Shown here piece after piece: positions 1 through 36,273 of a stretch of DNA of 36,273 nucleotides. The DNA lies in contig NZ_WIPH01000026.1 of NCBI RefSeq assembly GCF_009547075.1, positions 1 through 36,273 on the forward strand, in the 5' to 3' direction. Both the position numbers and the translations under genes were made by a program. Source of the DNA: Gluconobacter aidae (GTDB taxonomy: Bacteria; Pseudomonadota; Alphaproteobacteria; Acetobacterales; Acetobacteraceae). The notes under the pieces were generated by a model. That model had not been told where the DNA came from and did no database searches. It saw nothing but the letters and a program-made list of their open reading frames with translations. Each line of letters starts with the position of its first letter. The stretch's first letter is position 1.

Positions 1-192
1 CCAGAGAGTGCCGTAGTAATGATCAAAAGAGCGGTTCTCCTGCATCAGGATGACAATATGGTCTACATCCTTGATGGATCTTGTTCTGTTGTTTGCAGGT
101 AAAGCCATTGCGTTTCGTATGCTGCCTTGAAGAGCGGTTGTGGCGAAACTGCTTCCCAGAAGTTTTAAAAAACCACGACGATCTTGAGGCAT
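1..192 (-). CDS. Phospholipase C, phosphocholine-specific type (N-terminal part, runs off left edge)
   Basis: Only the first 64 codons lie in the window. The start ATG is at 192-190, after an A/G-rich stretch (GGGAAGAAAGC). The N-terminus carries a twin-arginine export motif (RRGFLKLLG, residues 5-13) followed by a weakly hydrophobic stretch, so the protein is probably exported folded through Tat. After about residue 42 comes DVDHIVILMQENRSFDHYYG, the first conserved block of the bacterial phospholipase C / acid phosphatase superfamily, in which the Glu-Asn pair helps hold the metal centre. Enzymes of this type hydrolyse phosphatidylcholine or related phospholipids in the periplasm or outside the cell. 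The substrate cannot be settled from this fragment. An inverted repeat at 301-315 lies about 110 bp upstream of the start. Confidence 0.85.
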   Translation of the reverse strand, partial: MPQDRRGFLKLLGSSFATTALQGSIRNAMALPANNRTRSIKDVDHIVILMQENRSFDHYYGTLW

Positions 193-300
193 GCTTTCTT
201 CCCAATAAAATTTTCCAAATTTTAAAAGGTTTTTTGAAAATTAATGTGAATTTTTTAATTCAGCTACAAAACAAGGTTTTTTGGTAATTATTTTTGTCGA

Positions 301-315
301 CACGTCAATGACGTG
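301..315. promoter_or_regulatory. Operator-like inverted repeat upstream of the phospholipase gene
   Basis: CACGTCA-A-TGACGTG is a perfect 7+7 bp inverted repeat around one central base, set in an AT-rich stretch (193-376) that has no gene. Its position 109 bp upstream of the phospholipase start and its odd-spaced symmetry suit a dimeric repressor site. No matching regulator is visible in the window, so the role is inference. Confidence 0.35.
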
Positions 316-376
316 ACCACTTTTTTGTATCTCCTCAAAAGAAGAGTTCCCGGTTTTTATGTTTTGGGGTTGATAG

Positions 377-1096
377 AGGGAATGGGATCGCTTTGCAGCG
401 GCGCGCTTCAAAAAGAAAGGTGGCAAGCTGACACAGGAACTGGTCTCACCCGGCACCCTTCGTAGGGAATTTAACGTCCTGCGGGCTGCTTTACGTCGAG
501 CTTGGAAGGACGAATTCCTTGTTCGGCCGCCAGAGATCGAGCCGCCGCGTGACAGCGCACCACGAGATCGGTTTCTCACGAAAGCAGAAGCAAAGAAGCT
601 ACTTGATGTCTGCGAGACGCCACATGTCCGTACGTTCATGGCGATCGCCATTTACACGGGCGCTCGGAAAGGATCGATTCTTTCTCTGACGTGGGATCGG
701 GTCAATTTTCAGACGGGCATGATCGATTTTCAGGAAGCCGGCCGCGCGCTGACAGCGAAGAGACGTGCTGTGGTTCCGATGACTACGGCGCTCCGCAGGG
801 AACTTGAGAGTGCTTTCAAAGCGCGAAGAGGTGACTTTGTCGTCCAGTGGCACGGCAAGCCGGTACCGAACGGATTACGCTGGTCCTTTGGGAAGGCTTG
901 TGAGCGCGCCGGGTTGGACTGGAAGCCGACGCCGCATCATCTCAAGCACTCTCTGGCGAGTTGGTTTGCGATGGACCGAATTCCAATTGATCAGGCAGCA
1001 GACTGGTTGGCCACTGATCCCGTCACTCTTCGACGAGTGTACCGGAAGTTTGACCCCAGCTACCTGAGGAGTATTGCGGATGGTTTTGAACTTTAG
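377..1096 (+). pseudogene. Truncated tyrosine recombinase (phage or island integrase) remnant
   Basis: An open frame runs from just after a TAG at 374-376 to the TAG at 1094-1096. It has no plausible start codon until the internal ATG at 638. The first part (GTLRREFNVLRAALRRAW) is the end of a core-binding domain and the rest is the catalytic domain. The first Arg motif is present (TGARKGSILSLTW). The second box reads HHLKHSLASW, so the usual H-x-x-R arginine is Lys. The third His box (usually LGH) reads LAT. A candidate nucleophile Tyr survives in RRVYRKFDP. Loss of the N-terminus and of catalytic residues indicates a dead gene. It points at, and ends 58 bp from, the 3' end of tRNA-Glu, the usual attachment-site geometry for such integrases. 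No tRNA 3'-end duplicate was found to its left within the window. Confidence 0.8.
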
Positions 1097-1112
1097 TGGT
1101 CCAATTGGACCA
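1097..1112. repeat. Perfect 16-bp palindrome between integrase remnant and tRNA-Glu
   Basis: TGGTCCAATTGGACCA starts at the base after the integrase stop codon and is its own reverse complement. It could be a protein binding site or recombination relic of the lost element, or a weak transcription end for either side. There is no T-run right after it on either strand. Confidence 0.4.
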
Positions 1113-1154
1113 GAACAGTCTTTGTGGATAACGCTAAAAAGCCATATAAAACAA

Positions 1155-1230
1155 TGGCGTCCCGTACGGGATTCGAACCCGTGTTGCCGCCGTGAAAGGG
1201 CGGTGTCCTAGGCCTCTAGACGAACGGGAC
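1155..1230 (-). tRNA. tRNA-Glu (anticodon UUC)
   Basis: On the minus strand a 76-nt cloverleaf begins GTCCCGTTCGTC and ends with an encoded CCA (1157-1155). The 7-bp acceptor stem (GTCCCGT with ACGGGAC) is perfect, the T arm has GGTTCGAATCC, and the anticodon loop CTTTCAC centres on TTC, giving glutamate. It lies 41 bp downstream of recJ on the same strand. Its 3' end faces the integrase remnant, so this tRNA was probably the attachment site of the decayed element. Confidence 0.96.
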
Positions 1231-1271
1231 TGGAGGCGTGAGCGGGTGTATAGGGGCGGCTCCTGCGTCCG

Positions 1272-3071
1272 TCAAGCGGGGGCAGCGTCAGAAATGAAAA
1301 AAGACAGATTTTTTCTCTCCTGCCATGTCTCGGCCCTCAGGGTGCCTGCGACATGGACCAGTGGCATGGAGCGGTCTTCCAGCAGGGCGGCGAAGGGTTT
1401 GTCTGCTGCACGGAAGACGAGGCCGCGCAGGCGTGTGCCTCCGTCCTCGCCTTGCAGAATGACTCGCAGGGTGTTGCCGTCCTTGCCGATACGATCGCTT
1501 TTGACGCAGCGGACATTACTGATGGCGAGGAGCGGTTCCTCATTGCCGGGGCCGAAGGGTTCCAGCCGGGCGAGCTGGTCCGCGACCGCGATGGAGGCGC
1601 CAGCCAGCGTCATGATGCCGTCGAGCTTCAGGGCGTCCTGTTGGGGGAGGGTCAGGGCGCCGGAGAGTTGCGTGTCGAGCCAGTTGTGGAAGTCGTCAGC
1701 ACGACCGGCGGCGAGGGAGAAGCCGGCGGCCATGGCGTGGCCGCCGCCGGTGAGGAGCAGGCCGTTCTGACGGGCGGCGATGATGGCGGTTCCGAGATCC
1801 AGTCCGGGGACGGAGCGGGCCGAGCCCTTGATGACGCCATCTGTCAGGGCTGCGACGAGGGTGGGGCGGTTGTAGCGCTCCTTCAGGCGGCCGGCGACAA
1901 TGCCGACGACGCCGGGATGCCAGTTTTCACCATGCAGGAAGATGACGGCATGGCCCGCATCGAGCTGCTGCTGGGCCTGTTCCATGGCGGAATCGAGGAT
2001 TGTGGATTCGACGGTCTGGCGCTGGCGATTGACGCGGTCGAGCTGTTCAGCGAGGGCGCGGGCTTCCACGACATCCTCAGACAGCAGGAGTTTCAGGCCC
2101 AGATCGGCCTGTGCGATGCGGCCGCCGGCATTGATGCGGGGACCGAGGGCGAAGCCGCACGCCATGGCGCTGGCCTCTTCCTTTACGCCTGCGACGGAGG
2201 AAAGCGTGGCCAGCCCGAGACGCTCGCCGCGGGACATGACGCGCAGGCCCTGCATGACCAGAGCGCGGTTCAGGCCGGTCAAGGGCATGACGTCACAGAT
2301 GGTGGCCAGCGCCGTGAGGTCGAGGCGTTTGAGCAGGTCGGGAATGACCTGACCTTCGTCGAACCAGTTGGTGTGGCGCAGATGGCGGATCGTAGCGACC
2401 ATCGTGAGGAAGGCGACGGCCGTGGCGCAGATGCTGCCCAGTCCGGAAGTGCAGTCCAGCCGGTTCGGATTGACCACGATCCCTTTCGGCAGGGCAGCGC
2501 CGTCTGGTTTGTGGTGATCGAGGACGATGATATCGGCGCGGTCGGTCAGGCCGTTGAGAATGTCGATCGCCGCCGTGCCGCAGTCGATGCACACCAGAAG
2601 GGTGGCGCCTTCGGAAAGCAGGTTTTCAAGGGCTGCGGTGTTGGGGCCGTAGCCTTCGGTCAGGCGGTCGGGGATATGGGTGCTGACGGTGCAGCCCAGT
2701 TCGCGCAGCATGTCGCAGACAAGGGCGGTTCCGCAGGCGCCGTCCACGTCGTAATCACCGAACAGGCCGACATGCTCACGGTTGCGCACGGCCTGTGCGA
2801 GGCGTTCGGTGGCCCGGTCCATGTCCTGCAGACAGGATGGGTCGGGCATGGCGTCGCGCAGACGGGGATTGAGAAAAGAAGAGGCGTCGTGGGGAGCGAC
2901 GCCTCGTGCCGAGAGGATACGGGCCAGAAGTTCGGGAATACCGGCCTGCTGTGCCAGGGCGAGTGCCAGGCGGTTGTCTGCTTCCGCCAGGCGGGGATCG
3001 CGCCAGATCCAGCGGCGGTGTCCTGCACTTCGGGTCACGCCGAGGACGGCACCCATATCGTCTGCGAGCAT
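1272..3071 (-). CDS. recJ: Single-stranded-DNA-specific exonuclease RecJ
   Basis: A 599-residue protein of normal RecJ length. RecJ degrades single-stranded DNA 5' to 3' in recombination, mismatch and base-excision repair. The DHH-family phosphoesterase motifs are in place: FGDYDVDGACG (residues 104-114), a second acidic block VCIDCGT (160-166), the DHH signature VLDHHKPD (183-190), and GPRINAGGRI further on. The DHHA1 block GGGHAMAAGF follows, and the C-terminal oligonucleotide-binding part ends near LSFFISDAAPA. The ATG at 3071 has GGAG five bases upstream. The gene starts 10 bp after glpX ends and is the last protein gene of the aminotransferase-hom-glpX-recJ run; tRNA-Glu follows on the same strand. 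Confidence 0.97.
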   Translation of the reverse strand: MLADDMGAVLGVTRSAGHRRWIWRDPRLAEADNRLALALAQQAGIPELLARILSARGVAPHDASSFLNPRLRDAMPDPSCLQDMDRATERLAQAVRNREHVGLFGDYDVDGACGTALVCDMLRELGCTVSTHIPDRLTEGYGPNTAALENLLSEGATLLVCIDCGTAAIDILNGLTDRADIIVLDHHKPDGAALPKGIVVNPNRLDCTSGLGSICATAVAFLTMVATIRHLRHTNWFDEGQVIPDLLKRLDLTALATICDVMPLTGLNRALVMQGLRVMSRGERLGLATLSSVAGVKEEASAMACGFALGPRINAGGRIAQADLGLKLLLSEDVVEARALAEQLDRVNRQRQTVESTILDSAMEQAQQQLDAGHAVIFLHGENWHPGVVGIVAGRLKERYNRPTLVAALTDGVIKGSARSVPGLDLGTAIIAARQNGLLLTGGGHAMAAGFSLAAGRADDFHNWLDTQLSGALTLPQQDALKLDGIMTLAGASIAVADQLARLEPFGPGNEEPLLAISNVRCVKSDRIGKDGNTLRVILQGEDGGTRLRGLVFRAADKPFAALLEDRSMPLVHVAGTLRAETWQERKNLSFFISDAAPA

Positions 3072-3081
3072 GGTTCTCCGT

Positions 3082-4083
3082 TCAGGAAGCGGCTTGTGCC
3101 TTCGGTTTGAAGGTATGATGGCTTTCTATATAGCGCACCGTGCCGGATTTTGAACGCATCACGATGGAATGCGTGCGGGCGCGGGTCGCGCTCGGACGTT
3201 CTACGCCCTTCAGGAGCGGGCCGGATGTGACGCCCGTTGCCGAGAACAGCACATGGCCGGACGCCATGTCGTGCAGGAAGAGCTTGCGGGCTGGATCGAG
3301 GCCATTGGCCATTTCGCGCGCACGCTCACGTTGGGCATCGTCCTCGAACAGAAGGCGTCCCTGCATCTGGCCTTCCATGCAGCGGATGGCCGCGGCGGCC
3401 AGAACGCCTTCGGGAGCACCGCCGGAACCGGCATAGAGATCCACGCCGCCGCCGTCGATACAGGTGGCGATGGCAGCCGCCACGTCCCCGTCGCTCAGGA
3501 GCATGACGCGCGCGCCAGCTTCGCGGGCATGGGCGATAAGTTCTTCATGCCTTTCGCGGTCAAGTGCGCAAAGAACCATGTCCGAGACATCGCGCTTCTT
3601 GGCCTTGGCCAGCGAACGGAGGTTGTTGCCGATTGAGGCGTCCAGATCCACCACGCCTTCGGGCAGGTCAGGGCCGACAACGATCTTTTCCATGTAGATG
3701 TCGGGGGCATGCAGGAACTTGCCGCGCTCGGCGAGAGCTACGACCGTCAGCGCGTTGGGCAGGCTCTTGGCGCAGAGATTCGTGCCTTCGAGCGGGTCGA
3801 CCGCGATGTCCATCGCCGGTCCGCCGGAGCCGACTTTCTCGCCGATATAGAGCATCGGCGCTTCGTCCATCTCGCCTTCACCAATGGTGACGACGCCATC
3901 GATGGCGACGGTGTCGAAAGCGGCGCGCATGGCCTGTACGGCCGCGCCGTCCGCCTCGTTCTTCTGGCCGCGACCGGTCCAGTGCGCGGAGGCGATTGCG
4001 GCCGCTTCCGTTACTCGGACGAGCTCAAGGGCAAGATTGCGGTCAGTGACGCGATAGGGGGGGATGTTCTGAGGGTCGATCAC
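3082..4083 (-). CDS. glpX: Fructose-1,6-bisphosphatase, class II (GlpX)
   Basis: A 333-residue GlpX-type phosphatase that removes the C1 phosphate of fructose 1,6-bisphosphate in the cytoplasm, for gluconeogenesis and for feeding hexose phosphate into the pentose phosphate pathway. Metal-binding and active-site motifs of the Li-sensitive phosphatase superfamily are visible: TIGEGEMDEAPM (about residues 66-77) and AVDPLEGTN (94-102). The glycine-rich YAGSGGAPEGV typical of GlpX lies in the middle. Its ATG overlaps the hom stop codon by four bases (ATGA, 4080-4083), which suggests translational coupling. A class I aldolase is encoded separately at 23084-23983. Confidence 0.96.
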   Translation of the reverse strand: MIDPQNIPPYRVTDRNLALELVRVTEAAAIASAHWTGRGQKNEADGAAVQAMRAAFDTVAIDGVVTIGEGEMDEAPMLYIGEKVGSGGPAMDIAVDPLEGTNLCAKSLPNALTVVALAERGKFLHAPDIYMEKIVVGPDLPEGVVDLDASIGNNLRSLAKAKKRDVSDMVLCALDRERHEELIAHAREAGARVMLLSDGDVAAAIATCIDGGGVDLYAGSGGAPEGVLAAAAIRCMEGQMQGRLLFEDDAQRERAREMANGLDPARKLFLHDMASGHVLFSATGVTSGPLLKGVERPSATRARTHSIVMRSKSGTVRYIESHHTFKPKAQAAS

Positions 4084-5369
4084 GCAAGGGGATCCTCGAT
4101 TTTGAGCACAAGCGGCTTTCCTGTCACGACAGGAAGGACGGCGAGTGCTGTTGCGGCTGCATGAATGGCTTTTTCAGGAACCTGATGTGTGATGATTGTC
4201 AGGTCAGCACATCCGGTTGCAGCATCATGCTGGGAAACAAAGTGAACGGAGACATCGTGGTCCCGGAGAACCGATGTCAGCTCTGCCATTACGCCCGGAC
4301 GGTCCTGAACGTTTAGACGTAAATAGAAAGCGCTGTTCAAATCAGCGAGACTGGCGCAGTCGGCGGCGGCTGGAACGGTGGTTGTGCCCCACACCGGAAT
4401 GGCGGTTCCCCGCGCCAGATCGATCAGATCGGCGACGACAGCGCTGGCGGTCGGACCTTCACCAGCGCCGCGACCGGAGATGGTCATCGGGCCGCTGAAC
4501 ACGCCCTGTGTTGAGACGGCGTTGAAGACGCCTTCGACAGCGGCAATAGGAGCCCTGGTGGGAACGAGGCAGGGGCGGACCCATGCTGCGACACTGCCGT
4601 TTTCAGCCTTCCGGGCCATGCCGAGGAGCTTGATGCGGTATCCGAGTTCGTCGGCGAATTTCAGATCGGTCGCCGCGATATCGCGGATGCCCTGAACGGA
4701 AAGGGTGTCGAATGCGATGGGGCGGAAAGCCAGACCGGCAAGGATAGCGAGTTTGTGGGCCGTGTCCCAGCCATCCACATCCGTGGACGGTTCGGCTTCG
4801 GCATAGCCCTTGGCCTGTGCTTCGGTCAGGACATCGGTGAAGTCGCGGCCCGTGGCGCGCATTTCGGTCAGGATATAGTTGCAGGTCCCGTTCAGGATGC
4901 CGCCAACGCTGAGAAGGCGGTCTGCGGCCAGACCTTCGCGCACAAGCTTGATGGCGGGGATACCGCCCGCAACGGCTGCCTCGAACAGGAGGGGGGCGTT
5001 CTTTTCCGCGGACAGGCGGCTGAGGCTGTCGCCATGCAGGGCCACGAGGGCCTTGTTGGCGGTGACGACCGGAAGACCGCGTTCGAGCGCGGTGCGGACC
5101 ATGTCATGCGCCGGGCCTTCGGAGCCGCCGATGAGTTCGACGGCCACGTCGATCTCCGGGTCCTGCGCCACGGCGGTGGCACTGTCGTGCCAGCGCATGG
5201 CGGACAGGTCCACGCCGCGGTCGCGGGTGCGGTCCCGGGCCGTGATGGCCACGACTTCGATCGGCCGGCCGGCCCGGGCGGTAATCATGTCAGCGTTCTC
5301 ACGCAGGAGACGAATGACACCGATCCCGACAGTCCCGAGTCCAGCCAGTCCGATCCGCAGTGGTTTCAC
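4080..5369 (-). CDS. hom: Homoserine dehydrogenase
   Basis: A 429-residue enzyme that reduces aspartate semialdehyde to homoserine with NAD(P)H, on the route to threonine, methionine and isoleucine. The nucleotide-binding glycine motif GLAGLGTVGIG is at residues 7-17, TANKALVALHG (103-113) holds the conserved Lys, GGILNGTCNYILTEM (156-170) is the family signature, and DVDGWDTAHKLAIL (197-210) holds the catalytic acidic and Lys residues. A C-terminal ACT domain (about 350-425) suggests feedback control by an end product, presumably threonine. The start overlaps the stop of the upstream aminotransferase gene by four bases (5366-5369), and the stop overlaps glpX in the same way. Confidence 0.97.
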   Translation of the reverse strand: MKPLRIGLAGLGTVGIGVIRLLRENADMITARAGRPIEVVAITARDRTRDRGVDLSAMRWHDSATAVAQDPEIDVAVELIGGSEGPAHDMVRTALERGLPVVTANKALVALHGDSLSRLSAEKNAPLLFEAAVAGGIPAIKLVREGLAADRLLSVGGILNGTCNYILTEMRATGRDFTDVLTEAQAKGYAEAEPSTDVDGWDTAHKLAILAGLAFRPIAFDTLSVQGIRDIAATDLKFADELGYRIKLLGMARKAENGSVAAWVRPCLVPTRAPIAAVEGVFNAVSTQGVFSGPMTISGRGAGEGPTASAVVADLIDLARGTAIPVWGTTTVPAAADCASLADLNSAFYLRLNVQDRPGVMAELTSVLRDHDVSVHFVSQHDAATGCADLTIITHQVPEKAIHAAATALAVLPVVTGKPLVLKIEDPLA

Positions 5370-6592
5370 GATGATGCAGCTCCAAGAAGATCAGCGGTTC
5401 CGGCCCCGGCGCCGTGCCGGGACATGAAGCCCTTGATGGCCCGCGTCGCCTGACGCAGCCGCTGGGTGTTTTCGACAAGTCCGATCCGGACAAAGCCCTC
5501 ACCGTATTCCCCGAATCCGAGGCCGGGTGCAACTGCCACGCCGGCTTCCTTGAGAAGCAGCTTGGAGAAGGCGACGCTGCCCATCTCGGCGAAAGCGGGC
5601 GGAATGGGGGCCCAGGCGAACATCGAGCCTGCGGGCGCGGGGACGTCCCATCCTGCGCTCTGAAGGCCGCGCAGCAGCACGTCGCGGCGGTCCTTGTACA
5701 TGGCGCGGATTTCGGAAACATAGTCCTGCGGGCCGTTCAGGGCGGCAACGGAGGCGACCTGAATCGGGGTGAAGGCGCCGTAGTCCAGATAGGACTTGAT
5801 GCGTGTCAGGGCCTGGATCAGCCTTGGGTTGCCGACCGCAAAGCCCATGCGCCAGCCTGCCATGGAATAGGTCTTGGACATGGACGTGAACTCGACGGCC
5901 ACGTCCTTTGCGCCCGGAACGGCGAGGAGGGACGGCGGCGGTTCGTTCTCGTTGAAATAGATTTCCGCGTAAGCCAGATCGGATAGAATCCAGATTTCTT
6001 CCCGGCGCGCGAAGGCCACGAGTTCCCTGTAGAAATCGAGATTCGCGACGAAGGCCGTCGGGTTGGACGGAAAGTTGACGATCAGCGCCGTCGGCTTGGG
6101 TACGGAATGGCGGACGGCACGCTCCAGCGCGCGGAGCATGTCCTCGTCCGGTGTGGCCGGGATCGAGCGGACGGAGGCGCCGGCGATGATGAAGCCGAAC
6201 TGGTGGATCGGGTAGGACGGGTTCGGGACCAGGATCGTGTCGCCGGGGCTCGTGATGGCGGCGGACAGGTTGGCCAGTCCTTCCTTGGAGCCCAGCGTTG
6301 CGATGACTTCGGTTTCCGGGTCCACCAAGACGTTGAACCGGCGCTCATAATAATTGGCCATGGCTTTGCGCAGGCCGGGGATACCGCGGCTGACGGAATA
6401 GCCATGTGCGCGCGGATTGCCGACCGTCTCGATCAGCTTCTGCACGACGTGAGCCGGGGGCGCGCTGTCAGGGTTACCCATGCCCAGATCGATGATGTCG
6501 TCACCGGCGGCTCGCGCGGCGGCCTTGGCCTTGTTCACTTCAGCGAACACATAAGGCGGCAGGCGGCGGATGCGGTGGAACTCTTCGGTCAT
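5366..6592 (-). CDS. Class I/II PLP-dependent aminotransferase, AlaC / LL-diaminopimelate aminotransferase-like
   Basis: A 408-residue fold-type I aminotransferase. Residues that bind pyridoxal phosphate are visible: NFPSNPTA (173-180), the Asp-Tyr pair in SDLAYAEIYF (204-213), and SMSKTYSMAGWRMGF (237-251), with Lys240 as the Schiff-base lysine. Similarity is strongest to the AlaC-type alanine transaminases and the closely related LL-diaminopimelate/aspartate aminotransferases; these names are often exchanged, and sequence alone does not fix the substrate. Position at the head of an operon with hom makes a role in aspartate-family or branched-chain amino acid metabolism likely. ATG at 6592; its stop overlaps hom by four bases. 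Confidence 0.9.
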   Translation of the reverse strand: MTEEFHRIRRLPPYVFAEVNKAKAAARAAGDDIIDLGMGNPDSAPPAHVVQKLIETVGNPRAHGYSVSRGIPGLRKAMANYYERRFNVLVDPETEVIATLGSKEGLANLSAAITSPGDTILVPNPSYPIHQFGFIIAGASVRSIPATPDEDMLRALERAVRHSVPKPTALIVNFPSNPTAFVANLDFYRELVAFARREEIWILSDLAYAEIYFNENEPPPSLLAVPGAKDVAVEFTSMSKTYSMAGWRMGFAVGNPRLIQALTRIKSYLDYGAFTPIQVASVAALNGPQDYVSEIRAMYKDRRDVLLRGLQSAGWDVPAPAGSMFAWAPIPPAFAEMGSVAFSKLLLKEAGVAVAPGLGFGEYGEGFVRIGLVENTQRLRQATRAIKGFMSRHGAGAGTADLLGAASS

Positions 6593-6653
6593 GACCAGCT
6601 CTGGGGCAGAGGGTGAAAGGGAGCAGCGACGATAGACAGGTTTTTTCAGGAGT

Positions 6654-6672
6654 GGAACAGCCTGGCTGTTCC
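6654..6672. repeat. Short hairpin between the aminotransferase gene and the OmpA-like gene
   Basis: GGAACAG-CCTGG-CTGTTCC can form a 7-bp stem (9 bp if the loop closes further). It lies just downstream of the OmpA-like gene and upstream of the aminotransferase gene, both on the minus strand. It could end the OmpA-like transcript, but no T-run follows, so it is not a classical intrinsic terminator. Confidence 0.35.
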
Positions 6673-6709
6673 CGATCTCACAATGTCGCTTTCCGGGCTG
6701 CTCGCTGTG

Positions 6710-7708
6710 TCAGTCGTCGATCGTGACCCGGACGCCGTCACCAATGGCTTCGGCCTTGAGAATGATTGCGGATGCGGGCACGCCGCGCGCGATCAGGGCG
6801 CGGGCGACCACGCGGGCGCGTAGCAGGCCCAGTGCGATTTCCCGGTTCTGGTCCGCGGGCGCGAGGGCTGCATCCGCGCTCATGAAGGCCCCGAAGCCAA
6901 GGATGGTCAGGCGCCTGTTCCCGCGCAAAGAAACAATGTGCTGATAATCGCCCTGCGGATCACCCGTGACGTGGTCCGTTGCGGGCTGGAAGCGGATCAG
7001 GGTGCCTTCGGGCGTGGACGTGTCGATATCCGGGCGAACGGGATCACTGACCATTGCGTCACGCGGCAGGTCGAAGCCGGGGAACTGTGGCGGGGGGGGA
7101 GGCAGATCGCCGATTTTCGGGAACTGACCCGGCGGGGTAGGGGGGATGGACTTCGCGACGACGGCGGGGAGCGCGGCTTCCGCTGCCGGAGCGGAGGGAG
7201 CCGCCTTTTTTGCCGCTGCGGAAGCATTGGGGGCCGAGGTCGTTGCCAGATGATCGGGCGCCAGATCGGGCGCCGGATTGATGGCGGAAGGGCTCTCCGG
7301 TTCCGGCTGTCCGACTGTCGTCATGGTCATGCCGCTCTGTTCCGTATTGGCTGTCGTGGCAGCCGGAGCAGGTTTGGGCGGCGGGGGAATGGTCGGCAGG
7401 GCGCCCTGGGCCGCGCTTTCGCGCTGGGCCAGGTTCCGCTGGGCTTCAAGCTGTGTCGTCAGCGACAGACGTGCCTCGGGCGTCGGAAGGTCGGGGGGCT
7501 GCGTCGGGGTGCGGCCGACATGCGGATAACGCAGGTTTTCGCCCGGCGGTGGGGCGCGCAGTTTGGCAATCTCGCCACCTTCAAAGTTGTGCCACCAGCC
7601 GGCTACGGTGTCCGTTGCGTCCTGATGCTGGCAGGCTGTCAGAAGCGGCGCGGCCATCAGCAGGAGAAACGGGATTTTCCCCGCAGTCCTGCGTGTCTCC
7701 GCTGTCAT
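6710..7708 (-). CDS. OmpA-family lipoprotein with proline-rich linker
   Basis: A 332-residue predicted outer-membrane lipoprotein. The chosen ATG at 7708 is followed directly by a signal peptide with the lipobox LLTAC (KIPFLLLMAAPLLTAC). The reading frame stays open further upstream, but that part only mirrors clpP on the other strand. The middle (about residues 75-220) is a long low-complexity Pro/Ala linker with runs such as PPPPKPAPAA and PPPPPQFPGF. The last 80 residues resemble an OmpA peptidoglycan-binding domain: a strand LTILGFGAF, then the helix NREIALGLLRARVVARALIARGVPASAI typical of that fold. It probably links the outer membrane to peptidoglycan. Exact function is unknown. It is divergent from clpP. 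Confidence 0.72.
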   Translation of the reverse strand: MTAETRRTAGKIPFLLLMAAPLLTACQHQDATDTVAGWWHNFEGGEIAKLRAPPPGENLRYPHVGRTPTQPPDLPTPEARLSLTTQLEAQRNLAQRESAAQGALPTIPPPPKPAPAATTANTEQSGMTMTTVGQPEPESPSAINPAPDLAPDHLATTSAPNASAAAKKAAPSAPAAEAALPAVVAKSIPPTPPGQFPKIGDLPPPPPQFPGFDLPRDAMVSDPVRPDIDTSTPEGTLIRFQPATDHVTGDPQGDYQHIVSLRGNRRLTILGFGAFMSADAALAPADQNREIALGLLRARVVARALIARGVPASAIILKAEAIGDGVRVTIDD

Positions 7709-7820
7709 GGGCTGCCTGCTGTTCCCTGGGACCACTATGCCGTTCCTGCCGTCTGTAGAATGTTCAAATGCGGCGGAGACTAGCGGTTCGTGGCGGGGAT
7801 GGCGAGAGTTCCTGTCGGTC

Positions 7821-7840
7821 CGGATCGGAAGCCCGATCCG
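7821..7840 (+). promoter_or_regulatory. Perfect hairpin in the clpP leader
   Basis: CGGATCGG-AAGC-CCGATCCG forms a perfect 8-bp stem with a 4-base loop, followed immediately by AAGGAGG (7841-7847). A TTG in the clpP frame sits only two bases after that ribosome-binding-like stretch. The hairpin could affect translation start or mark the 5' leader; it may also be part of a longer coding N-terminus if an earlier start is used. Confidence 0.35.
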
Positions 7841-7885
7841 AAGGAGGACTTGGCACCGACGAAAACGAAGCGCAGGATAGGGGGT

Positions 7886-8563
7886 ATGAAGATGCATGCT
7901 GGATCTGGAAACGATATGGATATCACCAGAATGACCCCGACCCGCCTGGACGACGAGCCGGATGCTCCGGAGCCGGAAACCCGGGAAGACGATAACAAGA
8001 CGCTGAACGGCCCGATCAGCGAGCTGGAAGGCCGTCTGTTCGATCAGCGGAAAGTCCTGATCTTCGGTGGCATCAACGACAAGATCGCCCGCGATGTCAC
8101 CGGGCGCCTTCTGGCGCTGGCCGGGACATCCGACAAGCCGATCGACGTGTATGTGAACTCGCCGGGCGGCCATGTCGAGAGTGGCGACACCATCCATGAC
8201 ATGATCCGTTTCGTGGATTCGATTGCGCCCATCAACATGATCGGAACCGGCTGGGTCGCATCCGCCGGTGCGCTGATCTATGCCGCCGGTCGTCCGGAAC
8301 GTCGTGTCTGCCTGCCGAACACGCGCTTCCTGCTGCATCAGCCGATGGGTGGTGTGCGGGGCCCGGCGACGGATATCGACATCGAAGCCCGCGAGATCAT
8401 CAAGATGCGCGAGCGTCTGAACCGGATTTTCGCGAAAGAAACCGGACAGACCTACGAGAAGGTCGCCAAGGATACCGATCGCAACTACTGGATGTCGGCG
8501 CCGGAGGCCATTGAGTACGGTCTCGTGAACCGGATCATCCACTCGGCGACCGAACTCAAGTAA
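7886..8563 (+). CDS. clpP: ClpP-family protease subunit with Asn at the catalytic Asp position
   Basis: A 225-residue ClpP-like serine peptidase, the proteolytic barrel that works with Clp ATPases on unfolded proteins in the cytoplasm. Seen: the nucleophile in GWVASAGAL (Ser126), the catalytic His in FLLHQPMGG (His151), and [18 protein letters not shown], where the position aligned with E. coli Asp171 is Asn200. The Ser box also departs from the usual GQAASMG. Some ClpP paralogues of other bacteria carry Asn here, so activity may be weak or depend on a partner ClpP. The ATG at 7886 has AGGA eight bases upstream. The frame is open further upstream, with an in-frame ATG at 7790 and TTG at 7850, so about 32 more residues are possible. 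The first 45 residues are charged and do not look like the core fold. Confidence 0.85.
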
Positions 8564-8589
8564 AAACTACAAGCTCCAAGGGGCACGGC

Positions 8590-9594
8590 GTGTCTTTACG
8601 GCACGCCGCGAACACAGTCATGAAAAGTCTGGCCGAAATCTATTCCCATCTTCCCGACGCACCGTCGGAGAAGACGCTTGAGCGCGTTGACTACGAAGCG
8701 CGCCACTGGAGCAGCCCGATCCAGGGGCCGCTCAAGCCGGGTACGGAAGAGCACAAACGGGCCGTCGCCGCGATGTTCCGCGATACGTTCAATCCGTACA
8801 AGCCCTCCGTCATCGACTGGCCGAAGCTGGATCCGGAGACGCTGCATCGCATCACGTCTCTGCCGATCTGGGATATTGCGGTCCAGACCGAGGGCAAGGC
8901 CCGTCTGCGCATGGCCGCCTATGCGGACATGATTACTGACCCGGACATGAAGGATGCGCTGTCGCGCAATGCCTGGGAAGAAAACCGGCACAAGGAAGTC
9001 CTGACCAAGCTGGTCGAGGCCTACAACATTCCGATGGCGCCGGAGCCTCCGTATGTGACACCGAAGGATACGGAATGGGCGTATCTGGTCACGGGTTTCT
9101 CGGAATGTGTGGACAGCTTCTTTGCGTTCGGTCTGTTCGCACTGGCCGAGCGCGCCGGGCTGTTTCCGCAGGAACTGATCGAGACGTTCGAGCCGGTGAT
9201 GCAGGAAGAGTGCCGCCACATCCTGCTGTTCGCGAACTGGCTGGCTTGGCACCGGGCGACCATGCCGTTCTGGAAGCGGCCGTGGTTCGAACTGCGTGTG
9301 ATCGGGGTCTGGCTGTTCCTGGCCTATGAGCGCATGGGGCTGGCCCGCTCGATTGACGAGAACGGGGAAGAGCACACCCAGGACAATAATTTCACGGTCA
9401 CGGGTGCCAAGGACATGACGACGATGGACATCAGTCTTCCGGACCTGATGCAGCTCTGTCTGGACGAGGATGACCGCCGGTTCTCAGGCTATGACCCACG
9501 TCTGCTGCGGCCGACCACAACACCGGCGATTGCGCGTGCGATCATCACGGGTGCAAAGCTCTGGGATCGGGTCCGGAGCAAAATCTCTGCCTGA
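8590..9594 (+). CDS. Ferritin-like domain protein, putative di-iron carboxylate protein
   Basis: A 334-residue soluble protein of unknown function. It shows two helices with carboxylate-His metal motifs spaced as in ferritin-like four-helix bundles: WEENRHKEVL (E-E-x-x-H) near residue 128 and MQEECRHILLF (E-E-x-x-H) near residue 207, plus a Glu-rich helix between them. This suggests a di-iron site for oxygen chemistry or metal handling, but no substrate can be named. I chose the GTG at 8590 because AAGGGG lies seven bases upstream. The ATG at 8620 (residue 11) has no ribosome-binding site. It follows clpP by 26 bp on the same strand and ends before a strong hairpin terminator. Confidence 0.7.
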   Translation: MSLRHAANTVMKSLAEIYSHLPDAPSEKTLERVDYEARHWSSPIQGPLKPGTEEHKRAVAAMFRDTFNPYKPSVIDWPKLDPETLHRITSLPIWDIAVQTEGKARLRMAAYADMITDPDMKDALSRNAWEENRHKEVLTKLVEAYNIPMAPEPPYVTPKDTEWAYLVTGFSECVDSFFAFGLFALAERAGLFPQELIETFEPVMQEECRHILLFANWLAWHRATMPFWKRPWFELRVIGVWLFLAYERMGLARSIDENGEEHTQDNNFTVTGAKDMTTMDISLPDLMQLCLDEDDRRFSGYDPRLLRPTTTPAIARAIITGAKLWDRVRSKISA

Positions 9595-9624
9595 GCGATT
9601 CTGTCCGCGACAGTCACGCAGCAT

Positions 9625-9653
9625 AAAAAAGGGCTCCGGAAGGAGCCCTTTTT
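9625..9653. terminator. Bidirectional intrinsic terminator between the ferritin-like gene and recA
   Basis: AAAAAAGGGCTCC-GGAA-GGAGCCCTTTTT: a 7-bp GC stem with a four-base loop, an A-run on one side and a T-run on the other. It can end both the plus-strand ferritin-like transcript and the minus-strand recA transcript, whose stop codons flank it. Confidence 0.9.
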
Positions 9654-9657
9654 CGTT

Positions 9658-10695
9658 TCAGTCTTCCGGGGTGCCTTCCGCGTCGGGCTCCGGATCCGTC
9701 ATCAGCGCGTCGGAGAGGACACCGGCTTCTGCGCGGATGCGACGTTCGATTTCGGAGGCCATCTCCGGATGCTCGCGCAGGAACTGCTTGGCGTTTTCAC
9801 GACCCTGTCCAATACGCTGACTGTCGAAGGAGAACCATGCGCCGGATTTTTCGACGATGTTGCCCTTCACGCCCAGATCAAGCAGTTCACCCATCTTGCT
9901 GATGCCTTCGCCGTACATGATGTCGAACTCGACCTGACGGAACGGAGGCGCCATCTTGTTCTTCACGACCTTGACGCGGGTCTGGTTGCCGACGACCTCG
10001 TCCTTGTCCTTGATGGACCCGATACGGCGGATGTCGAAGCGGATGGATGAGTAGAACTTCAGCGCGTTACCGCCCGTCGTCGTTTCCGGATTGCCGAACA
10101 TCACGCCGATCTTCATGCGGATCTGGTTCAGGAAGATGACGAGCGTGTTGGAGCGCGAGACCGTTCCCGTCAGCTTGCGCAGGGCCTGACTCATGAGACG
10201 CGCGTGCAGGCCGACATGGCTGTCACCCATATCGCCTTCAAGCTCGGCGCGTGGCACGAGGGCAGCCACGGAGTCCACGACCAGCACGTCAACGGCACCG
10301 GAACGGACCAGCGTGTCGGCAATTTCCAGCGCCTGTTCGCCGGCATCCGGCTGGCTCAGGAGGAGATCGTCGATGTTGACGCCAAGTTTGCGGGCATATC
10401 CCGGATCGAGCGCATGTTCGGCATCAATGAAGGCCACGGTCCCGCCCTTCTTCTGGGCTTCAGCCAGGACATGCAGGGCGAGAGTGGTTTTGCCGGAGCT
10501 TTCCGGTCCGTAGATTTCGACGATACGGCCGCGGGGCATGCCTCCGATCCCCAGAGCGATGTCCAGCCCGATGGACCCGGTGGAAATCACATTGGTTTCC
10601 ACTTTCGGGCGCTGGCCCATGCGCATGATCGAGCCTTTGCCGAAGGCACGCTCAATCTGGCTGAGTGCGCCTTCAAGCGCCTTGGTCTTGTCCAT
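9658..10695 (-). CDS. recA: Recombinase RecA
   Basis: A 345-residue RecA of typical length. It coats single-stranded DNA, drives strand exchange and triggers LexA self-cleavage in the SOS response. The Walker A motif GPESSGKTT is at residues 63-71, Walker B is in [13 protein letters not shown], the DNA-binding loop region includes [17 protein letters not shown], and the C-terminal tail is acidic ([12 protein letters not shown]). The ATG at 10695 is the normal RecA start ([21 protein letters not shown]). An alphaproteobacterial SOS operator lies about 100 bp upstream. Confidence 0.99.
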
Positions 10696-10796
10696 TCAAT
10701 CCTCGCAGTAGGTTTGGGCTGGCGTTTCCAGGATACGATAGACCGGGCGGCCATTCTCGCAAAGAGGCGTGATTTCCGCGATTGCCGGCTTCCTGT

Positions 10797-10811
10797 GTTC
10801 GCAAAATGTTC
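10797..10811. promoter_or_regulatory. SOS box (LexA operator) of recA
   Basis: GTTC-GCAAAAT-GTTC (GAAC-N7-GAAC on the minus strand) fits the direct-repeat LexA operator known from alphaproteobacteria exactly. It lies 102 bp upstream of the recA start codon, in a gap with no other gene. It predicts LexA repression of recA and induction by DNA damage. Confidence 0.85.
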
Positions 10812-10897
10812 TCGTGCAGACATATCATGCCTGACCCTCCTGTCGCCAAGGGGTGTGGTCGTTTCCAGGAAAGATTTTTTCAGGAATGCGACTGTGC

Positions 10898-11974
10898 CTA
10901 ACGCAGGGGAGCAGAACGGCTGGCAGGGCGTTTGAGTTTCCAGACATAGGCAATGATGGCTGCGACGACCTTGAAATGTTCAGCAGGGATTTCGCTGTCG
11001 AGGGGAAGGGTGAAAAGCGCACGGGCCAGGGGGGGATTGGCCACAATCGGGATGCGATTGTCCTGTGCGATGTCCCTGATGCGGGCCGCGACATCGTCCA
11101 TGCCTTTTGCCACGATCCTGGGTGCGCCACCGCCACCTCTCTCGTAAACGAGTGCGACGGCGTAATGCGTCGGATTGGTGACGACAACGGTCGCTGTCTT
11201 GACGGCAGCCATCATGCGCTGCCTGGCCGCTTTTGCACGCAGGGCTTTCTGGCGGCCTTTGACGTGCGGATCGCCTTCCGTGTTCTTATACTCGTCCTTG
11301 AGGTCTTCGCGGCTCATCTTCAGTTTGGAGATATGCCGGAAACGCATCCAGAAAATATCAAAGCCGGCGATGACCAGTTGCGCAAGGATCATGGCGGATG
11401 TGGCCCTGAAGCCAAGATCCGCCATCATTTTCAGGAGGGGGCCGGGTTCCAGCCCGACCATCCGTGGCGCACTCGGGATGGCTCCCTTGGAGATATTCCA
11501 GAGGACCACGGCAAAAATCGCAAATTTCGCGAGGGCCTTGAACGTATCGGGAAGCGTTCCGCCACCGGCGATGCGCGTGAAACCCGCCAGGGGAGAAATC
11601 CGTTCGAATTTCGGAAGCAGGGATTCAGGGTGGATGAGAAACCCTGTCTGCAAGAACCCGGCTCCAAGACAGAGCACGGCGACGGCTGCTGCCATTGGCA
11701 CGGCCAGCTTCAGTCCGGCTTCAATGGCGTGGTCCGTACTGTTGAGCAGCCCTCCCTGTGCCATGGGGACTGTGCCGGCATTGGCCATGAGGACCTGCAT
11801 GACATGGACAAAGTCCGTCACCAGATATGGCAGAACCATGAAAATTCCTGCAAATCCGCCCAGAAGAACCACGAAATTCATGGCCTCGCGTGACATGACG
11901 ATCTGCCCGTCCTCACGCGCCTTCTGAAGGCGTTGTGAGGATGGGGCTTCTGTCTTGTCGTCGGAATCAGACAT
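10898..11974 (-). CDS. flhB: Flagellar export apparatus protein FlhB
   Basis: A 358-residue inner-membrane protein of the flagellar type III export gate that switches export from rod/hook to filament proteins. The N-terminus has the typical soluble start (DKTEAPSSQRLQKAREDGQI), four hydrophobic segments span about residues 32-205, and a cytoplasmic domain follows. The self-cleavage site NPTH is at residues 267-270, in VVVTNPTHYAVAL. Three bases separate its ATG from the fliR stop. It is the last gene of the minus-strand flagellar operon flgB-flgC-fliE-fliQ-fliR-flhB. Confidence 0.97.
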   Translation of the reverse strand: MSDSDDKTEAPSSQRLQKAREDGQIVMSREAMNFVVLLGGFAGIFMVLPYLVTDFVHVMQVLMANAGTVPMAQGGLLNSTDHAIEAGLKLAVPMAAAVAVLCLGAGFLQTGFLIHPESLLPKFERISPLAGFTRIAGGGTLPDTFKALAKFAIFAVVLWNISKGAIPSAPRMVGLEPGPLLKMMADLGFRATSAMILAQLVIAGFDIFWMRFRHISKLKMSREDLKDEYKNTEGDPHVKGRQKALRAKAARQRMMAAVKTATVVVTNPTHYAVALVYERGGGGAPRIVAKGMDDVAARIRDIAQDNRIPIVANPPLARALFTLPLDSEIPAEHFKVVAAIIAYVWKLKRPASRSAPLR

Positions 11975-11977
11975 GCT

Positions 11978-12832
11978 TCAAAGTCCTGGAAGGGCCCGAA
12001 GGACGTCGAAAGCCTGTCCCTGCCAGATGGTGACCATGGTGCTTAACGTAAGGCCCAGAAGAGCGATGCCGCCGAGAAGCTGGAGGGGACTGGCGGCATT
12101 ATAGATCTGCAGGGTGGGGAGCAGGCGCGTCATGATGCCGAGCATGCCCTGCCAGACAAGCGACAGGATCAGGAATGGCGCACTGAGCTCCAGTCCGAGA
12201 GCGAAGCTGCGTTCCGTGAGCTGGATGATGCCTTGAGCAGAATCCCCCAGCAGGTTCCAGTGTGCATGAGAGGCAGCGGCGAGCAGGGCTCCTCCCGGCG
12301 GAATGATGCTGTAACTGCCGAGGATTGCGCGGATGGGCAGGATATATGCGCCAGTCACGAGAAGCACGAGAGGCGCCAGCAGGTTCAGGAAGCGCGCAGG
12401 TGCGGAACTGCCCGAACCCAGATCCGGGTCCGGCTGAAGAACGCTCGAAATCCCCATGCAGACGGCAATGATCTGTCCGGCTATCGGGAGGGCCATGCAG
12501 ATCAGACGCGCCATCCACCCGATCAGGACACCGGCGAAAAGTTCGACTGCGATCATGCCGCAGAGCCCTAGCGGGGCGAGCGCATCCAGACGGTTCCGCA
12601 TCAGCAGGGGGGCAACGAGCGGAAGAAGCAGAACCGTGAGGGTCATTGCGCATCCTGCGCGAATCATCATGGGGATGGATTGTTCGCCAAGGCCAGGCAT
12701 GACCATGACGACCGCCCCCGTGCGGGAAAGGACCAGCACAAAGGCGAGAGCCCAGACGCTCAGGGCCGGTCCACTGAGATCCAGCCCCTGTAGCGCGCTT
12801 GCTCCGCCCGGACCGGCAAGACCAGCATTCAC
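11978..12832 (-). CDS. fliR: Flagellar biosynthetic protein FliR
   Basis: A 284-residue, strongly hydrophobic protein with about six membrane segments. It is a core part of the FliP-FliQ-FliR export gate at the base of the flagellum. Conserved stretches include SRTGAVVMVMPGLGEQSIP near the N-terminus, and the QIIAVCMGISSVLQPDPDLG region that matches the family block around the gate loop. ATG at 12832. It follows fliQ after a 73-bp gap holding a small hairpin, and precedes flhB closely. Confidence 0.95.
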   Translation of the reverse strand: MNAGLAGPGGASALQGLDLSGPALSVWALAFVLVLSRTGAVVMVMPGLGEQSIPMMIRAGCAMTLTVLLLPLVAPLLMRNRLDALAPLGLCGMIAVELFAGVLIGWMARLICMALPIAGQIIAVCMGISSVLQPDPDLGSGSSAPARFLNLLAPLVLLVTGAYILPIRAILGSYSIIPPGGALLAAASHAHWNLLGDSAQGIIQLTERSFALGLELSAPFLILSLVWQGMLGIMTRLLPTLQIYNAASPLQLLGGIALLGLTLSTMVTIWQGQAFDVLRALPGL

Positions 12833-12850
12833 AGTAGAGCGTCTTTCAGA

Positions 12851-12863
12851 CCGGAAAATCCGG
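12851..12863. repeat. Small hairpin in the fliQ-fliR gap
   Basis: CCGGA-AAA-TCCGG, a 5-bp stem in the only sizeable gap (73 bp) of the flagellar operon; an overlapping second copy of the theme (TCCGGATCCGG) lies near 12885. It might be an mRNA processing or stability element. There is no T-run. Confidence 0.25.
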
Positions 12864-12905
12864 ACACAGGCATGTCAGTCAACTCCGGATCCGGCAGGCG
12901 GTGGC

Positions 12906-13178
12906 TCAGGTGGCACCGACGAGAATGAGCTGGTCGAAAAGATGTCGGGTAAAGCTGATGAGTGTTGCGGTCATGAAGGAGCCCGCCATGACCATGACGG
13001 CACCGATGGCCAGAACTTTCGGCACGAAGGACAGCGTGGCTTCATTGAGCTGGGTAACAGCCTGTACGAGCGAAACCAGAAGACCGACCCCGAGCGCAGT
13101 CAGAAGAGCAGGAGCACTCAGCTTGAGAGCGACGAGGAAGGTCTGCTCCAGAATCGCGCCGAGATCGATGGCCTGCAT
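12906..13178 (-). CDS. fliQ: Flagellar biosynthetic protein FliQ
   Basis: A 90-residue protein with two membrane helices (about 15-40 and 50-75), the normal size and layout of FliQ. It forms the export gate with FliP and FliR. The stretch GLLVSLVQAVTQLNEATLSFVPK matches the FliQ signature in the loop between the helices. It begins two bases after fliE ends, which suggests coupled translation. Confidence 0.95.
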   Translation of the reverse strand: MQAIDLGAILEQTFLVALKLSAPALLTALGVGLLVSLVQAVTQLNEATLSFVPKVLAIGAVMVMAGSFMTATLISFTRHLFDQLILVGAT

Positions 13179-13180
13179 GG

Positions 13181-13528
13181 TCAGATCGTCATTTTCATTA
13201 CGTCCTGATACGCCTGGACCATACGGTCGCGGATCACGGTCGTGGTCTGAAGGGCGAGCTGCGCGTTGGACACCGCAGTGACGATCTGGGTCATGTCGCC
13301 GCCGCCTGTCAGACCCTGGGCGGCTTTTGTTTCGGCATCGTGGCCACTGTCGATGACACTGCTGACAGACTGTGAAAGGATGGATCCGAAATCCGTACCG
13401 GAACTGCTGTTGGCGGTCGCTGCGGATGACTGGATGCCGTCATCGACAGTGTCCGTAACCCCCTGAAGGCGGCTCTGGAGACTTTGAACGGCGTAGGCAT
13501 TATGGGCCTGGGTGAGGGATGTGAGCAT
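13181..13528 (-). CDS. fliE: Flagellar hook-basal body protein FliE
   Basis: A 115-residue protein that joins the MS ring to the rod and is needed for early export. The N-terminal half is variable and Ser/Thr-rich. The C-terminal helix (NAQLALQTTTVIRDRMVQAY followed by QDVMKMTI) is the conserved FliE block. It lies five bases after flgC and two bases before fliQ. Confidence 0.93.
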   Translation of the reverse strand: MLTSLTQAHNAYAVQSLQSRLQGVTDTVDDGIQSSAATANSSSGTDFGSILSQSVSSVIDSGHDAETKAAQGLTGGGDMTQIVTAVSNAQLALQTTTVIRDRMVQAYQDVMKMTI

Positions 13529-13533
13529 CTGGA

Positions 13534-13941
13534 TTACTTCAGCAGGTCGAGTGTGCGGGACAGCATGGTCCGGGTGCTCGACAGGGCGTTGAGGTTGGCT
13601 TCGTAGGAACGTTCGGCTTCGCGCATATCCATCATCTCGGTCATGGAATCCACGTTGGAAACCTTGACGTAGCCGCGCTCGTCAGCGGCGGGATGCGAGG
13701 GATCATAGCGTGTGTCGAAGTCTGACATGTCCTGCCCGACATTCTGGACATCCACGGTGGAGGCGCCCGTTTCGTCGTCTACGTGTTCGGCGAAGGTGAT
13801 GGTCTTGCGGCGATAGGGATCCGCGCCGGGCTGGGAGCCGGTCGTATCCTGATTGGCGAGGTTTTCCGCGACGATGCGCAGGCGCTGGGCCTGTGCGTCC
13901 ATGCCGCTTGCGGAAATGCCGATGGTGGTGGACAGGTTCAT
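13534..13941 (-). CDS. flgC: Flagellar basal-body rod protein FlgC
   Basis: A 135-residue proximal rod protein. The N-terminal rod motif is ISASGMDAQAQRLRIVAENLANQDT, whose ENLAN core is shared by rod and hook proteins. The C-terminal helix contains MREAERSYEANLNALSSTRTM. The ATG at 13941 is 12 bases after the flgB stop. It is assembled outside the inner membrane after export through the FliPQR-FlhB gate encoded beside it. Confidence 0.96.
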   Translation of the reverse strand: MNLSTTIGISASGMDAQAQRLRIVAENLANQDTTGSQPGADPYRRKTITFAEHVDDETGASTVDVQNVGQDMSDFDTRYDPSHPAADERGYVKVSNVDSMTEMMDMREAERSYEANLNALSSTRTMLSRTLDLLK

Positions 13942-13953
13942 CCGTCAGGCTCC

Positions 13954-14346
13954 TTACTTGCCGAGTGCCGTCTGGAACATGCTCAGATATTTCGAATAGA
14001 CATTCACGGCGAGATGCTGCTGGTCGTTCACGTCCGCGACCTGTTCCATCTGCTGGTCCAGGGAAATCTGATTGCCGTCCAGGGACTGTTCGGATGTGGT
14101 CTCGATGGTGTGGGTGCCTGAGGCGTTGTAACCGATATGACCGGGCTGGGTGACGGTGGGCGTGATGTCGAATTCGCTCATCGCTGCCTCGAACGGGGAG
14201 ACATCCTTGGCCTGATAGTCCGGTGTGTCGGAGTTGGCGATATTGCCGGCCAGCACCTGCTGGCGCGCTTGAAGCCAGTTCATGCGGTCACGGCCCAAAG
14301 AAAAAAGGTCGGTGCCGCCTGCGCTGGTTGGGTCGATGTTACGCAT
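13954..14346 (-). CDS. flgB: Flagellar basal-body rod protein FlgB
   Basis: A 130-residue proximal rod protein. The N-terminal block WLQARQQVLAGNIANSDTPDYQAKDV holds the rod signature ANSDTPxYxAKD, and the C-terminal region is helical (VNVYSKYLSMFQTAL). I chose the ATG at 14346 because GGAG lies nine bases upstream. The in-frame ATG at 14364 would add six residues and has no ribosome-binding site. It is the first gene of the minus-strand flagellar operon. The leader (14365-14472) has a small GCCGG/CCGGC hairpin (14381-14397 region); no sigma-28 or sigma-54 promoter was recognised. Confidence 0.95.
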   Translation of the reverse strand: MRNIDPTSAGGTDLFSLGRDRMNWLQARQQVLAGNIANSDTPDYQAKDVSPFEAAMSEFDITPTVTQPGHIGYNASGTHTIETTSEQSLDGNQISLDQQMEQVADVNDQQHLAVNVYSKYLSMFQTALGK

Positions 14347-14472
14347 CGAGACAGTCTCCATCATGCAGGTGCCGGAAAAATCCCGGCGAAGTGCATGATG
14401 GCGCGAAATCTTTAATAAATGGTTGCTTGAGCCGTCGATTCTGCGGCGGGGGAAGAGTGTGAGGGGATCTCG

Positions 14473-15393
14473 TTAGGCTTCGTAGTCGTTACCGGGCGTA
14501 GAGCGATTCATAGCCTCTTCTAAAGTCTTTCCGGTGCTGTCTTTCCACTTCGTCCAGCCGTTGACTGAATGTCCCAGCAGGGCGGTGGCCGCAGGACTTG
14601 GGGCTTTGAACAGTACGTCGCGGATGAAATAAATGCGGTCGCCTTCAATGCGGAGAAGACCTTGCTCCAGCATGGTCTGTCGCTTCTGGGCATAATTAAA
14701 ACTGCTAGAAACTTCAGCGCGGCCATAAGAGCCTGCCAGTACCACCAGTCCTTCTTGCGTATACTGGGCGCGTCCGTCCACGCCGGATGCGTGACAATAA
14801 AATTCGGTTGGGATGGACTGTTTCTGTGAATCCAGAACAGGTTCAGTCGTCTGAGTGACCGCGACAGGATTCCGGTTGCGGATGAGGGGTTCGAAAATCG
14901 GGTATCCCAAGGTCGTCAGCAGGATGTCGATCGTTTCGAAGACTTCGCGGCATTCTGCCTCCAGCGCGGGAAGGGTGTGGGGTTTTGTGCCGCCTGTGCC
15001 GTTGTCCATTTCAAAGCGCTGGGCCTGTGCGGCATGGCTGAGGGCGAGCCATTCCAGATAGTGCGCGTGTGTGACAGTCAGGCTTTAAGTGAGCGAGAAG
15101 GCGACGACGGCCCGGTTCCACCACAGGCCCTTCTTTTCGTTGTGCTGTTTCAGGCGGTTTCCGAAATTTCCGGTCTGTCCGACATAGGCTTTCGGCCGTT
15201 CCGTTTCGTCGTTTTCGCCAAACAGGATGTAGATGCCGACCGAGTTGGCTTCGGGCCGCCCCAGAAATTCCTCCAGTCGGAGGCGGGGGATTTCGACAAC
15301 CTGCACGATCCGGGTGGTGATGGAGGCGATACGGATTCCCTGCGGGTCTCCGGAGGGAAGGAAAATCTGGATCGTTTGGGGATGGGTGTTCAC
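14473..15393 (-). pseudogene. GIY-YIG nuclease-family protein with DUF4357, split by one stop codon
   Basis: One continuous minus-strand frame of 307 codons interrupted by a single TAA at 15087-15085 (codon 103). Before the stop: PQTIQIFLPSGDPQGIRI and then the GIY-YIG core, GIYILFG, AYVGQTG and NRLKQH. Directly after the stop the same frame goes on with SLTVTHAHYLEWLALSHAA and ends in a DUF4357 domain (KAPSPAATALLGHSVNGW). The context around the TAA suggests a one-base change, for example CAA or AAA to TAA. The likely start is the GTG at 15393; the frame is open to 15492. Two short proteins (about 102 residues, and 178 from the ATG at 15009) might still be made. Members of this type are small accessory genes of unknown role. 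It sits between the two flagellar transcription units. Confidence 0.85.
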
Positions 15394-15562
15394 GACGTCT
15401 GGTCCTGCGCAGAAACATTCAGAAAATATTTCTGACAGGGACAGCATGCTCAGGACAGGGGTTTTCTGCTTTTTGGACAGTATCTTTGGCAAAACTAACA
15501 GGCAATTAAGCGGTCGTTAACAGGTCTTGGGCATCATGCCGGAGAATGAGGATGACTGACCT

Positions 15563-15868
15563 ATGACCCTGCATGAATGCGTGAACGCGATTGCTGCGCT
15601 GATTTTCATTATCGTGCTGATTTTCTGTACCCGCCCTTTGTTGCGCTTTCTGGAACAGAAAAAGGGCGGTGCTCGGGACGGGCAGGCGGGACTGTCGCTT
15701 GTGGGCCAGATGGCGCTGGACAGGACGCGGAGTCTTTCGGTCGTGCGTTATGGCGCACGGGAGGTTCTGATCCTGACGGGTGGAAGTCAGGACATCCTGA
15801 TCGACTGGACGGAGCGGGAGACGTTTGCTTCGGCCCTCGACGCTTCTGGCGCGGAGGACGTGTCATGA
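15563..15868 (+). CDS. fliO: Flagellar biosynthetic protein FliO-like
   Basis: A 101-residue protein with one N-terminal membrane helix (ALIFIIVLIFCTRPLLRFL) and a short cytoplasmic domain containing MALDRTRSLSVVRYGAREVL and LTGGSQDILID, the usual FliO pattern. FliO helps FliP assemble into the export gate. Its stop overlaps the fliP start by four bases (ATGA at 15865-15868), and this linkage to fliP is the strongest support for the name. Promoter elements upstream (15493-15562) were not recognised. Confidence 0.85.
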   Translation: MTLHECVNAIAALIFIIVLIFCTRPLLRFLEQKKGGARDGQAGLSLVGQMALDRTRSLSVVRYGAREVLILTGGSQDILIDWTERETFASALDASGAEDVS

Positions 15869-16632
15869 AGAAGGGTCTGGCCGTGCTTTGGGGGCTGATC
15901 CCGGTTTTCGTATTGCTGGCCTGTCTGATTTTTCCCCATCTGGCGTATGCGCAGGCGGTGAGTATCGATCTGGGGCAGAATGGTGCTTCTGGGGGCGCCG
16001 GGACGACCAGTCGGCTGGTGCAGTTGACGGCGCTGATTACTGTTCTGTCACTGGCGCCGAGCCTGCTGGTGATGATCACGGCGTTCACGCGGATCGTGAT
16101 CGTTCTGTCCCTGCTGCGCAGTGCACTGGGCGCGCAGGGGACGCCTCCCAATACGGTTCTGATCGGGTTGGCGCTGTTTCTGACGCTGTTCGTGATGCAG
16201 CCGACGCTTCAGAAGTCCTGGGATGCGGGGATCGAGCCGCTGATGGCGGGACGTGTCGGCGAAATGGAAGGTCTGACGGCCGCGGCCCAGCCGTTCCATG
16301 ATTTCATGGCGGTGACGGCACGTCCTGCGGATGTGGCGACGTTCCTGAACATCTCGCATGAGAAGCCACCCGCGAAGATCGGGGATACGCCGTGGCGTGT
16401 GCTGGTTCCGGCCTTCATGATCGGGGAACTGCGTCGCGGTTTCGAGATGGGATTTCTGCTCTATCTGCCGTTTCTGGTCATCGATCTGGTGGTGTCCAGT
16501 GTGTTGATGAGCCTTGGCATGATGATGCTGCCACCCAGTACCGTGTCCCTGCCGTTCAAGCTGATCTTTTTCGTTGTGGTGGACGGCTGGTCGCTGGTGG
16601 CGGGAAGTCTGGTACGAAGTTTCACCGGGTAG
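15865..16632 (+). CDS. fliP: Flagellar biosynthetic protein FliP
   Basis: A 255-residue membrane protein starting at the ATG that overlaps the fliO stop. The N-terminus is a cleavable signal peptide (LIPVFVLLACLIFPHLAYAQA), as in other FliP proteins. Then come the block LTVLSLAPSLLVMITAFTRI (read here as LITVLSLAPSLLVMITAFTR), the periplasmic domain, and the conserved LVPAFMIGELRRGFEMGFLL and MMLPPSTVSLPFKLIFFV regions. It is the central pore protein of the flagellar export gate, working with FliQ and FliR encoded on the other strand at 11978-13178. A hairpin terminator follows 14 bp downstream. Confidence 0.97.
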   Translation: MKKGLAVLWGLIPVFVLLACLIFPHLAYAQAVSIDLGQNGASGGAGTTSRLVQLTALITVLSLAPSLLVMITAFTRIVIVLSLLRSALGAQGTPPNTVLIGLALFLTLFVMQPTLQKSWDAGIEPLMAGRVGEMEGLTAAAQPFHDFMAVTARPADVATFLNISHEKPPAKIGDTPWRVLVPAFMIGELRRGFEMGFLLYLPFLVIDLVVSSVLMSLGMMMLPPSTVSLPFKLIFFVVVDGWSLVAGSLVRSFTG

Positions 16633-16646
16633 GAGCCCGGGTCTAG

Positions 16647-16684
16647 AAAAGCCCCGCCGGTCAGGAGATCGGCAGGGCTTTTTC
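16647..16684. terminator. Bidirectional intrinsic terminator between fliP and the GGT-like gene
   Basis: AAAAGCCC, one mismatch, GCCG, a ten-base loop, CGGC, then GGGCTTTTT: a stem of about 10 bp with a T-run on the plus strand and an A-run on the left side. It can end fliP and, on the other strand, the convergent GGT-like gene. Confidence 0.85.
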
Positions 16685-16685
16685 G

Positions 16686-18104
16686 TCAGTTTCTGTTGTC
16701 GTTCGTCGTGCCTGCGGCGAGGCCGGCGGCGCGGGGGTCCGTGGAGCCGCGGCACGAATCGTTGCCATGGCAGAGGATGGCATTGATGCGGCCAGCACCT
16801 TCATGCGGGATCGGGGTTTCGTGTGCGGCGGCGCGGGCAGCGTCTCCGACGGCATCGGCAGCTTCATTCTGGCCGGAAGCTGCGATGACGGCGCGCAGGT
16901 TGCGCTGGTCACGCAGGACGGCGGCGGAGAGCAGCGGCTGGGGCGTGCGGGCGGGGGATGCGCCGAGGACGACGCCGGTGCTGCCCGCGATACGGCCTGT
17001 TCCGAACAGATTGTTGTCACTCAGGACGCAGGCCACGGCCATACCGGCATGGTCGGTCACGACAAAGGATGTCGAGGCCGGAAGAGGCGGAAGGGAGCCG
17101 CCACCGGAACGGCCGCTGTTGAGGGCTGCCTGGGCGGCAGCGAGCGATGTGTTGCCGGAGGCCCGCCACGCGGCGACGGTGCCCTGTGCGGAGGCGCCGG
17201 TCGTGTATCGGACGGCTGCCCCAAGGCCACCATCGGCTGGCGGGGCCAGGAACGAGGCGTCCACACCGCCCTGGCGGGTCGTCAGGGCTTCTGTCTGGAG
17301 GGGGAGGGTCTGGCGCATGTCGTCATCGTTCAGGCCACCTCCCGCTTTCTGGGCCGCGGTCACGTAGACGTCAGCCAGAGCCCCGTTATAGAGGTCGCCG
17401 ACGCCTGCGACGCGGATGCGCTCCAGGAAGCCTGCGAGGCGCGGCTGGGCCAGGCTGTCACCGGCCACGAGAGTGGAGGCGTCGCCGCGACCGAAGATGG
17501 CGCGGGCACCGTCATCGGCCAGAAGGGCCGGACGCACGGCGGCCAGATCGGCTGCCAGCGTGCGGCTGACAGTGATGCCCGTGCTGGCGAGATTGAGAGC
17601 CGGAGCGATCAGATCATTGAAATCGACCGTGCCGTAATGGAGCTGCATCAGATACAGGCCGCGAAAGCTGGCCGGCGTGGCGGCCGGACGATCGGCGCCT
17701 TTGCTGGTGCCTGCGCGGGTCTGGAACGTGATGGACTGTGCCACTTCGCCCGGACGACTGACGAGGCAGGCGCCGCCGCCGCCGAAAGAGGCGCGGGACG
17801 GCAGTGTGACGCCGAGCGCCAGGGCCGTTGCCGTTGCTGCATCGGCCGCGTTGCCACCGCGCGCCAGAACATCATGGCCGACCAGGGCCGCCTGCGGCTC
17901 GTCAGCGACGACCGTGCCGATGCTGCCCCCTGCGGGAGCAGTTGTTTCGCTGATGCCGACGAAATGGACCCCCGGAATCCACGAGCATGCCCCCAGAAGA
18001 AGGCCCGAGGCGACTGACGCCAGAAGGGAGCCCGGGAGGCGGGAAGAGACGCGACGGGCCTGTGTGGCGTCCGGGGTGGAAATCTGGTGCTGTCGATGCG
18101 CCAC
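16686..18104 (-). CDS. Gamma-glutamyltransferase-family lipoprotein, divergent
   Basis: A 472-residue protein from the GTG at 18104, chosen because GGAG lies nine bases upstream. An in-frame ATG at 18221 would add 39 residues ahead of the signal peptide. The signal peptide LLASVASGLLLGAC has a lipobox, so a lipid-anchored periplasmic protein is likely. The GGT fold is supported by ARGGNAADAATATALALGV and the small-subunit start STSFVVTDHAGMAVACVL, then FGTGRIAGSTGVVL. In true GGTs the second chain begins with the nucleophile Thr (TTHYSVVD). Here the aligned residue is Ser344, with Thr345 next to it. The C-terminal glycine-rich substrate-binding blocks are not recognisable, and the protein is about 100 residues shorter than normal GGT. 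It may have another substrate or be inactive. Confidence 0.72.
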   Translation of the reverse strand: MAHRQHQISTPDATQARRVSSRLPGSLLASVASGLLLGACSWIPGVHFVGISETTAPAGGSIGTVVADEPQAALVGHDVLARGGNAADAATATALALGVTLPSRASFGGGGACLVSRPGEVAQSITFQTRAGTSKGADRPAATPASFRGLYLMQLHYGTVDFNDLIAPALNLASTGITVSRTLAADLAAVRPALLADDGARAIFGRGDASTLVAGDSLAQPRLAGFLERIRVAGVGDLYNGALADVYVTAAQKAGGGLNDDDMRQTLPLQTEALTTRQGGVDASFLAPPADGGLGAAVRYTTGASAQGTVAAWRASGNTSLAAAQAALNSGRSGGGSLPPLPASTSFVVTDHAGMAVACVLSDNNLFGTGRIAGSTGVVLGASPARTPQPLLSAAVLRDQRNLRAVIAASGQNEAADAVGDAARAAAHETPIPHEGAGRINAILCHGNDSCRGSTDPRAAGLAAGTTNDNRN

Positions 18105-18340
18105 CTGGCGTTTCTCCAATGTCTGGTCACGACTGTTCGGCCTCGTGGCCTTCGCGGATGGGCCTTCTTCGCGGATGACGGGTCTGCGCAGTGGTGCCGG
18201 ATCCGGTTGTTGTTCCCTCATAACGGGAATCTGTGGTTTGTGGGAGAGGCGAGTTGGTGTCTTCTCTTTGCCACAGACCTTCTTTATGCCGTATGGACCT
18301 GATACCCTGTCTTTTCTTACAGTTGACCCGGAGCTTTCCG

Positions 18341-19099
18341 TTGAGACATCCTTTGCTTGCCACAGCGTCCGCCGTTGTTGCCGGAATGGCCTTTCTTGTG
18401 GGCGGTCAGGCTCTGGCTGCTCCGGCGACCTCCTTCACGCCTGCCCAGCGGGCCGAGATTGTCGGCATCATGCGTCAGGCGCTGCAGACTGATCCGAGCA
18501 TCCTGACGGATGCCATCCGCTCGATCCGCGAAAAGGCCGAGGAGCAGAAGCAGGATTCGACGCTTGCTGCCGTGAAGGCGCATCAGTCCGAGCTTCAGAG
18601 TGCGCCCGATTTCGCCATCCGGGGCAATCCGCATGGCAGGATCACGGTGGTGGAGTTCTACGATCCGCGCTGTTCATACTGCCGGTCCATGATGGGCGAG
18701 GTGGACAGTTTCCTCAGTCGCCATCCGGATGTCCGGCTGGTTGAGAAGGTCGTACCGGTTCTGGGCAACAACAGCGTTCTCGACACGCGGGCGATTTTCG
18801 CCGCCAGCGCACAGGGCAAGTATGAGGCCATGCGCCGTGCCCTGATGGCGGACACCACCAAGCCGAGCATGGAGCGGATCGTCGAACTGGCCCAGGCCAA
18901 TGGCATTGATGTGAAGAAGTTGACGGCTGACATGAGCTCACCCCAGACCGTGGCGCTGATTAACACCAATCTGGATCAGGGGCGCGCCGTTGGTCTGGAC
19001 GGAACGCCGACGTTCATTTTCGGTACGGCGGCCGTGGCTCCGGGTGCGCTCGAAGCGGATCAGATGGATGCGTTTCTGGAGCGTGCCCGAAAAGCATAG
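18341..19099 (+). CDS. Secreted DsbA-family thiol-disulfide oxidoreductase
   Basis: A 252-residue protein from the TTG at 18341, chosen because GGAG lies seven bases upstream and a clean signal peptide follows at once (HPLLATASAVVAGMAFLVGG, cleavage after ALA-AP). Upstream in-frame ATGs at 18293 and earlier would spoil that signal. The mature protein has a helical N-terminal extension (about residues 32-90) and a thioredoxin-fold domain with the active site CSYC (Cys111, Cys114) in FYDPRCSYCRSM and the cis-Pro loop GTPTF. The N-terminal extension resembles the oligomerisation region of ScsC/Com1-type proteins, so it may shuffle disulfides rather than only form them. It is divergent from the GGT-like gene. 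Confidence 0.88.
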   Translation: MRHPLLATASAVVAGMAFLVGGQALAAPATSFTPAQRAEIVGIMRQALQTDPSILTDAIRSIREKAEEQKQDSTLAAVKAHQSELQSAPDFAIRGNPHGRITVVEFYDPRCSYCRSMMGEVDSFLSRHPDVRLVEKVVPVLGNNSVLDTRAIFAASAQGKYEAMRRALMADTTKPSMERIVELAQANGIDVKKLTADMSSPQTVALINTNLDQGRAVGLDGTPTFIFGTAAVAPGALEADQMDAFLERARKA

Positions 19100-19134
19100 G
19101 TCTCCGGACACTTTGATCGGGGCACTTTAAGGTG

Positions 19135-19491
19135 TCAGCGTTTCTCGCTGTCTGCGCCTGAGCCATCCGCGTCCCCGTTGCCGTCAAGGATGCCGGCGCG
19201 GGACGGAGCATCCGAACCCGGCTGAACCGTCCGGGTGATCGCGGCGACTTCGTCATCAGATGCGGCAGGAGGCGTTCTGTGGTTCGGGAACCGGCTGTCG
19301 GGACTGTCAATGTCGCGTTGCAGCACATTGGCAAGCGCTTCGGGATCCGTGCGTTCGGCAGCCTTCAGAAGGCGTTCGGCCAGGGCGTCGTCTCCGATCT
19401 GCCGGGCGCGGAGAGCAGCCTCGGCCTGTTCGGTCGCGACCTGGTATTTGCGGTCTTCGCCTTCGAAGGGAGTGTCATCGATGATGGACAT
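19135..19491 (-). CDS. Small hypothetical protein, charged
   Basis: A 118-residue predicted soluble protein from the ATG at 19491. No family recognised. The first 60 residues look helical and charged (EDRKYQVATEQAEAALRARQ, GDDALAERLLKAAERTDPEA), a little like a tetratricopeptide-type helical pair. The rest is a disordered acidic tail ending DGNGDADGSGADSEKR. The same frame stays open far upstream on the minus strand, but that extension only mirrors folP and folB and is not credible. The gene is divergent from folP. Confidence is limited because there is no recognised homologue. Confidence 0.55.
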   Translation of the reverse strand: MSIIDDTPFEGEDRKYQVATEQAEAALRARQIGDDALAERLLKAAERTDPEALANVLQRDIDSPDSRFPNHRTPPAASDDEVAAITRTVQPGSDAPSRAGILDGNGDADGSGADSEKR

Positions 19492-19620
19492 GAAGCGTAT
19501 CTTCTTTCTGGGGGCGCGATTGGGTTGGGGCAGAACTGAAAACACGATCATGCTGCCGCGGTTCCCGAAAGGCATGTTGAGGATCTCCGTATGATAACGG
19601 CGCGGATGAAGGAAAGCCGG

Positions 19621-20418
19621 ATGAAGCTGACTGGAAACGACCCGGTGGCAGTGATGGGGATCGTGAACGTCACGCCGGATTCCTTTTCCGATGGTGGCCG
19701 TTTTCTGTGCCCTGAAGCGGCTCTGGCTCATGGACGGGCGTTGCTGGCGGACGGGGCGGACCTGCTGGACGTCGGTGCTGAATCCACGCGACCGGGATTT
19801 GAGCCTGTCCCGGCGGAAGAGGAATGGGCGCGGCTTTCGCCGGTGGTGGGGACGCTTGTGGCGGAAGGGGCCGTCGTTTCGGTCGATACCACCAAGGCGC
19901 TCGTGGCCCGGCGGGCGCTTGAGGCTGGCGCTGACGTTATCAACGATGTCTGGGGATTGCAGGCTGATCCGGAAATGGCATCCGTGGTGGCGGATTCGGA
20001 TGCCGTGGCCGTGCTGATGCATAACCGGAATGAGGTGGATGCGGCGCTGGATCTGCGTGCGGATTGGCGACGTTTCTTTGACCGCTCGCTGGAACTGGCG
20101 GAACAGGCTGGACTGGCGCGGGGACGGATCGTGCTTGATCCCGGTGTCGGGTTTGGCAAGACGCAGGCGCAGAATGTCGAGGCCGTAGCACGTCTTGGAG
20201 AGCTGAAATCCGAATATGGGCTGCCGGTTCTGCTGGGGGTGTCGCGCAAGTCGATGTTCGGGCATTTTCTGGGGCGCGCGGCGTCCGAGCGGCTGGCGGG
20301 GACGCTGGCGACCAATCTGTACGGAGTGGAGCAGGGGGCCGCGATCCTGCGGGTACATGATGTGCGCGAGCATGTGGATGCGCTGAAAATGCGCCAGATT
20401 CTGAAGGATGTCCGATGA
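19621..20418 (+). CDS. folP: Dihydropteroate synthase
   Basis: A 265-residue enzyme that joins 6-hydroxymethyl-dihydropterin diphosphate to p-aminobenzoate to make dihydropteroate. It is the target of sulfonamides. Family motifs are in order: GIVNVTPDSFSDGG (13-26), LLDVGAESTRPGF, VSVDTTKALVARRAL, INDVWGL, VLMHNR, IVLDPGVGFGKT, VLLGVSRKSMFG, and the C-terminal LRVHDVREHVDALKM. The ATG at 19621 has AAGGAAA upstream; ATGs at 19591 and 19606 are also in frame. Its stop overlaps the next gene by four bases (ATGA, 20415-20418). Confidence 0.97.
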   Translation: MKLTGNDPVAVMGIVNVTPDSFSDGGRFLCPEAALAHGRALLADGADLLDVGAESTRPGFEPVPAEEEWARLSPVVGTLVAEGAVVSVDTTKALVARRALEAGADVINDVWGLQADPEMASVVADSDAVAVLMHNRNEVDAALDLRADWRRFFDRSLELAEQAGLARGRIVLDPGVGFGKTQAQNVEAVARLGELKSEYGLPVLLGVSRKSMFGHFLGRAASERLAGTLATNLYGVEQGAAILRVHDVREHVDALKMRQILKDVR

Positions 20419-21314
20419 TCGTTCCTGCCCTGACTTCCGTTTTCGTGCGGGATCTGTGCCTGTTTGGCTATCATGGCGTGCTGCCGGAAGAGACGCGGAT
20501 CGGGCAGCGTTTTGTGGTCGATATCGAGATCCGGGCCGATCTGTCAGGCGCGATTGCGGGCGATGATTACGAGCAGGCCGTCTGTTACGGGACGCTGTGC
20601 GATATCGCTTCGGCCATTGTGACGGGGCCGCCTCTGCAGCTGATCGAGACAGTTGCGGGGCGGATTTCCGAGGCGGTTCTGGCGAAGCTGGAGCGTGTGG
20701 AATGGGTGCGGGTCGAGGTGCGCAAGCCTTCCGCGCCGGTGCCTTATGCGGTGTCGGGAACGGCGGTGTCCGTCGAGCAGGCCCGGGTGCAGGAGGTTGC
20801 GTTCTCGCTGGGAAGCAATCTGGGGGAGCGCGAGGCTGTTCTGGCGGCGGCGGTGGATCGGCTGTCGCTGGTGGACGGGCTTGAGATCGCGGATGTGTCG
20901 TCGCTGTATGACAGCGCGCCCTGGGGCGGAGTGGAGCAGCCGGCGTTTGTGAATATCTGCGCCATCGGGCGGACAACGCTGGAGCCTCATGCGCTTCTGC
21001 GGGTATGCAAAGCGATCGAGGCCGATCTGGGGCGTGTGCCGGGTGTGCGCTGGGGCGCGCGGGCTGTTGATATCGACATTCTTTATTATGGAGCGCGGGA
21101 CATCCGGAACCGGGTGCTGACGCTGCCGCATGCGTGTCTGTTCGAGAGGGCTTTTGTGCTTGAGCCTCTTGCGGAAATTGATCCAGATCACGTCATTGGT
21201 GGACGTCGCGTGCGGGACGCGCTAGCAGTCCTGCCGCGGAGCCCGGGGGATGTGACCCGGCGCGCGCCTGACGGCACCGGCCGTTGGGGCATCAAGGAGC
21301 CTGAACCCGCATGA
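20415..21314 (+). CDS. folK: Bifunctional dihydroneopterin aldolase / HPPK (FolB-FolK fusion)
   Basis: A 299-residue fusion. Residues 1 to about 122 are dihydroneopterin aldolase: the [10 protein letters not shown] block holds the active-site region, followed by [19 protein letters not shown] and [14 protein letters not shown]. Residues from about 127 onward are 6-hydroxymethyl-7,8-dihydropterin pyrophosphokinase: [29 protein letters not shown], and the metal and ATP signature [15 protein letters not shown], then [19 protein letters not shown]. The two steps run one after the other just before FolP, so the fusion fits the pathway. It overlaps folP and folE by four bases each. Confidence 0.95.
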
Positions 21315-21985
21315 CCAACCTGAACGCCACGATCATGACCGCCGCCTCGGCACGTCTGTCGGACAGTCAGGACAGCCTTTCTTCCGAAGAACTGCGCCCC
21401 ATGGGAGCATTGCCGCTGCCTGCGGATGCGGAAGTGCGGATTGCGGGTGCCGTGCGGGAGATCCTTGAAGCGCTGGGCGAAAACCCGGAGCGTGAAGGTC
21501 TGCTCGATACGCCGCAGCGCGTGGCGAAGATGTATCTCGAGGTATTCAGCGGTCTTCATCAGGATCCGCGGGATCATCTGAAGACGCAGTTTTCGGCGGA
21601 CCGGCATCATGGTGCGGTGATCGTCAAGGACATCCGCTTCCATTCCATGTGCGAGCATCATCTGCTGCCGGTCTATGGCAAGGCGCATGTTGCCTATCTG
21701 CCGGCGGGCGGTCGTCTGACGGGGCTGAGCAAGATTGCACGGCTGGTCGAAGGCTTTGCCCGCCGTCCGCAGCTTCAGGAACGCCTGACGGACCAGATCG
21801 CGCAGGGCATGGAAGATGTGCTCGCGCCGGAAGCCGTGCTGGTTGTGATCGAAGCCGAGCATATGTGCATGAGCATGCGCGGCGTGCGCTCGCCCGGCTC
21901 CACGACCGTGACCTCCATTGCGCGCGGCACCTGGCTGCGGGACAGCGCAGCCAGAATGGAAATCATGTCGCTTCTGCGGGGTTGA
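21311..21985 (+). CDS. folE: GTP cyclohydrolase I
   Basis: A 224-residue enzyme that converts GTP to dihydroneopterin triphosphate, the first step of folate synthesis, and in this organism probably also feeds queuosine synthesis through QueD. The first 35 residues are a variable extension. Then come [20 protein letters not shown], the zinc site [12 protein letters not shown], the conserved [35 protein letters not shown] and the second zinc Cys in [14 protein letters not shown]. It is the last gene of the folP-folB/K-folE operon. Confidence 0.97.
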
Positions 21986-21998
21986 GGCCGCTTTCGCT

Positions 21999-22023
21999 GG
22001 ATCAGATCCGCCGGGATCAGATC
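21999..22023. repeat. Tandem direct repeat at the SDR truncation point
   Basis: GGATCAGATC occurs at 21999-22008 and again at 22014-22023, with CCGCC between. The second copy overlaps the stop codon of the SDR remnant. Short repeats like these often mark deletion endpoints. Confidence 0.5.
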
Positions 22024-22169
22024 GACGTGACAGGTCTGGTGTCGTATGCCTTCTGGACCTGTGCGGCGATTTCCGCGCCTGCGATGACGTCAAATCCCTT
22101 TGCCGCCAGTCGCAGGACAACTTCATGCCCGAATCCGGGACCTGCACCTGCAATGAGGATGGTTTTCAT
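22017..22169 (-). pseudogene. Remnant of a short-chain dehydrogenase/reductase (N-terminal 50 residues)
   Basis: On the minus strand an ATG at 22169 opens a 50-residue frame that starts MKTILIAGAGPGFGHEVVLR and goes on LAAKGFDVIAGAEIAAQVQ. This is the first beta-alpha-beta unit of an SDR Rossmann fold, with the nucleotide-binding G-x-x-x-G-x-G pattern and the second strand. It then stops at TGA (22019-22017), and folE ends only 31 bp further on. The remaining roughly 200 residues of an SDR (Asn-Ser-Tyr-Lys catalytic part) are absent, so this is a truncated relic. A repeat at the break (21999-22023) suggests a deletion. Confidence 0.75.
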
Positions 22170-22285
22170 CTGTTCTTTTCTGGCCTGAGGGGGTTATTTT
22201 CCTCCCGACGCGCCGCTCAGTTCCGTCTCTTTCTTCCCGGCGCGCAAAGCCGCATGTCCGGCATCAGAATGAAGGAGTGATGCCC

Positions 22286-22897
22286 GTGTCATTTGGAAAG
22301 AACGTGTTTCAGGCCCTGACGCGCTATGCGCTGGCGGCCCAGATTGACGAATGGGGCTGGAATATCGGCCCGCATACTTATGGTGCGCCCACTGTTCTGG
22401 AGGTGGAGGAAGCAGGGCTTACCATCGGCGATTACTGCTCGATCGGGCCCGGTGTCACGATCATCCTGGGCAATCATCGCGCCGATCTCGTCAGTACCTA
22501 TCCTTTCAGAACCCTGTCGCATTTCTGGCCATCTGCTGCAGAGGGAGAGAACGATCACTCCTCAAAAGGAGACGTCATCATTGGCAATGACGTCTGGATC
22601 GGGGCGCATGCCACGATCATGTCCGGGGTGACGATCGGGGATGGCGCCGTCATTGCCGCACAGGCTCTCGTCACGAAATCGGTGCCCCCTTATGCGATTG
22701 TCGGTGGCAATCCGGCAAAAGTGATCCGCTACCGTTTTTCCGAAACGGTCATTGCGCGCCTGCTGGCGCTGGCATGGTGGAAGTGGCCGGAAACGCTGGT
22801 GGAAGAACGCTCTGGCCGTCTGATGAGCGACGGTATCGAAGCGTTCCTGGACCTTTATGAAAATGCTCCGTACGGGTCCGGGGACGGTTCATCCTGA
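22286..22897 (+). CDS. Hexapeptide-repeat acetyltransferase (CatB/Vat-like xenobiotic acyltransferase family)
   Basis: A left-handed beta-helix acyltransferase of about 203 residues. Hexapeptide repeats are clear in EAGLTIGDYCSIGPGVTIIL and again in GDVIIGNDVWIGAHATIMSG followed by VTIGDGAVIAAQALVTKSVP. The loop between them (NHRADLVSTYPF) carries the His-containing active-site segment of the CatB/Vat type, and PYAIVGGNPAKVIRYRF ends the core. Such enzymes acetylate sugars, antibiotics or other alcohols with acetyl-CoA; the substrate here is unknown. AAGGAG at 22272-22277 lies eight bases before the GTG at 22286. The ATG at 22280 is possible but too close. It stands alone in its own transcription unit. 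Confidence 0.85.
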   Translation: MSFGKNVFQALTRYALAAQIDEWGWNIGPHTYGAPTVLEVEEAGLTIGDYCSIGPGVTIILGNHRADLVSTYPFRTLSHFWPSAAEGENDHSSKGDVIIGNDVWIGAHATIMSGVTIGDGAVIAAQALVTKSVPPYAIVGGNPAKVIRYRFSETVIARLLALAWWKWPETLVEERSGRLMSDGIEAFLDLYENAPYGSGDGSS

Positions 22898-22942
22898 TTT
22901 GGTGAGTGGCATTGCGCCTTCATGAGACGGCAGGCTTGCAGT

Positions 22943-22960
22943 ACGGTTTCTTGAAACCGT
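22943..22960. repeat. Inverted repeat downstream of the acetyltransferase gene
   Basis: ACGGTTTC-TT-GAAACCGT, 8+8 bp. It lies 45 bp after the acetyltransferase stop and 124 bp before the aldolase start. It may act as a weak transcript end or as an operator for the aldolase gene. There is no T-run, so neither role is certain. Confidence 0.35.
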
Positions 22961-23083
22961 CGTGCCGGAACTCCCCGGGTGTCCGTGCGATTGGGCTGTG
23001 TCGGGAAACGTGCCGCGACAGGGGGTGATCCGTGGGGTCCTTCGGGAGTGGTGACGGTTTTCCCTGTATCGAAGGGGATCTTG

Positions 23084-23983
23084 ATGAGTACCGCGGAAAC
23101 GATGATGTCTCAGATGGCGGAAAAAGGCGGATTTATCGCTGCTCTGGATCAGAGCGGCGGATCCACGCCTGGTGCGCTGAAACAGTATGGCATCCCTGAA
23201 AGCGATTACTCGGGTGAGAGCGAGATGTTTGCGCGCATGCACGAGATGCGGGTGCGGATCATCACGGCGCCGTCTTTCACGGGAGAGAAGGTGATCGGGG
23301 CCATCCTGTTCGAACGAACCATGGATGGAGACGTGAAAGGCGAACCGGTCCCGGCCTATCTCTGGCGTGAGCGGGGTGTCGTTCCGTTCGTGAAGATCGA
23401 CAAGGGCCTGGAAGCGGAAGTGGACGGCGTCCAGCTCATGAAGCCGATGCCGGGGCTGGATGACCTGCTGGAGCGGGCCGTGAAGCTGGGTATTTACGGA
23501 ACGAAGGAGCGCTCCACGATCCGCCTGCCGTCCGAGAGCGGGATTCGCGCTATCGTGCAGCAGCAGTTCGCGGTGGCAGAACAGGTTCGCAGGCACGGGC
23601 TGGTGCCCATTCTGGAGCCGGAAGTGCTGATCAAGAGCCCGGACAAGGCGGCGTGTGAGCAGCTTTTGCATGACTGTGTTCTGGAGGAGCTTCAGAGGCT
23701 TCCCGAAGACGCGCGAATCATGCTGAAGGTGACAATTCCGGAAGTGCCGGATCTGTATGACGATATCGCGCGGGATCCGCGCATGGTCCGTGTCGTGGCG
23801 CTGTCAGGGGGCTATCCGCTGGATCAGGCCTGCGAAAAGCTGCGCCATAATCATCGGATGATCGCGAGTTTCTCCCGGGCCCTGATCGGGGATCTGCGCC
23901 ATCAGATGGATGATGCGCAGTTCGATGCGACGCTGGGCAGGACGATCGATCAGATCTACGACGCTTCGGTCCACAAGGTCTGA
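23084..23983 (+). CDS. Fructose-bisphosphate aldolase, class I
   Basis: A 299-residue bacterial class I aldolase that splits or makes fructose 1,6-bisphosphate through a lysine Schiff base, without a metal. Seen: GGFIAALDQSGGSTPGALKQ (residues 15-34, phosphate and substrate region), ILFERTMDG, VPFVKIDKGLE with a conserved Lys, LVPILEPEVLI, and IMLKVTIPE with the probable Schiff-base Lys. The ATG at 23084 has AAGGGG upstream (GAAGGGGATCTTG). The frame is open to 22979, but that extension is not part of the family. With GlpX (3082-4083) it forms the gluconeogenic fructose phosphate branch. Confidence 0.94.
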   Translation: MSTAETMMSQMAEKGGFIAALDQSGGSTPGALKQYGIPESDYSGESEMFARMHEMRVRIITAPSFTGEKVIGAILFERTMDGDVKGEPVPAYLWRERGVVPFVKIDKGLEAEVDGVQLMKPMPGLDDLLERAVKLGIYGTKERSTIRLPSESGIRAIVQQQFAVAEQVRRHGLVPILEPEVLIKSPDKAACEQLLHDCVLEELQRLPEDARIMLKVTIPEVPDLYDDIARDPRMVRVVALSGGYPLDQACEKLRHNHRMIASFSRALIGDLRHQMDDAQFDATLGRTIDQIYDASVHKV

Positions 23984-24005
23984 GACCCGGGTTCCGGGCC
24001 GGATG

Positions 24006-24533
24006 TCAGGCGATGCTGGCGTCCGGTCTGTTCCACCAGCACAGTTCCGGTGGCCGCGAAACGGTGGGCAGGTAATGCTGCGGGTTGCCGCCAAGACGGA
24101 CGGTGTTGGTGGGCGTCTCTTCCAGTTCGATCTCATGGACACGCAGGATGTCGCCCTGATCCGCGAGGATGGCGGTCAGTTTGGCGAGCATGAGGGCCGC
24201 CATCAGTTCCGTTGTCGGATCGCCGGGCGTGACGACGATGCGCTGGGCGCGCTCGGGTTCGTTTTCGCGGAACCAGGTCAGTAGCGGATCGGTTTCAGAA
24301 AGCTGGAGCGCGTGATCGAGGCTGTTGTCCACGAAATGGTGCCAGCGCGTCTTGGCCTCGGCGAAGGGCAGGATCATGTTCGCATGACCGTCCAGCCGGG
24401 CCTGTTTCGCCGGGCGCAGTGTTACGCGGACATATTCGTTATGGCCGTGCGGAATGGCGCAGCGTTCGCTGGCCCCGGTGATGAGTCGATGCCCCATGCA
24501 GAAACGACGGGTGAAGACGAGTTCAGCAGTCAT
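24006..24533 (-). CDS. queD: 6-carboxytetrahydropterin synthase QueD
   Basis: A 175-residue QueD, the first committed step of 7-deazaguanine (preQ0, then queuosine) synthesis from dihydroneopterin triphosphate. Zinc ligands are seen in FCMGHRL and PHGHNEY, with the catalytic Cys four residues before the His-Gly-His (CAIPHGH). [10 protein letters not shown] matches the LDH block, and [11 protein letters not shown] holds the conserved PT-E motif. The ATG at 24533 overlaps the queC stop by four bases (24530-24533). The frame upstream of that ATG lies inside queC and is not used. The protein is longer than the roughly 120-residue minimal QueD, with an extra C-terminal tail. Confidence 0.93.
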
Positions 24534-25258
24534 ACGGCGCCTCCATGCAAATGGCGGCTCTGCTGGTAGCGCCGCCAGCCATCGGCACGCAGGTTGCAGG
24601 CCGGGCAACCGCCACAGCCATAGCCCCAGTCATGCTGATGGGTCCGATCGCCCATATAGCACGAATGGCTGTCACGATTGACGAGGTTCACGAGCTTCTG
24701 GCCGCCAAGTTCTTCGGTCAGGTCCCAGGTCTGGGCCTTGTCGATCCACATCAGGGGCGTGTGCAGGACGAAGCGCTGGTCCATGCCGAGGTTCAGGGCG
24801 ACCTGAAGCGCCTTGATCGTGTCATCGCGGCAGTCGGGATAGCCGGAATAATCGGTTTCGCAGACGCCGGTGACGATATGGCGCGCATTGCGGCGCACCG
24901 CGAGCGCTGCTGCGAAGGTCAGGAAAATGATGTTGCGTCCCGGCACGAAGGTGTTGGGCAGACCGTTCTCGCTCAGGCCGATCTCGGCTTCGCGGGTCAG
25001 GGCCGTTTCGGACAGGGCGCCGAGGGAGGCGAGGTCGATCGTGTGATCTTCGCCCAGGCGTGCTTTCCAGTCCGGCGAAAAAGCGGCCATCTGCTCGCGC
25101 AGTGTCTCGCGGCATTCGAGTTCGATGGCGTGACGCTGTCCGTAGGCGTAGCCGACTGTCTCGACGCGGTCGAAGCGGGAGAGGGCCCAGGCGAGGCAGG
25201 TTGCGGAATCCTGACCGCCGGAGAACAGCACGAGCGCGGTGTTGCTGCTGATGGTCAT
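24530..25258 (-). CDS. queC: 7-cyano-7-deazaguanine synthase QueC
   Basis: A 242-residue ATP-dependent enzyme that turns 7-carboxy-7-deazaguanine into preQ0 with ammonia. The PP-loop [16 protein letters not shown] is at residues 12-27. [12 protein letters not shown] and [20 protein letters not shown] are family blocks. The C-terminal zinc site is the four-Cys set in SCYMGDRTH and [11 protein letters not shown]. It sits between queE (two bases upstream) and queD (four-base overlap), in pathway-linked order. Confidence 0.97.
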
Positions 25259-25260
25259 GG

Positions 25261-25902
25261 TCAGGGGATTCCGATCAGCTTGTGGGTCTGGAGCGACAGG
25301 CGCCAGCGCGGGTGGCGCAGGCAGTAGGCCACGGCGGCCTGTGTGTTGGCGATGCGGTCGGGGCCGTCCATCGGCTGGAGCCAGAAATGGCGGAAAGAAA
25401 GCTTCTCGAACAGCTCGGGCGGCAGCTCGGGCTGGGGATAGACCAGTTTGAGTTCCGCACCTTCGGTCTGCACGAGCACTCCGCCCGGCTTGGGGCTGAC
25501 GCAGATCCAGTCGATTCCGGCGGGGGGCGCGATGGTGCCGTTGGTTTCCACCGCAATTTCAAAACCGCGGGCCTTTACGGCGGCAATCAGGGCGCCATCG
25601 AGCTGGAGCAGAGGTTCGCCGCCCGTGAAGACGACATAGCGCCGGCCGCTGTCATCGGCCGTACCGGTCCAGCAGGTTTCGATGGTTGAGGCCAGAGCCT
25701 CAGCCGTCTCGAAACGGCCACCGCCTTCACCGTCCGTGCCGATGAAATCGGTATCACAGAACGTGCAGGCAGCCGTGGCGCGATCCTGCTCGCGGCCCGA
25801 CCACAGGTTGCAGCCGGCGAAACGGCAGAACACCGACGCGCGGCCTGTCTGTGCACCCTCACCCTGGAGGGTCACGAACATTTCCTTCACAGCATATGAC
25901 AT
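25261..25902 (-). CDS. queE: 7-carboxy-7-deazaguanine synthase QueE (radical SAM)
   Basis: A 213-residue radical SAM enzyme from the ATG at 25902. The frame is open to 25962, but the family starts at [15 protein letters not shown]. It converts 6-carboxytetrahydropterin to 7-carboxy-7-deazaguanine. The iron-sulfur cluster ligands follow the long-form spacing: Cys31, then fourteen residues, Cys46, two residues, Cys49 (in GCNLWSG and CTFCDTDF). FTGGEPLLQ is the SAM-binding GGE-type motif, and ETNGTI and VSPKPGG follow. It is the first gene of the queE-queC-queD operon. The leader (25903-26036) has a 6-bp hairpin at 25952-25969 but nothing that looks like a preQ1 riboswitch. Confidence 0.95.
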
Positions 25903-25951
25903 GACCGCAGCATGTCGGCGAGGTTGGCGCAGGATGCAAGGGAAATCATCA

Positions 25952-25969
25952 CATCGCTCCAAGGCGATG
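25952..25969. repeat. Hairpin in the queE / ABC-exporter divergent region
   Basis: CATCGC-TCCAAG-GCGATG, a 6-bp inverted repeat in the 134-bp gap between the divergent queE and ABC permease genes. It could be an operator or leader hairpin for either side; no T-run is present. Confidence 0.3.
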
Positions 25970-26036
25970 CAGGCTGAGGGCGGTTTCGGGTGTCAGGGGG
26001 GATGGGCAGGACACGCTTTCATGGTAGTGAGAGCGC

Positions 26037-26876
26037 ATGGAAGACATGAATGCCCGTTCTCCTGTTCTGGTTCTTGAACCCCAGCGTGGATGGGGGCTTG
26101 TCCGTTCTGGCGTAGCCGACCTCAGAGCAGGTCTGCGGCTGTTTCCGCTCGCCGCGGCACTCGGCTGGCTGGATATCAAGCTGCGGTATCGCGGCTCCAT
26201 TCTGGGACCGCTGTGGTTGACGCTCTCTACCGCCGTGATGATCGGCGCAACAGGTGTGGTGTACGGCTACCTCTTTCACATGGACCTGAGAACCTATCTG
26301 CCCTTCCTGTCGCTTTCAATCGTGCTGTGGGGATATATCGGCACGGTCGTCAATGATGCAGGAACGGTCTTTACGCAGAACACCCCCCTGTTCCATTCGA
26401 TGCGGATACCGGCCAGCCTGCCCGTCATGCAGGTGATCGTCCGGAACCTGCTGATCCTGCTTCATAATATAGTGGTAGTCGCCGTCGTATTCGCGGTCTT
26501 CCGGATCTGGCCGCACCAGATCTGGAGCCTGCTGCTCAGCCTTCCGGTCTGGATCGTGGACAGCTTCTGCGTCATCCTGCTGATCGGGATGCTGGGCGCG
26601 CGCTTTCGCGATATCGCACCGATCGTGGCGTCCCTGATGCAGATCTTCTTCTTTGTGACGCCGGTCATCTGGAAGCCCGAGCTAATCACGACCGGACGTC
26701 AGTATCTGCTGCTCGATCCGTTCTATTCGCTGCTTGAAATCGTGCGCGCGCCTCTTCTGGGGCGGACGGTCGATACGGTCGTCTGGGGCGCGGCCATCGG
26801 GCACAGCGTGCTCCTGTGGCTTCTGGCAGCCATCCTGTTCTGCCGGATGCGGTCGCGCATTCCCTACTGGATCTGA
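26037..26876 (+). CDS. ABC-2 type polysaccharide/polyol phosphate export permease (Wzm/KpsM-like)
   Basis: A 279-residue integral membrane protein with about six hydrophobic segments from residue 60 on. The N-terminal amphipathic part includes LGWLDIKLRYRGSILGPLW, the typical ABC-2 export block (I-K-x-R-Y-R-x-S-x-L-G-P-x-W). FRDIAPIVASLMQIFFFVTP is the second conserved region before the last two helices. It pairs with the ATPase four bases downstream to export a lipid-linked polysaccharide such as O-antigen, capsule or teichoic-acid-like polymer. No glycosyltransferase is nearby, so the cargo is unknown. The ATG at 26037 was used; the ATG at 26046 has a better ribosome-binding stretch (GGAAG) and may be the true start. 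Confidence 0.9.
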   Translation: MEDMNARSPVLVLEPQRGWGLVRSGVADLRAGLRLFPLAAALGWLDIKLRYRGSILGPLWLTLSTAVMIGATGVVYGYLFHMDLRTYLPFLSLSIVLWGYIGTVVNDAGTVFTQNTPLFHSMRIPASLPVMQVIVRNLLILLHNIVVVAVVFAVFRIWPHQIWSLLLSLPVWIVDSFCVILLIGMLGARFRDIAPIVASLMQIFFFVTPVIWKPELITTGRQYLLLDPFYSLLEIVRAPLLGRTVDTVVWGAAIGHSVLLWLLAAILFCRMRSRIPYWI

Positions 26877-26880
26877 TCTG

Positions 26881-27651
26881 ATGCCCGGTATCGTTGTTGA
26901 CCGTCTCTGTATCGATTTTCCGCTGTATCATGGCCAGAGCCGATCCCTGAAACGTCAGGTCGGCAAGACCCTGACCCGCTTTGCACCGTCTTCGCCTTCG
27001 GCGCATCTGATGCATGACCAGCGGGAACGCACGATTGTCAGCGTGCTGCGGGAAATCAGTTTCACACTGCGTTCCGGCGAGCGGCTGGGGCTGATTGGCA
27101 GTAACGGCGCTGGCAAGACCACGCTCCTGCGGGCGCTTGCGGGCATTTATGAACCTGTTGCCGGGCGCGTCCGGCTTGAGGGGACGATGCGGACCCTGCT
27201 GGATAGCAGTCTGGGCATGAATCCCGATCTGACCGGTCGTGAAAACATCCGTCTCAAAGGCCGGTATGAAGGGCTGTCACGCCAGCAGATCGACCGGATC
27301 GAACAGGACGTACAGGACTTCGCGGAGCTCGGGCCTTACATGGACCTGCCGGTGAAGGCTTACAGTGCAGGAATGAGTGTCCGTCTGGCGTTCGGTCTGG
27401 CGACAGCGTCTGCCCCGGAGATCCTGCTGATGGATGAATGGTTTCTGGCGGGCGACGGCATTTTCATGAACAAGGCCCGCACCCGGCTTGAGGAACTCGT
27501 CCAGAAGGCGGAGATCCTGGTGCTCTCGACCCATCAGCCCGAAATCATGCGTCAATGGTGCACGCGTGTTCTATGGCTGGAGAATGGACATGTCCGGATG
27601 GATGCCTCACCCGACGAAGTTCTGGACGTCTATCTGGCACACACGGACTGA
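26881..27651 (+). CDS. ABC exporter ATP-binding subunit (Wzt/KpsT-like)
   Basis: A 256-residue ATPase partner of the permease just upstream. Walker A is GSNGAGKTTLL, the signature motif is the polysaccharide-exporter variant KAYSAGMSVRLAFG in place of LSGGQ, Walker B is ILLMDEWF, and the H-loop is LSTHQPEIM. About 50 residues precede the usual start of the nucleotide-binding core, a region with a basic stretch (SLKRQVGKTL). The C-terminal carbohydrate-recognition domain found in some Wzt proteins is missing, so it is the short form. The gene starts four bases after the permease stop and ends seven bases before the convergent membrane protein gene. Confidence 0.93.
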   Translation: MPGIVVDRLCIDFPLYHGQSRSLKRQVGKTLTRFAPSSPSAHLMHDQRERTIVSVLREISFTLRSGERLGLIGSNGAGKTTLLRALAGIYEPVAGRVRLEGTMRTLLDSSLGMNPDLTGRENIRLKGRYEGLSRQQIDRIEQDVQDFAELGPYMDLPVKAYSAGMSVRLAFGLATASAPEILLMDEWFLAGDGIFMNKARTRLEELVQKAEILVLSTHQPEIMRQWCTRVLWLENGHVRMDASPDEVLDVYLAHTD

Positions 27652-27658
27652 GACGCCC

Positions 27659-28009
27659 TCAGCTCCCTGAACCAAACCGTGCGAGCGTCCAGGTCGTCCC
27701 GAGATACAGGATGATCGTAAGGGCACACCCTGCCATCAGGGCCACCCAGAACGGCACTCCCACCCTCAGCAGCCGCGGAATGAACAGAAACATCGGCAGG
27801 GACGGAAGCACATACCAGAACGTCGCTTCCGCATGGCGGCTCATGACGATGCGGTCAGGCTTTTCCAGCCAGAGCCAGATCATGCCCAGAACCGATACCA
27901 GCGGCAGAGATGCAATCAGGGCACCCGCTCCCGGATAGCGTCGTGCGACGCCTGAGGCCGCGGCGATCAGAACACCCGAGATCAGACATTTCAGGATGAA
28001 GAAAACCAT
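27659..28009 (-). CDS. Small membrane protein, DUF3147-like
   Basis: A 116-residue, very hydrophobic protein with about four membrane helices (FFILKCLISGVLIAAASG; GALIASLPLVSVLGMIWLWL; YVLPSLPMFLFIPRLL; WVALMAGCALTIILYLG). The layout resembles the DUF3147 family, whose function is unknown. I chose the ATG at 28009 because TAGGTAAG lies just upstream. The frame is open to 28177, but that part overlaps tRNA-Asp and is not credible. It is convergent with the ABC ATPase gene and downstream of tRNA-Asp on the same strand. Confidence 0.75.
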   Translation of the reverse strand: MVFFILKCLISGVLIAAASGVARRYPGAGALIASLPLVSVLGMIWLWLEKPDRIVMSRHAEATFWYVLPSLPMFLFIPRLLRVGVPFWVALMAGCALTIILYLGTTWTLARFGSGS

Positions 28010-28082
28010 ATTCTTACCTAGGGGCAAGTCGTCGTTTTCGGAATTTATTTTTCTGGGAATATGGCCAACTCCAAGAGAGGAG

Positions 28083-28159
<77 letters not shown>

Positions 28160-28680
28160 AAAGCTGCTTTCCAGCATCTTGGGACCTTCCGTTCGGGAAG
28201 CTGTATTGGCTTCCTCTCGGTCGGTGGCGGTGATTTATCAGCCTGCCCGGGGGGTGGCAATAGGGTTTTCTGAAAAAAAGCTCAGCCGGCCAAAAAAACT
28301 GCTTTGCCCGACAGGAGCGGGACGTGTCTTTTGTAACGGATCGAGACAGGCGCGGGGATGTCGTGATGCTGAATCGGATGAAGGCGTTTCTGCTGACGGG
28401 GATTTTTTTGCCGGTTCTGAACAACTGCGGCGTTCATCGCTCGTGCCGCGATCAATGGACACCCCGTCGCGCTGATCGTTGATATAAGGGCGTTCGCCAC
28501 TACGATCGGCTATGCACTCACATGGGATCCGGTCAGGAATTATCGCTATCATTTCGAAATCCTCCAGATGTCTGAGAAGCATTAACGGAGTTTCAATCAA
28601 CTGTTCTCTAGGAAGGTAAGCATCTGGTCGGCCGCATGCGGCTCCCGTGGTGTGATCTGTGTTTCTGGAGGCGGTCTGGC
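28160..28680. other. Intergenic region before the che operon, no credible gene
   Basis: About 520 bp between tRNA-Asp and the chemoreceptor gene. Short open frames exist on both strands (for example minus 28238-28600 and plus 28179-28475), but they have no recognisable family, no good ribosome-binding site and an unnatural residue mix. The region must hold the che promoter, yet I see no sigma-28-like or sigma-54-like sequence. It may contain a decayed gene that I cannot name. Confidence 0.5.
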
Positions 28681-30156
28681 ATGTCCGACATGCGCTTTGT
28701 TCCCATGCAACGGAGTTTCCTGTTGCGCAGGCGTCTGCTTCTGGCGTTTGCTGTTCCTCTTGCCGTTTCTGCCTGTCTGCTGGGCTGGAAACTGAAGATT
28801 GCCGGTATCCACACCGTCGGTGTCTGGAAGTCCGTTTTTCCCGAACTGGCTCTTCCTGCTCTCTTTGGTGTTACAGGAATTGTCGCTTTCTTTCAGGTGG
28901 CCACATGGGGAGACAGCCTGCTCGGAGCCGTGAGGCAACTCGCGGCAGAAGGAACACTGCCACGGAATGTCCGTGAAGCCAGCCTGATCCGGCTGCAAGC
29001 CATACTCGGCGAAGCGCGCACGTATGCCGAGCGAAGCGACGCCATGGCTGCCGCGGCGCAGTCTGCCCTTGCGACAGCCCGGATCGAGGCTGAAGAGACC
29101 CGTCAGTCTGCAAGGGAAGAAGTGTCCGGGCATGAACGGGTCATTGCGGTTCTTGGCAATGCCATGGCCAGCCTGCGCGATGGCGAACTGGATTTTCGTC
29201 TCGAGGAAGCTCTACCGGACCGGTACGACCGGTTGCGGCAGGCTTTCAACGATACCGCATCCTCGCTTCAGAAGATGATGGTTTCGCTGAATGACAGTAT
29301 TTCGACCATCTCGTCCGGATCTGCGGAAATCGCGTCGGCTGCGGATGATCTGGCCCGGCGGACGGAACTTCAGGTCGCCCGTCTGGAAGAAACCACGATC
29401 TCGGTTGGGAATGTCACGGAGACTGTTCGCAAGACGGCCGCAGCCTCCGTCCATGCCAGCGAGGTTGCAAGCCAGACTCGTGACCGGGCAGAGCGGTCGG
29501 GTGAAGTGATGGCAGCCGCTACCGCGGCCATGCAGGACATCCAGCAGTCTTCCATCCATATCGCGCAGATCCTTGGGCTGATTGATGATATCGCCTTTCA
29601 GACCAACCTTCTGGCATTGAATGCCGGCGTTGAAGCTGCTCGGGCGGGTGATGCGGGCAAGGGATTTGCCGTTGTGGCCGCTGAAGTCCGTGCTCTTGCC
29701 CAGCGCTCGGCCGATGCCGCCAAGGAAATCAAGGGACTTATCACCTCGAGTACGCAGCAGGTCAGCCGTGGCAGTTCTCTGGTTGAAGAGACGGGAACCG
29801 CGATGAAATCCATCGTGGAAAATGTCAGTGAAATCAGCGTCCTGATCGGTGAAATCGCGACTGCTGCGCGTAGTCAGGCCAACGACCTTTCGGAAATCAG
29901 TATTGCGGTCAGCCAGATGGACCAGAACACCCAGCAGAATGCTGCGATGGTCGAAGAAGCAACCGCAGCCAGTCATAATCTGAGCGCAGAAGCCCGGGAA
30001 CTCGTTGGAAGCCTTCAGCGGTTTCGTCTGAAGAGCATGCATGATGCGGAGCAACCTTTTTTAGAGAGCGAAGCGTCAGCTTTTCCTGCCCCGGAATCAC
30101 AGTGGGAGAGTGAGTCTTTTCAGACATCAGATGAAGGATGGGAGGAGTTCCGCTGA
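28681..30156 (+). CDS. Methyl-accepting chemotaxis protein without a sizeable periplasmic domain
   Basis: A 491-residue receptor. Two membrane helices (about residues 19-37 and 52-74) are joined by only about 14 residues, so there is no periplasmic sensor domain. A coiled coil, a HAMP-like region (about 140-200) and the MCP signalling domain follow. The invariant hairpin tip reads [20 protein letters not shown], then [18 protein letters not shown]. Methylation-helix Glu/Gln pairs flank it. The last residues are GWEEFR, a W-x-x-F pentapeptide-like tail (487-490) as used to tether CheR or CheB. The ATG at 28681 follows GGAGG by nine bases; the frame is open to 28636. It is the first gene of the che operon, and its stop shares a base with the next start (TGATG). 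Confidence 0.93.
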
Positions 30157-30425
30157 TGAGCATTCTGATGCTGCCCGAGATACTGGACACCGGATATGCC
30201 GTTCCTTTTTCGGAACGTCTCAAAAAGGAAGAAAGGGATTTTGTTTTTGACGGCAGTCAGGTTGGCCGGGTCGGTGGCCTGTGCTTCCAGTTGCTTGTTT
30301 CCGCATACCGTACGGCGCGAATGCAGGGTTCAAGGTTCGAAATCAGGAATATTTCTGATGCGATGAAGGAAAATCTTCGGCTGATGGGGGGAGACTTCCT
30401 CCTGGAGGCGCAGGGCGACGCATGA
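30156..30425 (+). CDS. STAS-domain chemotaxis accessory protein (CheS-like position)
   Basis: An 89-residue single STAS domain. Visible are the beta strand DFVFDGSQVGRVGGLCFQLL, which covers the loop normally bearing the phosphorylatable Ser/Thr, and the later NISDAMKENLRLMG helix. The usual phospho-Ser in the D-S/T-S-G loop is not obvious here: the loop reads SQVGRVGG. Genes of this size stand between the receptor and cheY1 in other alphaproteobacterial che operons, where in Sinorhizobium the product (CheS) binds CheA and speeds loss of phosphate from the phosphate-sink CheY. That role is inferred from position only. The start overlaps the receptor stop; the end overlaps cheY1 by four bases. 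Confidence 0.78.
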   Translation: MSILMLPEILDTGYAVPFSERLKKEERDFVFDGSQVGRVGGLCFQLLVSAYRTARMQGSRFEIRNISDAMKENLRLMGGDFLLEAQGDA

Positions 30426-30781
30426 ATATCCTGATCGTTGATGATTCCCGAACCATGAGGGACCTAATCAGCCGAGAACTGCGCAACGACGGTTATGATG
30501 TGGAAACATCGGAAGATGGCGTCGAGGCGCTGGAGAAAATTTCTCATTTTCTGCCAGCTGTCGTCATAACGGATCTGAATATGCCGCGTATGGACGGATT
30601 GCAACTGACCAGAGCCCTGCGTGCGCGGTCAGACACAAAATACGTTCCCATTATTTTTCTGACCACGGAATCCGGAGATGATCTTCGACGCGCCGCACGT
30701 GAGGCGGGTGCGACCGGCTGGATTGTCAAACCGTTCGATGGTCCCAGGCTGATTGCAGCGGTGAGGCGTGTCAGCGCATGA
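30422..30781 (+). CDS. cheY: Chemotaxis response regulator CheY (first copy)
   Basis: A 119-residue single receiver domain. The acidic pocket is Asp7-Asp8 in LIVDDSRTMR, the phosphorylated Asp is Asp51 in VITDLNMPRMDG, the switch Thr is in IFLTTESG and the Lys is in GWIVKPF. By position (before cheA) it matches CheY1 of Sinorhizobium-type operons, which acts as a phosphate sink, while the second copy drives the motor. Which copy does what here is not shown by sequence. It overlaps its neighbours by four bases on both sides. Confidence 0.95.
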   Translation: MNILIVDDSRTMRDLISRELRNDGYDVETSEDGVEALEKISHFLPAVVITDLNMPRMDGLQLTRALRARSDTKYVPIIFLTTESGDDLRRAAREAGATGWIVKPFDGPRLIAAVRRVSA

Positions 30782-32826
30782 ACACTGAAGATTTCACCGA
30801 GGATATGGACGCGATCCGGCTGATCTTCTTTGACGAATGCGATGAGCAACTTACCCTTCTTGAAGAAGAGTTGACGGCGCTTGAGGAAGAGCCGGGAAAT
30901 GGAGAGAAGATCAACACGATCTTTCGATGTGTTCACTCGATCAAAGGCGGAGCGGCCGCCTTCGGGATGGAAGATCTGGTAAGATTTTCTCATCTTTTTG
31001 AAAGTGTGCTTGACCGCTTCCGGTCAGGAGAATTGTCTGTAAATGCTGAGAGTATCAAAATTTTTCTCAAGTGTAAGGATGCACTGTCGGATATCGTTGC
31101 GAGTTTTAAAAATGGTGCCAGTACCTACGGGGTTGCTCCCGAGATAACCGCCGACCTGAAGCGCTACCTCGGATCTGACGTCTCGGAACCTGAGTCGACC
31201 TCTGAAAATGTCGAGATGGAAGATATCTTCGGGATGTCTTTTGCTCCGGTTAAAATCGAAATTGATGGACCCAGTGAGCGGCAGTTTTCAATTGTCCTGA
31301 CTGTATCGTCGGAGTTTTATGAACGCGGGGATGACGTCCGGAATATCCTGATGGCATTGGGTGGCCTGGGTCAGGTCAACGTGCAGGTTGATAGCGATGC
31401 TGTGCCATTCCTTTCTGATATTTCAGTCTGCCAGAGTTATCTGACCTGGCAAATTCTCCTGACAACAGAAAAGTCAAGAGAGAGTATTGACGAGATTTTT
31501 GACTGGTGCGCCGATGATCTGCGTGCGGTCGTTACATCCGTACCCGAAGAGCCCAAGCAAATCACAGTGCCATCGGCTCCGGATGTGGAAGAGAAAACAG
31601 ATCTACCGGTCAGGAAAGGAACTGAACGCAAGGACTCTGCGACCGTGCGGGTTGATATCCAGCGGATCGACAAGCTGGTCGATCTGATTGGAGAACTGGT
31701 GATCAATCATGGAGCCATTCAATCTCAGATGCGTCGTAACAAGGTCCCCGGAGATTCATTTCTGGGGACCGTGGTCACAGCGCAGGAGCAGCTTATCCAC
31801 GAACTGCAGGAAAACGTCATTACGATGCGCGCCTATCCGATCAAGACGGTCTTCCAGAAACTGGGCCGTGTTGTGCGTGAGACCGCCAGACTGACAGGAA
31901 AACAGGTTCGGCTTGTGCTGGAGGGAGAAGACACGGAGGTCGATCGGTCCATTCTCGAAAAGTTGTCCGATCCTCTGACGCACATGGTGCGTAATGCCAT
32001 TGATCATGGCATTGAAAGTCCAGAAGTCAGAATACAGGAAGGAAAGGCTCCGGAGGGCCTGCTTCGACTACGAGCCTTTCAACGTTCTGGTCGAATTATC
32101 GTGGAAATTCAGGATGACGGAACTGGCTTAGATCCGGACAAAATTTATGGCAAAGCTGTTGAAAAGAAGATTATTGAAAAAGACCAAAAGCTGGATCGGG
32201 AAGAAATCTATTCCCTGATTTTCGAGCCGGGGTTCTCGACTGTTGCGGAAGTGACGGATGTTTCTGGTCGGGGCGTGGGGATGGACGTTGTCAAACAAAG
32301 TCTCCAGCAGATCAACGGGCGGATTTTCATCAATTCCGCGAAGGGAAGAGGGACGATATTTTCGATTTCCCTGCCTTTTACCCTCTCCGTTATCGAAGGC
32401 ATTATTTTCAAATCAGAAGGGCAGGATTTTGTAATTCCAATCAATAATGTTTCGGAGACGATAATATTTGACAATAAGAAAGCTTTCCATATTGGAGATG
32501 GGAAATATGGATATCCTTATCGGGATAGTTATCTGTCCGTAATTTATGCTTCTGATCTGCTTGGTCTTCCTTCTTGCAAAAAAAATCAGAAAATATGCTT
32601 CGTAATTGAAAATGAAAACGAAGAAAAAATGGCATTAATTGTTGATAAGATTATAGATCAATCGAGATTTGTAGTAAAAAATCTTGAAGATAATTATCGA
32701 AAAATTGACTGCTTCTCTACTGCGACCATTTTAGGAGATGGTAACGTAGCATTTATTCTTGATGTAGAATTTCTATTTGGTGAACTTTTGAAGAAAAGGG
32801 AAAATTCACTGGAGGAAAGCGTATGA
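30778..32826 (+). CDS. cheA: Chemotaxis histidine kinase CheA
   Basis: A 682-residue kinase with the usual five parts: the HPt domain P1 (1 to about 110; His53 in VHSIKGGAAAFG), a P2-like CheY-binding domain (about 155-255), a linker, the dimerisation helices P3 (about 287-355; VRVDIQRIDKLVDLIGEL), the ATPase P4 (N box VRNAIDHGIE 404-413, G1 DDGTGL 446-451, F box FEPGFST 482-488, G2 GRGVGM 497-502) and the CheW-like P5 (about 536-682). It phosphorylates both CheY proteins and CheB in response to receptors. Base composition drops sharply at the P5 boundary (near 32400); bases 32641-32700 have 15 G or C in 60. ATGA overlaps join it to cheY1 and cheW. Confidence 0.97.
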   Translation: MNTEDFTEDMDAIRLIFFDECDEQLTLLEEELTALEEEPGNGEKINTIFRCVHSIKGGAAAFGMEDLVRFSHLFESVLDRFRSGELSVNAESIKIFLKCKDALSDIVASFKNGASTYGVAPEITADLKRYLGSDVSEPESTSENVEMEDIFGMSFAPVKIEIDGPSERQFSIVLTVSSEFYERGDDVRNILMALGGLGQVNVQVDSDAVPFLSDISVCQSYLTWQILLTTEKSRESIDEIFDWCADDLRAVVTSVPEEPKQITVPSAPDVEEKTDLPVRKGTERKDSATVRVDIQRIDKLVDLIGELVINHGAIQSQMRRNKVPGDSFLGTVVTAQEQLIHELQENVITMRAYPIKTVFQKLGRVVRETARLTGKQVRLVLEGEDTEVDRSILEKLSDPLTHMVRNAIDHGIESPEVRIQEGKAPEGLLRLRAFQRSGRIIVEIQDDGTGLDPDKIYGKAVEKKIIEKDQKLDREEIYSLIFEPGFSTVAEVTDVSGRGVGMDVVKQSLQQINGRIFINSAKGRGTIFSISLPFTLSVIEGIIFKSEGQDFVIPINNVSETIIFDNKKAFHIGDGKYGYPYRDSYLSVIYASDLLGLPSCKKNQKICFVIENENEEKMALIVDKIIDQSRFVVKNLEDNYRKIDCFSTATILGDGNVAFILDVEFLFGELLKKRENSLEESV

Positions 32827-33251
32827 TTGAGGAAAAAATGCTTATTTTTTCTTTGGGAAATCAGGAATTTTCCATCCAGATTTCGGTTGTCAAAGAAATC
32901 AAGATCTGGTCGAAGGCAACACCTTTCCCGGCGGCGCCGACATTTGTCGAAGGAGTGGTGAATGTCCGGGGATCAGTCATCCCACTCGTGGACATGGCCC
33001 GGATGATGGGTGTTACTGAGAACGAAAATGAGAAAAGGGCTATTATTTTCCTGGAAAACAAAGACAAGGTTATCGGGTTTTCGGTTTCGAATGTGACAGA
33101 TATTTCGGGTGTAGATGACGAAAGTTTCAAGCCGCTTCCAGAAATTTCCAGCGATCACCTCAAATATTTTTTGAATGGAATCCAGTCGATAGCAGATCGT
33201 CTGATATTTTCTGTGAATGTGGACGCACTGTTTGAAGGAAGTCTGCAATGA
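32823..33251 (+). CDS. cheW: Chemotaxis adaptor CheW
   Basis: A 142-residue adaptor that links receptors to CheA. Conserved CheW features are seen: FSLGNQEFSIQISVVKEI, the PAAPTFVEGVVNVRGSVIPL segment with the N-x-R-G motif, VDMARMMG, and VGFSVSNVTDI (from VIGFSVSNVTDI). It is unusually AT-rich for this genome, continuous with the AT-rich P5 end of cheA. ATGA overlaps join it to cheA and cheR. Confidence 0.96.
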   Translation: MIEEKMLIFSLGNQEFSIQISVVKEIKIWSKATPFPAAPTFVEGVVNVRGSVIPLVDMARMMGVTENENEKRAIIFLENKDKVIGFSVSNVTDISGVDDESFKPLPEISSDHLKYFLNGIQSIADRLIFSVNVDALFEGSLQ

Positions 33252-34105
33252 CGGTAGTCAGTATGCTGGAAAAAGACGGCGTTTCAGACGAAAACTTCCG
33301 AATTATTGCCGGAATTGCCCTGAATTATGCCGGGATTTCTCTGTCAGAAAAGAAAAAAAACCTCGTCTATTCGCGAATTTCTCGCCGTGTGCGCCAGACA
33401 GGTTTTGGTTGTTTTGATGAATACTGTGCTTTCCTGATGAGTGAAGCGGGTGCCGCTGAACAGCAGCACCTCGTCTCGGCGCTGACAACAAATGTCACCA
33501 GCTTTTATCGGGAAAAACATCATTTTGTATGTCTGGAGCGTCTGCTTCGTCAGCAGTTATATGCCCGTCTTGGGCGTGGAGAAGAACTCAGGATCTGGTC
33601 CGCCGCCTGCTCGAGTGGTGAAGAGGCATATTCGATCGCCATGACAGTCATGAAGTGTCTGTCCACCATCCCGAATTTGAAAGCGAAAATTCTGGCGACA
33701 GATATTGATTCTGATGTTCTGAGGCAGGCTCGCTTGGGAAGCTATGCTTCCGCAGAAGCCGCAGCTCTTTTTGAAGATGGAATGCTGACGTCTTGTCGGC
33801 TTGAGGGCAATCGGATCGTCATGTCCGAAAAAATCCGGGATATGATCCGTTTCCGACATCTTAATCTATTGGAACCCTGGCCATTCTCATCCTGTTTTCA
33901 TGCTATTTTCTGCAGAAATGTTGCGATATATTTCGATCGCGAAACGCAGGATAGATTATGGGGCAGTCTCTCTGAACGTATTGTTCCCGGGGGAGAACTT
34001 TATCTGGGCCATTCGGAGCGTATCGCTCATCCTGAGCGCTTTGGAATGGAAAGCATGGGATATAATGCCTATCGCAAGGTTTCATCCGGCGGGAGGCGCT
34101 CTTGA
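33248..34105 (+). CDS. cheR: Chemotaxis protein methyltransferase CheR
   Basis: A 285-residue enzyme that methylates receptor glutamates using S-adenosylmethionine. The N-terminal helical domain (1 to about 80) carries the receptor-binding part, with TTNVTSFYREKHHF at its end. The SAM-binding motif is IWSAACSSGEEAYSIAM, then KILATDIDSDVL, and the late motif is FCRNVAIYFDRETQ. The first 30 residues are still AT-rich, the rest closer to the genome average. Its target tail may be the WEEF end of the receptor encoded at 28681. The stop overlaps the cheB TTG start. Confidence 0.96.
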   Translation: MTVVSMLEKDGVSDENFRIIAGIALNYAGISLSEKKKNLVYSRISRRVRQTGFGCFDEYCAFLMSEAGAAEQQHLVSALTTNVTSFYREKHHFVCLERLLRQQLYARLGRGEELRIWSAACSSGEEAYSIAMTVMKCLSTIPNLKAKILATDIDSDVLRQARLGSYASAEAAALFEDGMLTSCRLEGNRIVMSEKIRDMIRFRHLNLLEPWPFSSCFHAIFCRNVAIYFDRETQDRLWGSLSERIVPGGELYLGHSERIAHPERFGMESMGYNAYRKVSSGGRRS

Positions 34106-35157
34106 GTGCTTCCAGACCTGTGACCGTTGTCGTCGTCGATGATTCCCTGACGACCCGCGCCTTGATCGCCGCAGCGCTCCGCAGGGATCCCAGAGTAAAG
34201 ATCGTAGGAACTGCGGGCACGCCGTTTGAGGCTCGTGATCTTATCGTGCGATTGAATCCTGATGTGCTGACGCTCGATTTCGAGATGCCGTCTATGAACG
34301 GTCTGCAGTTTCTTGAAAAAATCATGCGATTGCGGCCGATGCCCGTGGTGATGGTTTCGGGTCATCTTTCCAGCCATCGGGGACTAGTTGAGCAGTCGCT
34401 ACGGATGGGAGCGGCGGAGTGGTATTCGAAATCGACCGTCACAAGTGGCGAGGAGCCGTTTGCGGGCCTGGGAGATGCGATTGTCCGGGCTGTGACCGTG
34501 AAGAAGCCAGTTCCTGTGCCAGTTGACGCTCTGGCCGGAAACAGGATTTCCCTGCAGACAGGAACGGTGGTCGGGATTGGCGCATCGACCGGTGGTGTGG
34601 AAGCCCTGACGGATGTTTTGGGGCATTTCCCTGTGGCCTGTCCGCCGACGGTTATTGTGCAGCACATGCCGCGCCAATTCTCAGAAAGCTTTGCACGTCG
34701 TCTGGACCGGATTGTGAAGCCGGAGGTCAGATTGGCGGAAGATGGCGATATGCTGAAGCCTGGTACGGTTTATGTCGCGTCGGGTGGAGAGCGCCATCTG
34801 CGTGTTCGCTGTGGCGCCCGGTCTGGCGAATATGTCTGTCAACTGGTTGCGGCCCCTCCCGTCAATGGACACCGTCCATCCGTGGATGAACTGTTCTATT
34901 CCCTTGCTGCCACAGTCGGGAAAAATGCCATCGGGGTCATCCTGACCGGAATGGAATGCGACGGCGCGCAGGGTTTGCTGGCTATGCGTCATGCCGGAGC
35001 TTCCACCCTCGGTCAGGATCGGGCGAGTTCCGTCATCTATGGTATGCCCCGGGCAGCATATGAACTGGGTGCCGTCGAGAAGCAGCTTCCCCTTTCCGCT
35101 ATCGGCTCCGCCATTCTCAATCTTTGTGAACGCCGTTCTCTGGAGACATGTCCATGA
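34102..35157 (+). CDS. cheB: Chemotaxis protein-glutamate methylesterase CheB
   Basis: A 351-residue response regulator esterase. The receiver domain (about 6-125) has Asp13-Asp14 and phospho-Asp59 in LTLDFEMPSMNG. The esterase domain (about 152-350) has the catalytic triad Ser162 in GIGASTGGVEAL, His188 in VQHMPRQF, and the late Asp in LTGMECDGAQG. It removes methyl groups added by CheR. The start is a TTG at 34102 overlapping the cheR stop (TTGA), with GGGAGG five bases upstream. Use of TTG where nearly all neighbours use ATG may lower its translation. The end overlaps cheY2. Confidence 0.96.
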   Translation: MSASRPVTVVVVDDSLTTRALIAAALRRDPRVKIVGTAGTPFEARDLIVRLNPDVLTLDFEMPSMNGLQFLEKIMRLRPMPVVMVSGHLSSHRGLVEQSLRMGAAEWYSKSTVTSGEEPFAGLGDAIVRAVTVKKPVPVPVDALAGNRISLQTGTVVGIGASTGGVEALTDVLGHFPVACPPTVIVQHMPRQFSESFARRLDRIVKPEVRLAEDGDMLKPGTVYVASGGERHLRVRCGARSGEYVCQLVAAPPVNGHRPSVDELFYSLAATVGKNAIGVILTGMECDGAQGLLAMRHAGASTLGQDRASSVIYGMPRAAYELGAVEKQLPLSAIGSAILNLCERRSLETCP

Positions 35158-35549
35158 TTTCCGCCTCCTCCATGTCAGTCCTTCTTGTCGACGATCAGAC
35201 CACCATTCGCTCTATCCTGCGTAATACGCTGACCCAGATCGGCTTCGTACAGATCGCGGGTGTCCGGAATGGGCTGGAAGCGCTTGAGCACCTCAAAAAC
35301 AATCAGGTTCATCTGATTATTTCAGATTTCAACATGCCGGACATGGATGGGCTTGAACTTCTCAAAGCAGTCAGAAGCAATGCACGCACGGCGAAAACTG
35401 GTTTCATCATGTTGACCGGGCAGGCCAGCAAGGAGCTGGTGCAACAGGCCATTGCGGAAGGGGTGAATAATTTCCTGGCCAAGCCTTTTACGGCCAGTTC
35501 GCTCAAATCCCGTATCGAAGCCGTTTTTGGACCGATCTGCAGTGTCTGA
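35154..35549 (+). CDS. cheY: Chemotaxis response regulator CheY (second copy)
   Basis: A 131-residue single receiver domain from the ATG at 35154, which overlaps the cheB stop (ATGA) as at the other junctions; an in-frame ATG at 35148 is also possible. The acidic pocket is Asp13-Asp14 in LLVDDQTTIR, the phospho-Asp is Asp58 in LIISDFNMPDMDG, the Thr is in IMLTGQ and the Lys is in FLAKPF. By position after cheB it matches CheY2, the motor-binding regulator in Sinorhizobium-type operons. It differs clearly from the first copy. Confidence 0.94.
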   Translation: MISASSMSVLLVDDQTTIRSILRNTLTQIGFVQIAGVRNGLEALEHLKNNQVHLIISDFNMPDMDGLELLKAVRSNARTAKTGFIMLTGQASKELVQQAIAEGVNNFLAKPFTASSLKSRIEAVFGPICSV

Positions 35550-35880
35550 GGCGTCAGGGAAGCTGGCATTGTCGCAAATTCTGCAAGGCGTGGGTGTGCA
35601 ACTGGCTGTAAGCCTTCAGGACCTGCGGCAGCTGGAGGATGCATGTCTGAAGGCGTGTCGGGGTGAGAGTGCCGCGTGCCTGCAGGATTTCGACAGAATC
35701 ACGCAGGTTCTGGACCAGTTGGCGCAGTGTTGCGAGCAACTGAGTCATGAGAGCGGTGTGAGGGAGGTGCAGGTTCAGCGTTCCATAGTGGATCGTCTGA
35801 CACTCTCAGAGGTTCGGCAGCGCCTGCTGGCAGGCGCCATTCAGGTTTCCCCCGAGGCGGGGGAGATAGAATTTTTCTGA
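35542..35880 (+). CDS. Small helical protein with CheZ-like D-x-x-x-Q motif (CheT-like position)
   Basis: A 112-residue protein starting at the GTG at 35542, which overlaps the cheY2 stop by eight bases; a TTG at 35527 is in frame. It looks almost all helical. Residues 48-62 read QDFDRITQVLDQLAQ, with Asp51 and Gln55 spaced D-x-x-x-Q. In E. coli CheZ the helix that inserts Gln147 into the CheY active site reads DLTGQVI, with Asp143 contacting CheY; the resemblance covers several flanking residues too. The C-terminus ends EIEFF. It stands last in the operon, like CheT of Sinorhizobium. A CheY-P phosphatase role is a proposal from motif and position. No wider similarity to CheZ can be claimed by eye. 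Confidence 0.7.
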   Translation: MSEASGKLALSQILQGVGVQLAVSLQDLRQLEDACLKACRGESAACLQDFDRITQVLDQLAQCCEQLSHESGVREVQVQRSIVDRLTLSEVRQRLLAGAIQVSPEAGEIEFF

Positions 35881-35898
35881 GATTCCGGGAGAATTTTG

Positions 35899-36273
35899 TC
35901 AGCTCGGCTTGCTGGCGTCATCGGGATTGGAGCGGATCATGGTCCGTTGTTTCTGTAGGCCACGAATGATCTGTTCGACGTCCTGCGGGCCGAAGACGAT
36001 CCCCACCGGACCATAAGCCGGGTGCTGGAAAGCCAGCATGGAGCCTTCGGTCAGGGCATCGATCTGCAAGGCCCAGTTCGTTGTGTAGACCGGCGTAAAG
36101 CGCGCACCGGCAATAGATGCTGGCGGCTGCGTTTCAATGAGGCTCGCATGCGCCAGACCGAGACTGGTGATTAACTGGGCGAGCTGCTTCTCGTCCAGGG
36201 CAATGCTGCCTGACACGCCGCTGCCTTGCAGAAAAGACAGGATGATGGCCTTGCCGTCCTCTGAACGTGTGAC
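35899..36273 (-). CDS. Hypothetical protein (C-terminal part, runs off right edge)
   Basis: The last 124 codons of a minus-strand gene whose 5' end is outside the window. The frame is open to 36273; the GTG at 36216 is internal. No family recognised. It looks like a compact alpha/beta protein: DGKAIILSFLQGSGVSG and NWALQIDALTEGSMLAFQHP suggest strands, and DVEQIIRGLQKQRTMI a C-terminal helix. It converges on the che operon with an 18-bp gap. Confidence 0.7.
   Translation of the reverse strand, partial: VTRSEDGKAIILSFLQGSGVSGSIALDEKQLAQLITSLGLAHASLIETQPPASIAGARFTPVYTTNWALQIDALTEGSMLAFQHPAYGPVGIVFGPQDVEQIIRGLQKQRTMIRSNPDDASKPS

Follow-up and report, generated by a model that had tools for sequence, protein, structure and literature searches.

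A Probable CheT Counterpart Closes the Chemotaxis Cluster of Gluconobacter aidae

The Chemotaxis Cluster and Its Terminal Gene

The window analysed in this study, i.e., the whole 36,273-nucleotide stretch of contig NZ_WIPH01000026.1 from Gluconobacter aidae, carries a chemotaxis (che) cluster on its forward strand. The cluster starts with the gene of a methyl-accepting chemotaxis protein (MCP; positions 28636 to 30156; PF00015, 1.8e-49), followed by genes encoding a STAS-domain CheS-like protein (30138 to 30425; PF13466 STAS_2, 1.2e-10), whose place is likewise held by a STAS gene in the S. meliloti operon, a CheY1-type response regulator (30422 to 30781; 49% and 34% identity to S. meliloti CheY1 and CheY2, respectively), CheA (30778 to 32826; domains Hpt, H-kinase_dim, HATPase_c, and CheW), CheW (32823 to 33251; PF01584, 6.5e-27), CheR (33248 to 34105; PF01739, 4.1e-53), CheB (34102 to 35157; PF01339, 7.1e-59), and a CheY2-type response regulator (35148 to 35549; 51% and 34% identity to S. 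meliloti CheY2 and CheY1, respectively). The CheY1-type protein is presumed to be a phosphate sink and the likelier CheT substrate, and the CheY2-type protein is presumed to be the motor regulator. The gene considered here, a cheT homologue, closes the cluster.

Two cheY genes, as listed in the original prediction, are present, and its statement that cheZ, cheX, cheC, and cheD were not visible held for the whole genome: the CheZ, CheD, and CheX profiles yielded no match, and the CheC profile gave a single match below cut-off (E 0.92). Furthermore, CheD was above cut-off in none of the seven Gluconobacter genomes searched. With CheD absent from the window, cheT abuts cheY2, its GTG start overlapping the cheY2 stop by 8 bases. 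The lack of CheD between the two genes was observed in Gluconobacter (35148 to 35880 of the window), and two loci from other genera (L065 and L066) share it.

Translation of the frame at 35542 to 35880 (+) confirmed a product of 112 residues with QDFDRITQVLDQLAQ at residues 48 to 62. An alternative TTG start is open at position 35527, 15 bases upstream of the GTG codon, and would extend the protein to 117 residues. The nearest named relatives found were Gluconobacter sp. P1C6_b and G. oxydans NBRC 14819, the CheT proteins of which are 85–87% identical to that of the window. The dN/dS values obtained in comparison with these two were 0.072/0.293 and 0.084/0.247 (ratio about 0.25–0.34) and therefore indicate a constrained gene; the 112-residue reading frame is a real gene under purifying selection. 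Its product is small (12.2 kDa), as is the S. meliloti protein (13.5 kDa). The convergent gene adjoining cheT (35899 to 36216, − strand) is 71–96% identical in three relatives, and its product had no match in a Pfam and NCBIfam scan.

Relationship to CheT of S. meliloti

The position of the gene had been likened to that of CheT in Sinorhizobium-type operons, and this comparison is sustained by gene order as well as by profile homology. In S. meliloti (CP090106.1), the order is globin-coupled sensor, STAS, Y1, A, W, R, B, Y2, cheD, LZK74_19305, and fliF. LZK74_19305, located after cheD and before fliF, encodes 124 amino acids with the motif LQGIDLAVQ and the C-terminus AGDFEAF; it is annotated as hypothetical and reached 225.5 bits against the NCBIfam CheT model NF047973, for which the curated cut-off is 200. 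According to passages of a review (PMC12654446), CheT features a DXXXQ motif and a CheZ-like AlphaFold model, and the S. meliloti protein speeds the dephosphorylation of one CheY only and has been reported in complex with CheR. The record that bears this che cluster by fliF is 3.7 Mb long and labelled pSymB (L160, CP090106.1), a label that, judging by the size, may be swapped with that of the chromosome.

Profile searches against the CheZ and CheT families had been proposed as a check. Neither NF047973 (no match at E up to 10) nor the CheZ family PF04344 recognised the window protein, and the link to CheT was obtained by means of a 23-row profile of operon-final proteins, comprising 22 sequences of the window's family and one of its class, with Gluconobacter and rhizobia absent. 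This profile scored S. meliloti CheT with 61.1 bits, a homologue from locus L003 with 47.7 bits, and the window protein with 41.8 bits, and the best of 2000 shuffles each reached 10.9 bits for the window protein and 13.9 bits for S. meliloti CheT. After deletion of the nine motif residues, the scores were 27.2 bits for the window protein (shuffles at most 11.7) and 45.7 bits for S. meliloti (shuffles at most 7.4), and deletion of the motif alone reduced two further members, L154 and L155, to 13.8 and 6.8 bits, respectively. When motif and tail were both deleted, the window protein fell to 9.3 bits, under the shuffles (11.7), and S. meliloti CheT still scored 37.3 bits.

Searched against 3415 open reading frames of 44 loci, the profile returned 42 matches of at least 26.5 bits, with the next best at 10.1 bits. 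These matches represent 36 distinct operon genes, 23 of which are the profile's own rows. A 34-row profile without Gluconobacter sequences had cheT as its sole match in the window's genome (E 1.1e-9). In a class-wide search using the 27-member A2 set, 23 of 385 genomes were found at E 0.01, and nine of them (the own genome plus eight others) fell below 1e-5. Within the A2 set, NF047973 recognised 13 of the 27 sequences (E up to 1), the best of them at 1.2e-9, and a Komagataeibacter member scored 13.3 bits.

Judged by these sequence comparisons, the reading frame is almost certainly a divergent Gluconobacter counterpart of CheT, the last gene of the S. meliloti che operon. Both proteins are encoded at the end of an operon of the type MCP-CheS-Y1-A-W-R-B-Y2-(D)-T, and both share Q-x-x-D-x-x-x-Q and a C-terminal G-[DE]-x-E-x-F, at 124 and 112 amino acids, respectively. 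They differ in that the window protein is too diverged for NF047973 and in that CheD is absent from the Gluconobacter operon and genome. The protein widens a recently described family and is no new kind of system.

Occurrence and Gene Order in Related Genomes

Among 299 family genomes, a direct protein search reached only three, the own genome included, and the neighbouring CheB was therefore used as the query. CheB matches were obtained in 105 of 200 family genomes and 45 of 289 class genomes, and 60 loci were fetched, namely the best 34 of the family (leaving out G085, a near-duplicate tied with G149) and the best 26 of the class. The gene-order layout covered the CheT-bearing loci and six wider views.

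CheT was detected by profile in 22 of the best 34 family loci. Fourteen of these display the full order CheS-Y1-A-W-R-B-Y2-CheD-CheT; among the other eight, five lack CheY2, two lack CheD, and one is cut by the contig end. The 12 family loci without CheT comprise three from the same genus and nine clusters, mostly of different layout. Hypothetical proteins occupy the same place in Komagataeibacter saccharivorans and Acetobacter orientalis, and cheT was annotated as hypothetical in all three records inspected (S. meliloti UIJ95574.1, Komagataeibacter WP_132306917.1, and Acetobacter BBC81834.1). A rearranged order, MCP-STAS-A-R-B-D-Y1-W-CheT, was observed in L153/L220, where the single regulator is of the CheY1 type and CheT has no Phe-ended tail.

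Among seven genomes of the genus, CheT was found in three (E 1.1e-9 or better); in the other four, the best values (0.013–0.86) lay within other long frames, and no CheT was detected. Three of these four genomes (L078, L087, and L089) keep CheA-W-R-B-Y2 with no CheT after cheY2, and in two of the three, a different contig was shown to carry CheS and CheY1. The cheA gene of three Gluconobacter genomes besides that of the window contains a long hexanucleotide repeat before the dimerisation domain (L087, 1 to 70; L089, 1 to 150; L221, 1 to 760; L222, 5316 to 6118), and the assemblies break there. In two of the three genomes, the repeat translates as (Thr-Pro)n; it is possibly a kinase linker of variable length.

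The Putative Active Site and Comparison with Other CheY Phosphatases

The presumed phosphatase site consists of Gln48-x-x-Asp51-x-x-x-Gln55 (codons at 35683 to 35706, + strand), and all 38 aligned members, mostly 13–31% identical to the reference row, share Gln48, Asp51, and Gln55. Leu88 (34 of 38), Leu95 (35), and Gly107 (31) are conserved to a lesser degree. The protein ends in G-E-I-E-F-F (35860 to 35877, + strand), a candidate docking peptide; 31 of the 38 members end in Phe, the tail is absent in five, and two carry a few residues after it. Both site and tail are kept in the L003 homologue at 30% identity. The conservation of Asp51 and Gln55 among orthologues, which had been named as a check, was found throughout (38/38), but this invariance is partly built in, since most of the first 27 members had been chosen by operon position and the D...Q pattern, the remaining members being chosen by profile or position. 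L065, recovered by position alone, has both Asp and Gln.

The D-x-x-x-Q spacing of the CheZ catalytic helix is indeed present at Asp51 and Gln55, but by itself it does not go beyond chance: among 100,000 shuffles of the window protein, D...Q occurred in 55% and Q..D...Q in 8%. It is the conservation in homologues that raises the motif above chance. The supposed agreement in the preceding residues, QDF as in CheZ, was not confirmed, the E. coli CheZ reading QDFQDLTGQ and the window protein QDFDRITQ; when D and Q are aligned with CheZ, the QDF of the window is therefore one residue out of register. In the CheZ motif AXXFQ (PMC7750401), F-Q stands before D-x-x-x-Q. The window protein departs from it, with Phe directly before Asp51 and Gln three residues before. 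The F-Q-D-x-x-x-Q of CheZ is to be set against Q-x-[mostly hydrophobic]-D-x-x-x-Q of the CheT family.

The search for CheZ relatives by sequence was negative. PF04344 had no match in the window protein, in the 27 A2 members (0/27, E up to 1), or in the whole genome, and alignment of the 38-row family alignment with 21 CheZ sequences using hhalign gave probabilities of 0.4% (local) and 0.2% (global). The kinship with CheZ proposed originally is accordingly not supported at the sequence level. Likewise, the window protein did not match PF13690 and PF04509 (CheX/CheC). In another che cluster of the family (L097), a frame that begins at the stop of the cheY2-type gene encodes a 225-amino-acid protein with SFQDLTGQ, which looks like a true CheZ.

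The AlphaFold monomer model (three sequences) comprises helices at residues 4–39, 45–71, and 88–96 with a mean pLDDT of 55, and Asp51 and Gln55 are placed early in the second helix. At this low confidence, a two-helix hairpin is plausible for the window CheT. A Foldseek search with the model revealed nothing below E 0.67, and the VIA-align matches were hairpins from many unrelated families; the PDB structures matched are of a generic helical hairpin type.

What the window protein has in common with CheZ (PF04344; E. coli, Azorhizobium) is D-x-x-x-Q in a predicted helix, a predicted, low-confidence helical hairpin, a tail ending in Phe, and, putatively, the removal of phosphate from CheY; it is, however, only half as long. 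Most of the fetched CheZ sequences end in an acidic stretch followed by Phe, and by comparison the CheT tail may dock CheY. CheC, CheX, and FliY likewise remove CheY phosphate, but enter the CheY site with Asn instead of Gln, as described for these enzymes (PMC3035606).

Proposed Mechanism and Presumed Substrate

Taken as a whole, the observations are best explained by a CheT counterpart that works like CheZ, preferably on CheY1, for which we estimate a probability of roughly 0.7. By analogy, the window protein is quite probably a DxxxQ phosphatase, and a CheZ-like way of working is likely. In CheZ, Gln147 and an acidic residue reach into the active site of CheY, where Gln orients a water molecule and the acid pairs with a lysine (PMC3035606); the distance of the Gln from the phospho-site is 5.7 Å. 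Two CheZ hairpins build a four-helix bundle, and a helix at the C-terminus binds CheY. Correspondingly, CheT would fold as a short two-helix hairpin and probably pair with a second copy to form a four-helix bundle. Asp51 would contact the conserved lysine of phosphorylated CheY, Gln55 would enter the active site and orient the water hydrolysing the aspartyl phosphate, and the acidic-aromatic tail may aid docking. According to a review (PMC8429497), the signal is propagated by CheY2 in rhizobia, and CheY1, aided by CheS, serves as a phosphate sink. CheT would empty the CheY1 sink that drains CheY2 via CheA and CheS, resulting in faster signal termination. Binding of CheR, described for the S. 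meliloti protein in a review (PMC12654446), may be a further function.

The original prediction had suggested that this gene could supply a signal-off step missing from acetic acid bacteria. That it does so alone is not supported, as CheS-like and CheY1-type genes are present in the window and three genomes of the genus keep the cluster without CheT. With CheS and CheY1 present, the sink can provide for termination, and the off-step is therefore probably not missing; it is probably common to CheY1, CheS, and CheT.

On the basis of co-occurrence, the CheY1-type protein (30422 to 30781) is rather likely to be the main substrate. CheY1-type genes were found in 35 of 36 fetched CheT clusters, the remaining one (L076) being cut by the contig end, and CheY2-type genes in 30 of 36. 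No CheY2 orthologue was found by whole-genome search in six CheT-bearing genomes from three lineages (genera g68 and g54, family f13), although this call is weaker for f13, where CheY2 proteins may be more diverged. With the window CheY2 as query, the best matches in five of the six genomes were 32–36% identical, and the sixth had none at E 1e-15. These five best matches are CheY1-type genes themselves (60–71% identity to S. meliloti CheY1 and 31–37% to three CheY2 proteins), and two of the six clusters hold a second receiver with 38–40% identity to CheY1. CheY1 is the likelier substrate because CheT persists in six genomes that yielded no CheY2 orthologue and a CheY1-type gene occurs in 35 of 35 readable clusters; since the clusters were found via CheB or CheT, this co-occurrence may partly reflect a shared cluster type. 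Agbekudzi et al., in 2024, are said to have identified CheY1 as the CheY acted on by S. meliloti CheT.

A direct action of CheT on CheY2, the motor regulator, in the manner of CheZ on CheY in E. coli, which would make CheT the principal off-switch, seems unlikely. The overlap of cheT with the cheY2 stop by 8 bases, the sequence of which is the same in two relatives, would fit such a role, as would the position of cheT directly after cheY2 in 8 of the 30 CheY2-bearing clusters and the lack of CheZ, CheC, and CheX above cut-off in the genome. However, cheD lies between the two genes in the other 22 clusters, and CheT persists in six genomes, representing three lineages, in which the search revealed no CheY2 orthologue. 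Moreover, S. meliloti CheT acts on one of the two CheY proteins only, according to the review (PMC12654446).

Even less probable is a non-catalytic adaptor that connects adaptation with the array by binding CheR, and perhaps also CheA or CheY, Asp and Gln being structural. The reported CheT–CheR complex of S. meliloti (PMC12654446), the size typical of a helical adaptor, and the presence of cheR in the same operon are compatible with this role, but all 38 members retain D-x-x-x-Q despite identities to the reference row of mostly 13–31%, (F)-Q-D-x-x-x-Q recurs in 16 of 16 cases of a homologous receptor-borne domain (see below), and phosphatase activity has been reported for S. meliloti CheT in the same review. 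A decaying, non-functional CheT remnant in Gluconobacter, as might be suspected from the lack of CheD above cut-off in seven genomes of the genus, the absence of CheT from three that keep the che cluster, and the standing of the window protein among the lower-scoring members outside the NCBIfam CheT model, is highly improbable given the intact frame, the dN/dS of about 0.25–0.34, and the site and tail preserved in L003 at 30% identity.

A CheT-Like Domain on Receptor-Like Proteins

In 16 of 35 other loci (L090–L124), the reading frame after cheB encodes a short MCP-like protein that ends in a CheT-like domain (L090, L099, L100, L102–L105, L108, L110, L111, L115, L117–L119, L122, and L123). All 16 ends contain Q-[FV]-Q-D-x-x-x-Q, 14 of them with the F-Q-D of CheZ, and [ED]-L-F forms the terminus of every tail. 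Profile alignment of these ends with CheT spanned 108 columns with a score of 49.5 and a probability of 95%. The controls remained below this value (at most 19.0 for 100 column-shuffled CheT alignments, 13.2 for the reversed alignment, and 14.1 for the 150 residues that precede these ends), and the score was still 36.0 without the motif columns and 38.9 without the tail. The alignment of the receptor-borne domain with CheZ was nonsignificant (score 22.6; one of 100 column shuffles reached 30.3). Pfam and NCBIfam named the MCP part in nine of the receptor-like proteins and no phosphatase, and no free-standing CheT was found in the fetched stretches of the 16 loci.

Tentatively, CheT may belong to a broader class of alphaproteobacterial CheY-phosphatase domains that are either free-standing at the operon end or fused to the C-terminus of short MCP-like proteins, with the free form acting on the only CheY where CheY2 is absent. 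As the fused form combines the F-Q-D-x-x-x-Q of CheZ with a Phe-ended tail, the receptor-like proteins would bear their own off-switch.

Implications for Acetic Acid Bacteria

The window CheT stems from an acetic acid bacterium, beyond the relatives named in the review (PMC12654446), and our literature search on CheT in acetic acid bacteria found no mention of this group. The profile built in this study detects CheT beyond rhizobia, and the recognition of the gene leads to the predictions that the substrate is of the CheY1 type, that CheT occurs in genomes without CheY2, and that receptor-like proteins carry a phosphatase domain. If the wider-domain proposal is true, chemoreceptor-like proteins of these bacteria would carry their own putative CheY off-switch, and in lineages without CheY2 the sole CheY would be the direct target of the free-standing form. 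With the recognition of this gene as a CheT counterpart, acetic acid bacteria gain a candidate CheY phosphatase.
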